A DNA stretch of 64,000 nucleotides from Meghimatium bilineatum (taxonomy: Eukaryota; Mollusca; Gastropoda; Stylommatophora; Philomycidae): assembly GCA_034231615.1 (NCBI GenBank), contig CM067306.1, positions 61,897,475-61,961,474 of the forward strand. Direction: 5' to 3'. Positions 1 to 64,000 of this stretch are shown here, piece after piece (the first letter of the stretch is position 1; each line of letters opens with the position of its first letter). The notes below the pieces were generated by a model. It saw nothing but the letters and a program-made list of their open reading frames with translations. It was not told the DNA's origin and did not search any database. The translations under genes were made by a program, and so were the position numbers.

Positions 1-932
1 GTACAATGGCATATGGTACAATGACATATGGTACAATGACATATGCAAACATGATATGCATGATACATGCATTAATATGAAATTATTGAAACAGGTTGCC
101 ATGGATGGGAAAAGATTAGAAATAGTATAAAGACAAAGAAGAAAGTGATAGCAGTTAGTTCAAGGGCTGGCATCTAAGAAGACACAGAAGAGCACATGAT
201 GGTACAAGTGGGCCTGTGATTCCTTGTACATGCTGTTGAAAACTCTTTTTGGCGGCTCAGATTGGTCTTGTCACATTTGTCGCCACCATGGATCATAGAT
301 TATATCTCATAGCGCCACACATGTGGTTGCGTCTGTGGGTATCACCAATGGACCACCCATGCAACAGAAAATATTTTGGATGACATGCCGTTATATTGAG
401 ATTATCTTCTTAGAGAAGCTTCATGACACGTCATCTATACAATTATACTTTTATTTTGTTGTTGAAACGTGTTTCATGTTTACCTGAATACATATGTACT
501 CCCAGGGTACTATGTGGTTGGGAGGGAGCCAGAGATGTACTGTGCATCACTGGGGAGGAGGAAACTGACAGCACTGTTTATTCCTATGGCTGAAACCCAT
601 CACAGGCACAGTGACTCAGGACGTGACAATCCTTTTGACTTGAACATTTGGTTGCATGCCTGGAGCAATAGAAAAGTTCGGCATAACCAGTAGTCAATTG
701 GTGGCGGGTATTGCAATAACCAGTAGCAATATAATGCCATTTAATGGCATTAGGTCAAAGGGCATGAGCCCATGGACTGCTGGATCAGCAACCAACCAAC
801 CTACGATCTCTTATAGCGCAACATTACCATCTGGAAAGACTGAAAGCTGCCTACTACTACTACATTGCTGATGCTGCCATGATTTGTATTATGGACAACT
901 TTTTGATCCTGATTTCTAACATTTCTCCATAG
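1..932. other. TOP2 intron, no clear feature
   Basis: Upstream intron of TOP2. The first 50 bases hold three copies of GGTACAATGACATAT. CATGAGCCCATGGACTGCTG (near 765) resembles CATTAGCCCATGGACTGCTA at 15592, so a dispersed repeat passes here. I see no exon. Confidence 0.5.
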
Positions 933-1024
933 GCCGCCAGTCAAGAAGCCGAAGAAAGTTGCTGAAGTTCCTAAACCAGTACCTGTGGTGGCTGTAGAGG
1001 AAAAAGCCAAGCAACCTAAAGCAG
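933..1024 (+). CDS. TOP2: TOP2 C-terminal tail exon (first in window)
   Basis: The acceptor is a pyrimidine tract ending ATTTCTCCATAG and the donor is AAAGCAG|GTATGC. The exon starts with one base completing a codon, then reads PPVKKPKKVAEVPKPVPVV and goes on through VEEKAKQPKA. It ends in phase 1, matching the next exon. The composition (Lys, Pro, Val) is typical of the nuclear tail of TOP2. Confidence 0.65.
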
Positions 1025-1120
1025 GTATGCCATCCAGGTTGTTCTATGAATATTGGGAGTTTATTTCGATGCAATACAAGATAATACAAGTCTGAAACTT
1101 ATCATTATTGCATATGATGG

Positions 1121-1156
<36 letters not shown>

Positions 1157-1185
1157 GCTGTTACTATTACTATTTATTGTTGTTA

Positions 1186-1312
1186 CAGTGGAATCCTGTT
1201 ATAACTTGGTCTAGACTTACAAAATATGTATGTAATAGAAATTTGCTATATACAGTACAAACAATATAGAATAAATATAATTGGGGAGTTTGAAAAGTGT
1301 TGTTAAATAAGG
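1186..1312. mobile_element. pogo-like MITE
   Basis: Starts CAGTGGAATCCTGTTATAAC after a TTA run. The body AAACAATATAGAATAAATAT matches 15640 and 59215 in reverse. The right terminal repeat is degraded. Confidence 0.6.
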
Positions 1313-1372
1313 AATTATTACTATTATTATGATGTAAATATTGTTAATGTGGGTTATTTGTTTTGTTGCTAG

Positions 1373-1495
1373 CACTGAGTAATAAGGAGTTGTACCCAAT
1401 CAGTGATGACGATGATGATGATGGCGACGATATGTTCAAACCTAAACCCGCAGCTAGCAAAACTTTGCCTTCCACAAAAAATAATAAAGATAAAG
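1373..1495 (+). CDS. TOP2: TOP2 C-terminal tail exon, acidic run
   Basis: The acceptor is TTTTGTTGCTAG and the donor AAAG|GTTTGT. In phase with the previous exon it reads ALSNKELYPISDDDDDDGDD, then MFKPKPAASKTLPSTKNNKDKG. The Ser-Asp block resembles the casein-kinase-type acidic sites in TOP2 tails. Confidence 0.65.
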
Positions 1496-2003
1496 GTTTG
1501 TAACATTTTCTCATTGTCTTATTCACAATTTAACGTCAATTTATTGGAATGGGTTTTGAGTAGTTTGAACAAATTTCGACATAATGATAAACCAGTGTCT
1601 AGCGATTTGAACAAGATTTGACAGTGATAAACCAATGTCCAGTGGTTGTAGCAAGTTTTGTTGACAAGAGTGATAAACCATTGTCTAGCACAACTGCATC
1701 TTCCTTTATAAATAGCGGTATTTTGGCCTTGCTAATTCAACGATGCTTATCTTTCCCTGATTTTGTTTAAATTGGGTAACTAAGGACGCTCTTAATTTTA
1801 AAACAATAGCACTCTATGAGAATTTAGGGGTGCATTGACAAATCTCATTGTGTAAACTGAAGGACACAATTGAAATGTTTAGTTTCTGTGGACGAATAGC
1901 AGAGACAATGCTTAAAGAAATTTCAATTGTTAGAACTAGCCATGGTGATCGAAATTGCACAGAAAAAAATATACACACAACGCTAATTTCTATAACTAGA
2001 GAA

Positions 2004-2280
2004 CGCCTGTGTGTTGCCAGGACCCGAAATGGGAGCAAAGAAAACAACACTGTTTACCTTCCATGCATGTCGTAAAAGGCGACTAAGGAGGTTATGGGAT
2101 GGAGTTGGCTGCCCCATCCCATATAGGGTCAGTGACCCAAAGTCATGCTGAAGTCGGATGTGTCAGGCTGAAAGGCGCAAATATCACAGCAATGCTGTAA
2201 ACCATGACACAACGCATTCCGTTCTCCGGACTACATCTTGCTAATCTGCAGGAGTTTGAGAATGAACGCAGAAGAAGAAG
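2004..2280 (+). mobile_element. LINE-tailed SINE, long form
   Basis: A 277-bp copy flanked by a perfect 12-bp duplication ATAACTAGAGAA (1992-2003 and 2281-2292). It starts CGCCTGTGTGTTG, has GTCGTAAAAGGCGACTAAG near the middle and ends GAATGAACGCAGAAGAAG. Sister copies are at 28295, 32727 and 62936 (all reverse). No tRNA head is obvious. Confidence 0.8.
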
Positions 2281-2439
2281 ATAACTAGAGAATAGAGGGA
2301 AAGAGAGAGAAAACAAATACTGGGAATGAATGTTAAACGGTGCGAAGTTAATTATGAAAGAGATAATGACAACACACAAATATATAACAATTCTAGAATG
2401 AAATAATTACAGATTTTATTTATACTGTATATATTTATA

Positions 2440-3270
2440 TATATAATAGAACTCCGATTATCCAAATTAATTGGGCATTGGGCCGATTCGGATAATCGAA
2501 AATTCGAATAATTGAATAAAGCTCAGGAATAAAGCAAAACAGTGTACATACATTCAATCATACATTGAAATGAACAGAATTTTATTAATAAAAGTACAGT
2601 AATATGTAAACAAATATGTATTGCAAATAAACCACACACACTACAGTACTGTAAAATATGCAAAATTACATAAATGGCACATATGTACAGTAATACATTG
2701 TACAGTGTATGTACATACGTAAATCAAGTGAATAAGTTCTTTTCAATAAAATCTGTTCAATAAATATATTTACATGTATCTCACTTGAACATCTCGAGTA
2801 GCGTACGTTGCCTTTTTCATCACTTTTCATCACTTTTCTAGATGAACATCCATCTTCTGTTTGCAGTGAATTCACAAAGCTTAAAATTTTTTCATTGTTA
2901 GTTTTAATATGAGAGATTGTAGCTGCTCCCACACCAAACCTCTCTGCCAGTTGCTTTCCAGGCACACCTTTATTTAACTGATTAATAATTTTCACTTTAT
3001 CACTAACTGACAAAACAGCACGTTTACGTCTTGTACTCATTGCACTTAATCCAGCAATGAAAAAAAAACTAACACTAAATAACGAAATAGTAAACACAGT
3101 ACGAATCGAATAGAGGGAATTGCACTTAAATACTCATTGCACTTAATCCAGCAATGAAAAAAAAACTAACACTAAATAACGAAGTAGTAAACACAGTACG
3201 AATCGAATAGAGGGAATAGTGCAAATTGAATAGTGTCTGAATAAAACTGACAAAAATTTAAGTAAGGGCA
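2440..3270 (-). mobile_element. pogo/Tigger-like DNA transposon fragment with CENP-B HTH
   Basis: A - strand frame from 3039 reads MSTRRKRAVLSVSDKVKIIN, then QLNKGVPGKQLAERFGVGAA and TISHIKTNNEKILSFV. This is the CENP-B/pogo N-terminal helix-turn-helix of transposases. The frame ends soon after, so the DDE catalytic domain is absent. TAGAACTCCGATTATCC at 2446 looks like a pogo-type terminal repeat. An 80-bp direct duplication (3037-3119 and 3134-3217) lies just upstream of the start codon. Confidence 0.75.
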
Positions 3271-3289
3271 CACTGCAAGTATTTCACTT

Positions 3290-3870
3290 ATTAAATATCG
3301 GATATCTTTCCAACTTCTGTAAGGAAAGGTCCATTATCAGAGAACTATACCATTTTTGTAGGGAGAGGGTGGGAAACCTTTGTGAAATTAATAGAAGAAT
3401 GCTGCAACAGTATGAGGATGCATTCAGAGTCAAGCGGAAAGTATACAAGTGGGTATATGCATTTAAAAATGGATACACATCAATCTGGGATGAGCAACGT
3501 CCCAGTTGTCCAAGCACAAGCGTCACTGACGAAAACATGGGATGTGCTGATAGCCTTATTCGTGAAAACAGGTGAAATTCTGTGGAAGATCTGAGCAGGG
3601 AGTTGGATATCAGTATCAGATCCGCACATACAATTTTCTCTGATGTTCTTAAGTATTACTTTTGGAGGATGAGATGAAACCAGCAATACGGAACCTCACA
3701 GAAGCCTTTTGTTTAGAGGCGTTCTTCTTCATGATAATGCATGCCCTGATACAGCTGCTGCAACTTGACACACTCAGGAAATTTAGATTTCAGATCTTAC
3801 AGCATCTCCCGTACAGTCCTGACCTAGCCTCCCTCTGATTATTATGTGTTTGTACCCATGATAGACATGA
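3290..3870 (+). mobile_element. mariner-like transposase remnant
   Basis: Broken + strand frames read VYKWVYAFKNGYTSIWDEQR and PSTSVTDENMG, then after a gap VLLHDNACPDTAAAT, resembling mariner HTH and 'HDNARPH' catalytic blocks; CCGTACAGTCCTGACC recalls 'YSPDLAPSDY'. Several stops and a large internal deletion between about 3690 and 3720. Confidence 0.7.
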
Positions 3871-4282
3871 AATGTCCGCATGCCCAACAATAGGTCTAGA
3901 ACTATATACAACGTAATAATATTCCATGCAGACACGTAGCATCCCTGATACATAATTGTTTTTGTTTTTCAATGAATACACAAACATTCTTATAATATGA
4001 CACAAAAGCAACAATTAAAACATGTAGTCACGATCACTTACCATGCCATGCGGAACTCCATTTGATAAAGGAATTTGACCTTTAGACTATGATGTAAACA
4101 TAGTTTCGTGTGATGGGAATTCTACGACATACGAACTTTACTTTGTGAAGTTCTGTACTCAAGAATTGGGTGATATCTATTGGGGCCTACCGGTACATCG
4201 TTGCGGCTGTAGGCACTTAGTAATGTATATTCATTGGCACAATATTCCGCCTGTAGGGCCGTAAGGTTAATATTAAGCCAGC

Positions 4283-5548
4283 CTAACTAGAGGTGTGTTG
4301 GTTAATTTTTTTCTAACTAGGAGTGTGTTGGTTAATTCTCGTTTTAACTAGAAGTGTGTAGGTTAATTCTTGTCTAACTAGAAGTGTGATGGTTAATTCT
4401 TGTCTAACTAGAAGTGTGATGGTTAATTCTTGTCTAACTAGAAGTGTGATGGTTAATTCTTGTCTAACTAGAAGTGTGATGGTTAATTCTTGTCTAACTC
4501 GAAGTGTGATGGTTAATTCTTGTCTAACTAGAAGTGTGATGGTTAATTCTTGTCTAACTAGAAGTGTGATGGTTAATTCTTGTCTAACTAGAAGTGTGAT
4601 GGTTAATTTTGTCTAACTAGAAGTGTGATGGTTAATTCTTGTCTAACTAGAAGTGTGATGGTTAATTCTTGTCTAACTAGAAGTGTGATGGTTAATTCTT
4701 GTCTAACTAGAAGTGTGATGGTTAATTCTTGTCTAAGTAGAAGTGTGATGGTTAATTCTTGTCTAACTAGAAGTGTGATGGTTAATTCTTGTCTAACTAG
4801 AAGTGTGATGGTTAATTCTTGTCTAACTAGAAGTGTGATGGTTAATTCTTGTCTAAGTGTGATGGTTTTAATTCTTGTCTAACTAGAAGTGTGATGGTTA
4901 ATTCTTGTCTAAGTGTGATGGTTTTAATTCTTGTCTAACTAGAAGTGTGATGGTTAATTCTTGTCTAAGTGTGATGGTTTTAATTCTTGTCTAACTAGAA
5001 GTGTGATGGTTAATTCTTGTCTAAGTGTGATGGTTTTAATTCTTGTCTAACTAGAAGTGTGATGGTTAATTCTTGTCTAACTAGAAGTGTGATGGTTAAT
5101 TCTTGTCTAACTAGAAGTGTGATGGTTAATTCTTGTCTAACTAGAAGTGTGATGGTTAATTCTTGTCTAAGTAGAAGTGTGATGGTTAATTCTTGTCTAA
5201 CTAGAAGTGTGATGGTTAATTCTTGTCTAACTAGAAGTGTGATGGTTAATTCTTGTCTAACTAGAAGTGTGATGGTTAATTCTTGTCTAACTAGAAGTGT
5301 GATGGTTAATTCTTGTCTAACTAGAAGTGTGATGGTTAATTCTTGTCTAACTAGAAGTGTGATGGTTAATTCTTGTCTAACTAGAAGTGTGATGGTTAAT
5401 TCTTGTCTAACTAGAAGTGTGATGGTTAATTCTTGTCTAACTAGAAGTGTGATGGTTAATTCTTGTCTAACTAGAAGTGTGTTGGTTAATTCTTGTGTAA
5501 CTTGGAGCCTGTTGGTTAATGGTCTAATTTGATGTGTGTTGGTTAAAT
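4283..5548. repeat. 30-bp minisatellite, about 40 copies (TOP2 intron)
   Basis: Unit GTTAATTCTTGTCTAACTAG plus AAGTGTGATG. Several units are deleted to 22 bp (4855-5040). Each unit ends in a pyrimidine-rich CTAACTAG resembling the real acceptor at 5569. Open frames on both strands here are artefacts of the repeat. Confidence 0.95.
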
Positions 5549-5569
5549 CTTGTACGACCTTGTTTCTAG

Positions 5570-5733
5570 ATGCAGTACAAAAGAAAGCTCCAAAGAAAAC
5601 GACTGTCATATCTTCTGACGATGATGATAGCCCTCCTAAACCAGTCAAGAAAACTGTTGCCAAAAAACGCACCAAGGGAGATGATTCTGACTCTGACAGT
5701 TTCATCCCAACTAAAAAACCAACAAAAGGAAAA
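5570..5733 (+). CDS. TOP2: TOP2 C-terminal tail exon, Lys/acidic repeats
   Basis: The acceptor CGACCTTGTTTCTAG follows a long minisatellite, and the donor is GGAAAA|GTATGT. It reads DAVQKKAPKKTTVISSDDDD, then SPPKPVKKTVAKKRTKG (basic, likely nuclear targeting), then DDSDSDSFIPTKKPTKGK. It starts in phase 1 and ends in phase 0. Confidence 0.7.
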
Positions 5734-5754
5734 GTATGTATTTTGTTTTCATTC

Positions 5755-6165
5755 TAATTGTTTGTTGTATTGTCTTTTGTTCCAAATGTATTTTTGTGTG
5801 TTCCAGTATTGCATTGTCCTGAGTTCCAGTTGTTTGTTGTATTGTCTTGTGCTTCAGTCTTGCGCTCCAGTTGTTTATTTCATTGTCTTGTGTTCCAATT
5901 GTTTGCTGTATTGTCTTGTATTCCAGTTTGTACAATGTCTTGTGTTGCAGTTGTTTTGTGTTCCAGTTGTATTGTCTTGTGTGCCAGCTGTTGTATTGAC
6001 TTGTGTGCCAGCTGTTGTATTGTCTTGTGTGCCAGCTGTTGTATTGTCTTGTGTGCCAGCTGTTGTATTGTCTTGTGTGCTAGCTGTTGTATTTCCTTGT
6101 GTGCCAGCTGTTGTATTGCCTTGTGTGCCAGCTGTTGTATTGTCTTGTGTTCCAATTGATGTTAT
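5755..6165. repeat. 24-bp minisatellite (TOP2 intron)
   Basis: Degenerate units of TTGTCTTGTGTGCCAGCTG, most regular at 5985-6145. Each has a pyrimidine-rich stretch followed by CCAG. Confidence 0.9.
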
Positions 6166-8877
6166 TTAATCTCCCATTGACAACTGAATGTTTGTTATTT
6201 GATCTACCATTGACTACTGAATGTTATTTAATCTCTCATTGACTACTGAATGTTATTTAATCTCTCATTGGCTACTGAATGTTTGTTATTTAATCTCTCA
6301 TTGACTACTGAATGTTATTTAATCTCTCATTGAATACTAAATGTTTGTTATTAAATCTCTCATTGACTACTGAATGTTATTTAATCTCTCATTGGCTACT
6401 GAATGTTTGTTATTTAATTTCTCATTGACTACTGAATGTTATTTAATCTCTCATTGACTACTGAATGTTATTTAATCTCTCATTGACTACTGAATGTTAT
6501 TTAATCTCTCATTGACTACTGAATGTTATTTAATCTCTCATTGACTACTGAATGTTATTTAATCTCTCATTGACTACTGAATGTTATTTAATCTCTCATT
6601 GACTACTGAATGTTTGTTATTTAATCTCTCATTGACTACTGAATGTTATTTAATCTCTCATTGAATACTAAATGTTTGTTATTAAATCTCTCATTGACTA
6701 CTGAATGTTATTTAATCTCTCATTGGCTACTGAATGTTTGTTATTTAATTTCTCATTGACTACTGAATGTTATTTAATCTCTCATTGACTACTGAATGTT
6801 ATTTAATCTCTCATTGACTACTGAATGTTATTTAATCTCTCATTGACTACTGAATGTTATTTAATCTCTCATTGACTACTGAATGTTATTTAATCTCTCA
6901 TTGACTACTGAATGTTATTTAATCTCTCATTGACTACTGAATGTTTGTTATTTAATCTCTCATTGACTACTGAATGTTATTTAATCTCTCATTGGCTACT
7001 GAATGTTTGTTATTTAATTTCTCATTGACTACTGAATGTTATTTAATCTCTCATTGACTACTGAATGTTATTTAATCTCTCATTGACTACTGAATGTTAT
7101 TTAATCTCTCATTGACTACTGAATGTTATTTAATCTCTCATTGACTACTGAATGTTATTTAATCTATCATTGACTACTGAATGTTATTTAATCTCTCATT
7201 GACTACTGAATGTTTGTTATTTAATCTCTCATTGACTACTGAATGTTATTTAATCTCTCATTGACTACTAAATGTTATTTAATCTCTCATTGACTACTGA
7301 ATGTTATTTAATCTCTCATTGACTACTGAATGTTTGTTATTTATGTTTGTTATTTAATCTCTCATTGACTACTGAATGTTATTTAATCTCTCATTGACTA
7401 CTAAATGTTATTTAATCTCTCATTGACTACTGAATGTTTGTTATTTAATCTCTCATTGACTACTGAATGTTTGTTATTTAATCTCTCATTGACTACTAAA
7501 TGTTATTTAATCTCTCATTGACTACTAAATGTTATTTAATCTCTCATTGACTACTGAATGTTATTTAATCTCTCATTGACTACTGAATGTTATTTAATCT
7601 CTCATTGACTACTAAATGTTATTTAATCTCTCATTGACTACTGAATGTTATTTAATCTCTCATTGACTACTGAATGTTCGTTATTTAATCTCTCATTGAC
7701 TACTGAATGTTTGTTATTTAATCTCTCATTGACTACTGAATGTTTGTTATTTAATCTCTCATTGACTACTGAATGTTTGTTATTTAATCTCTCATTGACT
7801 ACTGAATGTTATTTAATCTCTCATTGACTACTGAATGTTATTTAATCTCTCATTGACTACTGAATGTTATTTAATCTCTCATTGACTACTGAATGTTATT
7901 TAATCTCTCATTGACTACTGAATGTTATGTAATCTCTCATTGACTACTAAATGTTATTTAATCTCTCATTGACTACTGAATGTTATTTAATCTCTCATTG
8001 ACTACTGAATGTTTGTTATGTAATCTCTCATTGACTACTGAATGTTATTTAATCTCTCATTGACTACTGAATGTTATTTAATCTCTCATTGACTACTGAA
8101 TGTTATTTAATCTCTCATTGACTACTGAATGTTATTTAATCTCTCATTGACTACTAAATGTTATTTAATCTCTCATTGACTACTGAATGTTATTTAATCT
8201 CTCATTGACTACTGAATGTTATTTAATCTCTCATTGACTACTGAATGTTATTTAATCTCTCATTGACTACTGAATGTTATTTAATCTCTCATTGACTACT
8301 GAATGTTATTTAATCTCTCATTGACTACTGAATGTTTGTTATTTATGTTTGTTATTTAATCTCTCATTGACTACTGAATGTTCGTTATTTAATCTCTCAT
8401 TGACTACTGAATGTTATTTAATCTCTCATTGACTACTGAATGTTTGTTATTTATGTTTGTTATTTGATCTCCCATTGACTACTGAATGTTTGTTATTTGA
8501 TCTCCCATTGACTACTGAATGTTTGTTATTTGATCTCCCATTGACTACTGAATGTTTGTTATTTGATCTCCCATTGACTACTGAATGTTTGTTATTTGAT
8601 CTCCCATTGACTACTGAATGTTTGTTATTTGATCTCCCATTGACTACTGAATGTTTGTTATTTGATCTCCCATTGACTACTGAATGTTTGTTATTTAATC
8701 TCCCATTGACTACTGAATGTTTGCTATTTGATCTCCCATTGACTACTGAGTGTTTGTTATTTAATCTCTCATTGACTACTGAATGTTATTTAATCTCTCA
8801 TTGACTACTGAATGTTTATTATTTGATTTCCCATTGACTACTGAATGTTTATTTGATCTCCCATTTACTACTGAGTG
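6165..8877. repeat. 29/33-bp minisatellite, about 90 copies (TOP2 intron)
   Basis: Unit TTATTTAATCTCTCATTGAC plus TACTGAATG, with or without an extra TTTG. A block at 8457-8760 is homogenised for a TTTGATCTCCC variant. Remnants continue at 10430-10500, on the far side of the LINE insertions. Confidence 0.95.
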
Positions 8878-8879
8878 TT

Positions 8880-9260
8880 GTTGTGATCTTGTGGACTTGG
8901 TGAAGAATTATTGTGTTTGGAAAGTGACTTTATTTTTGTGCCGGGACATGCGGAAATCCTTGGTAATGAGAGAGCAGATAGTTTGGCTGCACACGCGGCT
9001 ACTACAGCTGTTGGCGGAGCGATGGATTGGGCAGATATTTTGAACGCCCTACGGGAAAACGTATGAACAAATTACTGTATAAGTGACAATGACTCTTGTT
9101 CCATGGCTGGAATAAGGGAGTTTGGTTTGAAATGTAGTGTCGCTAGAAAGGAGCGGTTTCGTTGGCGAGGATGAATGATGATAAATCAACGGCGTACTGA
9201 GACCGTCTGTCAACGTGTAATGGCTGATACACTTAAGGAGAAATCTGAGTACCTATGGCA
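8880..9260 (+). mobile_element. Older LINE 3' part (RNase H)
   Basis: A + strand frame reads FVPGHAEILGNERADSLAAH, then TTAVGGAMDWADILNALREN and a stop. This is the C-terminal end of a LINE RNase H (cf. GNEKADQLA). Its 3' end resumes at 10390 (GTGGCGATGAGCC, CGACTAAC) after copy C. A related 3' end lies at 28780-28912. The element interrupts the 29-bp minisatellite array. Confidence 0.7.
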
Positions 9261-9269
9261 CCGAAGTGC

Positions 9270-10380
9270 GAGACACAAAAGTACTAATTCAAGCAGAAAA
9301 ATTTGAGTGTATGCCTAGTCATCCAATGAAGGAAAGATTCCAAAATCTAGCAATGGTGCGACTGAAAAGGAGCAGCTTTATCCATCAAGCTAAACGACTC
9401 CGTAGACAACTTACAGACCTACCTGAAGTTGACAGCCCCTTAAGGTCTGTACCAGAACAAACCCCATGGAATACCTATATACATTAAGACCATGTGAAAG
9501 GAATACTAAGCGAGGACGAACAGAACAGTGTGCAGCGAAGGACAGTCACCCTCAGTTTCCTGGATGAGGAATATCCACAAGCTATATGGGTCAGAGTGTA
9601 CACAGATGGGTCAGCACAGAATGCTGTGAGGAATGGAGGTGCAGGTGTATATATAGAATATCCACACAAGCCTAGAGATACAATCAGAACACCAACAGGA
9701 AAATTCTGCAATAATTATGATGCAGAAATCCAGGCAATTAGTGTGGCAGCTAAAAAAAACTGCTGAACTTCAACTCTGGCCTACTGCCTGTGGTATTCCT
9801 GACAGATGCAAGGTCAGTGCTTCAAGCTCTCCAGTCTGGAAAACTAACAGACTTGAAAAAACTACTTAGCGAATTGTCGTACCAGTATAGGGTAACCATG
9901 CAGTGTATACCTTCTCACTGTGGAATACCAGGAAATGAAAAAACAGACCAACTGGCTAAGGAAGGTGCTGCCGAAGACCAACCAGATATACCAATCACCT
10001 ACCATCAGAAAAAACTGATGATCAAGTCAATAAGAAAGCCACAAACACCAACACAAGTTGACTATCACATTATGAACAGATCAGAACAAGTTATAATTCT
10101 ACGTCTTAGAACAGGACACAACCGACTCAGCAGTCACATGTATACAAAGTTCAAGATTGGCAACACGGCTTGTGTACATGTGGACAGGCAGCACAGAGTG
10201 CCAAACATATACTTCAAGAGTGTTCTGAGCATGAAACGCTGAGGCAGACATATTGGCCAGAGGAAACAACACTGGAATCAAAGCTCTATGGGACACTGTA
10301 TGAACTACAAAAGACAGTGAGTTTTATTAAGGAGACAGAATTAAGATATAGACATGTTTCAAGTGAACGAAAGAAGAAGT
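9270..10380 (+). mobile_element. I-group LINE, 5'-truncated copy C
   Basis: Starts within the region after RT (RDTKVLIQAEKFECMPSHPM) and keeps the RNase H and 3' end; several small indels break the frame. A perfect 9-bp duplication CCGAAGTGC (9261-9269 and 10381-10389) flanks it. It is inserted in the 3' end of an older LINE, inside the last TOP2 intron. Close similarity to copy B suggests a recent event. Confidence 0.85.
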
Positions 10381-10424
10381 CCGAAGTGCAGTGGCGATGA
10401 GCCAACGACTAACTATCTATTTTT

Positions 10425-10515
10425 TTTCATCTCCCATTGACTACTGAATGTTGATAGATCTCTCATTGACTGTTATATGTTGATGGATCTCTCATTGACT
10501 TATATGTTGTTTTTA
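10425..10515. repeat. End of the 29-bp minisatellite
   Basis: Three diverged units (CATCTCCCATTGACTACTG, CTCTCATTGAC) just before the last TOP2 acceptor, cut off from the main array by LINE insertions. Confidence 0.8.
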
Positions 10516-10560
10516 GTGATATATGTCACATCACAAATAGACGGTATCTTTCTTTTGTAG

Positions 10561-10692
10561 AAAAAAGCAGCAAAAGGAAGTGACTCAGATGACCTTAATG
10601 AAGTGGTTGCACCAGGCCCCCGAGTTACCACAGGCAGATCCAAGGCACCAGTCAAGTATAACTTTTCCAGTGACGACGACGATTTTGAATAG
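10561..10692 (+). CDS. TOP2: TOP2 terminal coding exon
   Basis: The acceptor is TATCTTTCTTTTGTAG. The 43 codons before TAG read KKAAKGSDSDDLNEVVAPGP, then RVTTGRSKAPVKYNFSSDDDDFE. The order 'acidic - VAP - basic R.K.P.KY - acidic end' is the signature of animal TOP2 C-termini and is the strongest evidence for this gene's identity. Confidence 0.75.
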   Translation, partial: KKAAKGSDSDDLNEVVAPGPRVTTGRSKAPVKYNFSSDDDDFE

Positions 10693-10831
10693 CTAGACAC
10701 ATTTGAGACAGATCATTTCAACAAAATCACTAAATGGCTATTTTGACCCACTTTGACTTGCCAGCATTGTGGAATTTGTTCTTTTCTGGCACCTGGTTAC
10801 CAGCAGTGACTTTTATTTGTGTGTATGCGGG

Positions 10832-10837
10832 AATAAA
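10832..10837 (+). promoter_or_regulatory. Poly(A) signal of TOP2
   Basis: A canonical AATAAA lies 140 bases after the TOP2 stop codon, followed by AT-rich sequence. It would give a short 3' UTR of about 160 bases. The next 700 bases hold no gene I can see. Confidence 0.5.
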
Positions 10838-11699
10838 ATTTGGTGAAGATATTTTTATGAGCTATAAGTCGTGAGATATTTTTATGGCAAAAATTAACTT
10901 CTTGATGTCAGTATTTAATTTGTAACATGCGCACTGTTATCATATTTTATTTGTGTACATTTTTAATGCTTATGATATTATCACTGTATAGCTCATTTTT
11001 AGATATGTAGAAGTCATTGTGTAGGATTTTTAATGGAATGTCATGTGCTATTTTTCTTACTGATTCAGCGGAATCATTGTCACCTGTCCTCACTTCAATT
11101 CCAACAAGATGTGTCGACACATATCATTAGATAGCACGTCTTACGTTTAGAAATTTGTTTATATTATGGATGTTGTTTTGAGTATTTGATGCATTTAGAA
11201 CATGATATTACTGTATGCATATTCGTTATGAAATGACAATTTACTGTTATAATGATGAAGCTAATCCCTTTATCTGTGAGAAGCTAGCTCGACATTTCAT
11301 AGCCTTTCTGACAAAAGCACAGGTCCTCCACAGTTGAGTAACTGGGGTGACACCAGAACTTGTATGTTTGTTGTCTCAAAGATGCGGTTGTGTTAAGGGG
11401 AGTATATGGATGCATTTAATAATAATAATTATAGATGACAGAAGAATCTACTGATTAACTCCATAATTGTAGATGTCGGGAGAATCTACTGATTGACTCG
11501 ATAATTGATGTCAGGAGAATCTACTGACTTGACTGTTAATAGTAGTTATAGATGCTAGGGACTAGTTTTGTCTTCTGTGGTTCGTTCTCAAAATCCTGCA
11601 CATTAGCTGGGTGTATTCTGGAGAAAGAATGAGCTGACATGGTTTACTGCTTGACTGCTTTATCTGTGCCTTTTGGGCCTGACCCTGGCAACACACAGG

Positions 11700-11900
11700 C
11701 AAGGGTCTAGTTTGTACTGACTACTAACAGCTTTAGATTTAGGGACTAGTTTGTGTTAGTGTACTAACAGCTGTATATGTTAGGGACTAGTTTGTGTTGA
11801 CTGTACTAACAGTTGTAGATGTTAGGGTCTAGTATGTGGTGACTGTAGATGTAGGGGCTAGTTTGCGTTGACTACAAATAGCTGTAGTTAGTTGAGAGAT
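11700..11900. repeat. ~50-bp tandem repeat
   Basis: Four to five degenerate units of GTAGATGTTAGGGACTAG then TTTGTGTTGACTGTACTAAC. Confidence 0.75.
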
Positions 11901-12709
11901 CACTGCACTCATCCATAGGTGTTCCGATCTCGCCCTGCATATATCCACAATTATATGATGACTGACAGTCACAGTTCTCGGTTAACCAACATTTTTTGCT
12001 GTCCATAATAATGTTCATTTTATCTTGTCACTCCCACATTTCAATCCCAGATCTTTTATTCTGGACACGAAAAATCATCATTAATTAATTTCATTTGATC
12101 ATGCAGTTTTTCTCAAAGAGTTCAATATGTTGACACAATACATTGTCCTACCATTCAATACAGTGGCAGAACATGCCAACTTATCTACTCATTGCCTTGT
12201 AACACCTGAATGACCAGGTACAAAAATAAGTGTAACACCCATCACCCTTGGCCTCTCCACATCACGTCACTGTTCAAGAATACAGCCGGATTGTATTTTC
12301 CTGATCATGCTCATTGTGTTGCAGAGAATACGGACATCAGTTACACTCTATGTGCCCATCCAATTCAAGACCCTAATCACTGCCATAATTTACATTGTCC
12401 CGCTACTTGTTGTTACAGCTCCACTCTTCTCTCCAATAGTTTTCCCTACACACTGCTATGTGAAAGCCCATGATCTACGAAGACATCTAACAACAGAACC
12501 ATCAGTGTATATAACCATATCATCATCCTTGAAATTCTCACTGATCAATGTTGCACCTCAGATTCAACAGCAATAGGGCACCTTTTCCTACATTCTGTAT
12601 CAAGGGTTATTACTACCCGAAAGGAAGTATGGCAATATCTGGGAACACTTATCCATTCCGCATCATGTGCCACATTCTCCCAATGAGTACACACTTTTGT
12701 ATAAATTCC

Positions 12710-12870
12710 AAACTATGACACATTAAGATGCACATACTGGCCTTCTTATAAACCAATGAATGTTAAACTTTATGGTACAAAACAAGAAATGGAAAACACT
12801 GTCCAATTTATACAAGAAACAACACTGCAGATATAGACATTATTAGCGAACGAAAGAAGAAGAAGTATAA
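12710..12870 (+). mobile_element. Old I-group LINE 3' end
   Basis: Reads TYWPSYKPMNVKLYGTKQEM, then ENTVQFIQETTLQI and the tail AGCGAACGAAAGAAGAAG, homologous to the end of copy B (TYWPEETTLESKLYGT...). Upstream 12200-12700 may be its decayed body but I cannot show it. Confidence 0.65.
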
Positions 12871-12949
12871 ATTCATCAGAACACTCCATTCCTCTCTTTA
12901 GTCAACTACCTTTCACACTCTGTATATCAGTATGAAGTAGGTGTTCTTT

Positions 12950-14330
12950 ATCAGCGCTGATTTGGAGGTAGGCTCTTGCTTGCCGTAACTGAAATCTATG
13001 TTCCATAGTTTGACAATGGAACAAAAATAAGAATCACATTTCTTGTACATATGCGTCCCTCATGCACCCAAGAATAAGTGTGGTATCCAACCTTTCAGGC
13101 TGAGGGTCATAATAGTCAATGCGTAATTCCATCACAGAAACAACCAAATCTTCGTAAGAAACAGTAACCCCTGTTGACTCTGAGCAGCAGGGAGTACTAT
13201 CATTGTTGAAAGACGATTTCTTGCCCTTGAAATGATGTGATCAACTTTATCATTGGCAGACTCCTGTTGAAAAGCACACCCAAATATTTCATTATTCTTT
13301 CAAGAGTTTCCCACACAAAGTAACACTTGGTATTAATGTATTTACATTGTGTTAGATGCTTTGAACGGATTCACTAATGCGATCTATCTCACATTGTAAT
13401 TTCTTGACACATAACTCTCAATCTGATTGCGACTCTGCTTATACACAAAAATGTCACCAGCATATGACATAGTTCTACCTGTCCCTGTGTTAACCTGTTA
13501 TTTGTACTGTGTACATATTAAACAATATTGGTGATAATGGAGAACCTTGTGGAAGACAAGGGCTTATGACTAGTTGAAATGCACAGTTGCAACATTTGAG
13601 AACTCCAGTAGGACAGCAGCAACCCAATTAATAATAATGGGGGCTTACTTCTAGTTTCAAAAGTTGATTCATTAGATAGTCCAAGGGCACTATATGGTAT
13701 GCGTCTGCAAAGTCTGTTGCTGCAGCACATCTCCATTCGTGAGTCGAAACTTTCAGATACATCCTGTGCAAAGACGGACACATTACACCAAGTCTGCTTG
13801 TTAGAACAGTGATACATGGCGAGCATTTGGTGGTAACAACTTGTTAGTCTCTAGATCAGTGGTTCTCAACCTTCCTAATTCCGCGACCCTTTAATACAGT
13901 TCCTCTTGTTGTGGCGACCCCCAATCATACAACTATTTTTGTTGCTACTTCATGTGTTTTCCCGATGGTCTTAGACAGCCCCTGTAAAAGTGTCATTCGA
14001 CACCCAAATGGGTCATGATCCAGAGGTTGAGATCCACTGCTCTTGATGACAAGACACCTTTCATGCAACAACCTTTTCCATTAATATACCAATTGTGTTC
14101 TCATCCAGTATACGTGCAGCTTTGTGTGATCTTTACCAGTCTTGGGTAATGGAATCTCGTGTAGATGTTTGGGACGTAATTTCCGTACATGTACTAGTGT
14201 CAGGAACATGGATATGTTACCTTGCTGGGTGATCCAGCAGTTTCTCTTGTAAATGTCAGACCTCAATATCTCTCTCATTCAGCCATTGTTACATGCTCTT
14301 GTACATTTCTGATCTGTTTAATGAGTATGT
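12950..14330 (-). mobile_element. Old LINE reverse-transcriptase remnant
   Basis: Broken - strand frames give, in order, IPLPKTGKDHTKLHVYW, CLPQGSPLSPILFNMYT (RT motif B) and MSYAGDIFVY (decayed YADD). Split by the SPIN-like hAT at 13857-14039. Numerous stops and shifts. Confidence 0.7.
13857..14039. mobile_element. SPIN-like hAT MITE (183 bp)
   Basis: Terminal inverted repeats CAGTGGTTCTCAACCTTCC and its counterpart GGTTGAGATCCACTG. Flanks CTCTAGAT and CTCTTGAT form an 8-bp hAT duplication with one mismatch. The interior reads CGACCCTTTAATACAGTTCC, TTGCTACTTCATGTGTTTTC and CGATGGTCTTAGACAGCCCC, which match the SPIN (Space Invaders) consensus as I remember it, with the middle deleted. It is inserted into an old LINE. 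Confidence 0.85.
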
Positions 14331-14884
14331 ATGTATGTGTACACGTAAGATAGCAGAGAAAGAGATGAACATTTCAGCAGCATATGACATATATCTGACC
14401 GTGACATTATGGCCTCTGTGTTTCTTGTTTTTTGATCACTTTTAAAAGAAAATAAATAAATGTAAAAAAAGAACAGACCACAAACAAAATTATTGTGTTT
14501 TTATTGAGAGAGCATGCAACTTGTTGAAGGAATAAAAATAGATGATTTGCCAGCCTACATATTGCATAGAATTTAAGCATTTATATATGCAAACAATATT
14601 TCATACAGAAATTGGTCTTGTAATGTTCATCTCAGACGCTCATGCTCCCCACTTGTATGATGGTTCCAGACCACTGTTGTCAAAATATTTTTTTAAATAG
14701 GGACAATGCAATTTATTTTCTGCATGTTATCCTAAACCTCTAATATCTTCTGAGTTTGTTCTCGAACTCATGAAGATTAGCAGGATGCAGTCTGGCGAAT
14801 GGAATGTGTTGTGTCATTGTTTACAGCTTAGCTGCACTTTTCGTCCTGACCTGTAATTTCAGTATGACTTCTGGGTCACTTTGA

Positions 14885-15345
14885 CCGTATATGGAATGAG
14901 CCAGTCAACTCCAAATAACACTATTCAAAACGATTATTATGCCAAAGTTATGCTACCAATGCCGAACAGGGACAGCACAAGACAACGTAAACTTGTAACA
15001 TCTGAAATGGCACGCTTACGCAAAATCCTAGGAATATTGCTAAGAGACAAATTGAGGAATGAGATCATTTGACAAAAAACAGGCACCACCCCAATCTTGG
15101 AATATATTAGGAGGCAATAGATCAAATGGTTTGCACACATCAGCAGACTACCATCAGATAGCTAGCTATGCTACACAGATACAGTGAAGGCAGACCTAGA
15201 GGTCGACCACGAAAACGATGGACCACTGAAATAAAAGAGTGACAAATTCCACAATATACTCAGCACACAAGACGGCCATCTCCAGAAAATTCTTATACCC
15301 CTGATGCTGAAAGGCAAAAGGTTTAGCAGATAGATAAATAGACAC
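14885..15345 (+). mobile_element. Endonuclease-RT LINE fragment (family 2), C-terminal part
   Basis: TSEMARLRKILGILLRDKLR, later IKWFAHISRLPSDS. This is the post-RT region found in many invertebrate endonuclease-RT LINEs. 3' end GGCCATCTCCAGAAAATTC, then an ATAG-rich tail. The same 3' end is at 20845-20935. Confidence 0.65.
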
Positions 15346-15639
15346 CAACTCCACCCCAAAATATCCTTAATCACCACATTTAACATGCATGGAAGGTAAA
15401 CAGCGTTGTTATTCTTTGCTCCCTTTCAGGGAACCTACAATGCATGGTGAAACTTATAATTTTAAAGATGACAGGATTAAGTATTCCCACATTTGAACAA
15501 TGGAATGAGAGGACATGGCAGGATTTTCTATTGTTTTCAGTGACAATCACAACAACTTGGAGAGGTTAATCAAAACCTCTATTAAACAACGGCATTAGCC
15601 CATGGACTGCTACATCAGGAGTAACATTACAATAATATA

Positions 15640-15803
15640 TAGTGGAATCCCGTTATAGTCCATCCTTTTATAACAAATTTCCCTGTATAACAACACTTTT
15701 CAAAATCCCCAATTATATTTATTCTATATTGTTTGTATTGTACATAGCAAATTTCTGTTATTACATACATATTTTGTCAATTCGGTTGTTATAATGGGAT
15801 CCA
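15640..15803. mobile_element. pogo-like MITE
   Basis: TAGTGGAATCCCGTTATAG at the left and TTGTTATAATGGGATCC at the right form terminal inverted repeats; 164 bp. A lone terminal repeat of the same family lies at 15946-15972. Confidence 0.65.
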
Positions 15804-16059
15804 ATACAAATCCATGACCAAGGCACAAGCAGACTGATGTAACAATGTAATCTTAAAAACATGAATAGAAACGTGTTCTGAAATAGATAACATGCAAAAA
15901 CTTCTAACATGTTGATTTTGGTTGTTGATGAAGATGGTGGAAGTACTGTATTGTGGAATCCTGTTATAATGCTCCCTTTTGGTGTCTGAAGAAATAGCTG
16001 GATTTGGCCTGTGAGTTGTATTTTGCCCACCACTGAAGTATGTTGGTAGTAATGAAGAT

Positions 16060-16990
16060 GATAAAATCAGGGTGTTGTTCAACATGTGGTTGCCAATGAA
16101 GATGATGGAAGTAGGGTGCTGTTGTTGATGAAGATGATAGAAGTAGGGTGCTGTTGTTGATGAAGATGATGGAAGTAGGGTGCTGTTGTTGATGAAGATG
16201 ATGGAAGTAGGGTGCTGTTGTTGATGAAGATGATGGAAGTAGGGTGCTGTTGTTGATGAAGAAGATGATGGAAGTAGGGTGCTGTTGTTGATGAAGATGA
16301 TGGAAGTAGGGTGCTGTTGTTGATGAAGATGATGGAAGTAGGGTGCTGTTGTTGATGAAGATGATGGAAGTAGGGTGCTGTTGTTGATGAAGATGATGGA
16401 AGTAGGGTGCTGTTGTTGATGAAGATGATGGAAGTAGGGTGCTGTTGTTGATGAAGAAGATGATGGAAGTAGGGTGCTGTTGTTGATGATGATGATGGAA
16501 GTAGGGTGCTGTTGTTGATGAAGATGATGGAAGTAGGGTGCTGTTGTTGATGATGAAGATGATGGAAGTAGGGTGCTGTTGTTGATAAAGATATGGAAGC
16601 AGGGTGCTGTTGTTGATAAAGATATGGAAGCAGGGTGCTGTTGTTGATAAAGATATGGAAGCAGGGTGCTTTTGTAGTTCATGAAGATGATGGAAGTAGG
16701 GTGCTGTTGTTGATGATGATGGAAGTAGGGTGCTGTTGTTGATGATGATGGAAGTAGGGTGCTGTTGTTGATGATGATGGAAGTAGGGTGCTGTTGTTGA
16801 TGATGATGGAAGTAGGGTGCTGTTGTTGATGATGAAGATGATGGAAGTAGGGTGCTGTTGTTGATGATGATGGAAGTAGGGTGCTGTTGTTGATGATGAA
16901 GATGATGGAAGTAGGGTGCTTTTGTAGTTCATGAAGATGATGGAAGTAGGGTGCTGTTGTTGATGAAGATGATAGAAGTAAGTTTTTGTT
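16060..16990. repeat. ~31-bp minisatellite (GATGAAGATGATGGAAGTAG)
   Basis: Units GATGATGGAAGTAGGGTGCT plus GTTGTTGATGAA, 24-34 bp, about 30 copies, with two higher-order blocks separated by TTTTGTAGTTC. Long - strand frames (HQQQHPTSII...) are repeat artefacts. Confidence 0.95.
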
Positions 16991-17067
16991 GATGACGATG
17001 GTGGAAGTAAGGTGATGTATTCAGATCAGTTGCAGGTGTATGTTTATATATATATATTTTCTCATTC

Positions 17068-17221
17068 TTCTTCTTCAGCATTCATTCTCAAACTCCCATT
17101 GGATATCTTGTATCAGGACCATGGTCCTAATAGATTTCCAGAATGATGTAATCCACAGAATGGAAATGCGTTGTGTCGCCGTTTTATTTGCGCAAATGGC
17201 CCGACACAGCCGTCTTCGGCG
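17068..17221 (-). mobile_element. LINE-tailed SINE, short form
   Basis: Reverse copy with perfect 13-bp duplication TATTTTCTCATTC (17055-17067 and 17222-17234). The (TTC)n end is at the left and the CGTCTTCGGCGG end at the right. Confidence 0.85.
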
Positions 17222-17284
17222 GTATTTTCTCATTCAACCTTCAGGCTCTGTCCTGGCAGTGTTTACTAAATTGTTGAATATGTA

Positions 17285-17700
17285 GAAGTAACACTCCAAT
17301 CTTCCAGTCATTAACTTGTTATGGGTTACACATCTAGAAGTAACACTCCAATCTTCCAGTCATTAACTTGTTATGGGTTACACATCTAGATGTAACACTC
17401 CAATCTTCCAGTCATTAACTTGTTATGGGTTACACATCTAAAAGTAACACTCCAATCTTCCAGTCATTAACTTGTTATGGGTTACACATCTAGATGTAAC
17501 ACTCCAATCTTCCAGTCATTAACTTGTTATGGGTTACACATCTAAAAGTAACACTCCAATCTTCCAGTCATTAACTTGTTATGGGTTACACATCTAGATG
17601 TAACACTCCAATCTTCCAGTCATTAACTTGTTATGGGTTACACATCTAAAAGTAACACTCCAATCTTCCAGTCATTAACTTATTATGTGTTACACATCTA
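17285..17700. repeat. 52-bp tandem repeat, 8 copies
   Basis: GTAACACTCCAATCTTCCAG then TCATTAACTTGTTATGGG then TTACACATCTA. Units alternate AAAGTAAC / GATGTAAC, indicating a 104-bp higher-order unit. Confidence 0.95.
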
Positions 17701-18059
17701 GCATTTAAGTCATCTATTGTTATATAACGCATCATCGACAAGGGATTGATGGTTGCTCGGGGAAACTTCATATAATGGGTCAGTTCATAGATTTATCACA
17801 GTTTTGCAGGCAATGGAAGAACATATGTGTATACTGTATCAAATAGTATAGCATTGTCATGTAGCTAGAATTACTAAAATATAATTTGAAAATCTAAATA
17901 GTCAAAAATTCAAAATGATAATTGACAATTATTCAAACAGGAATATGGCACAGTGGACAAAACAAAGGACTGATTATAAATATGTGCAGTTACTAAATAT
18001 TTTAATTTAAAAAGAAAAAACTGCAGCTAAATGTAGCTGAATTTATGATAATATGCATT

Positions 18060-18320
18060 CATTTTGACAATTGGTGCTGTCTTAGGTAAGAAGAAAAAGC
18101 ATATATACATTTTGAGAATCAATGTTGTCGTGGGACAGAGGAGAATGCACATCCATTTTGAGAATTAGTGCCGTCTTAGGATAGAGGGTAACACATCCAT
18201 TTTGAGAATTAGTATTGTTTTGGGATAAATAAACATACATAATCATTCATTTTGAGAATTAATGCCGTCTTGGGACAGAGTGAAATGTACACATCCATCT
18301 TAAGGATCAGTGTTGTCTAG
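18060..18320. repeat. ~60-bp degenerate tandem repeat
   Basis: Four units of CATCCATTTTGAGAATTAGT then GCCGTCTTAGGA. Confidence 0.75.
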
Positions 18321-18409
18321 TGTCCATGTCTAGGAACAGAGAAAAATAAAAGATGAACTCATGGTTTTTAATCTTCTAGAACAATAGCAATTCCTAAAGT
18401 GAATGATCA

Positions 18410-18960
18410 TTCTGTTGGTACTTGCAATTCTTGCCAACTTCTAGGAAAAAACCCAATGTATTTCAGTCCTAAATAATCCCCTAAAATCAACATGTCGACT
18501 CCAAATTCTGTAGCAAAGGTACCTACTAAAGGTACATCTGATCCAGCGCTGAACACAGTGCAAAGGGCAGATACCACAGCTCTCCAGTTCGAGCGATGTG
18601 ATGCTACTGTGTGTAATTCTTGTATGTTGTTGAGAACCATAGTCATACTATCTGATGGTTGTTCCACCAAGAGTCTCTCTTGGTCTTTTTCTTTTTCATC
18701 TTATACCCATTTTAATGTCATTCTGTTTTCATTCATTCTAAGTACATGTCTGATATAAGTCCATCGTTCCCTTCTTATTTTTATGGAAACATATTGCTGT
18801 TTAGTGTCTTCTCTTGCATGTCAGACTTGAATTCTTTCGTCAATATTTAAGAATTTTCTGACTTATTTTCAAATTAATTGCATTTCTTCTCTAGTGTTTT
18901 GTAAGGTACAGATTTCTAATATTGCCATATTCATTGAAACCTGTATTTACCCCAATGGAA
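18410..18960 (-). mobile_element. LINE family 2 fragment (C-terminal)
   Basis: - strand: WTYIRHVLRMNENRM, VEQPSDSMTMVLNNIQEL, then HRSNWRAVVSALCTV. The 'GHVLRM...RWRxLVxAL' pattern is the LINE C-terminus. Followed by AT-rich sequence to 19240 with nothing else seen. Confidence 0.65.
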
Positions 18961-19239
18961 AACAAAATGCAAATATAGGTTGAATCAACATTGTGTTATC
19001 AATGTCAGACATGGACACTAACAAAAGAACAAGAAAGAATCTTACAATAATTTAATGTTTGCATTGTTTATGTAGGACCTACCCACCCTCCCCCCTAGAC
19101 TCAAACGTAACATTTCTTCCCCGTGTGTACACAATAAATGGATGGATTTGAATTTTTTTTTTGGGTTAAATTTAAAATTACGACTCGATCAGTAAATCAC
19201 ATTCAGATAGTGACCAGTCAGATCTTAAATATTTATCTC

Positions 19240-20030
19240 CAAAAAAAATCAGTAATCTCAGGAAGAATTAATGATCTCAGGAAAACTCAATAATCTTGGA
19301 AGACTGTGATCTCAGTCAGATCTTGATATCGGGAAAATTTAGTGATATCAGGTAGATTCAGTGATCTCAGGAAGACTAAGTGATTTCAGGGAGACAGTGA
19401 TCTCAGACTCAGTGATCTCAGGAAGACTCGGTGATCTCAGCCAGATCTTGATCTCATAGATCAAGAGTCAGTGATCTCAGGAAGACCGTGATCTCTGATC
19501 TTGATCCTAGGAAGACTCAGATAATGATCTCAGGAAGATTCAGTGATTTCAGGAAGATTCAGATAATGATCTCAGGAAGATTCAGATAATGATCTCAGGA
19601 ACTCAGATAATGATCTCAGGAAGACTCAGATAATGATATCAGGAAGATTCGGGAAGACTCAGCGATATCAGGAAGATTCAGATAATGATCTCAGGAAGAT
19701 TCAGGAAGACTTAGATAATGATCTCAGGAAGACTCAGATAATGATCTCAAGAAGACTCAGATAATGATCACAGTCTCTGATATTGTTCTCAGAAAGACTC
19801 AGCTAGTGATCTCAGTCAGATCTTGATCAGGAACACTCAGATAGATCTTGATCTCATTCAGACTCGTTAATAAAGTATATCAGATTGATCTCATTCACTC
19901 TCAGACTCAGATAGTGATCTGTTCATACTCCTATAGTTATCTCAGTCTTACATACAGTCAGATCGTGATCTCATTCAGATCTTGATTTCAGTCAGATCTT
20001 CCTTTTAATCAGATAATCTCATTCAAATAG
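19240..20030. repeat. Degenerate AGTGATCTCAGGAAGACTC repeat
   Basis: Irregular 17-25 bp units decaying toward both ends; lies just downstream of the ITPRID stop codon and may form part of its 3' UTR. Confidence 0.85.
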
Positions 20031-20072
20031 ATAAGTTATTTAAGAAGCAGCTTGAAACTTAAACATATACTT

Positions 20073-20252
20073 TCATACATCTGTTTCGTTTGAGACAGTT
20101 TCTTTGACCATGTGTGTCCGTGACTTTGCGACAGCTTTCTGTGATCTTGACACTGATGGTTTTGGTGTCCAGCGCCTGGGTTTGGAATCTGGCAAACTCA
20201 TAGATCTGGACATGACCTGCTCTTGAAGCCTTTTGATTTCAACGTCCTTCTC
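20073..20252 (-). CDS. ITPRID2: ITPRID terminal coding exon
   Basis: Acceptor CCTTATTTCTGCAG, then 59 codons and TGA. It reads EKDVEIKRLQEQVMSRSMSL, then PDSKPRRWTPKPSVSRSQKA and a basic/Thr-rich end, NETDV. The first helix continues the coiled coil. The NETDV end has the form of a class I PDZ-binding C-terminus (T-x-V), an inference. No clear AATAAA was found below it. Confidence 0.8.
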   Translation of the reverse strand, partial: EKDVEIKRLQEQVMSRSMSLPDSKPRRWTPKPSVSRSQKAVAKSRTHMVKETVSNETDV

Positions 20253-20389
20253 CTGCAGAAATAAGGAAATTTACAAACATCATTTTCTTCCAGTATCAAA
20301 GTAACACATACTTCTGTAAGTCTGTGCATACGCACATATGTATGTATGGCATTTTTTTGTCTTGCAGATGGTCATAAGCAAAAATGGAA

Positions 20390-20775
20390 CAAGTTAAGCA
20401 GTATCTCTCATGAATGAAACCTTCTATGTGATCAAGTCACTAGTTGAGCAGTATCTCTCGTGAATGAAACCTGCTATGTGATCCCGTCACTAGTTGAGCA
20501 GTATCTCTTGTGAATGAAACCTTCTATGTGATCAAGTCACTAGTTGAGCTGTATCTCTCGTGGATGAAACCTTCTATGTGATCAAGTCACTAGTTGAGCT
20601 GTATCTCTCGTGGATGAAACCTTCTATGTGATCAAGTCACTAGTTGAGCTGTATCTCTCGTGAATGAAACCTTCTATGTGATCAAGTCACTAGTCGAGCA
20701 GTATCTCTTGTGAATGAAACCTGTGATCAAGTCACTAGTTGAGCAGTATCTCTCGTGAATAAAACCTTCTATGTG
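20390..20775. repeat. 50-bp tandem repeat, about 7 copies
   Basis: TAGTTGAGCAGTATCTCTCG then TGAATGAAACCTTCTATGTG then ATCAAGTCAC. In the last ITPRID intron. Confidence 0.95.
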
Positions 20776-20844
20776 ATCAAATATCAAATCATATACAAAT
20801 GTCTCATAGTAAAATGGAGAGTTTTCTGAAGATCACTACTAGTA

Positions 20845-20935
20845 CGAGGGCCATCTCCAGAAAACTCTTCTACCCCTGATGCTGAAAGGCAACAAAGGGT
20901 TTAGCAAATAGATATATAGATAGATAGACAAATCA
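20845..20935 (+). mobile_element. LINE family 2, 3' end with ATAG tail
   Basis: GGCCATCTCCAGAAAACTC ... CCCCTGATGCTGAAAGGC, then AAATAGATATATAGATAGAT. Matches 15265-15345. Confidence 0.65.
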
Positions 20936-20994
20936 TATACAAGACAAATCACAAACAGGACAAATCACACATAAGACAAATCATATACAAAACA

Positions 20995-21069
20995 CCCCAT
21001 CGAGGCCAGCACCGTGAAGTGGTGATGGGGCTTAATTCAGCCATCAGGGGCTGGAAACCAAGGCTGGTC
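20995..21069 (+). ncRNA. HDV-like self-cleaving ribozyme, LINE copy A
   Basis: Nested double-pseudoknot order fits: P1 CCCCATC (20995-21001) with GATGGGG (21024-21030); P2 GGCCAGC (21004-21010) with GCTGGTC (21063-21069); P3 ACC/GGT around loop GTGAAGT; P4 CAGCC/GGCTG (21038-21053); J4/2 CCAAG with the candidate catalytic C at 21058. P3 runs straight into P1 as in HDV. L3 AAG and CTT after P1 could form P1.1. The cleavage site equals the element's 5' end given by its duplication. Odd: the first base is C, not the usual G. Confidence 0.75.
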
Positions 21070-22263
21070 GGTCAGTCCCACCTGAGCAGGACCACAGTCC
21101 TGCCCAAGTACGTAATGTGCTGAAGACAGAGGCAACCAGTCAAAAGGTGCACAATTAATCAGGATGTCACGTACAAAACACAATGGGAACATGTCTATAT
21201 CTAATAATAGTTATGGTGCCTGCCCTGTGGCGGATTTTCAGGCAGGGACGGTGCCAGGCCCTATACCTCGAAAGGGCCCGACCTCAATTAATTACTGGAA
21301 GTCCTTCTCAACTGCCCCCAGGAGCCAGGGGAATAGAACTGCTGGCCAAACAATGCCAATAAACATTCAGACCCACGTGAAAGAAATACTAAGTGAGGAT
21401 GAACAGAACAGAGTGCAGCGAAGGACAGTCACCCTCAGTTTCCTGGACGAGGAATATCCACAAGACATATTAGTCAGAGTATACACAGATGGGTCAGCAC
21501 AGAATGCAGTGAGGAATGGAGGTGCAGGTGTATATATAGAATATCCACACAAGCCTAGAGATACAATCAGAACACCAACAAGGAAATTCTGCAATAATTA
21601 TGATGTAGAAATCCAAGCAATTATGGTGGCAACTAAAAAGCTGCTGAACTCCAATCCTGGCCCACAGCTCGTGGTATTCCTGACACATGCAAGGTTAGTG
21701 CTTCAAACTCTCCAGTCTGGAAAACTAACAAACTTACAAAAACTACTTAATGAACTGTCTTGCCAGTATAGGGTAACCATGCAGTGGATACCCTCTCACT
21801 GTGAAATACTAGGAAATGAAAAAGCAGACCAACTGGCTAAGGAAGGTGCTGCTGAAGACCAACCAGATGTGCCAATCACCATCAGAAAAAACAGATGATC
21901 AAGTCAATAAGAAAGCTACAAACACCAACACAAGATGACTATCATATTATGAACAGATCAGAACAAGTTATAATTCTACGCCTCAGAACGGGACACAAAC
22001 GACTCCGCAGTCACATGTATACAAAGTTCAAGATTGGCAACACGGCCATGTGTACATATGGATAGGCAGCACAGAGTACCAAGCATATACTTCAAGTTCT
22101 AAGTATGAAATTCTGAGGCAGACATATTGGTCAGAGGAAACAACACTGGAATCACAGCTCTATGTGCCACTGTATGAACTACAAAAGACAGTAAGTTTTT
22201 ATTAAGGAGACAGAATTACAGATATAGACATGTTTCAAGTGAACGACGGAGGAATAAGAATAC
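20995..22263 (+). mobile_element. I-group LINE, internally deleted copy A
   Basis: Full 5' end (HDV-like ribozyme) and full 3' end but no endonuclease or RT: about 2.8 kb is missing, joined near 21350-21357 at short homology (AATGCCAATA). The 8-bp duplication ACAAAACA (20987-20994 and 22264-22271) flanks it. A 244-codon frame (21164-21898) fuses the first ~65 residues (MSRTKHNGNMSISNNSYGAC...) to the RNase H domain (VYTDGSAQNAVRNGG, WIPSHCEILGNEKADQLA). Clearly a recent relative of copy B. Confidence 0.85.
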
Positions 22264-22303
22264 ACAAAACAAATCACAAGTAAGACAAATCATAAGAAAG
22301 ACA

Positions 22304-22378
22304 CCCCATCGAGGCCAGAACCTTGAAGTGGTGATGGGGCTTAGTTCAGCCATCAGAGGCTGGAAACTAAGACTGGTC
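22304..22378 (+). ncRNA. HDV-like self-cleaving ribozyme, LINE copy B
   Basis: Same fold as copy A: P1 22304-22310 with 22333-22339; P2 GGCCAG (22313-22318) with CTGGTC (22373-22378); P3 ACC/GGT (22320-22322, 22330-22332); P4 CAGCC/GGCTG (22347-22362); J4/2 CTAAG (22367-22371), the form common in retrotransposon HDV-like ribozymes. Differences from copy A fall in loops and joiners, except one P2 end pair lost. The 5' end coincides with the 12-bp duplication boundary. Confidence 0.8.
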
Positions 22379-22472
22379 GGGCACTCCCACTCGAGCAGGA
22401 CCATAGTCCGGCCCAAGTAAGCAGAGTGCTGAAGACGGAGGCAACCAGCCAAAAGGCTCACAGATAATCAGG

Positions 22473-23134
22473 TTGCCACGCATAAAACACAATGGAAACA
22501 TGTCTGCATCTAATAAACGTTATGGTGCCTGCCCTGTGGCGGACGTTCAGGCAGGGACGGTGCCGGGCCCTATACCTCGAAAGGGCCCAACCTCAGTTAC
22601 TGGAAGTCCTTCTCAATTGCCCCGAGGAGCCAGGAGGCAAGGGAATAGAGCTACTGGCCAAACAAACAAACGACCAATAAAAATAATGCACTGGAATGCT
22701 GAGGGTGTCAACAGTAAAAGAGATGGATACAGCAAAAAATTGGAACTTGAAAATGTCCTCAGTGAAGAACAAGTAAATATATGCTGTATCCAAGAAACAC
22801 ACCTCAGCAGCGACATAGCCTTCAAAATCAGAGGCTACCAGTGCTACCGATCTGACCGAAAAGACAGGCGAAAGGGTGGAATTCTGACACTAGTTAAAAA
22901 CAATATCAGCGCATGTCAGCTGGAAGTATACATGGACGGGGCAGAATACCAGATGCTCCACCTAAAAACAGACAGTGCAGAATTCCATCTCCTGAACTAC
23001 TACTGCCCAAATGATAAACCATTGGCACTAGACACAATTCCAGACAAAGAAAGGCTTATGGTGTGTGGTGACTTCAACAGCCACTCTCAGAGCTGGGGCT
23101 ACGATCAGATCATATCGACAAGAGAGGTGAGGAA
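22473..23134 (+). CDS. LINE copy B: N-terminus and APE endonuclease part
   Basis: Opens MPRIKHNGNMSASNKRYGAC and reaches the endonuclease at NKRPIKIMHWNAEGVNSK. Motifs CCIQETHLSS and MVCGDFNSHSQSWGYD are intact. The meaningful frame shifts by one position near 23113-23130, after which the other frame reads EELESWQDENNLILINQP and GGSDHRPVF; the 22473 frame beyond that point is spurious. Confidence 0.8.
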
Positions 23135-23398
23135 CTTGAGAGCTGGCAGGATGAAAATAATCTCATTCTTATTAACCAGCCAGCAGACTCACCAACCTTC
23201 TACTCGAGAGCATGGCACACCACCTCTACACCAGACCTGGCATTCTACTCACCAGGCCTGGAATGGAACATCACACGCGTCGTTGGAAAGCAGCTTGGGG
23301 GTAGTGACCACAGACCAGTATTTCTGGAAATTCACAATGAATATACCAAGGACAGCAGCACGCTCACTAGGTGGAACTATAAGAGGGCAGACTGGAAA

Positions 23399-26329
23399 AT
23401 GTACCAGCATTTAACCAGTGTTCTAGCTAAGGACATGAACTTGGACAAAGACATCAATAGAGCAGTGAGTGAATTTAATAGATGTATACTACATGCTGCT
23501 AGTAAAACCATACCCAGGGGGGCACGCAAAAACTACAAACCCTACTGGAATGATGAACTGGAAAAGCTGCAAAATGAGATGGAAACATCTAGAAAGCAGG
23601 CCGAGAACAGACCTAGCCAAGAACATCACAACAAATATCAGCAAACAAAGGCTAAATTTCAAAGAGCCAAGTTACAAGCCAGACGGAGCAGCTGGAAAGA
23701 AAAAACAGAGTCGCTGAACCTAGAAAGAGATACTAGGAAATTATGGAAACTTGTAAAACAACTAAATGATGAAGGTACAGGGAGAAATACCAGGATCACA
23801 CTTTATAAAGATAGAAACATTTTAACAGGTAAACATGCAGCTGATTACTTTGCAGATTCCTTTGCAGAAGACAATAACGTCAAAGTCAGCCCAGACAAAC
23901 AACAGGAGGTTCGAGAGAACCAGCAAAACATTGGACAAGGTGAACCTATACCTGAAGTCATGGAGGCACCAATCACAATGAGAGAACTGGAGCATGCAAT
24001 ATCCAAATTGAAAATGAAAAAGTCCCCTGGAGCTGATGGAGTGTCCAATGAAATGATTAGAAACCTGGGAAGTGCAGCAAGAGCAAAGCTACTGCAGATC
24101 TTTAACACAAGCTGGTCCACAGGTAATGTACCACAGGCGTGGAGAGAAGCAATAATGATACCACTCCTCAAATCAGGAAAAGATGGCAACACAGTCTCCA
24201 ACTACAGGCCCATCAGCCTCACAAGCTGTCTATGTAAAACAATGGAACGCATTATCAATCTTAGGATGCAGTGGTACCTTGAAAGTGAAAACCTTCTGGT
24301 ATCACAGCAAGCAGGTTTCAGACAGTGCTACTCTACTGAAGATCAGGCAACCTACCTCTCCCAAGAGATTGAGGATGCCTTCCAAGAAAAGAAACTGGTA
24401 CTAGCAGCATGGATAGACCTCAGGAAAGCATTTGATAAGGTCTGGAAAGAAGGGCTCCTAAAGAAATTGCGAAATTGCAGGGTTAGCTCAAGAATGTACA
24501 AATGGGTAAAAGCATACCTGCATAATAGAAGAGCCAGGGTACAATTAGATGGTCGCAAGAGCAAGAAAGTTCTACTGCGTCATGGAGTCCCCCAGGGAGG
24601 AGTCCTGTCACCCACACTTTTCTTGGTTTACATCAATGACCTAGTTGCTGAACTACCACACGGGATCAAAGTGGCAATGTATGCTGACGACCTGGTGATC
24701 TGGTGCACGGAAGAACATGCAACAGTGGCCACTAAACAAATACAAAGAGCTATCGATGCCCTAACCTTATGGGCTAATAGATGGTGCGTCAGCATTAACA
24801 CAGATAAGTGCAGCACTACACTCTTTACCCTCTCACCAAAACAAAAAGCTGGTCATATCAAGATAGATGGAGAGCTCTTGAAAGAAGACAAACAACCCAC
24901 ATACCTCGGAGTTACTTTTGATGATAAGCTGACATGGAAGCAGCACATAAACAAAGCAACAACAAAAGCCAGGAGGAAGCTAGCTATCCTGAGAAAACTA
25001 AGTGGAACCACATGGGGAGCCAGTGGAAATATACTCAGTAAAGTTTACCAGCAAGGCATAAGACCACACCTGGAATACGGTTCAGCTGCGTGGTGTCCTG
25101 CATCAAACACCACATTACAAGATCTAGATAAAGTGCAAAACCAGGCACTTAGAATAATGTTGGGAGCAATGAAATCAACACCCATAGCAGAGATGCAGAA
25201 AATGGGAAGAATGCAAACACTTGGCGAACGCAGAGACACAAAAGTACTAATTCAAGCAGAAAAGTTTCAGTGTATGCCAAGTCATCCAATGAAGGAAAGA
25301 TTCCAAAATCTAGCAATGGGACGACTGAAAAGGAGCAGCTTTATCCATCAAGCTAAACGACTCCGTAGACAACTTACAGACCTACCTGAAGTTGGCAGCC
25401 CCTTAAGGTCTGTACCAGAGCAAACCCCGTGGAGTGAAAGCCATGGAATGCCAATATACATTCAGACCCATGTGAAAGGAATACTAAGCGAGGACGAACA
25501 GAACAGTGTGCAGCGAATGACAATCACCCTCAGTTTCCTGGATGAGGAATATCCACAAGATATATGGGTCAGAGTGTACACAGATGGGTCAGCACAGAAT
25601 GCTGTGAGGAATGGAGGTGCAGGTGTATATATAGAATATCCACACAAGCCTAGAGATACAATCAGAACACCGACAGGAAAATTCTGCAATAATTATGATG
25701 CAGAAATCCAGGCAATTAGTGTGGCAGCTAAAAAACTGCTGAACTCCAACTCTGACCTACAGCCTGTGGTATTCCTGACAGATGCAAGGTCAGTGCTTCA
25801 AGCTCTCCAGTCTGGAAAACTAACAGACTTAAAAAAACTACTTAGCGAATTGTCTTACCAGTATAGGGTAACCATGCAGTGGATACCCTCTCACTGTGGA
25901 ATACCAGGAAATGAAAAAGCAGACCAACTGGCTAAGGAAGGTGCTGCCGAAGACCAACCAGATATACCAATCACCTACCATCAGAAAAAACAGATGATAA
26001 AGTCAATAAGAAAGCCACAAACACCAACACAAGATGACTATCACAATATGAACAGATCAGAACAAGTTATAATTCTACGTCTCAGAACAGGACACAACCG
26101 ACTCCGCAGTCACATGTATACAAAGTTCAAGATTGGCAACACGGCCATGTGTACATGTGGACAGGCAGCACAGAGTGCCAAACATATACTTCAAGAGTGT
26201 TCTGAGCATGAAACGCTGAGGCAGACATATTGGCCAGAGGAAACAACACTGGAATCAAAACTCTATGGGACACTGTATGAACTACAAAAGACAGTGAGTT
26301 TTATTAAGGAGACAGAATTACAGATATAG
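23399..26329 (+). CDS. LINE copy B: RT-RNase H polyprotein part
   Basis: 976 codons starting at an internal Met after the endonuclease. RT blocks: KKSPGADGVSNEMI (finger), NYRPISLTSCLCKTMERI, AAWIDLRKAFDKVW (motif A), GVPQGGVLSPTLF (motif B), MYADDLVIW (motif C). RNase H: VRVYTDGSAQNA, AEIQAI, FLTDARSVL, WIPSHCGIPGNEKADQLA, with the D-E-D-D set present. The end, YGTLYELQKTVSFIKETELQI, recurs in older LINE fragments here. The frame has no stop, so the protein may be active if the upstream shift is not real. Confidence 0.9.
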   Translation: MYQHLTSVLAKDMNLDKDINRAVSEFNRCILHAASKTIPRGARKNYKPYWNDELEKLQNEMETSRKQAENRPSQEHHNKYQQTKAKFQRAKLQARRSSWKEKTESLNLERDTRKLWKLVKQLNDEGTGRNTRITLYKDRNILTGKHAADYFADSFAEDNNVKVSPDKQQEVRENQQNIGQGEPIPEVMEAPITMRELEHAISKLKMKKSPGADGVSNEMIRNLGSAARAKLLQIFNTSWSTGNVPQAWREAIMIPLLKSGKDGNTVSNYRPISLTSCLCKTMERIINLRMQWYLESENLLVSQQAGFRQCYSTEDQATYLSQEIEDAFQEKKLVLAAWIDLRKAFDKVWKEGLLKKLRNCRVSSRMYKWVKAYLHNRRARVQLDGRKSKKVLLRHGVPQGGVLSPTLFLVYINDLVAELPHGIKVAMYADDLVIWCTEEHATVATKQIQRAIDALTLWANRWCVSINTDKCSTTLFTLSPKQKAGHIKIDGELLKEDKQPTYLGVTFDDKLTWKQHINKATTKARRKLAILRKLSGTTWGASGNILSKVYQQGIRPHLEYGSAAWCPASNTTLQDLDKVQNQALRIMLGAMKSTPIAEMQKMGRMQTLGERRDTKVLIQAEKFQCMPSHPMKERFQNLAMGRLKRSSFIHQAKRLRRQLTDLPEVGSPLRSVPEQTPWSESHGMPIYIQTHVKGILSEDEQNSVQRMTITLSFLDEEYPQDIWVRVYTDGSAQNAVRNGGAGVYIEYPHKPRDTIRTPTGKFCNNYDAEIQAISVAAKKLLNSNSDLQPVVFLTDARSVLQALQSGKLTDLKKLLSELSYQYRVTMQWIPSHCGIPGNEKADQLAKEGAAEDQPDIPITYHQKKQMIKSIRKPQTPTQDDYHNMNRSEQVIILRLRTGHNRLRSHMYTKFKIGNTAMCTCGQAAQSAKHILQECSEHETLRQTYWPEETTLESKLYGTLYELQKTVSFIKETELQI

Positions 26330-26528
26330 ACATGTTTCAAGTGAACGAAAGAAGAAGAAGAAGAATAAGAAAGACAAATCATAAGTAAGGCAAATCATAA
26401 GTAAGGCAAATCACAAGTAAGACAAATCACATACAAAACAAATAAGATAGCACAATAAATTGTATATAACCAAGACAAATCACAAAGTTTGTGTCCGATG
26501 GTATATTGCCTGAGAGTGTTAGTCTAAC

Positions 26529-26603
26529 CTGTAGGTCATGTTCCAATTTTTTGGTGCTTTCTTTAATTTCATCTTTAATCTGGGACAGGACTGATGATTT
26601 CAT
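26529..26603 (-). CDS. ITPRID2: ITPRID coiled-coil exon 3
   Basis: The 75-base exon lies between TTAATTGTTTTTCAG and CTACAG|GTTAGA and reads MKSSVLSQIKDEIKESTKKL, then EHDLQ, a charged amphipathic helix. Phase 0 to 0. Two I-group LINE copies lie in the next intron. Confidence 0.8.
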
Positions 26604-26634
26604 CTGAAAAACAATTAATCTGATCTTACACATG

Positions 26635-27375
26635 ATGTTGTAGTCATGCATGATGTTAATGACATGTGATGTTATAATCATGCATGATGTTCTAGTCACA
26701 TGTGATGTTATAATCATGCATGATGTTCTAGTCACATGTGATGTTATAATCATGCATGATGTTCTAGTCACATGTGATGTTATAATCATGCATGATGTTC
26801 TAGTCACATGTGATGTTATAATCATGCATGATGTTCTAGTCACATGTGATGTTATAATCATGCATGATGTTCTAGTCACATGTGATGTTATAATTATGCA
26901 TGATGTTCTAGTCACATGTGATGTTATAATTATGCATGATGTTATATTCAGATGTGATGTTCTAGTTACATGTGATTTCTAGCAACATGTGATGTTCTAG
27001 TCACTGCTGATATTCTAGTCACTGCTGATGTTCTAGTCCCATGTGATGTTTTAGTCCCATGTGATGTTCTAGTCATGTTTGATGTTCTAGTCACATATCA
27101 TATTTCTAGTATTATGTAATGTTGTAATCTAGTAATGTGATGTTCTATTCACATGTATGTTCTAGTCACGTATGATGCTCTCTAGGCACATGTGATGCTC
27201 TCTAGGCACATGTGATGTTCTAGTCACTGCTGATGTTCTAGTCACTGCTGATGTTCTAGTCATAGTCACTGCTGATGTTCTAGTCACAAGTGATGTTCTA
27301 GTCACATGTGATGTTCTATTCACTGCTGATGTTCTAGTCACTGATGTTTTAGTCACATGTGATGTACTAGTCACA
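26635..27375. repeat. ~36-bp minisatellite decaying to 18-bp units
   Basis: GATGTTCTAGTCACATGTG then ATGTTATAATCATGCAT, regular at 26660-26940, then shorter CTGATGTTCTAGTCA units. Just upstream of ITPRID exon 26529-26603. Confidence 0.9.
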
Positions 27376-27589
27376 TTTGTAGTCAGTCTCATATATTGAA
27401 ACACATTTCTTGTTAGGGGAACAATAAACACATATACCCGTAACCATCAGCTGAAAGAGACATAACTTATATGGGAATTCTCAGACTGTAACACTGTCAG
27501 TTCAGAAAATCAGTAATCACAGAATTATGAATCCTCTTTGAGGATTCAGATCCTGTAATAATCATCATATCACATGACTTGACAACCTG

Positions 27590-27905
27590 ATCCTTGTGCC
27601 ATGAATAAGTGACGTTATTACAAGACATGACTGCAATCTCTGTACCCTAACTGCATGTTTTTGTGTCATGATTACAATCCCTGTGTCGTGACTGAAAATC
27701 TGTACCATGACTACAATCCCTATACCCTAACTGCAAGTCTACCATGACTAAAATCCCTGTACCCTGACTGCAAACCCTCTACCCTGACTGAAAGTCTCTG
27801 TGCCAAGACTGAAAGTCTGTACCATGACTACAATCCCTCTACCCTGACTCAAAATCTCTGTGCCATGACTAATACCTGTGCCCTGACTGACTCCAAGTTT
27901 CTATA
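27590..27905. repeat. Degenerate ~22-bp repeat
   Basis: Units of CCATGACTACAATCCCTGTA / CCCTGACTGAAAGTC. Confidence 0.75.
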
Positions 27906-27948
27906 CCACGAGTAAGTAAAACAGTTATAAAATCCCCAAATCTCTGAC

Positions 27949-28212
27949 CTGTTCTAGACTGATATTCAGATCATGAGGTAAGCTGGAGATTGAAGAGCTC
28001 TGAAATCTTCTGAATGGTCGAGGTGTTGACATGAGACCCATTCCTGGCATCCAACTGTGAGCTGTCTGGCTGGAGTCACGTCTGCTATCATGATAACTGA
28101 TATCACCAGTAAAGATGTCTACATTATCATCCAGACCTTGATCTCTTCGCTCCTGCATGCCACTCCCAGACATCTGTTGCTGGCACAACTGTTCTTTAAT
28201 CAGCTCCACCAT
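27949..28212 (-). CDS. ITPRID2: ITPRID C-terminal exon
   Basis: The 264-base exon (88 codons) has acceptor GCTTGAATTTCAG and donor GAACAG|GTCAGA. It reads MVELIKEQLCQQQMSGSGMQ and later RPFRRFQSSSISSLPHDLN. A helix is followed by a Pro/Ser linker containing SISSLP, recalling 'SLSSLQ' in vertebrate ITPRID2. Phase 0 to 0. Confidence 0.8.
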
Positions 28213-28294
28213 CTGAAATTCAAGCAGAATACTCTGTACATCATAATATTCTTGTCAAATATATATGGATGTACATACTTCATTTCATACTCCT

Positions 28295-28576
28295 TCTTCT
28301 TCTTCTTCTGCGTTTGTTCTCAAACTCCTGTAGATTAGGAGGATGTAGTCCGGAGAACGGAATGCTTTGTGTCATGGTTTACATCATTGCTGCGATATCT
28401 GCACCTTTTGGCCTGATACATCCGACTTCAGCATGGCTTTGGGTCACTGACCCTATATGGGATGGGACAGCCAACTCCATCCCATAACCGCCTTAGTCAC
28501 CTTTTACGACATGCATGGAAGGTAAGCAGAGTTGCTTTTTTTTTCTCCCCTGTCAGGCTCCGGCAACACACGGGTG
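28295..28576 (-). mobile_element. LINE-tailed SINE, long form
   Basis: Full-length reverse copy with 13-bp flanking duplication ATTTCATACTCCT (28282-28294 and 28577-28589), inside an ITPRID intron close to exon 28212. The tail is TTCTTCTTCTTCTTC on the + strand. Confidence 0.8.
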
Positions 28577-29344
28577 ATTTCATACTCCTACAAATACAAA
28601 TATATATGGATGCACTTGATTTCACACTCCTACAAATACAAAGCATTAACCTCCAAAATCGGATGTGTTGGGTTATTGTCATAAAAAAAAAATGGTGACA
28701 CAAGACAATTCCATCCTCTGGACTACATCCTGCTGAAAATCTAGTAGAATCATTATACAAGAGAGATCCATTCTTCTGCACAGAAGAATGATGGTAAACC
28801 AGCATAGGACCAATACTGTCAGCAGAAGTGTAATGGCGGATACACTCAGGGAGAGATTGGAGCAACTATGGATGTGTCCAGTTTGCAGTGATGATGATCC
28901 GATGACTAACTAAGAGAGATTCAGTGGGAGTTTGATAGCACAAACGCACACAAAAAGTTAACAGCTGAATGTTTACTGTAACCTCCTGTATATAGCTGGG
29001 GTAAAAAATGGTACAGAATAGCAATACTGTGAATTGCCATGCATGGGATAAGTGGCAACTAAGGTGGAAATGGCTGCTCAATACCACAGGTCAAAGTAAC
29101 TCAAAAGCCATGCTTAAGTCGGATTTGTCAGGTGCAGATATAGCAGTCAAGATGTGATCATGACACAGTACATTCCATTCTCTTGACTTTATCCTGCTAA
29201 CCAGTGGGAGTTTGAGAATGATGAAGAAGACTGACATATACCAACCATCAATTAGAACTGACCAACCATTACTAATATGTCACATTACTCCAACCTTTAC
29301 TAAGACGTCACATTATAACCTTTACTGAGATCACACATTCCAAT

Positions 29345-29745
29345 CTTCACTAAGACCACAATTGAACAACTTAAACAGGTGAAAGAATTCACTTCTCTTG
29401 GAAGCATCTAATCATCAAATGTGGAAAAACAGCACAGAAATCCAACATAGATGCAACATATCATACCAGATCTTAGGACAGATGTTCCCTGTTTTCAAAA
29501 ACAAACATGTGAACATGAACACCAAAACTGCACTATATAAAACGATCATCATACAATCACTATGCTACCAATCATGGACATTAACAACAGAATCCAAAAA
29601 AAACTTGTTACAACAGAAATGACATGTTTACATAGAATCCTTAGAGTAACAATAAGAGACAGAATCAGAAATGAAAACATTAGAAGACTAACTAACACAA
29701 CGCCACTCCTGGATTACATCAGAAGATGGAAGCTATTTTCACCTT
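29345..29745 (+). mobile_element. LINE family 2 fragment
   Basis: YQSWTLTTESKKNLL, then EMTCLHRILRVTIRDRIRNE and PLLDYIRRWKLF; homologous to 14885-15120. The 3' part has been replaced by a 30-bp minisatellite (ACCAAGACCTAACATTCC). Confidence 0.65.
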
Positions 29746-29749
29746 TACT

Positions 29750-29940
29750 AAGAAAGCACATTTCAACCGTTACTAAGACATTACATTCCAACCTTTCCCA
29801 AGACCTAACATTCCAACATTTACCAAGACCTAACATTCCAACCTTTACCAAGACCTAACATTCCAACCTTTACCAAGACCTAACATTCCAACCTTTACCA
29901 AGACCTAACATTCCAGCCTTTAATAAAGCCTCACATTCTA
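29750..29940. repeat. ~27-bp repeat
   Basis: ACATTCCAACCTTTACCAAG then ACCTA, about six copies, replacing the 3' part of a LINE. Confidence 0.85.
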
Positions 29941-29989
29941 ACCCAAACTACTAATGAGCAGACACTAGCAGTAGATATCAGAGACATAT

Positions 29990-30510
29990 GACACCTGTAC
30001 TTAGACCTGCCCTGTTGATAATACCTGTACTTAGACCTGCCCTGTTGATAATACCTGTACTTATATCTGTCCTGTTGATAATACCTGTACTTAGACCTGC
30101 CCTGTTGATAATACCTGTACTTATATCTGTCCTGTTGATAATACCTGTACTTAGACCTGCCCTGTTGATAATACCTGTACTTAGACCTGCCCTGTTGATA
30201 ATACATGTACTTAGACCTGCCCTGTTGATAATACCTGTACCTATATCTGCCCTGTTGATAATACCTGTACTTATATCTGCCCTGTTGATAATACATGTAC
30301 TTATATCTGCCCTGTTGATAATACATGTACTTATATCTGCCCTGTTGATAATACCTGTTTTTATACCTGCCCTGCTGATAATACCTGTACTTATATCTGC
30401 CCTGCTGATAATACCTGTACTTAGACCTGCCCTGTTGATAATACCTGTACTTAAACCTGCCTTGCTGATAATACCTGTACTTATACCTGCCCTGTTGATA
30501 ATATTTATAT
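29990..30510. repeat. 30-bp minisatellite derived from an ITPRID splice donor
   Basis: About 17 units, on the - strand ATTATCAACAGGGCAGGTCT then AAGTACAGGT. Adjacent to exon 30521-30668, whose end and donor read ATCATCAACAAGGTAAGTCT. Confidence 0.9.
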
Positions 30511-30520
30511 CTAGACTTAC

Positions 30521-30668
30521 CTTGTTGATGATTCCTAGACTGAACATGAAAGAGTAGAAATCATTGCCAGCATGCACTGACTTGACCCGCTCTGTAAGTA
30601 GCTGCTCCGTCTCTATAACTTGACACTTGACCTCACCCCAGAGACATTCCAGCTCTTCTACTTCTTCT
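30521..30668 (-). CDS. ITPRID2: ITPRID coiled-coil exon 2
   Basis: It completes the Arg of ...DTER and reads EEVEELECLWGEVKCQVIET, then EQLLTERVKSVHAGNDFYSFMFSLGIINK in two blocks, phase 2 to 0. It matches the ITPRID2 C-terminal pattern 'L(S/T)xEER-x-EEL-x-LR-x-V-x-x-E-x-x-E-x-E-x-L-L'. Donor AACAAG|GTAAGT. The exon end (GIINK) is echoed by the downstream 30-bp array, which translates as GIINRAGLST. Confidence 0.85.
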
Positions 30669-30689
30669 CTGTCAATGAGAAATTGCATT

Positions 30690-30790
30690 AACATGTCAAT
30701 GTGACATATCTGTCAACATTAGCTTGTCAATGTGACATATCTGTCAACATTAACATGTCAATGTCACACATCTGTCAACATTAATATTTC
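30690..30790. repeat. ~33-bp repeat, 3 copies
   Basis: CATGTCAATGTGACATATCT then GTCAACATTA, directly upstream of the acceptor of exon 30521-30668. Confidence 0.8.
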
Positions 30791-30989
30791 AATATCACTT
30801 TTGCATTCACTCTAGCAGAGGGGTAGTTAAAATACTGCCTGTGAAGCCAAACCCTCTCTGCTGCCTGTGAAGCCAAATCCTCCATGTCAAAAGATTTTGA
30901 CTGGTCTGCCAAGCAGTCTTTAAAAATACAATAACAACTGACGCTTGAGCTGAGAAACATTTGGATCTCCAAGTGGCTTAAAAAAGTAA

Positions 30990-31260
30990 AACCAATAAAA
31001 TAAAATGCTTTTTGACCACATCCTATATTAAACAAACTCAATCCAGCTAGCCAATAAAAAAAGGGTTGTACATGTCTGCTCAAGTCCATCCCAAAACAAC
31101 CGATAACTGGTGAGCTTATTAAGAACAAATGAATGAACAGTGGACAGAAGAAACGCTTAAATGATTCTCTCAAAGTATCTGTAAAGAACTTCAATATTAA
31201 GCTGCCCGAATGACAGAGAAACAAAAATGCAGATCTTCCAACTCTGACTATACATATTCC
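30990..31260 (+). mobile_element. LINE family 2 fragment (C-terminal)
   Basis: + strand pieces GQKKRLNDSLKVSVKNFNIK and HPILNKLNPAS; the first resembles 'GGQKKRFKDTLKxSLKDFNI', common at LINE C-termini. A 183-codon - strand frame across it is a shadow. Confidence 0.5.
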
Positions 31261-31466
31261 AAACATGGTAATCTTTTTGGTAATCTCTGTATACATCAGA
31301 GAAATGCAAAACCACAAGAGATGCAAAAACACAAATCTGAGACTACCGTCATCATCGCCTATGATGGACAGCTGTTAATGTAACCATATAGATTTCACAT
31401 ATTTTTGGTACAGACATATTCTCACCTTTCTGTATCAGTCAGGCTTTAGTACAGACATATTCTCAC

Positions 31467-31594
31467 CTTTCTGTATCAGTCAGGTCTGCGTACACTGACT
31501 GATAATCCAACAAGAAGGTGGCCTCCATAATAGTTAGCTCTGTTTTGTATTTGTGGACAGCATTTTGTAGCAGGCGATTCTCTTCCTGCAATCT
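31467..31594 (-). CDS. ITPRID2: ITPRID coiled-coil exon 1
   Basis: It reads RLQEENRLLQNAVHKYKTEL, then TIMEATFLLDYQSVYADLTDTE, phase 0 to 2. Heptad leucines mark the start of the C-terminal coiled coil (SSFA2_C-like region); family members have 'LxEELxxL...VYxxLxxxER' here. Acceptor ATATTTCAG, donor GAAAG|GTGAGA. The last ~25 exon bases plus the donor are duplicated in the intron at 31422-31444. Confidence 0.85.
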
Positions 31595-31609
31595 CTGAAA
31601 TATAACATT

Positions 31610-32220
31610 GTCACCATGTTATATACACATTACTAGGCCAAGGAAATATTTTGTACACATTACTGGGTCAAGGCAACATCTCATACACATTACTGGGTGA
31701 AGGCAATATGTTATACACATTACTGGGTGAAGGCAATATGTTATACAGATTACTGGGTGAAGGCAATATGTTATACACATTACTGGGTGAAGGCAATATG
31801 TTATACACATTACTGGGTGAAGGCAATATGTTATACACATTACTGGGTCAAGGCAATATGTTATACACATTACTGGGTCAAGGAAATATGTCATACACAT
31901 TACTGGGTCAAGGCAATGTGTTATGGCATACAATAAAGGGCCAAGGCAATAAATAATGGAATACATTACTGGGCCAAGGTAACAAGTCATGCAATACATT
32001 ACTGGATCAAGTCAATATATCATGCAATACATTACTGGATCAAGTCAATATATCATGGCATATACTAATAAGTCACATCAATATGACATACATTAATTAT
32101 TCAATGGATCAAATCAACATGACATATATTACTGGGTCAAATCAACTTGACATAATTTACTGAATCAGGACAACATGACATACATTACTGGGTCAAGTCA
32201 ACATGACAGATAGCAGTTAT
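31610..32220. repeat. 30-bp minisatellite
   Basis: TACACATTACTGGGTGAAGG then CAATATGTTA, about 11 regular units then decayed ones to 32220. Confidence 0.9.
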
Positions 32221-32474
32221 ATAAACAGAGGACCAGTCAATACAATCTGTGAGGATAAACTAGATAGATATACTGATATCTTGTAGAGACAGGACATGGA
32301 CAGATATACTGATGTTGCTGACAGAGGAGATCATGGACAGATAGCTTGCACACAGAGGAACTCATGGACAGATAGCTTCCACACAGAGGAGATCATGACA
32401 CTCTTGACATTAAAAATGTCCTGAACATTGTCTGACCATTTTCGAACATAAAATGAAGTCTCAACATATTCTAC

Positions 32475-32549
32475 CTTGGTCTTAGTAAGCATGTTCCATT
32501 CCTTGAACATATGGGTGGGTTGATAGTGACAACGATTTCTACTAATGCC
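32475..32549 (-). CDS. ITPRID2: ITPRID short exon
   Basis: The 75-base exon has acceptor TATCTTTCTGCACAG and donor CCAAG|GTAGAA. It reads GISRNRCHYQPTHMFKEWNM, then LTKTK, phase 0 to 0. It rests on its splice sites, its phase and its position between two solid exons. Confidence 0.65.
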
Positions 32550-32726
32550 CTGTGCAGAAAGATACATCAAATAAAAACTGTGTGATATATTTTATCAAGC
32601 CATCTTACTTTACAAAGATGTTAAATTACTTCTGTAGTTAGTAACTTTTCTGTCATTCCAGTATTGTTATTTCTATATTGTTGGGGTTTTAACCAACTTC
32701 ATCACCAACACCCTTTATACAGACAC

Positions 32727-33003
32727 TTCTTCTTCTGCGTTTGTTCTCAAACTCCTGCAGATTAGCAGGATGTAGTCTGGAGAACGGAATGTGTTGTGTC
32801 ATGGTTTACAGCATTGCTGCGATATCTGCGCCTTTCAGCCTGACACATCCGACTTCAGCATGGCTTTTGGTCACTGACCCTATATGGAATGGGACAGCCA
32901 ACTCCATCCCATAACCTTCTTAGTCGCCTTTTACGACATGCGTGGAAGGTAAACAGTGTTGCTATTCTTTGCTCCCCTTTCGGGCCCCACAACACACGGG
33001 CGG
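32727..33003 (-). mobile_element. LINE-tailed SINE, long form
   Basis: Full-length reverse copy with 10-bp duplication ATACAGACAC (32717-32726 and 33004-33013). The head, at the right, is CGCCCGTGTGTTG on the - strand. Confidence 0.8.
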
Positions 33004-33114
33004 ATACAGACACAACACAGCTGAAGAAGACATGCACATACCACCACCAGGTATAGGAAAGAAAGAGTGAACACTCGCATCCCAGGGGATTGGATAAGTA
33101 AGTAAATTCTATAT

Positions 33115-33440
33115 TGTTATTTAGTTTTTTGTCCATATTCTTATATGGCTGTGAAACAAGGACTCTAACTGTGCTTAGAGAGAAGAATACAAGTGTTTAA
33201 AAACAAATGTTATAGTCTTGTGTTGGGTATCTGTTACCGATAACATAAGACCGAACAATGTGTTTATGCATGGAAGAATTAATGTATTAGCGGCTCAACA
33301 AGAATTACAGTTGGCGGTTGTGAAACAATATAAACTCAGGTAGTATTGAAGCTTGTCAAGACATTCTTTGATGTCAAAGGTTGTTGTTCAGGATACAGTC
33401 GGAGGAGGAAGAAGAGGTGGAGACCAGAAGTTGGACGTGG
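33115..33440 (+). mobile_element. LINE family 2 fragment
   Basis: FLYGCETRTLTVLREKN followed by KQML and SCVGYL in a decayed frame; 'YGCETWTL' is the post-RT motif of this LINE type. Confidence 0.55.
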
Positions 33441-33524
33441 TTGAACAATATCAAGTAATAGACAGTGTATGAAGTTTTACAAACTCTGAATAGCAGATGA
33501 TAGAGGTGTAATTAACTCACAAAG

Positions 33525-33875
33525 AGGTTAAATTACCTCACAAAAATGTTAACTTAATTCACAAAACAATTATCTTACAAGAAATGATAAATTAATTCAC
33601 AAAGCAATTATCTTAAAAGAAATGATAAATTAATTCACACAGCAATTATCTTAAAAGAAATGATAAATTAATTAACAAAGCAATTATCTTAAAAGAAATG
33701 ATAAATTAATTAACCAAGCAATTATCTTAAAAGAAATGATAAATTAATTCACAAAGCAATTATTTTAAAAGAAATGATAACTTAATTCACAAAGCAATTA
33801 TCTTAAAAGAAAAGATAACTTAATTCACAAAGCAGTTATCTTAAAAGAAATGATAACTTAATTCACAAAGATGTT
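33525..33875. repeat. ~36-bp minisatellite
   Basis: AATTCACAAAGCAATTATCT then TAAAAGAAATGATAAATT, about 9 copies; continues at 34080-34260 beyond a tSINE-1. Confidence 0.9.
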
Positions 33876-33880
33876 AAAAA

Positions 33881-34080
33881 TTGGTAAAATATCCTATTCA
33901 GGACATAGCCACCAACCCAGCATTTGTTGGCTGTAGTGATTTTCTAGGTATTATAAATACATTCAGCAGTTTGCCATTGCTTTCTGAATGGTCCGAATGC
34001 ACAATTGTCTGTCATGGGATTAGAATCCGGTACCTTGGCCAGCACAGATTTGCACTATACCACGCTGCCACAGAGTGATT
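33881..34080 (-). mobile_element. tRNA-derived SINE (tSINE-1)
   Basis: Reverse copy: on the - strand CTCTGTGGCAGCGTGG, GATTCTAATCCC (decayed B box), then AAGCAATGGCAAACTGCTG and TACCTAGAAAATCACTAC. It interrupts a minisatellite in an ITPRID intron. It is older than the 62723 copy. Confidence 0.75.
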
Positions 34081-34317
34081 ATCTTCACAGAAATGTAACT
34101 TAATTCACTATGCAGTTAACTGAACAGAAATGATAACGTAATTAACAATGCAGTTAACTTAACAGAAATATTAACTTAATTAACAATGCAGTTAACAGAC
34201 CAGAAATGATAACTTAATTCACAAAGAGGTGAACTTAGCAATTCTTGTAACTTAATTCATAAAACAGTCAAATTACCCCACAAAAGAAATATTCACAATA
34301 AACACCACATGACTCAC

Positions 34318-35358
34318 CCTGAAGTGCGTTGGCTGATTGAGTAATCTTGCTAACTTGCGAGATTCCAAGACTCCAGTTTGGATCTGACCTTGTATGTCTG
34401 AAAATGACTGCACTGACCACTCGGAGCTAGTCTCAGTTGTTGGTGAGTAGGTGTCAGTGTCGTCTGACAGTCTGCTAAAAGACCGTGCCCTTACTGCGTC
34501 TCTGCTATCGAAATCCTCATCCATAATATCACACGATTTTTGCCGGGAAGTCGAATTAGCGGCTTTTTCGTGGAAATCTATTGGCTTATTGCTAAAATGT
34601 GAACGCAGGCCACTGATGTTACCTGCTATAGGAGGAAATTGAAACTCTGAGGATCTGGAAGAAGCAGTAGTGTCATAGATGATTGCTCCTGTGCTGTTGG
34701 CAGTGATACCATTGCTGTGATATGTTACAGTTTTGTTTGGTGGGACTGATGCATTAATTACTGTCATTTTGTTTGTAGAAGTCGATGTGGTCATGGTGCT
34801 GACATTTGAAGAATGTAGAGGTATAGGGCGCACAGTTACAGAATTTCTTGCAAGGACCATTTCTCTAGATAAAGCGGCATTGCTTCTAGTCTCTAAAATT
34901 CCTTCATCTGAGTGTCTGCGAGGACTCTCATGACTGCTGACTATTTGATATCTATCTGAAGACCCTTGTTTTCTGCTGAAGTCCCCATCCTGACTGAACA
35001 GATCTATTTGTGAAGTAAACATTCTCCGAGGTTTATATATATTCTTTTCGGAGTGGATGACTCTGGGCTTTGAATGCCAGCTACTCAACCAATACTTCTT
35101 CTGATCAAAACTTCCATCGTGGACAAGGTTTGAATGTCTTGAATCACTACCAGACCTGGATCTCAAAACTGATGATCCAGCATGGTAAGACCCCAAGTGA
35201 TGAATAGCACCACTGTGTACCAGACCACCCGTTCGATCATGTTTAGATGTCAAGGTGGGAATGTAACACATTGTGACAAAACGTTGACTATTCTCTGAGG
35301 ATCTCGTATGATTTGATTCATTTCTTGCTTCAACTTGTGTTTCTATAGAAGACTTCAA
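34318..35358 (-). CDS. ITPRID2: ITPRID second large disordered exon
   Basis: The 1,041-base exon (347 codons) has acceptor TTTCTCCTTTCAG and donor TTCAGG|GTGAGT. It runs from LKSSIETQVEARNESNHTRS to SRSSEFQFPPIAGN, with YSPTTETSSEWSVQSFSDIQ near the end and ESRKLARLLNQPTHFR closing it. Mostly low-complexity Ser/Thr/Asn; the last 40 residues look more ordered. Phase 0 to 0. Confidence 0.85.
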
Positions 35359-35384
35359 CTGAAAGGAGAAACATTGAAATGTGA

Positions 35385-35695
35385 TGTCTCGTACAAGTGC
35401 GTGACACATGGAAGGTAATGTATAGAACAGGTAGCAGACACATGGAAGGTGATGTCTAAGACAAGTAGGAGACACATGGATGGTGATGTATAAAACAAGT
35501 AGCAGACACATGGAAGGTGATGTATAAACAAGTAGGAGATACATGGAAGGTGATGTATAGAACAAGTAGGAGACACATGTAATGTGATGTATAGAACACG
35601 TAGGAGACACATGGAAGGTGATGTATAGAACAAGTAGGAGACACATGGAAGGTGATGTATAGAACAAGTAGGAGACATATGGAAAATGATGTATA
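35385..35695. repeat. ~32-bp minisatellite
   Basis: GACACATGGAAGGTGATGTA then TAGAACAAGTAG, about 9 copies, adjacent to the acceptor of exon 34318-35358. Confidence 0.9.
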
Positions 35696-35782
35696 GGAGA
35701 AGCAGGTTTGTGAAGACAAGGGGGACACTCTACCCAGAATACATATGCACAGACAGATTAAAAAATCTGCCACACATCTGAC

Positions 35783-35899
35783 CTTGTCCAGGGATGTCTG
35801 TGTGGCCATCTCTTCTGTATGTGGGACTGACAAGATGGCTGTAGTAGCACTACTAGCTAATGTCCTGCAACTTTCATCACTAGAGCCTAAACTGGCAAG
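35783..35899 (-). CDS. ITPRID2: ITPRID exon
   Basis: Acceptor ATCTTCTCTCGCCAG, donor GACAAG|GTCAGA. It reads LASLGSSDESCRTLASSATT, then AILSVPHTEEMATQTSLDK, phase 0 to 0. It is Ser/Thr-rich and probably disordered. The acceptor lies directly downstream of the 1.3-kb array of GTGAGTACATGG units. Confidence 0.8.
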
Positions 35900-35944
35900 C
35901 TGGCGAGAGAAGATCTTGTGGTTAGAACAACTCTCTGCTCGCAA

Positions 35945-37290
35945 TTACAACCATCTACACACATCTACAACCATCTACTCACATCTACAACCATCTACTC
36001 ACATCTACAACCATGTACTCACCCCTAAAACCATGTACTCACCTCTAAAACCATGTACTCACATCTACAACCATCTAGTCATATCTACAACCATGTACTC
36101 ACATCTACAACCATGTACTCACATCTACAACCATCTACTCACATCTACAACCATCTACTCACATCTACAACCATCTACAACCATGTACTCACCCCTAAAA
36201 CCATGTACTCACCTCTAAAACTATGTACTCACATCTACAACCATGTACTCACATCTAAAACCATGTACTCACATCTAAAACCATGTACTCACATCTACAA
36301 CCATGTACTCACCTCTAAAACCATGTACTCACATCTACAACCATGTATTCACCTCTAAAACCATGTACTCACATCTACAGCCATGTACTCACATCTACAA
36401 CCATGTACTCACATCTACAACCATGTATTCACCTCTAAAACCATGTACTCACATCTACAACCATGTATTCACCTCTAAAACCATGTACTCACATCTACAA
36501 CCATGTATTCACCTCTAAAACCATGTACTCACATCTACAACCATGTACTCACCTCTAAAACCATATACTCACATCTACAACCATGTACTCACCTCTAAAA
36601 CCATGTACTCACATCTACAACAATGTACTCACATCTACAACCATGTACTCACCCCTAAAACCATGTACTCACCTCTAAAACCATGTACTCACATCTACAA
36701 CCATGTACTCACCCCGAAAACCATGTACTCACCTCTAAAACCATGTACTCACCTCTAAAACATGTACTCACATCTACAACCATGTACTCACCTCTAAAAC
36801 ATGTACTCACATCTACAACCATGTACTCACCTCTAAAACATGTACTCACATCTACAACCATGTACTCACCTCTAAAACATGTACTCACATCTACAATCAT
36901 GTACTCACCTCTAAAACATGTACTCACCTATAAAACCATGTACTCACCTCTAAAACATGTACTCACATCTACAACCATGTACTCACCTCTAAAACATGTA
37001 CTCACATCTGCAACCATGTACTCACATCTAAAACATGTACTCACATCTACAACCATGTACTCACCTCTAAAACATGTACTCACATCTGCAACCATGTACT
37101 CACCTCTAAAACATGTACTCACATCTACAACCATGTACTCACCTCTACAACCATGTACTAACCTCTAAAACCATCTACTCACATCTACAACCATCTACTC
37201 ACCTCTACAACCATGTACTCACCTCTACAACCATGTACTCACCTCTAAAACCATGTACTCACATCTAAAACCATCTATGAGTACCTACAT
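35945..37290. repeat. 20-bp minisatellite of donor-like units, ~65 copies
   Basis: Units CCATGTACTCACCTCTAAAA and CCATGTACTCACATCTACAA alternate. On the gene's strand each contains GTGAGTACATGG, and the 'CCTCT' form gives AGAG|GTGAGT, a consensus 5' splice site. From 36765 the pairs become a 39-bp higher-order unit. Confidence 0.95.
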
Positions 37291-37427
37291 ATATCATTGA
37301 CTATCTGCTCACATATAAAACTATTAACTTACATCTATAATTATCTAATCACATCTACAACCACCTACCTGTCCCCATTAACAACAAACTATTCACACCA
37401 ACAAACACTACTGTGATTTCTGCTCAC

Positions 37428-37516
37428 CTTCAAAGTTTCTGGCTCAGCTAGAGCAGGATCTGCATCACCAAATCCGCTGCTGTCAGACTGCACGCTACCC
37501 ATACGGGACAAATCAT
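37428..37516 (-). CDS. ITPRID2: ITPRID exon with SVQSDSSGFGD hallmark
   Basis: The 89-base exon lies between TTCTGTACAG and TTGAAG|GTGAGC and reads (N)DLSRMGSVQSDSSGFGD, then ADPALAEPETLK. From memory, vertebrate ITPRID1/2 carry the near-identical 'MNSVQSDSSGFAEE' motif, so this short exon is a strong family marker. Phase 1 to 0. Confidence 0.9.
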
Positions 37517-37639
37517 CTGTACAGAATTAATCAAGAAACAATGGTTACTCTGCGACTGTATTAATTGTTACTTAACCTTATATCTTCATTGCAGAGGGGC
37601 TAGTAAGACATACACATTTTTTCACATTTCCCCCAAAAA

Positions 37640-38218
37640 TGAAAGCTTGAAACATCTATCTAATCTAATCTAAATCTTATCTATCTAATCTTATCTATCT
37701 AATCTTATCAATCTAAATCTTATCTAAATCTAAATCTTATCTAAATCTAAATCTTATCTAAATCTATATCTTATCTAAATCAAAATCTTATCTAAATCTT
37801 ATCTAAATCTAAATCTGATCTAAATCTAAATCTTATCTAAATCTTATCTAAATCTAAATCTTATCTAAATCTAAATCTTATCTAAATCTAAATCTTATCT
37901 AAATCTAAATCTTATTTAAATCTAAATCTTATCTAAATCTAAATCTTATCTAAATCTAAATCGTATCTAAATCTTATCTAAATCTAAATCTAAATCTTAT
38001 CCAAATCTAAATCTTATCTAAATCTTATCTAAATATAAATCTTATCTAAATATAAATCTTATCTAAATCTAAATCTTATCTAAATCTTATCTAAATCTAA
38101 ATCTTATCTAAATCTAAATCTTATCTAAATCTTATCTAAATCTAAATCTTATCTAAATCTTATCTAAATCTAAATCTTATCTAAATCTAAATCTTATCTA
38201 AATCTAAATCTTATCTAA
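37640..38218. repeat. TCTAAATCTTATCTAAA minisatellite
   Basis: 6-bp based repeat (AAATCT/TTATCT) in 12-18-bp higher-order units. Confidence 0.9.
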
Positions 38219-38240
38219 GATCCATTTATCTCTATCTATC

Positions 38241-38333
<93 letters not shown>

Positions 38334-38335
38334 AA
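38219..38335. repeat. (TCTA)n microsatellite
   Basis: About 28 tetranucleotide copies abutting the 3' end of a LINE family 2 fragment. Confidence 0.95.
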
Positions 38336-38545
38336 ACCCATAACCCGTCAGGGTTGTAGGGGTACTCCATTGGATGCTTAAGCACACACATTCCTCCAGC
38401 AATTTATATTTTCAACAATGCGGATGAATGAGGAAAAATCTTGTCCTGTTCATTCCTTGATGTTGTCTGTCCATGTTTTTATGTGCCCTCCTCTGCTCCC
38501 CCCCTCCACGATGGTTCCCTCATAAAAATGCATTTTTTAAGAAAA
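38336..38545 (-). mobile_element. LINE family 2, 3' end next to (TCTA)n
   Basis: The + strand TCAGGGTTGTAGGGGTACTC ... TTGTCCTGTTCATTCCTTGA matches 61145-61275. The element's 3' end points left, where it runs directly into a ~115-bp (TCTA)n microsatellite. Confidence 0.65.
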
Positions 38546-38818
38546 GGTTTACAGATTTTCTAACTGACAAAAATAAACATGAACAGTGTGGGATATACCA
38601 CAGAACTTCTACTTCTGTCAGTAGAAGCTGGAATGAATGTATACTGATTATTCCTGTAGCCTTACTTTTATTCAGGTGACTTATTTTTTACAAAGGCAAC
38701 TGAGATGTTGTTCTATAGGAGAATGCTGAAGGTGTCATGGACAGATAGAAATATGAACGAGTATGTACTTTATTTTGTTCGTTACTTGATGTCTACACCA
38801 TCAAACAAGTGTATCTCA

Positions 38819-39010
38819 CATCTTGTCTGATGTGATGAGCTCCACCGTTGTCCGAAGCTCTGCTTTGGTTCCATATATATTTGCCTGCAGGGTTGCCCGT
38901 TTGGGCCAATACATCTCTCTGAATTGTTCATAGTGGAGACAGTTCTGTAGAACATGGGTTTGTCTGTTCATCTGTTTCATAAGTGCACAGTGGTGTAGCA
39001 CACAATCGTA
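38819..39010 (-). mobile_element. Old I-group LINE 3' end
   Basis: - strand CALMKQMNRQTHVLQNCLHY, then EMYWPKRATLQANIYGTKAE, homologous to the knuckle and C-terminus of copy B (HILQEC...TYWPEETTLESKLYGT). Confidence 0.65.
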
Positions 39011-39094
39011 TCATGTGCATGTTGCGTTTCGCATGATACCATAGTTGAGTGGGTACTGAAAGTCAAATGTGAGACGGGGGTGGGGGGTTACTTA

Positions 39095-39275
39095 GTAATA
39101 TTAGAAAGAGAAAATCTTTATTTTGTGGACATGTTATGAGACAGGGAGATCTGGAGAATATAGTTACAACAGGCAAGATAGAAAGCAAGAGAGATTGAGG
39201 ATGACAGTGTGAGAAAATATTAGATAGTCTGACACCATGACAAGGCAAAGAGTCAGCAACAATCCTGATAAAAGA
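39095..39275 (+). mobile_element. LINE family 2 fragment
   Basis: RKRKSLFCGHVMRQGDLENI, then VTTGKIESKR, the 'GHVMR...GKxxGKR' post-RT motif. Confidence 0.55.
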
Positions 39276-39399
39276 TATTGGAAATAGCGAGTTGTGGTTG
39301 GGTTTTCATACACGAGGAACAGCTTGCTGGCTGCGAAGTGCCTCATCAGAGGATAGACCAAAAAAATGGGTGACCCAAGCAAACTATCAGCTCGTCTCA

Positions 39400-39620
39400 T
39401 GTACAACACCAGCTCATGTACAACACCAGCTCATGTACAACACCAGCTCATGTACAACACCAGCTCATGTACAACACCAGCTCATGTACAACATCAGCTC
39501 ATGTACAACACCAGCTCATGTACAACACCAGCTCATGTACAACACCAGCTCATGTACAACACCAGCTCATGTACAACATCAGCTCATGTACAACATCAGC
39601 TCATGTACAACACCAGCAAT
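39400..39620. repeat. 17-bp minisatellite
   Basis: ACACCAGCTCATGTACA, about 13 copies. All three frames are open because no frame of the unit contains a stop. Confidence 0.95.
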
Positions 39621-39929
39621 CATTACATTTTTCCATCCAATTATGTCTCTTCAGTGTATAAAATACATCTCCTGACATCTCCTACAGTTTTTAAGCGTAT
39701 TTACATTGTTAATACAATCAATGGAGAATCAACAGAGACGAGAGAGGGGTTAATACAAATAAGCAACGCACTTTCTCCATAAAACCTACCCTGGCACGCA
39801 TATGTGATATTTTGTGGACCTCTGCAGTCCATTTGAAATTTTACACTGACATGATACCTGACCATGTGACAACAAAAACCAAACTGTCAAATACTTGATG
39901 TTAGCCATTAAGGAGTTAATGAGACACAG

Positions 39930-40118
39930 ATGGATTTTGTAGCTGTGTGGTAAAGGCCACATGCTCTTGCTGTCACCACGTCAAGTACAAGGTAAGTTTT
40001 TTAATGTGCCCTATAACAGAAAAAAATCCAGTACATACAGGAGATTGAATTTTGGACCTCACGGGTGTGAGACTAACGCTCTAACCTCTCAGCAATGTGC
40101 TACATGACCATCTGTAAA
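39930..40118 (-). mobile_element. tRNA-derived SINE (tSINE-3)
   Basis: The - strand begins GTAGCACATTGCTGAGAGG, then TTAGAGCGTTAGTCTCACACC (tRNA D arm and anticodon arm) and AAATTCAATCTCC (B box). The tRNA-like stem sequences are decayed; followed by unrelated sequence. A single copy in the window. Confidence 0.55.
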
Positions 40119-40229
40119 GGCGCAAAAAGGCTATTCAATGTCTCTTTATATGGTCAAAAAATATAAACTTTCTTGTTATAATGCTGTTGTTTTGATTCTC
40201 GGGAGTTATATTAGTCATAAACTCTCACT

Positions 40230-40440
40230 TCCTATGTGCAATGGGGCGGTCACTTCCTATGTGCAATGGGGAGGTACCTTCCTATGTGCAATGGGGAGGT
40301 AACTTCCTATGTGCAATGGGGAGGTAACTTCCTATGTGCAATGGGGAGGTAACTTCCTATGTGTAATGGGATGGTCATTTCCTATGTGCAATGGGGTGAT
40401 TTCTCCAGAGCTCTAGCCCATATCCAGAAGATCCTACTCT
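40230..40440. repeat. ~28-bp repeat within a dispersed element
   Basis: ACTTCCTATGTGCAATGGGG plus AGGTA, 6-7 copies. A single unit with its flanks (TTCTAAGC...CCCATGAG) occurs at 55690-55765, so this is expansion inside a dispersed repeat. Confidence 0.8.
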
Positions 40441-40646
40441 CATCGGTGAGCAATAATTTGAGACAAAGTCTTCTACCTCGAGAGCGTAAATTCTAGGGTT
40501 TTGTTACTTTCCTGCCTTTCTGCAACATGCAAAGTTGGTTTCATGCACTTCAGTTCCCCTGTCAGGACTATTTTCCTGTAAGAAGTGCCCATAGCCACCC
40601 AGCTCCTGATCATGGTAACTGGAATAGGTAAGGCAATCATTTATGA

Positions 40647-40822
40647 CAGGGCTATTCAATTATATTTACTCTGGGGCCAAAATGTAGAAAATGGGGATCA
40701 TCACGGGCCAGAGGTCCGAATATAATTATATATATTTAGTTGTTTTATAACTATTTCACTGTTTTAGCAATGATTCGCGGGCCACTTACTAGGCCTCCGC
40801 GGGCCAGGTTTGAATATCCCTG
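40647..40822. mobile_element. hAT MITE (176 bp)
   Basis: Ends CAGGGCTATTCAAT and GTTTGAATATCCCTG are inverted repeats. The flanks ATTTATGA (40639-40646) and ATCTATGA (40823-40830) are an 8-bp duplication with one mismatch. The interior carries GGGCCA/CGGGCC motifs typical of some hAT MITEs. Confidence 0.8.
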
Positions 40823-41334
40823 ATCTATGAGATCCCAGCTATTCATGAGGGGGAAAGGGGCTCTGAAATTGTGCAAGGCTAACACATTTGCCAGATTCTA
40901 GGCTTTCCCAGGAAATTGTCACATTCTGCACAAAGTTGCTTCTCACTACACTCCTGTGCCACCATGTCCACACTATTTGCACCATGTGCATGTTGGCAGC
41001 TAGGACCATGGTCAGGGCTGAAGCTCATCTGGTACCTCTAGTACGACCTGCAATGCTGGGTTCTCTGAATGTATCACCAAAAAAGGGAAATGTATTTGTA
41101 CAGATGAAATGATGTGGGGTTTCCACAAGAGGAAAATCTCACTATATTTGCTTGTCATTTAGTGAGAGTTTACCGTTCAGTACAAGGATTACTGTCACAC
41201 AATGTTTAGTCAGATAGGTCAATACTGAGACCTTCAGACCTTCCTCATACAGAATATTGTTAGGAATCAGCCCTCTTCCAAGTAAGTCTTTTTTGTGACT
41301 AAATCACTGAAGACCTACCGCACTTTGTGAGTGA

Positions 41335-41690
41335 ATTAAAAAAAAATTAGGAACACTGCTGAGTGAATAAAAAAATAATGACAACTGTGTGAATGAATAA
41401 AAAAAAAAGGACCACTGTGTGAGTGAAAACCAAAAAAAATAAGGACCCACTGTGTAAATGAATAAAAAAACAAATAAAGACCCACTGTGTAAATGATTAA
41501 AATAAACAAAGTACCCACTGTGCTAGTGAATAAATCAAATAAGGACCAACTGTATGAATGATTAAAAAAAAAAATAAGAACCCACGGTGTGAGTGTATTA
41601 ATATAAAAAACCTACTTTGTGAATGAACCAAAAATAAGGACCTACTTTGTGAATGAACCAAAAATAAGGACCTACTTTGTGAATGTTGCA
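41335..41690. repeat. ~33-bp minisatellite derived from an ITPRID splice donor
   Basis: On the - strand CATTCACAAAGTAGGTCC then TTATTTTTGGTT repeats, identical to the end and donor of exon 41676-42933 in the first units, then decaying leftward in position. Confidence 0.9.
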
Positions 41691-42933
41691 ATCGTTTCAC
41701 CAACTCCAGGTGGTTTAATGTTGATGGATGCTTTGATATTTGCATTTTTGGTGTTTGTTCTATAGATGAATAATCCTTTTGTTTGCTATCCGGTGTGGAT
41801 CTGTCAACTCCTGACCTCGTTATCCGGATCTGAAGCAGAGATCTATTGCCGGTCATCAATGTGGCAACATTAACATTTTGACTTGCTTCCACAGCAGCAG
41901 CAACACTGAAGTCTGTGTCCGTTGTCTGGCAACTATTTGAAACCATGCGTCTGGCAGCATACGAACTTTGATATGAATCATATGGACTGTTAGTTCTTGA
42001 GATATAGTCCCAATCTGTCATGCCATTGTCGGACTCTGTAACAAATCTGGACTCAGATTCTTCCGCTGCCAGCGTCAAGCTGTTGCTACCCACAGCTGTA
42101 GCGCTGCTGCTGGACCCAGAGTCAGAAGATGCTGTTTGTGCCTTCTCTACTGTTAGTCTTGAAGATGGGACCGCTTGGACTGGCTGGTTGACATCCTGTA
42201 TCCAGTACTTACTGTCTTTATTGTCCGAGCTGGAGATGATGACGTGAACATCGCTAAAGATTTCAGTATGCCCTCTTTTATTAACCGGGCCAGAGGAATG
42301 TTGGTTCAGGGTATCTTCATCGCTCCTCTTGTTATCTACATCATCGTGCAGGTTAATACTGGTGGAATGTTGATATATAGTCGGAGCCTTCTCGACCGTA
42401 GTTTGCCTGGAGCTCGCTGGAGACACAAAGTAATTAGTGTTTGACATATGAGTGCTAAGTAGATCAAGGCCATGGTCAGCGTCTGCATTCTCATCATTGT
42501 CTGCCATGTCACTGGACAGCCGCTGCTTCCTGGATGGTAAAAATAGGTCATCCGATGAAGAATGTTCTTGCTGGTTTCTAGCATGGTATTCTCTTCGAAT
42601 CTTCTCGAATTCTCGCTCCGTCTCCAAGTTTGGCGTGTCCAGGCTGTCAGTGGATGATTCAGTAGTTGTACTGAAATAAGTTCCACGGCCTAATGAGTCA
42701 TCCTGGCCAATAAAGTCATCATGACTTTTAGAGTCATCCAAGGATTTAGTGACCCACTTCCCACCTCCTGAATAAGCCTCATTTTCCTCTGAATCACAAA
42801 TGCTCCAGTTACGATGTGGTCTAGTTTTCTTATATATTTTTCTTTTTGATGCAGCATCCTTTGAGTCTGCCTCCTCCTTGACAGCATGAAGATTTTCATC
42901 TTCTGACTGAAGAAAGGAACCCTTAGGCCAACC
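41676..42933 (-). CDS. ITPRID2: ITPRID large disordered exon
   Basis: The 1,258-base exon has acceptor ATATCTTTTCTAG and donor CACAAA|GTAGGT. It reads GWPKGSFLQSEDENLHAVKE and continues through SDDLFLPSRKQRLSSDMAD and SYAARRMVSNSCQTTDTDF to NHLELVKRLQHSQ. It is rich in Ser, Thr, Asp and Gln with no predicted fold, as in the middle of ITPRID2. Phase 0 to 1. The frame runs on past the donor through repeats that copy the exon end, so 41497-41675 is intronic read-through. Confidence 0.85.
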
Positions 42934-42944
42934 CTAGAAAAGAT

Positions 42945-43180
42945 ATGAACAAATTCAGTACAAGCCAATGCATGACCGAAGTCAGTACAATTTAACACAT
43001 GAACAAAGCCAGAACATGTCAACATATGAACAAAGGTAGTAAAAGTCAACACATGAGTAAATTCAGTACATGTCAATTCATGAACAAAGTCAGTACAAGT
43101 CAACACCAGAACAATGTCAGTACTAGTAAATCCATGAACAAAGTTAGTACAAATCAATCCATGAACAAAATCTATAAATT
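42945..43180. repeat. ~24-bp repeat at an acceptor
   Basis: GAACAAAGTCAGTACAAGTC then AACACAT, about 9 units, ending 12 bases before the acceptor of exon 41676-42933. Confidence 0.85.
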
Positions 43181-43189
43181 TATTGAATC

Positions 43190-43785
43190 TTACACTGATA
43201 ACATAATTGATTTATTGAATGTTACACTAATAAGATGATTGATTTATTGAATCTTACACTGACAACATGATAGATTTGTTGAATGTTACACTTACAACAT
43301 GATAGATTTGTTGAATGTTACATTAACAACATGATAGATTTGTTGAAGGTTACATTAACAACATAATAGATTTGTTGAATGTTACACTAACAACATAATA
43401 GATTTGTTGAATGTTACACTGACAACTTGATAGATTTGTTGAATGTTACATTAACAACATGATAGATTTGTTAAATGTTACATTAACAACATAATAGATT
43501 TGTTGAATGTTACACTGACAACTTGATAGATTTGTTGAATGTTACACTGACAACTTGATAGATTTGTTGAATGTTACACTGACAACTGGATAGATTTGTT
43601 GAATGTTACACTGGCAACTTGATAGATTCGTTGAATGTTACACTGACAACTTGATAGATTTGTTGAATGTTACACTGACAACTTGATAGATTTGTTGAAT
43701 GTTACACTGACAACTTGATAGATTTGTTGAATGTTACACTGACAACATGATAGATTTGTTGAATGTTACACTGACAACTTGATAT
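43190..43785. repeat. 31-bp minisatellite
   Basis: GATAGATTTGTTGAATGTTA then CACTGACAACTT, about 19 copies, starting 20 bases inside the intron after exon 43804-43979. Confidence 0.95.
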
Positions 43786-43803
43786 TTAAGTAAATATTCT
43801 TAC

Positions 43804-43979
43804 TTGTTTCTCATAGAATCCTCTGCTAGCAAGATATTTCTGATTGGCTGGGTGAAGAATACTGACTGGGTGATTGGTCAGTGACTGTGCTCCACTAGAG
43901 TTTGAGGTGGGACTCATATAACCCTTAGATGGAGTTCTCATTCGAAGAAGTGAGAGGGTTCGGGCCAGTGTCCAGATGC
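43804..43979 (-). CDS. ITPRID2: ITPRID exon
   Basis: The acceptor ends CAAAATATTTAG and the donor is AAACAA|GTAAGA. It begins with two bases finishing a Gly codon from exon 52632-52933, then reads IWTLARTLSLLRMRTPSKGY and continues to HPANQKYLASRGFYEKQ. It ends in phase 0. The basic Ser/Thr-rich content is compatible with the disordered part of ITPRID proteins. A 31-bp minisatellite begins about 20 bases into the next intron. Confidence 0.75.
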
Positions 43980-44094
43980 CTAAATATTTTGACAAAATGA
44001 GTGTCAGTATCAGAAATTGGGTTTCAGTTTTGCAATCTTATCCAAAAAAATATTAAAATTTTTTTTTTTGCCTGCTTCTATATTTATGTTGTCA

Positions 44095-44235
44095 GATCAG
44101 TCATTTGTCTCATTACATGAGATTTGATTAGTGACATTTGTCTCATTGTATGAGATTAGATTAGTGACATTTGTCTCATTGTATGAGATTAGATTAGTGA
44201 CATTTGTCTCATTGTATGAGATTAGATTATAGACA
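44095..44235. repeat. ~38-bp repeat, 4 copies
   Basis: CATTTGTCTCATTGTATGAG then ATTAGATTAGTGA. Confidence 0.85.
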
Positions 44236-44432
44236 CTTGTCTTTCCCTGATAATTGTTATACTATAGTTGACATTTACCAATAGTTTTTACTATGTAGAT
44301 GATATAAAGACAATATATATATATATATATATGTAAAAATAATATATATTATTATATATTATATATATATATAAACCTAGTGTCTATACAAAGTCACTGT
44401 GTACTCATATACATTGTATGACTTGTATCACC

Positions 44433-44552
44433 AAAGATGGATGTATCAGGCCATTGGTCCAAATAATACGGAAACAATACATTTTCATTTTCTGGATTAC
44501 ATACTGCTGGAAATCTAGTAGGAACATTGTCCTGCTATAAGAGAGATATAGT
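44433..44552 (+). mobile_element. LINE-tailed SINE fragment
   Basis: AAGATGGATGTATCAGGCC to CTATAAGAGAGATATAGTG matches the first ~120 bases of the short form. A similar fragment lies at 28658-28770, and weaker ones at 11590-11700, 14740-14880, 15375-15430, 29030-29235 and 57745-57850. Confidence 0.55.
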
Positions 44553-44579
44553 GTCCACTGCTATACTGTGACTTATATA

Positions 44580-44835
44580 CAGTCACTGATAAGAAAACTT
44601 CACTGCTGACATAGAGAACAATCACAGAAGTAGAAGAAAACTTCACTGCTGACAGAGAACAAACACAGAAGTAGAAGAAAACTTCACTGCTGACATAGAG
44701 AACAACCACAGAAGTAGAAGAAAACTTCACTGCTGACATAGAGAACAAACACAGAAGTAGAAGAAAACTTCACTGCTGACATAGAGAACAAACACAGAAG
44801 TAGAAGAAAACTTCACTGCTGACATAGAGAATAGG
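44580..44835. repeat. ~50-bp repeat, 5 copies
   Basis: GAAAACTTCACTGCTGACAT then AGAGAACAAACACAGAAGTA. Confidence 0.9.
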
Positions 44836-44924
44836 AGTAACGAAATCTTCCTCAACATTAAATCATATGCATATATATATATATAATTTTTTCCCCCAGT
44901 TTATATGTAAATATATTGTCATAT

Positions 44925-45420
44925 GATGTATTCTGTCCAGAATGTAGTCGCTCTTATGAATCTCCTAAAATCCCAGTGGTCTCTGGCAAGTTGTCCCGCC
45001 TCCTCTAGCGACATGAACATGCTTTCCTGAATATCTCTTGTTCAGCGACATCTTGGATAACCTTTATCTCTGCTGCCTTCTATCACCTCCTCCAACAACA
45101 CTCTTTCCATGCCATCGTGTCGGTTCACATGGCTGAGGAAAAACCTGACTTTCATCTTAATACAGTGTTTAAAAGACAATTTCTCTTAGCACGCCTTGGT
45201 TGGCCTTTCTTTGCTGTCGGTAGTATTCTTAGGATTCTTCTATAGCATTTAATTTCAAAAGCCTCTATTCTCTTGAAAATAATTTTCCATGTTTCGCAGC
45301 TGTAGGTCACCAACACACGTGCGTAACAAACATTCCTTAGTTCCTGTGTTTGCATAGTACCATATTTGTTCAGCTCTTTTAATTTGGACATTGTTATTGC
45401 GGCTCTCCTCCTGATTTATG
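44925..45420 (-). mobile_element. LINE family 2 fragment
   Basis: - strand LVTYSCETWKIIFKRIEAFE, IKCYRRILRI, then FFLSHVNRHDGMERVLLEEV: post-RT motifs in order. Confidence 0.7.
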
Positions 45421-45437
45421 CATATATAAATATACCT

Positions 45438-45440
45438 GCT

Positions 45441-45536
<96 letters not shown>
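45438..45536. repeat. (TA)n microsatellite
   Basis: About 48 TA units, ending at the head of tSINE-2. A shorter imperfect (AT)n lies at 44317-44372. Confidence 0.95.
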
Positions 45537-45537
<1 letters not shown>

Positions 45538-45539
<2 letters not shown>

Positions 45540-45775
45540 GGAGGATCTCCCAAGTGTAGTGGTTAAGCTGTTTCACTTGTGCTCAAGAAGTCACGAATTC
45601 TAACCCGACTCATGATGTTTACAAAGTGGATTTTCTAAGATCCCTGGGACTATCACTTGAAGCCATGGAGTTACGAGCAATGAGTGGTACTTTCGGCAGG
45701 CGGTGTACCGCTTTGTTAAGAGGGATGGAGGATATATGGAAAAACCATAGCACAGTGAAGCTAACCCTCTATTGA
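45538..45775 (+). mobile_element. tRNA-derived SINE (tSINE-2)
   Basis: Immediately after a (TA)n run comes a head with A-box-like GTAGTGGTTAAGCTG and B-box-like GAATTCTAACCCG. The body ATCACTTGAAGCCATGGAG to TTAAGAGGGATGGAG is shared, reversed, with 57610-57745. Confidence 0.6.
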
Positions 45776-46004
45776 ATGTTTATATTTTTTTGAGACCTTT
45801 ATAAATATTTATAAAAGTAAGTCTAGAATATCAACATAAACAACAAGTATATAATATGGAAAAAATGTTACATGTTAAAGGTGACATCAAACATACATGC
45901 AGGAACTTTAAATGGTAGAGTGCAAACAAAAAATGAGCAATAAAGGATCTAATCTGAAATGATCAAAAACAAACATTTAACAATTAAATCATTTATAAAT
46001 AATC

Positions 46005-46150
46005 TCCTCCGAAGATGAGTATGTCAGAGTATTGTTGCAAATAAAACCGCGATACGACGCATCTCCGTTCTCTGGACACATCATGCTGGAATCTAGGACC
46101 ATTGTTCTGCTACAAGAGAGATCTAGTGGGAGTTTGAGAATGGATGCTTG
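46005..46150 (+). mobile_element. LINE-tailed SINE, short form, diverged
   Basis: CCGAAGATGAGTATGTCAG to GAGTTTGAGAATGGATGC, aligning over its length to the short form; the tail is lost. Confidence 0.6.
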
Positions 46151-46169
46151 CAAAAAATTAAACAAAATC

Positions 46170-46525
46170 TATCTACCTTTATGACATGTCCTTTACATAG
46201 TGATGTCCTCACTGTCACTCTATAAGCCTCTTGGTTCTGTGCAAACTGAAGTCTCTTTCAGTGTCATGTTTTCATAAGGTCTTTTGTGTCCTAATATCTA
46301 TCACAGTTTAGGTCTACCTCTTGTTCTCATTCCAGAAACATTTCCCTCCACGATTAATCGTTCTAAACCATCGCATCTCTTTATATGTCCAAAATATGTT
46401 AGCTTGTGTATTTTTTATAGTTTTGAAGAGCAGTCTTCTATTATATTCAAGTCGTTGCGGACGTCTGCATTGGTTCATCTTTCTGTCCATGATATTCTTA
46501 GGACATTTCTAGAAGATTTCATTTT
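46170..46525 (-). mobile_element. LINE family 2 fragment
   Basis: - strand VLRISWTER, NADVRNDLNII, LTYFGHIKRCDGLERLIVEG, GMRTRGRPK. Clear homology to the LINE C-terminal region; the short SINE at 46538 landed at its edge. Confidence 0.7.
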
Positions 46526-46537
46526 GAATGCTGATAT

Positions 46538-46698
46538 CCCGCCGAAGACGGATGTGTCGGGCCATTGGCGCAAATAAAACGGTGACACAACGCATTTCCA
46601 TTCTCTGGACTATATCCTGCTGGAAATCTAGTAGGGCCATTGTCCTACTGCAATAGAGATCCAGTAGAAGTTTGAGAATGAACGCTGAAGAAGAAGAA
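46538..46698 (+). mobile_element. LINE-tailed SINE, short form
   Basis: A 161-bp copy with perfect 12-bp duplication GAATGCTGATAT (46526-46537 and 46699-46710). It starts CCCGCCGAAGACGGATG and ends TGAACGCTGAAGAAGAAG. It shares its last ~130 bases with the long form but lacks the first ~120. Confidence 0.85.
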
Positions 46699-46979
46699 GA
46701 ATGCTGATATTTTACAAAATTATTGAACAATAAAACATTCACAAAGGATTTTTAAAAATGAACTAAAGTAAAATAATCAACTAAAGCGGCTAATGTTAAC
46801 AGACTGTCAGAATTGTATGGCCCTAAAGAGTTATGGAATTTGATGATGGTGATGTATAGTATCACAGTCGTCTTTTAACAACAAATGTCGTGAGTTTATC
46901 ATAGAATTCATAAATATAATAATTCTCTGATATCTCCATTTTTGTCTTTTGTCTTAATATCTGATTTTGCTGTTACTCA

Positions 46980-47215
46980 TTGCAGGCCTGGATGATAATT
47001 GATGTTAGATGTTGCAGTACTCATTGCAGGCCTGGATGATAATTGATGTTAGGTGTTGCAGGCCTGGATGACAATCGGTTTTCAAGTTATGACATGTTTT
47101 GATTTCTACTTTTTCAAACTTGGGCATGTTTTGATTCCTAGTGTTTCAAGCTGTGGCATGTTTTGATTCCTAGTTTTTCAAGCTGTGGCATGTTTTGATT
47201 CCTAGTTTTGTAGTC
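46980..47215. repeat. Two short tandem repeats
   Basis: GGCCTGGATGATAATTGATG units (46980-47070), then CTGTGGCATGTTTTGATTCC units (47090-47215). Confidence 0.75.
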
Positions 47216-47279
47216 AAAAGATCATTCTCATTACACAACAAACCATAGTGTTCAGATCTCCTCCTCAAGATGTCCCTTA

Positions 47280-48020
47280 GAGTGTATGATCAGTGACCAT
47301 ACCCACTCTGTGTTGGTTTACCAGTCTCATTTTGTTACCTTCATAATGCTCTTTTTGGCTACACCCCTCTCAACATGGTATTCATGTAATCTGCTCAAGG
47401 CTGCAGATTCACAAGCATTTATTATATTGATCACTCATCCCATCTCTCTAAGAGTATTCAAAACATCAGATCGGTTCATTGCATGTTTGGCACCCATGAT
47501 CGCCATACCAGCAAGCCTGTCTGTGCATTCATTTCCTCAGACACCGCACATCCAAGCACAAATATGAAACTGATTTTTGACAGATTAGACCACTTAACCG
47601 GCAACAACCAATGTCTGTGTGTTCATTTCCTCAGACACCAGGCCAGTGGACACTGTGTGCAAAGCCATTCTCAATTTTTCTTAGCGTGCTCATTGAGTCG
47701 CTGTGAAAGCCTGCACAAGTGTAGGTTTGAGACTCTGACTATGTCATTCTCCTGGTTACCATCATGATCTCCATGGTTATGCAACTTGCAGTCATAGCAA
47801 ATGCACAACTGTCTTCACTCACAGTTCTCTTTCCAACATGTGCTGTGAACACCCGTGTGCTCTGAACACACATGAGATGTGAACATCCATCAACTGTGAA
47901 CACACATGAGATGTGAACACACATGAGCTGTGAACATCCATCAACTGTGAACACACATGAGCTGAGCACATTCTGAACAGATCCATCTGTATAAATTACT
48001 ATGTCTCCCTGTGACAAGAA
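47280..48020 (-). mobile_element. Old LINE RNase H remnant
   Basis: - strand frames: VIYTDGSVQN (47990s), later NECTDRLAGMAIMGAKHAMN and SALSRLHEYHVERG. This is RNase H and the region after it, interrupted by a short CACATGAGNTGTGAACA repeat at 47835-47965 and a ~35-bp duplication (TTCATTTCCTCAGACACC). Confidence 0.6.
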
Positions 48021-48229
48021 TTCTCATCAACCAAGGCCTGGACTTCTGCTTCCACCACCAACAGGCTCTGTAACTAACAAATCTCTGTCAAGACTGCATG
48101 TGTACTGAAAAGGCATTGCATAGTTCTGATGGCAACTCCTACCATTATGCACTAGTATCTATGTCATCAGGTGGACATGCATATTGAATAATAGCCTTCC
48201 CTTGATCCATCCAAGATTTTTGTCTTTTC

Positions 48230-48400
48230 TTCTTCTTCTTCTTCAGCGTTCATTCTCAAACTCCCGCTGGATCAGCCTTGTAGCAGGACAATGGTAATAA
48301 TAGATTTCCAGCATGCTAGCAGGATGTAGTCCAGAGAATGAAATGCGCCGTGTTGCCATTTTATTTGAGAAAATGGCCTGGCACACCTGTCTTTCATGAA
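48230..48400 (-). mobile_element. LINE-tailed SINE, short form
   Basis: Reverse copy beginning with (TTC)n, then AGCGTTCATTCTCAAACTCC, and ending near GGCACACCTGTCTTTC. Moderately diverged. Confidence 0.7.
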
Positions 48401-49194
48401 ATTTTCATCTTTTAAGCCTGCTTCCCATAGTTCTCCTAATTTCTCTTTTATAGTTAATTCATTATATGATTTTGTCTGTTCAGAAGACTTTCAAAAGTGT
48501 GAATCATGGTTGATCTTAAGACTGCATGAGATTGGTGTAAAATTCAGACCGGCATGTAAAGAAAAATAGAATACATCTGCATTGAACTGGAAATGTCATG
48601 GATTTATTGAGATGTGGATCAAAGAATCTGTGGTCGACTGGTGTGTGTTGATAATAACCTGCAATCATTGCTCATAACATGTGTGCGCAAAGAATTCCAT
48701 GAAATATCATATTTATTACAAGAGGTGAAAAAAAAAATAATGAAAAACAACTACCTAAACAAATAAATAAGTGGAAGGTCAATTTCTAAAAAAAAAAACT
48801 TGCTGACAATTTCATTATAAAATCAGGATTGGTAAAACATGCAGCAATCAGGAAATGAGAAATAATGAATGAATAAATGATTACGCAAAATAAGATATTC
48901 AATCATGGTAGTGGCTCATACAGAGCGTTTGCCTGACTGCCGAAATCAAACAACATAAAACACAATAAATATAACAAATTCATCAACTACAAACATGCTA
49001 AAGTTCTCATGTTAATACTTTACCTCAGTTTTGCTATTTGGACAAGGTCAAGGATTCTGTGCTCAGTAGCAGATTTTACTTCAACCAATGAGAATACTTC
49101 ATTAATGCTTTTGGTATGGCATTTACAATATCTTCACAGCAGACGGATATTATATATCAATGTTCTAGTGATTGGTTTGTGCATGTATAACAAT

Positions 49195-50240
49195 ATATGT
49201 CCAGTAGTGAGACTGTCACAAACTAATATCCAGTAGTGAGACTGTCACAAACTAATATCCAGTAGTGAGACTGTCACAAACTAATGTCCAGTAGTGAGAC
49301 TGTCACAAACTAATGTCCAGTAGTGAGACTGTCACAAACTAATATCCAGTAGTGAGACTGTCACAAACTAATGTCCGTGAGACTATCACAATCTAATATC
49401 CAGTAGTTACACTGTCACAAACTAATGTCCAGTAATGAGACTATCACAATAGAATGTCTGTGAGACTGTCACAAACTAATATCCAGTAGTGAGACTGTCA
49501 CAAACTAATGTCCAGTAGTGAGACTGTCACAAACTAATGTCCAGTAGTGAGACTGTCACAAACTAATGTCCAGTAGTGAGACTGTCACAAACTAATGTCT
49601 GTGAGACTATCACAATCTAATATCCAGTAGTTACACTGTCACAAACTAATGTCCAGTAATGAGACTATCACAATAGAATGTCTGTGAGACTGTCACAAAC
49701 TAATGTCCAGTAGTAAGACTGTCACAAACTAATGTCCAGTAGTGAGACTGTCACAAACTAATGTCCAGTAGTGAGACTGTCACAAACTAATGTCCAGTAG
49801 TGAGACTGTCACAAACTAATGTCCAGTAGTGAGACTGTCACAAACTAATGTCCAGTAGTGAGACTGTCACAAACTAATGTCCAGTAGTGAGACTGTCACA
49901 AACTAATGTCCCAGAGACTGTCACAATCTAATGTCCCAGAGACTTCACAAACTAATGTCCTAGAGACTGTCACAATCTAATGTCCCAGAGACTGTCACAA
50001 ACTAATGTCCTGTAGTGAGACTGTCACAAATTAATGCCCAGTATGTCACAATCTAATGTCCAATCATAATTGTCACAACCTAATGCCCAGTCATGAGACT
50101 GTCATAAACTAATGCCCAGTAGTGAAACTGTCACAATCTAATGTCCAGTATGTCACAATCTAATGTCCAGTCATGAGACTGTCACAATGTAATGTCCAGT
50201 TGTGAGACTGTCACAATATAATGTCCAGTAGTGAGAAGTG
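49195..50240. repeat. 29-bp minisatellite, about 33 copies
   Basis: GTCCAGTAGTGAGACTGTCA then CAAACTAAT. A block with GTCTGTGAGACTATC variants at 49375-49460 is repeated at 49590-49690, showing a ~215-bp segmental duplication within the array. Confidence 0.95.
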
Positions 50241-50579
50241 TGGATTTTGAGAGAAGTGAGATTTATGAGTGATATGATTGTGGGTAAATTTTGTGATTGA
50301 TTAGAGTAACAAGTATGTTTATCTGTGGTGTGGGTGTGCAGGATCTGTAGATACATGTTTTGGGTGTGCAGGATCTGTAGATACATGTTGTAGGTGTGCA
50401 GGATCTGTAGAAAAATGATGTGGGTAGGGGTACGATGAAGATAACACCTCTGATGATGAACATTGTGGGTGTGTGTGCCTTACAGGGAAATTATGTGGTT
50501 AACAGGTATGCTCTGCATGTGTATGCTGTATGAGGACAAACTAGTTGTGGTGATGTTCAAAGATGCATTCTCTGGGTGT

Positions 50580-50960
50580 ACTCAGCGTGTACAGACACTG
50601 TTTGTGGTGATGTCCACAGATGAACTGTGTGGGTGTACGAAGTCTGCAGATAAACTGTTTGTAGTGTGGTCCACAGATGAACTGTGTGGGTGTACGAAGT
50701 CTGCAGATAAACTGTTTGTAGTGTGATCCACAGATGAACTGTGTGGGTGTATGCATGTTGTGCACAAACTGATTGTTGTAATATCCACAGATGAATTGTG
50801 CGGTTGTACACAGTAGTCTGTACATAAACTATTTGTGGGGAGGTTCACAGATGAACTATGTGGGTGTACACATTCTGCAGATACACTGTTTGTGGTGAGG
50901 TCCGTAGATGAGTTCTGTGGGTGCACACAAGCCACAGCTAAACCATTTATGTTGTGTGGG
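50580..50960 (-). repeat. ~57-60-bp coding-like minisatellite
   Basis: Six to seven units on the - strand, translating as VHPHSSSVDHTTNSLSADF variants. It is in frame with the 573-codon stretch above it and stops at TGA 50582. The repeat continues in frame past that stop (VHPENASLNITTTSLSSYSI). Confidence 0.85.
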
Positions 50961-52491
50961 TGTGTGTGCATCATGTAATTGTGGCTGAAGTTTAAATGAT
51001 CTTCCTCATAACACCACTCCAGGTCTGGATGGTCAGTGTAATCTTTATCATCATCATGAGCCACGAATTGAGACATACTTTCGCTATTGTTCGTAACATC
51101 ACTTTCATCTATACTTTCACTATTGTTCGTAACATCACTTTCATCTGAACTCCCAGCTTCTGAAACTGAGTTTCTCTCATCTTCATCCTCGATATAGAGA
51201 TTATCACAAAAGTAATCAGCGTCACAAGGCATGATATCGCAATCATTAAATCTACAGCTGGCATCACCTACACACCCACCAATCAGAAAGCAACCATTGC
51301 TACTAGCGTGACAATCACTCAACGGAAAACAGCTACCCATGTCAGTCAAATTTCTATCTCTAATCTTAAATCTGTCTGTCATGTTCATTACAGAAATATT
51401 ACAGCTTTCGCAGAAGTTTTCAAGACTGTCTCTTTCATCTGAATCATTATTTTCAGTCACATGACTAGAACACAATCCCTTATCACCGTTGTCATGACAA
51501 CAGTCATCAATAGGCCATTGACAGTGCATTGTCTGCATTGACGGGTCATTGGTAGAAGTGACTGAATTCATTTCAGTCTGATGCACCCTGGCGTCTCTGG
51601 CATCAACGCTAGAAGTAATATCTGCAAAAGTATGATTGTCTAAAGATCTCATATTTTCTGTGGCACAGATCACATGAGCAGATGCCATAGATATTCTTGC
51701 TAAATGAGAATCACAGTTGACAAGGTCCACAGCAGGCTTCATATCTGATGACATGTTGCCGATAGCAGATTCTGTGCTGGAGTAATGTTCTGAATATTGC
51801 CCAGGGTGAGAGTTAGTGTCTGAAAGAGATGCTTGTGACTGGTTGCACAAGCACTTGTGTTGTCTATGCAATTCAGTTTGTGATCTTCTGTTGCGTGTGG
51901 TTTCTGCAAGAAGAAAGCATGGCTGATCCCATTGATCATCAAAGCAGACATTGTTCCAGGTAGATAAAGTTGCAACAGCTAGTTTTGCTGTCAAACTTGA
52001 GCAAGAGATAGTCTTGTGTGAGCATTCGATGTGCGTGCCACTGAATTTATTTTGTAAATTCTGATCTTGAGGAAAATGTATGGATTTTTTAGCTTGTGCG
52101 TGATCAGAATTTTTCTCAAATGTTTCATAATTAGATTTATTCATTTTTGTAGCTGCCAATTTCATAAATTTAGTATTCCAAAACCTGCAGAATTCTGTCT
52201 TTCTTCTTATTTCACTAGCATGATGGGTAGCAATTACATGAAGCTTTTCTGGCATAGCAGACTCAATAGAGTGTTCCTGGGCACATGCTGACATCTTAGA
52301 CATATCCTCTTTTCTCAGGTCTCCGTTTCATCCTTGAAGCTTCCCCCTCTTTTCTTGTCCGATGTGATATTAACAAATTCTAGACTCTCCAGTTTTGTTT
52401 CATCTTGGACTTCATTACTATATAATGAACATTCCTGGTTCTTTTGACTGTCATTGGTATCTTGTCTATCTAACTTGCCTGGCCCCTGGTC
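50582..52491 (-). other. Large open stretch in ITPRID intron (possible alternative exon)
   Basis: A strong acceptor (TCTCTTACATTGCAG at 52492) opens onto about 58 codons in one frame (QGPGKLDRQDTNDSQKN...). A 573-codon frame offset by one base then begins before 52303. It reads as a disordered Ser/Asp/Asn/Cys/His-rich protein (e.g. SVSEAGSSDESDVTNN) and ends in a coding-like minisatellite (VHPHSSSVDHTTNSLSADF). One extra base near 52325, in a short A run, would join both frames. No good donor is visible at the end. The upstream exon (phase 1) would meet a stop within nine codons here, but joins 43979 perfectly. It could be an alternative exon with assembly errors, a decayed exon or a separate small gene. 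I do not recognise a domain. Confidence 0.4.
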
Positions 52492-52631
52492 CTGCAATGT
52501 AAGAGATACACAGAAGCACTTGGATCCCTGAGTATTGAAGAAATAAAGAGGTACATCTCTAGTCAACAAGGTGTTCAGGTCAACATACCCATCATATGAA
52601 CTCAAGTAAAACCCTTGAAAACAGAACCCAC

Positions 52632-52933
52632 CTGAACGTTTTCTTGGGAGTGGCATCACAGCCGAGGTGGCTGCGCTGGTATTTGTTGCTGCTGTTGTTG
52701 AGACCTTCTCTGGTACAGGTACTGCTGCTCCTATGTCCTCCTCTAAACACTCATCCTCCTCTTCCTCATTACAGCCAGGCGGGACAATGCCATAAGCCCG
52801 TGATGGGTGATGCAGAAATCTCTCTGGGACACGAACTAAACTAGGAACCAAATTCTGCGTCTCTCCACCAAAGCCGAGACTGAGAAGCATCTGTTCTGGG
52901 TCAACCTGTCTGTCATTCAGGAGCTGCTCCAGG
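52632..52933 (-). CDS. ITPRID2: ITPRID exon with IP3R-binding signature
   Basis: The acceptor is TTCTCTCTGATTTAG and the best donor TTCAG|GTGGGT, ending in phase 1. It reads SLEQLLNDRQVDPEQMLLSL, GFGGETQNLVPSLV, then RVPERFLHHPSRAYGI. This matches the start of the KRAP_IP3R_bind domain of ITPRID and TESPA1 (DPEE-x-L-x-LGFG ... R-[IV]-P-x-RF). After that the exon turns acidic (CNEEEEDECLEED) and Ala/Thr-rich, unlike vertebrate members, so the rest of the domain is divergent or missing. The frame stays open beyond the donor to 52315, so intron retention is possible. Confidence 0.85.
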
Positions 52934-53054
52934 CTAAATCAGAGAGAATTGATAGCTTGTAAGTTCTGTCACCTTTAAGCTCTGTCTACTGTAAATTCTA
53001 TCTTCTGTAAGTTACTCTATACTGTAAGCTCCTCTTTTTGATAGATCAATACTC

Positions 53055-53395
53055 TATGAGAATTATCTCTAAGCTTTATGAAAGCATTATCTTTTAACTT
53101 TATGAATGCATTATCTTTTAACTTTATGAAAGCATCATCTTTTAACTTTATGAAAGCATTATCTTTTAACTTTAAGAAAGCATTATCTCTAAGCTTTATG
53201 AAAGCATTATCTTTTAACTTTAAGAAAGCATTATCTTTTAACTTCTTTTAACTTTATGAAAGCATTATATTTTAGCTTTATGTATGAAAGCATTATCTTT
53301 TAACTTTAAGAAAACATTATCTTTTAACTTTATGAAAACATTATCTTTTAACTTTATGAAAGCATTATCTCTTTACTTTATGAAAGCACATAAAA
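53055..53395. repeat. 24-bp minisatellite
   Basis: GAAAGCATTATCTTTTAACT then TTAT, about 13 copies, between a LINE fragment and the acceptor of exon 52632-52933. Confidence 0.9.
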
Positions 53396-53399
53396 ACTA

Positions 53400-53900
53400 A
53401 ACACATCTAAAACAGAGACTATGAAGATAAGCAGAACACCAGGCCAGTTAAATGTTTCTGTCAATGATACAAAACGTAAGCAAGTCCCAGAGTTTAAATA
53501 CCTCGGAAGCATATTTACGGAGGATGGCAAACTCGACAGAAAGATTGAAACTAGTTGCCACAAAGTCAATGCTGTGATTTACCAACTGTCACCAATACTT
53601 AAACACCCATCAATCTGTATGACTACAAAAGTACAATTGATAAACAGTATTTTATACCACCTCTGTATTACCAATGTCAAACATGGCCCTTGATAAAGAC
53701 ACTAGTGAAAAAATATCACAGTTTGCGAAATGAAATGTTTGATATCAGGAAAGAAGTAAAGACTATCTGAAGTCAAGACTACATAGAGAGGCAGCAAACC
53801 AGATGGTTTGGTACGTCATGAGAATGGAACCTGCGCAACCAGCCCTTCGCAAACATCAGCAGAAGACTGGGCTACAAAAAACTACCGGTACTTAAAAACT
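53400..53900 (+). mobile_element. LINE family 2 fragment (RT end)
   Basis: TETMKISRTPGQLNVSVNDT, FKYLGSIFTEDGKLDRKI, then ETSCHKVNAVIYQLSPIL. The 'FKYLGSxxTEDG' block follows RT motif C. A related copy is at 54715-55290. Confidence 0.75.
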
Positions 53901-54039
53901 ATTTAAAATGTGCTATATATAACATCTAAACTACATAAAATGTGCTATATATAACATCTAAACTACATAACATGTGCTATATATCATATCTAAACTTTAT
54001 CACCTATGCTCGCCCGTGTGGTAACCAGAACCTGAACAC

Positions 54040-54556
54040 TAACTCATAGCAACCCTAGAACATGGCACAAATATCATAATCATATCTAGCACATGGCACA
54101 AATATCATAATCATACCCAGCACATGGCACAAATATCATAATCATATCTAGCACATGGCACAAATATCATAATCATACCCAGCACATGGCACAAATATAA
54201 TAATCATACCTAGAACATGGCACAAATATAATAATCATACCTAGAACATGGCACAAATATAATAATCATACCCAGCACATGGCACAAATATAATAATCAT
54301 ACCTAGAACATGGCACAAATATCATAATCATACCTAGAACATGGCACAAATATCATAATCATACCTAGCACATGGCACAAATATCATAATCATACCTAGC
54401 ACATGGCACAAATATCATAATCATACCTAGCACATGGCACAAATATCATAATCATACCTAGCACATAGCACAAATATCATAATCATACCTAGCACATGGC
54501 ACAAATATCCTAATCATACCTAGCACATGGCACAAATATCATAATCATACCTAGCA
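54040..54556. repeat. 31-bp minisatellite derived from an ITPRID splice donor
   Basis: About 16 units CATACCTAGCACATGGCACA then AATATCATAAT. On the - strand each contains TGCTAGGTATGATTATG, the end and donor of exon 54551-54670. Confidence 0.95.
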
Positions 54557-54670
54557 CTGGAAGCAGATGTCTGGTTTGATACGTCAGAATTGAAACTTTG
54601 CCACCCCATGATGCCTTGCGAGGGAGTCCTCTGCCACATAGACCGAATCCCTTCAGCCTGTGGATACTTG
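54551..54670 (-). CDS. ITPRID2: ITPRID exon upstream of the IP3R-binding region
   Basis: The 120-base exon reads KYPQAEGIRSMWQRTPSQGI, then MGWQSFNSDVSNQTSASSA, phase 2 to phase 2. The acceptor is TTTTTATTAG and the donor TGCTAG|GTATGA. The donor and the last exon bases recur about 16 times in the downstream intron as a 31-bp minisatellite. Confidence 0.75.
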
Positions 54671-54714
54671 CTAATAAAAACAACACATATTAAAGTTACT
54701 AGTGCACAAACAAT

Positions 54715-55295
54715 ACACATCTAAAACAGAGACTATGAAGTTAAGCAAACACGAGGTCAGTTAAATCTATCTGTCAATATTACAATACTAAAGCAGGTCT
54801 CAAGAGGCCAAATATGTAAGAAGCTTCTCTACTGAGCGTCACACTTGAAAAAGATATCGAGAAAAGATGTCAGAAAGTAAAATGTTGTGACTTAGCAGCT
54901 GTCAACAATATTCAAACACCCAACAATCTCCATGGCAACAAAATGACAATTGATAAACAGTAATTTTATACCAACTCTGTGTTACCATGACAAACATGGT
55001 TCTTGAAAAATACACTAGCAAAACAAATCACAGTATGTGAAATGAAATGTTTGAGGAAAGATATAAATGTCACCAATAGAGACGGACGGGGAAATGAAGA
55101 TATCAAGATATACATACCGTAAAAACCATGTCAAGACTACATCGAAAGACAGCAAACCCGGTGGTTTGGCCACCTCATGAGAATGGAACCAACACAAACC
55201 AGCCCTTTATTCATAAAACAGCAGTAGATCGAGCTACAAGACCCGAGGAAGACTAAGAACTAGATGGGTGTAGATAATAAAAGAAACCTTAATTA
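54715..55295 (+). mobile_element. LINE family 2 fragment (RT end)
   Basis: Decayed homologue of 53400-53900: CDLAAVNNIQTPNN, AKQITVCEMKCLRKDI, QTRWFGHLMRMEPTQT. Many stops. Begins 45 bases from ITPRID exon 54551-54670. Confidence 0.65.
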
Positions 55296-56210
55296 GACCA
55301 TGGCCAATGTGACCCTAATAGCCAAAGACAAACAACTCCAAATTCTCCTCAAGACACTGAACTGCACAAGTGGAAATGACAATAAATATATAGATAGTAC
55401 ACAAATGATTAATTTAACATTCATAACTGAAAGAAGAAATGTCTCTAGCCTTGCCTCTAATTTTGTCTTGAACAGGAATGCTGTCTTTGATTTTTGATTC
55501 AACTGATTTGTCCACCAGACATCTAATAATGTACAAGTTCAGTCTTTAGTAAGATATTAGTGCAGGTTCTACATATAATTCCAGAAAAGATGCACTTTCT
55601 TGAGTTTACTCAGTTAATACCAGCATTACATGGATGTGACACTTTATGGGGGGGGGGTGTTAAGGGTTGATATGTTGTTTGTTTGAGAACCCCTGGAATT
55701 GTGAGCGATTAGCTCTTACTTCCTATATGCAGTGGGGTGGTTTTTCTAAGCTTTCTTTCATACCCATGAGATTTCAGCTTTTGGCTTAGTGCAATGCCTA
55801 TTGAAGGAACCTTCTACTCAGAGGCGGGTCTATAATTGTATAGATGACATATTACAAAGCTTCCATAATAGAGCCTCATTATAACAACATGTCATCTACT
55901 AAAGTTTTCTGTTGCATGGGTGGTTTGTCTAGTGAGCCATTGGTGAGACTCACAAACGCAACCGCATGTGTAAGTGTTGATATAAAACATTTCCATTTTG
56001 AAACAAACATCACAGATCTGACAAAACGGTAAATAGCAAAACATGCACTAGTTTAAATGTACAAATTCATGTGGCAACAATATGTCACAATTTAAGAAAT
56101 AATGACCCAAATTTCGCTTTAATTAACACCCCTACAAAAGGTCTCGTCCATGTAGTAAGATGCTAATGTAAAAAGCAACCATGTTCTCTCCTGGTCTTGA
56201 ATTGGTGTTC

Positions 56211-56375
56211 CCGCCGAAGACGGATGTGTCGGGCCATTGGCGCAAATAAAACGGCGACACAACACATTTCCATTCTCTGGACTATATCCTGCTGGAAATC
56301 TAATAGGGCCATTTTCCTACTGCAATAGAGATCCGGCAGGAGTTTGAGAATGAACGCTGAAGAAGAAGAGAAGAA
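56211..56375 (+). mobile_element. LINE-tailed SINE, short form
   Basis: A 165-bp copy with perfect 12-bp duplication GAATTGGTGTTC (56199-56210 and 56376-56387). It is nearly identical to the copy at 46538, so both are probably recent. Confidence 0.85.
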
Positions 56376-56599
56376 GAATTGGTGTTCGTTGAATGAACTT
56401 GGAAGAAATCTAATCTGCTACTTTCTGATTTTTCTCTCTCAATAATTTCTCAATACTTTCTAATATTTTGTTACTCTTATATTTGTATATATATATATTA
56501 TAAATTTTTTTACAGCGGGCAGCTTAGTGTAAGTGGTGGTATACTTGAGACAATGAAATGGAAGCCATAATGAAAGAATTGATCTTCTTTAAAATAAGC

Positions 56600-56765
56600 T
56601 GGTCGAGGTGTTTAAACGTGGTCGGGGTGTTGGAGGTGTTTAAACTTGGTCGGGGTGTTGGAGGTGTTTAAACTTGGTCAGGGTGTTGGAGGTGTTTAAA
56701 CTTGGTCGGGGTGTCGGAGGTGTTTAAACTTGGTCGGGGTGTTGGAGGTGTTTAAACTTGGTCAA
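56600..56765. repeat. 29-bp repeat, about 5 copies
   Basis: GGTGTTGGAGGTGTTTAAAC then TTGGTCGGG. Confidence 0.9.
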
Positions 56766-57004
56766 GGATGTACGTGAATGAAACCGCAACCCAGATAATG
56801 AACCAACTGTACTGTTGAGCATTTCCTATACCAGAACTAGGCTCTCAGATATAAAGGATTACATAACTCGCAGGACAGTAGATCGTAGATGCTTTTTCAG
56901 TAATGGGGGTGGGGGGCAGGGGAATTACAAAGAAAAATGGGCCAATTAAATGTTTTTTTCAAATGATTTTTTAGGTAACCGCCCCCCCCCCCACACTCAC
57001 TTTA

Positions 57005-57260
57005 TCTGTTACTTCTCTCAATTTCATGTTACTTTTCTCTACTGTATCTGTTACTTCTCTCAATGTCATGTTACTTTTCTCTACTGTATCTGTTACTTCT
57101 CTCAATTTCATGTTACTTTTCTCTACTGTATCTGTTACTTCTCTCAATTTCATGTTACTTTTCTCTACTGTATCTGTTACTTCTCTCAATTTCATGTTAC
57201 TTTTCTCTACTGTATCTGTTACTTCTCTCAATTTCATGTTACTTTCTCTACTTTATCTGT
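57005..57260. repeat. 42-bp minisatellite, 6 copies
   Basis: TCTCTCAATTTCATGTTACT then TTTCTCTACTGTATCTGTTACT split in two. Open in all frames; not coding. Confidence 0.95.
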
Positions 57261-57446
57261 TACTTCTCTCTCTAATTTATCTGCTACTTATCTACACTTT
57301 GTTACTTCTCTCTATTCAATCTCTTACTTTTTGGATAATCCTTATCTATACCTTGCCTTAGGTCAGAATCTATTCTCTACTCAAACATCTCAATAAAATT
57401 ATATTCTTTCTGCTCCACTTTAAATCAGAATCTACTTTTGGCTTAC

Positions 57447-57492
57447 CTATCTAAATCTAAATCTGTGACTTGATCCGGACTAAGGCTGTGAG
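57447..57492 (-). CDS. ITPRID2: ITPRID micro-exon
   Basis: This 46-base exon lies between a strong acceptor (TTTTTTCTGTTTTCCTCAG) and the donor ATAG|GTAAGC. It reads (A)HSLSPDQVTDLDLD and passes from phase 1 to phase 2. It is too short to be recognised except by its splice sites and fit with its neighbours. Confidence 0.65.
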
Positions 57493-57609
57493 CTGAGGAA
57501 AACAGAAAAAAAGGATAATAATATCAAATAGAACTACAAATTCATTATATCAGACTATCAGAGATTATTTCATCTTCTTATTTGGGATTTATATGTAGAG
57601 GATTGACTT

Positions 57610-57745
57610 GATTGTACTCGGGTTACCCCGTATTTACTTCATCCCTCTCAACTAAGCAGTACAATGCTTGCTAAGAGAATCACATATAGCACATAACTCC
57701 ATAGCTTCAAGTGATAATCCCTAATAATCCAGGGATATCCTGGAT
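57610..57745 (-). mobile_element. tRNA-derived SINE (tSINE-2) fragment
   Basis: The - strand reads ATCACTTGAAGCTATGGAG and GTTGAGAGGGATGAAG, matching the body of the copy at 45538. The tRNA head is missing. Confidence 0.55.
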
Positions 57746-58284
57746 GGTCTAGATGGTTAGCAGGATGTAGTCAGTGGAGTGTAACGTATTGTGTCATGGT
57801 TTACAGCTTGACTGTGATATTTGTGAATATCAGCTGATACATTAGACTTAAAAACAACTTTTTAATCTCTTTTGCCCTACTATGAAACAATTCACTAAAT
57901 AATTGAGTAATTATGTGATTTATCAGCTACTTACTACTATCAATAATCAATTCATCAATTCCTTAATGATTTTATTTATTGACTACTATGTACTTTCAAT
58001 TATCATGTAATTAGAGTACTGGATTTATTGACTACTTTCCACTTTTAATAATGAACTAATTAGTTCAGTAATTACTTGATTTATTGACTACTTTCTTCTG
58101 TCACAATCAACACATTTGTAATTACTTTGTTTATCAACTACTTTCTACTGTCAATAATCAACTAATTAATTGAGCAATTACTTGATTAATTAGCCACTTT
58201 CTACTATCAATAATCAAATGAATAGTTGAGCATTTACTAGAATTATTAACAAATTTCTACTGCCAATAATAAACTAATGAGATG

Positions 58285-58675
58285 AGCAGTTACTTGATTT
58301 ATTAATTATTATCTACTGTTAATAATCAACTTTTTAGTTAAGTAATTATTTGGTTCACTGGTACTCTTTATAATCAAAGCAGATATTAAAGAATCAATTC
58401 AATAACTGAGCAGTTACTTGATTTATTAATTATTATCTACTGTTAATAATCAACTTTTTAGTTAAGTAATTATTTGGTTCACTGGTACTCTTTATAATCA
58501 AAGCAGATATTAAAGAATCAATTCAATAACTGAGCAGTTACTTGATTTATTAATTATTATCTACTGTTAATAATCAACTTTTTAGTTAAGTAATTATTTG
58601 GTTCACTGGTACTCTTTATAATCAAAGCAGATATTAAAGAATCAATTCAATAACTGAGCAGTTACTTGATTTATC
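58285..58675. repeat. ~122-bp tandem repeat, 3 copies
   Basis: Begins GAGCAGTTACTTGATTTATT. The surrounding 57890-58290 holds older ~60-bp units of the same type (ATTTATTGACTACTTTCTAC). Confidence 0.85.
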
Positions 58676-58894
58676 GATACTTCTGCCTGGTACAGAAATG
58701 AGCACAAAACTGTCACATGAAGTAGATACCAGTAGCAATTGTCTCCAGCTGATAACAAGCATGTAACATGGAACAAAAAGTGTATCAGCCCAGCAGGTGA
58801 GTGATATGTGGCGACTACAGACACGTAGGCCCTATCGCTAGATACAAGGATATGTTATGGGTTTATGACCTAATGGCAAGGGTGGGTTTTTTGT

Positions 58895-59045
58895 GTGTGC
58901 ATGTGTTCGCAAACTTCCACTGGATCTCTCTTATAGCAGGACAATCGTCCTACAAGATTTTCAGCAGGATGTAGTCCAGATGATGGAAATGGGTTAGGTC
59001 ACTGTTTTATTTGCGCCAATGGCTGGACACATCCGACTTCAGCAT
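58895..59045 (-). mobile_element. LINE-tailed SINE, short form, diverged
   Basis: Reverse copy, GTTCGCAAACTTCCACTGG to GGACACATCCGACTTCAGC. The (TTC)n tail is missing. Confidence 0.6.
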
Positions 59046-59214
59046 AGATTGATTTGTAAACACAAATATCATTGGGAGTTCCTCACGAGCATGATGGTGC
59101 TCTCATAATGACATGTAGTGCTTCGCAGCATGGGAGTTAAAAATGCTCGCGAGCACTAAGGATAATGAATTCCTTTTATAATGAAAACTTTTTTTTATAC
59201 AAATTGAAACAAAT

Positions 59215-59405
59215 ACAATGAAATCCCGTTATAACAATTTATTTCAGACCAACAAAATACTAAGGGCATCAAGGGCAATGTAATATAAGAAATTCGCTAT
59301 ATACAGCACAAACAATATAGAATAAATATAAATGAGGATTGTGAACAAATGTTGTTATATAGGGAAATTCGTTATAAAGAATTTACTATAGAGGGATGCC
59401 ACTGT
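59215..59405. mobile_element. pogo-like MITE
   Basis: AATGAAATCCCGTTATAAC at the left, GGGATGCCACTGTAG at the right, sharing the AAACAATATAGAATAAATAT core. About 190 bp. Confidence 0.65.
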
Positions 59406-59487
59406 AGTGTTACCACCCACAACTATGGGAGAAATGAACGTGGGAGTGGATGTGCACTGTGCAAGGAAAATAGTTATATATATATCC

Positions 59488-59642
59488 ATCGCTGAAGACG
59501 GATGTGTTGGGCCATTGGCGCAAATAAAACAGCAACACAACGCATTTCCATTCTCTGGACTTTCCTGTTGGAAATCTAGTAGAACAATGGTCCTGCTACA
59601 AGGGAGATCCAGCGGAAGTTTGAGAATGCATGCTGAAGAAGA
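59488..59642 (+). mobile_element. LINE-tailed SINE, short form
   Basis: Copy flanked by AGTTATATATCC-type duplications (imperfect at the left, where the TA run is longer). The body matches the 46538 copy with a few substitutions. Confidence 0.75.
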
Positions 59643-60689
59643 AGTTATATATCCAGTTTTCACTTTTCTGGAAACCATACATTATTGTGCTTGCACAAGC
59701 AGTATTGCATGTCCCCTTCTGAAAAGGATGAGAATCCCTGCCTTAAAGTAAACAGATTTTTAGCAATATTGCTGAAAGGTAATTAAATTTGTAATTCTTG
59801 TGGCGAGGTACGCTCTGTTCAACCATAGATACGAATACAATCTGGTTATATCAGAGCTTACTTTTCGTACTGCATGTTTTTCTGTTAAAGCTGCCATGGG
59901 ACCTACCTTTTTTATATATAAGCCTATATTGTTTCTTTTACATAATAACTTATACAGTAGCATCCATTCCTTCTTCACTTTTTGTGCCTTTCCATGTGAA
60001 ATCTTGTCTCCAGATGTTATAACCATTTTTACAAGATTTCACCAGTATAGCTCACAAATTTACATAAGAAAATATAGTAATGTAAAGGAATTTCCAGTAC
60101 GGCTTTGCTTGCAGGTAACCCTTGCTGTGATATAGAAAATTTAGTAGCGAATCCTTGTATCCTAGAGACTCTTGTTATTACACGCTCTATCGAACATCAC
60201 ATTTGACCTGTATACAAAATAAGGTTATCTCTCTTATACATACCGATCACAAAATCACTATTGTAGTCCTCAACGTGGGGGTCCACTCCAGATTGGGAGG
60301 GGCGAGGGTAATGAGGAAACAAAATTGAAATGAGGGTTTGTTTAAGTAAAATTTACCCTCTTATGGTGTAGTACGCTTCTTTCAACCACGGAGTAACATC
60401 ATATTTGGTTATATCAGCTTTACTACCAGCAAAATAAAGTGGAGGTTGCAGAGCTGGTAAGTCAGTCTTCACAACGACCTAAGATTTAGGGTAAGTAAAA
60501 TAGGGGAGCTCACAGACCCGTCTAAAAGTCTAACAGAAATGTAACTGAACTATATTTAATAAGTTATATCTACGAGTACATACACACGAGACATAAATCT
60601 ACACACATTGAGACAGATATCTACACAAATATACACAAATGATGGTAGAAGTTCTTCCGTTCTGTTAACATGCCGAAATCTGCAATTTT

Positions 60690-60842
60690 GTCTGCAGAAG
60701 ATGGATGTGTTGGACCATTATTGCAAATAAAATGGCGGCAGAACAACACTTTTCCATTCTCCGTATTACTAGAAAACTAGCAGGGCTATGGTTCTGCTAC
60801 AAGAGAGATTAAGCCGGAGTTGGAGAACGAACACTGAAGATG
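60690..60842 (+). mobile_element. LINE-tailed SINE, short form, diverged
   Basis: GCAGAAGATGGATGTG at the left and GAACGAACACTGAAGATG at the right, with several substitutions relative to 46538; an older copy. Confidence 0.65.
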
Positions 60843-60944
60843 ATGGAGTCACTACAATAAACTTCACCATCTTTTGTAGTTCATAACATGGTTTTATGGA
60901 GCCTTGTTTCTAGTGTTGTATTTATTTATCTTTGTATCTAATCT

Positions 60945-61130
60945 AACCTTATCTTATCTAACCTTACCTTACCTAACCTTACCCTTCCTTACCTAACCCT
61001 ACCTTACCTAACCCTACCTTACCTAATCCTATCTACCTAAATACATACCCACCCAAATCAATCCATCCATCCATCTATCTATCTATCTATCTAATTCCAT
61101 CCTATCCATCCATCTACCTACCTATCTACC
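60945..61130. repeat. TTACCTAACC and TATC/CATC simple repeats
   Basis: ACCTTACCTAACC units followed by (TATC)n, (CATC)n and CTACCTAC stretches, at the tail end of a LINE family 2 fragment. Confidence 0.85.
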
Positions 61131-61134
61131 TATA

Positions 61135-61690
61135 AACCAACAACTCATCAGGGTCGTAGGGGTACCACATTGGACGCATCAGCACACAGAGTCCACCAGT
61201 GATTTCTGTCGTCAATGATGCGGAAGTGAGGAAAAATCTTGTCCTGTTCATTCCTTGATGTTGTGTGTCCATGTAATTCTTCCTCCCCTGCTTCTTCCAC
61301 TTACGACGGTTCCTTGAAGTATTGTTTGTGACAAGGAATCATGTTTGTACACATGTCGAAACCACGCTCATTTTCACCCTCGACTTTACTCTCAAGTAAG
61401 GCTTGCAACAGGGTGTCATGTCTTGTAATATGTCCACAATATTTTGTTTGTGACAAGGAATCGTGTGTCGAAACCATGCTAATTTTCGTCTTTACACCAT
61501 TGAATGAAATGATTTCTATGAAACTGCATACATATCTATATTGTTTCTTACGTATTCGTCCTAAGCTCTCTATATGAAATTCATTTAATTTCTGTTACAT
61601 TTGTATTTGAAGGTGTGTAATCGCCTTTACATGTCCGCAGTCAGTGTTCAACTCTCACAACCATACATCACAAGAATGCACTAGTAAGTC
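61135..61690 (-). mobile_element. LINE family 2 fragment with microsatellite tail
   Basis: The 3' end matches 38336-38460 (TCAGGGTCGTAGGGGTACC). Internal duplication of TGTTTGTGACAAGGAATC. The tail side (60945-61130) holds ACCTTACCTAACC and TATCTATC/CATCCATC repeats. A further decayed piece may run to 62130. Confidence 0.6.
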
Positions 61691-62702
61691 ATAAAGTTAA
61701 AATGGATATATGGAAGTATAGGGAGAATTTCATGGAAAGAGGAGAAAACAAGGATGTTCTGACAACACTGCGCTCGAAAAAAAAAGAATTGATACAAGAA
61801 ATACATGTCAAACAAAATATTTTGGATTTATTAAAAGACATGACACCTTGTTGCAGGCCTTACGTGAGGATAGAGTCGAGGGGATGCGTAGCAATAGGTA
61901 GGCAGAGACATAAGTGGGAGAAAAGCATCATCAGATAGGTTACAGCCTGTTCGAGTGGACCACCAATGCAAGACACAGGATGTTTGAGGGAACCTTCGTG
62001 GCGGTGATAGCACTTGATAATAGTAAAAATTCTCAAAAACGTCAAGCTTGTTGTTAAAGCTTCAAAGATGATGGCCGCAAAAGACATGGGTGCGGGGGTT
62101 CCACGTCTAAACAAAGGTTAAGAACCATTGCTCTACACGACCACCTGTTGTGAGAATACTCAACAATCAAGTAAGACCACACTACTCCGTTACATAGCAG
62201 AAAAACTACTAACCTATCTAAAGGAATGCCCCCCCCCTTCACAAAGAACTCACGTTACAGTAGGGCCTATGTGAAAAATGTCTTTCGTTTGGCAAGTATC
62301 CAACCTAGACATGAATACAATATATTCAACAGCTCACATATAGCCGTATCAACGTGTGTATATAGGCCTAGGCCTATACAGACTTCTATCTTAACACATG
62401 TGTATGTAATTGGAGTTTGGAAAATATGACCCCCCCCCCCCCCCTCCGGGTCAAATCCGGTTAGTCAAGCCATTACTTGTTTCTTGGATGAGAAACCAGC
62501 ATTATGCTACACGGGTTTCCTATAAGTGCTCGTTCTCCGTTCCATCAGCCATCAAAGAGTTAGCAGACATGGGATATGTTGATTAGGTGATACAGTGGAA
62601 TACCTCTATAGCGCATCCTTTTATAACAAATGTCCTATATAACAACACTTTTCAGAATTCCCAATTATATTTGTTCTTTATGTTTGTACTATATATATGG
62701 AT

Positions 62703-63194
62703 TTTCAACTTCTTCTGTGTTCGTCCGGCTCTGTGGCGAAGTGGTACAGAGCCCGTCTGTGACGGCAAAGGTACCGAGTTCGATCCTCACCACAGGCAAT
62801 AGTGCATCCGGACCGTTCAGAAAGCAATGGCAACCTACTGAACGTATTTATATTGCCTAGAAAATCACCACAGCCAACAAATGCTGGGTTGATAGCTACG
62901 TCCTGGATAGGATATGCTACCAATATTCTGTGTTCATTCTCAAACTCCTGAAGATTAGCAGGATGTAGTCTGGACAAACGGAATGCGTTGTGCCATAGTT
63001 TACAACATTGCTGCCATACCTGCGCCTTTTGGCCTGACAAATCAGAATTCAGTATGGCTTTGGGTTACTGACCCTATTATGGAATGGGACAGCCAACTCC
63101 ATCCCAAAACCTCCTTAGTCGCCTCTTACAACATGCATGGAAGGTAAACAGCGTTGTTATTTTTTGCTCCCCTCTCTGGCCCCGTCAACACACG
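62703..63194 (-). mobile_element. LINE-tailed SINE, long form, split by tSINE-1
   Basis: The (TTC) tail CTTCTTCTGTGTTC (62709-62722) is separated from the body (62936-63194, ending CACACGGGCG) by the tSINE-1 insertion at 62723-62925. It shares all landmarks with the copies at 28295 and 32727. Confidence 0.75.
62723..62925 (+). mobile_element. tRNA-derived SINE (tSINE-1)
   Basis: The 203-bp copy opens with a tRNA-like head: A box TGGCGAAGTGG and B box GAGTTCGATCC, spaced as in tRNA genes. The body contains AAGCAATGGCAACCTACTG and TTGCCTAGAAAATCACC. A 10-bp duplication TTCTGTGTTC (62713-62722 and 62926-62935) shows it landed inside a long-form SINE. A sister copy is at 33881-34080. A real tRNA gene is ruled out by the shared body. 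Confidence 0.8.
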
Positions 63195-63269
63195 GGCGAT
63201 AGAATTTCTGTTATTACATACATATTTTTTCAGCCTGGATTAAGTTGTTATAACAGGATGTCACTGTAT

Positions 63270-63532
63270 TTGCATTTTTCCAGAGAGGATACACCTTCTT
63301 CCCTCATTTCTGTCATTCTTTGCATGTTCACGTTGTCACCTCCAGTGTCGTCTACATTACTCAGTAGTAAATCAATGAGTGCCATTATTAGGTCGGTCTT
63401 ATATCTTTGTAATACTGTGTCACCAACTACAACATTGCCCGCCAATGTGTCTGATCTTTCGTTGCCTATGACCCCCTTCTTGGCCAGGGCAATATATCCA
63501 TGTAATACTTTGGATCACAGCCGAGTTGTTCA
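63270..63532 (-). mobile_element. Old LINE RNase H fragment
   Basis: - strand frame WIYCPGQEGVIGNERSDTLA, then GNVVVGDTVLQRYKTDLIMA. GNERSDTLAG is the RNase H C-terminal motif, and the block after it parallels 8880-9060. It abuts the MITE right arm. Confidence 0.65.
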
Positions 63533-63942
63533 GTAACGTGGCTCATTGTTGTTGTTTATTATATGCATTATTCTATTATAAGCCAGATGCTTTGGGAGTT
63601 TGAGAGAGTCACCGTGCGAGTTAATATTTCAGTCACCAATATACGGAGCACTGCCGTCACCGCTTCTATTTTCATTGTCATGCTTAATGTTGTAGTGGAC
63701 TAAGCAGATGATTGTACAAGAACATTTTTGCCATTCATACAGGCAAGAAAACGCCATTCTGAAAACTTGTCTTCAGAACGACATAATCATTTGACACATT
63801 TTCACAAGTTTATATACGAATTTCATGTGTCTATGAGACAGAGTGGGTGACATAGAGTGAGAGAGTGCCAGAGTGAAAGAGAGCAAGAAGGGTGAGAGAA
63901 AGCAAGAGGGGTGAGAGAGACAGAATCTCATATTTCACATAC

Positions 63943-64000
63943 CTTCGCTTCCTAGCGGGAGGTCGTCATGGCAACCGTTCTGTTTGTTGTGCTTCCTGTC
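63943..64000 (-). CDS. ITPRID2: ITPRID exon, cut by window edge
   Basis: Open from the window edge, it reads DRKHNKQNGCHDDLPLGSE and ends GAA G|GTATGT, phase 1. The next exon found (57447-57492) begins with the two bases needed. Because it is cut by the edge and has no domain, it rests on the donor and on phase agreement. Confidence 0.55.

Follow-up and report, generated by a model that had tools for sequence, protein, structure and literature searches.

A window of 64,000 nucleotides, the whole stretch of Meghimatium bilineatum DNA analysed here, holds two LINE copies that open with the same seven bases, CCCCATC (at 20995 and 22304), which raises the question of whether the start of this element encodes an RNA that sets its own 5′ end. 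The first-pass annotation had read the shared start as an HDV-like ribozyme capping an I-group LINE. From sequence comparison and computation, we conclude that the first 76 nt of this LINE family very probably encode an HDV-like self-cleaving ribozyme, which would free the element RNA at base 1; we favour this reading because of a fold-compatible sequence, its conservation, pairing-preserving changes and flush 5′ ends. The features concerned are listed below, with ribozyme parts as predicted.

20995 to 22259, + strand: LINE copy 1, internally deleted, element bases ~1-362 joined to ~3144 onward
20983 to 20994, + strand: copy 1 5′ target-site duplication ATATACAAAACA (8 exact nt; 12-nt alignment with one mismatch, by eye)
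22260 to 22271, + strand: copy 1 3′ target-site duplication ATACACAAAACA (8 exact nt; 12-nt alignment with one mismatch, by eye)
20995 to 21070, + strand: HDV-like ribozyme domain of copy 1, 93.5 bits with model R1 (copy 1 is in the R1 training set)
Stems of this domain: P1 20995-21001/21024-21030; P2 21004-21010/21063-21069; P3 21011-21013/21021-21023; P4 21038-21042/21049-21053
Other parts of this domain: L3 21014-21020; CNRA (CCAA) 21058-21061
22304 to 26364, + strand: LINE copy 2, 4.06 kb, both ends present
22292 to 22303, + strand: copy 2 5′ target-site duplication ATAAGAAAGACA
26365 to 26376, + strand: copy 2 3′ target-site duplication ATAAGAAAGACA
22304 to 22379, + strand: HDV-like ribozyme domain of copy 2, 102.9 bits with model R1 (copy 2 is in the R1 training set)
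Stems of this domain: P1 22304-22310/22333-22339; P2 22313-22318/22373-22378; P3 22320-22322/22330-22332; P4 22347-22351/22358-22362
Other parts of this domain: L3 22323-22329; CNRA (CTAA) 22367-22370
22500 to 26329, + strand: single EN-RT-RNase H coding region of copy 2, in two overlapping open frames (22407-23414 and 23072-26329)
22500, + strand: probable start ATG of copy 2, by comparison with protein P0002
9270 to 10379, + strand: third copy of the LINE family, 5′-truncated and without ribozyme, sharing 95.7% identity with copy 2 in the 3′ quarter

Both copies follow the order P1(7)-GA-P2-P3(3)-L3(7)-P3′-P1′-J-P4(5)-J4/2-P2′, so that the nested double pseudoknot P1-P2-P3-P1′-P4-P2′ is present; P1 has 7 bp, and the 3-bp P3 leads directly into P1′. 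The HDV order proposed for the shared start of about 75 nt is borne out by both the sequence and our descriptor, and the proposed J4/2 sequence holds as well, with CCAA in copy 1 and CTAA in copy 2. In domain numbering, P1 comprises 1-7/30-36, P2 10-15/70-75, P3 17-19/27-29 and P4 44-48/55-59, with L3 at 20-26 and CNRA at 64-67 in J4/2. The copies differ at 6 of 75 positions (16, 20, 41, 54, 65 and 69); four of these lie in loops, as had been said of most differences, but 16 and 69 form the inner pair of P2. This pair also decides the length of P2, which had been put at 6-7 bp: the seventh pair, 16/69, is C-G in copy 1 only, and P2 has 6 bp in family A, that of the window copies, because C16 occurs in 41 of 42 aligned copies but so does A69. 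A minimum-free-energy program, which cannot model pseudoknots, favoured a competing structure for copy 2, and copy 1 barely beat shuffled sequences (z -0.83).

The target duplication of copy 2 matches at 12 of 12 nt, and that of copy 1 comprises 8 exact nt, or 11 of 12 when one mismatch is allowed (by eye). A 16-bp tandem array (approximately GACAAATCATAAGTAA) at 20926-20994, 22269-22303 and 26365-26443 surrounds both copies, which lie in the same phase of it (by eye) and have separate target duplications. Because both lie in this array, the duplications of the two window copies taken alone are modest evidence for the position of the 5′ end. A single insertion that was later duplicated in tandem was considered and rejected, given the separate target duplication of each copy. 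Elsewhere in the window, 12765-12865 (+) and 60919-60856 (-) are diverged pieces, 72-77%, that resemble the LINE 3′ end, and 2666-3133 (-) is an open frame resembling the CENP-B/Tigger helix-turn-helix type.

The protein encoded by copy 2 carries the Pfam domains PF03372/PF14529 (EN, APE-type), PF00078 (RT) and PF00075 (RNase H), and its probable start codon lies ~195 nt from base 1 of the 4.06-kb element. It is encoded by a single ORF without a gag ORF1, and this organisation is the defining feature of the Ingi clade. A protein search scored 7,993 candidates; among the matches listed, the best 120 of 1,375, the closest was an unnamed protein (90%), and the named ones included Bradybaena similaris (74% and 51%), Littorina saxatilis (57%, P0012) and Batillaria attramentaria (52%, P0069). 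The window also contains, at 52315-52938 (-), a host-gene exon related to an ITPR-interacting domain protein, whose ORF matched one protein only, from Arion vulgaris, a slug (63% across 51% of the query). These matches indicate a gastropod host, perhaps of the Stylommatophora. The identification of an I-group LINE in a mollusc therefore stands, with EN, RT and RNase H all present, snail relatives among the named matches and an exon match to Arion vulgaris. In the molluscs studied, Nimb and Ingi are described as the sole I-superfamily clades, beside an unknown clade of one cephalopod (excerpt of PMC10294476); Batillaria is credited with 273 Ingi elements and no Nimbus, and Littorina saxatilis with neither (excerpt of PMC11203168). 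By exclusion, rather than from an RT tree, the element is probably an Ingi LINE. Viral contigs gave no relative of the element by protein, alignment or three DNA patterns. An alignment against prokaryote contigs gave nine distant LINE loci in bacterial records (24-31% identity), five of them in bivalve symbionts by name; these are probably host contamination, and no ribozyme domain was found in the nine by descriptor or R1, although their 5′ ends may be missing.

We searched the 1.61-Gb assembly (32 contigs) for further copies. The first 156 nt of copy 1 returned 40 scored of 1,903 candidates, 38 matching from base 1 and 2 from base 2, and 39 loci of this search were fetched. A protein query returned 36 scored of 138,721 candidates with near-identical scores, 35 of them without an internal stop; all but one of the 36 have a frame of 1,304-1,305 aa, the exception measuring 3,046. 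From these we fetched both ends of ten young copies whose 1,305-aa frame is open; they were chosen on their protein, regardless of ribozyme or 5′ end. In all ten, a target duplication of at least 11 nt abuts P1 base 1 without an intervening base. These duplications are 11-14 nt long, except in L102, where the 18-nt duplication is weaker evidence because the site is a tandem repeat; the junction is ambiguous by one base in three of the ten, since the match extends one base further. Bases 1-4 read CTCC in eight young copies and CCCC in two, and the sequence CTCCATCGAGACCAG is found in 8/10, with L096 and L098 deviating at base 2 and L096 also at base 12.

The 3′ end is present in 26 of 43 older or window copies, and 17 of these 26 have a flush duplication of at least 7 nt, measuring 10-12 nt in 15 of the 17. 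The nine others are L018, L019, L023, L026, L033, L038, L047, L048 and L049; L040, with an 11-nt duplication, stands outside the 26 because its alignment chain was broken. L018 and L019 are a single duplicated locus, as their identical upstream flanks indicate. We compared the upstream flanks of 53 copies (42 A copies, the diverged copy L056b, which is left out of the 42-copy A counts, and the ten young copies). Besides L018/L019, similarity among the 53 was confined to the two window copies, which have the array in common, and to L036/L051, where one repeat occurs out of register; conserved sequence therefore does not extend 5′ past P1. Extensions past base 1 were thus looked for and none was seen in the copies examined, and the flush genomic 5′ end at P1 base 1 that the first-pass annotation had noted in the window recurs in 10/10 young and 17/26 older copies. 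Its further statement, that the duplications confirm the cleavage site, needs narrowing: they fix the start of the integrated RNA but do not prove cleavage, because a precise internal start site is a rival explanation.

The cytosine at the predicted catalytic position of J4/2, C64, is C in all 42 aligned A copies, A66 is likewise found in 42/42 and A67 in 39/42, and the whole CNRA is intact at its ungapped place in 37 of 42. Starting from a diverged copy in L056, we obtained a further set, B (466 candidates, 40 scored). Between the groups the P3 consensus changes from ACC/GGU in A to UCC/GGA in B, so that pair 17-29 is inverted from A-U to U-A, and P2 pair 11-74 is G.U in old A, A-U in young A and G-C in B. 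An alignment of 55 rows (39 copies from the B query, L056b, and 15 A copies out of 42, the window pair among them; young copies stand outside it) has 92.5% of its cells paired in the proposed structure, whereas registers slid by 1-3 columns pair at 25-53%. It holds 22 double-changed cells against 8.4 in shuffles, with 0/500 shuffles as high, although one slid register also has 16 such cells. In the same alignment, pairs with a double change (6 vs 4.2, 94/500 shuffles as high) and further pair types (21 vs 19.6, 151/500 as high) do not rise above shuffles, and the single P3 pair 17-29 supplies 15 of the 22 double-changed cells, which makes this effectively one event between two groups. Because shuffles ignore relatedness, pairing at the level of subfamilies is the safer statement. 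In four subfamily consensuses all 21 stem pairs are standard, despite 4-10 of the first 75 bases differing from old A; when substitutions were placed at random, all pairs were kept in 17,028 of 200,000 trials with 4 changes, in 851 with 9 (as in subfamily B2) and in 496 with 10 (as in B1). The absence of pairing changes, which would have spoken against the ribozyme, was not what we found, given the P3 A-U/U-A and P2 swaps between subfamilies.

These data bear on three other explanations of the domain. An internal promoter, of the type found in other LINEs, could start transcription at base 1, in which case the 76 nt would be promoter and the fold a by-product. We regard this as unlikely, even with a precedent in Pr77 of L1Tc, which combines the roles of Pol II promoter and ribozyme and carries CGTG at +25 to +28 (excerpt of PMC4748587). 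CGTG is found at domain positions 19-22 in 34 of the 42 A copies, but the B consensuses read CTTG at that place, and a promoter leaves unexplained the pairing-preserving changes (P3 A-U to U-A; P2 G.U to A-U or G-C). Initiation at an internal promoter is expected to give scatter in the start site or cap-derived bases, whereas there is no extra junction base in any of the ten young copies. The promoter and ribozyme roles are, moreover, compatible with each other.

The domain might instead be a conserved RNA structure for another step, such as binding of the element protein or translation initiation, that resembles HDV or is a dead ribozyme; this appears very unlikely to us. R2 protein is described as binding pseudoknotted RNA (excerpt of PMC12222951), and ribozymes of this kind have been proposed to act in an IRES-like way (excerpt of PMC8256844). 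L3 and P1.1 of the A family also deviate from HDV. A U.G pair in L3 is described for the HDV core (excerpt of PMC3386971); L3 base 1 (G20) is G in 37 of 42 A copies, so the HDV-type pair is absent from the A family, and it is possible in the B consensuses, which have U20/G25. In the HDV register, P1.1 would comprise at most one G-C pair (G22-C37) with an adjacent U.U; of 54 rows, 45 have G-C and 2 have G-U at this candidate (C37 in alignment column 38), none of them changed on both sides, and on its sequence the P1.1 of the domain looks weak. Against this, a structure with another role does not predict that P1 base 1 is the genomic 5′ end in 10/10 young copies. Among the A copies, C64 and A66 are kept in 42/42 and A67 in 39/42.

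A descriptor of the HDV fold, composed after the candidate had been seen, gave starts in the window at exactly 20995 and 22304. Its other matches in the window are at 26862 (with P4), at 26898 (without P4) and at one minus-strand site without P4; 26862 and 26898 sit inside a 36-bp satellite and are taken as chance. Shuffled windows (173, one strand, 11.07 million positions) gave 90 starts, or 10 under stricter limits. Chance resemblance in a repeat-rich window, suggested by the extra matches in the satellite, is barely credible given that only 13 of 550,012 composition-matched shuffles anchored at bases 1-3 match, that the domain recurs in scored genome copies and diverges with pairing preserved, and that there is no match in stretches of another LINE, family C, or in the nine bacterial-record loci, whose 5′ ends may be missing.

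A self-cleaving ribozyme is the reading we prefer, and it allows us to hypothesise a mechanism for the 5′ end of this element. The element would be transcribed, probably within a longer host transcript, and its RNA would fold into P1-P2-P3-(P1.1)-P4. The J4/2 cytosine at position 64, in CNRA, may then catalyse scission directly 5′ of P1 base 1, releasing an element RNA with a 5′-OH. With the cut 5′ of the ribozyme, every new insertion would again contain the ribozyme, and reverse transcription that reaches the end of the RNA would yield full-length copies starting at base 1. Catalysis, read-through transcription and the 5′-OH end are what we infer from these observations, which suggest that the elements free their own RNA from neighbouring transcripts by self-cutting.

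The covariance-model check proposed for the domain did not identify it: no Rfam HDV model matches at Rfam's own thresholds, and with E allowed up to 10 no HDV-class model matches on the correct strand. The sole HDV-class match was drz-Agam-1 (RF01787), of the same ribozyme class as the slug domain, on the wrong strand with E 3.1. Earlier search criteria have been described as too restrictive for ingi-type ribozymes (excerpt of PMC4035085).

HDV-like ribozymes are known at the 5′ ends of the LINEs R2, R4, Dong, baggins, RTE and L1Tc, and that end is the cleavage site in R4, Dong, baggins, RTE and some R2 (excerpt of PMC3774820); R4, Dong, baggins and RTE are other elements, likened here by description and not by sequence. 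The closest parallel we describe is L1TcRz/Pr77 of L1Tc, NARTc and SIDER (ingi clade), a 77-nt HDV-like ribozyme at the extreme 5′ end that starts CCC, in a LINE with EN, RT and RNase H whose deleted non-autonomous elements retain the ribozyme; target duplications of L1Tc-type elements, at 7-11 nt (excerpts of PMC4035085 and PMC4748587), are comparable to those of the slug LINE. The T. cruzi L1Tc 5′ primer starts CCCTGGCTCAGCCGG (excerpt of PMC4748587). A C at position 1, which the first-pass annotation had called unusual, is accordingly a shared feature, because L1Tc, with its described HDV-like ribozyme, starts with C as well. The hosts differ, a trypanosomatid as against a gastropod, and the letters compared are those of a 15-nt primer only. 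Trypanosomatid ribozymes are reported to differ from those of HDV and R2 in the orientation of P1 GC pairs and in P1.1 (excerpt of PMC4035085).

R2 shares the HDV-like order, and its P3/L3 core, CC-UCCUCGU-GG (excerpt of PMC5035012), resembles CC-UUGUCGU-GG in group B2. The two cores differ at two bases, for which the partner bases here are CU. In HDV these two L3 bases form P1.1, and G22-C37 could replace that pair, reversed. R2 has a restriction-like endonuclease and targets 28S rDNA, whereas the slug LINE has an APE-type EN and scattered targets. To our knowledge, ingi-clade examples of such ribozymes come from trypanosomatids only. No published HDV-like ribozyme of a mollusc LINE or animal Ingi element was found in the titles and abstract starts searched, which does not imply absence from print. 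Judged by its sequence, the domain is very likely a ribozyme of a known kind in a new host lineage, the gastropods.

Besides copy 1, short internally deleted elements occur in this genome, and they retain the domain. In sixteen of 43 copies, L018 and L019 being a single locus, ~190-375 nt from the 5′ side are fused to the terminal 35-190 nt, and L050 shows a similar joining around an insert. With a common junction (~210/4017) and flush duplications of 10-12 nt, L027, L031, L032 and L044 look like a mobilised non-autonomous family. Short elements of this kind have parallels in NARTc, RIME and SIDE (excerpts of PMC4035085 and PMC4748587), and our data suggest that the ribozyme plus the 3′ end is enough for mobilisation, as in NARTc.

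The same domain also stands in front of different LINEs. Matches of set B, except the query itself, end between query bases 69 and 87, and a downstream motif divides the set into B1 (10 sequences) and B2 (12), with 17 in neither; B1 was sampled through the B ribozyme. The B1 and B2 consensuses agree at 75 of 76 ribozyme bases but beyond the domain at 37 of 79, where they are unalignable; sharing reaches about base 86 (by eye, consensuses). Between old A and B1, 65 of 76 ribozyme bases and 68 of 86 beyond agree. One B1 copy aligns with A over the first 500 nt (69.8%), and one B2 copy over 82 nt only. The LINE behind the B2 region is a different one, about 28-34% identical in protein to copy 2, and matches P0002 at 28-50% in pieces; the B2 5′ region precedes its EN at C7:42470812, C3:59401202, C1:74637646 and C14:27300952, among others (coordinates compared by eye). 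A comparison of B1 and B2 proteins gave no match, the B1 copy being without the corresponding stretches. Among B2 copies chosen by downstream sequence alone, the R1 domain is found in 20/20, with scores of at least 62.7 bits in 19 and a 31-bit remnant in L139; L133, L138 and L140 carry deletions (by eye). The R1 domain is likewise present in 10/10 young A copies.

Because B1 and B2 have near-identical ribozymes on bodies that do not align, we consider it an evenly balanced proposition, drawn from these sequences, that the ribozyme is an exchangeable 5′ module swapped among the LINE families of this genome. The cap could have been exchanged, with the bodies kept, by template switching or by recombination close to the 3′ edge of the ribozyme. 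Unusually strong constraint is an alternative source of the B1/B2 identity; since old A and B1 ribozymes differ at 11 bases, exchange is the explanation we prefer. Family C is another LINE of the same genome, with frames up to 1,345 aa (L119-L124). Four of its fetched copies start at one sharply defined, common 5′ end, and the family gave no descriptor match in five stretches and no R1 match in six. Its 5′ end, ACGCATGGTTTGCG..., can form a long hairpin with a downstream CCATGC (by eye).

If the ribozyme is real, HDV-like 5′ processing would extend to probable Ingi LINEs of animals. With young intact copies at hand, the 5′ processing of a recently active animal LINE would be open to direct study, and one cap common to unrelated bodies would make module exchange between LINE families testable.
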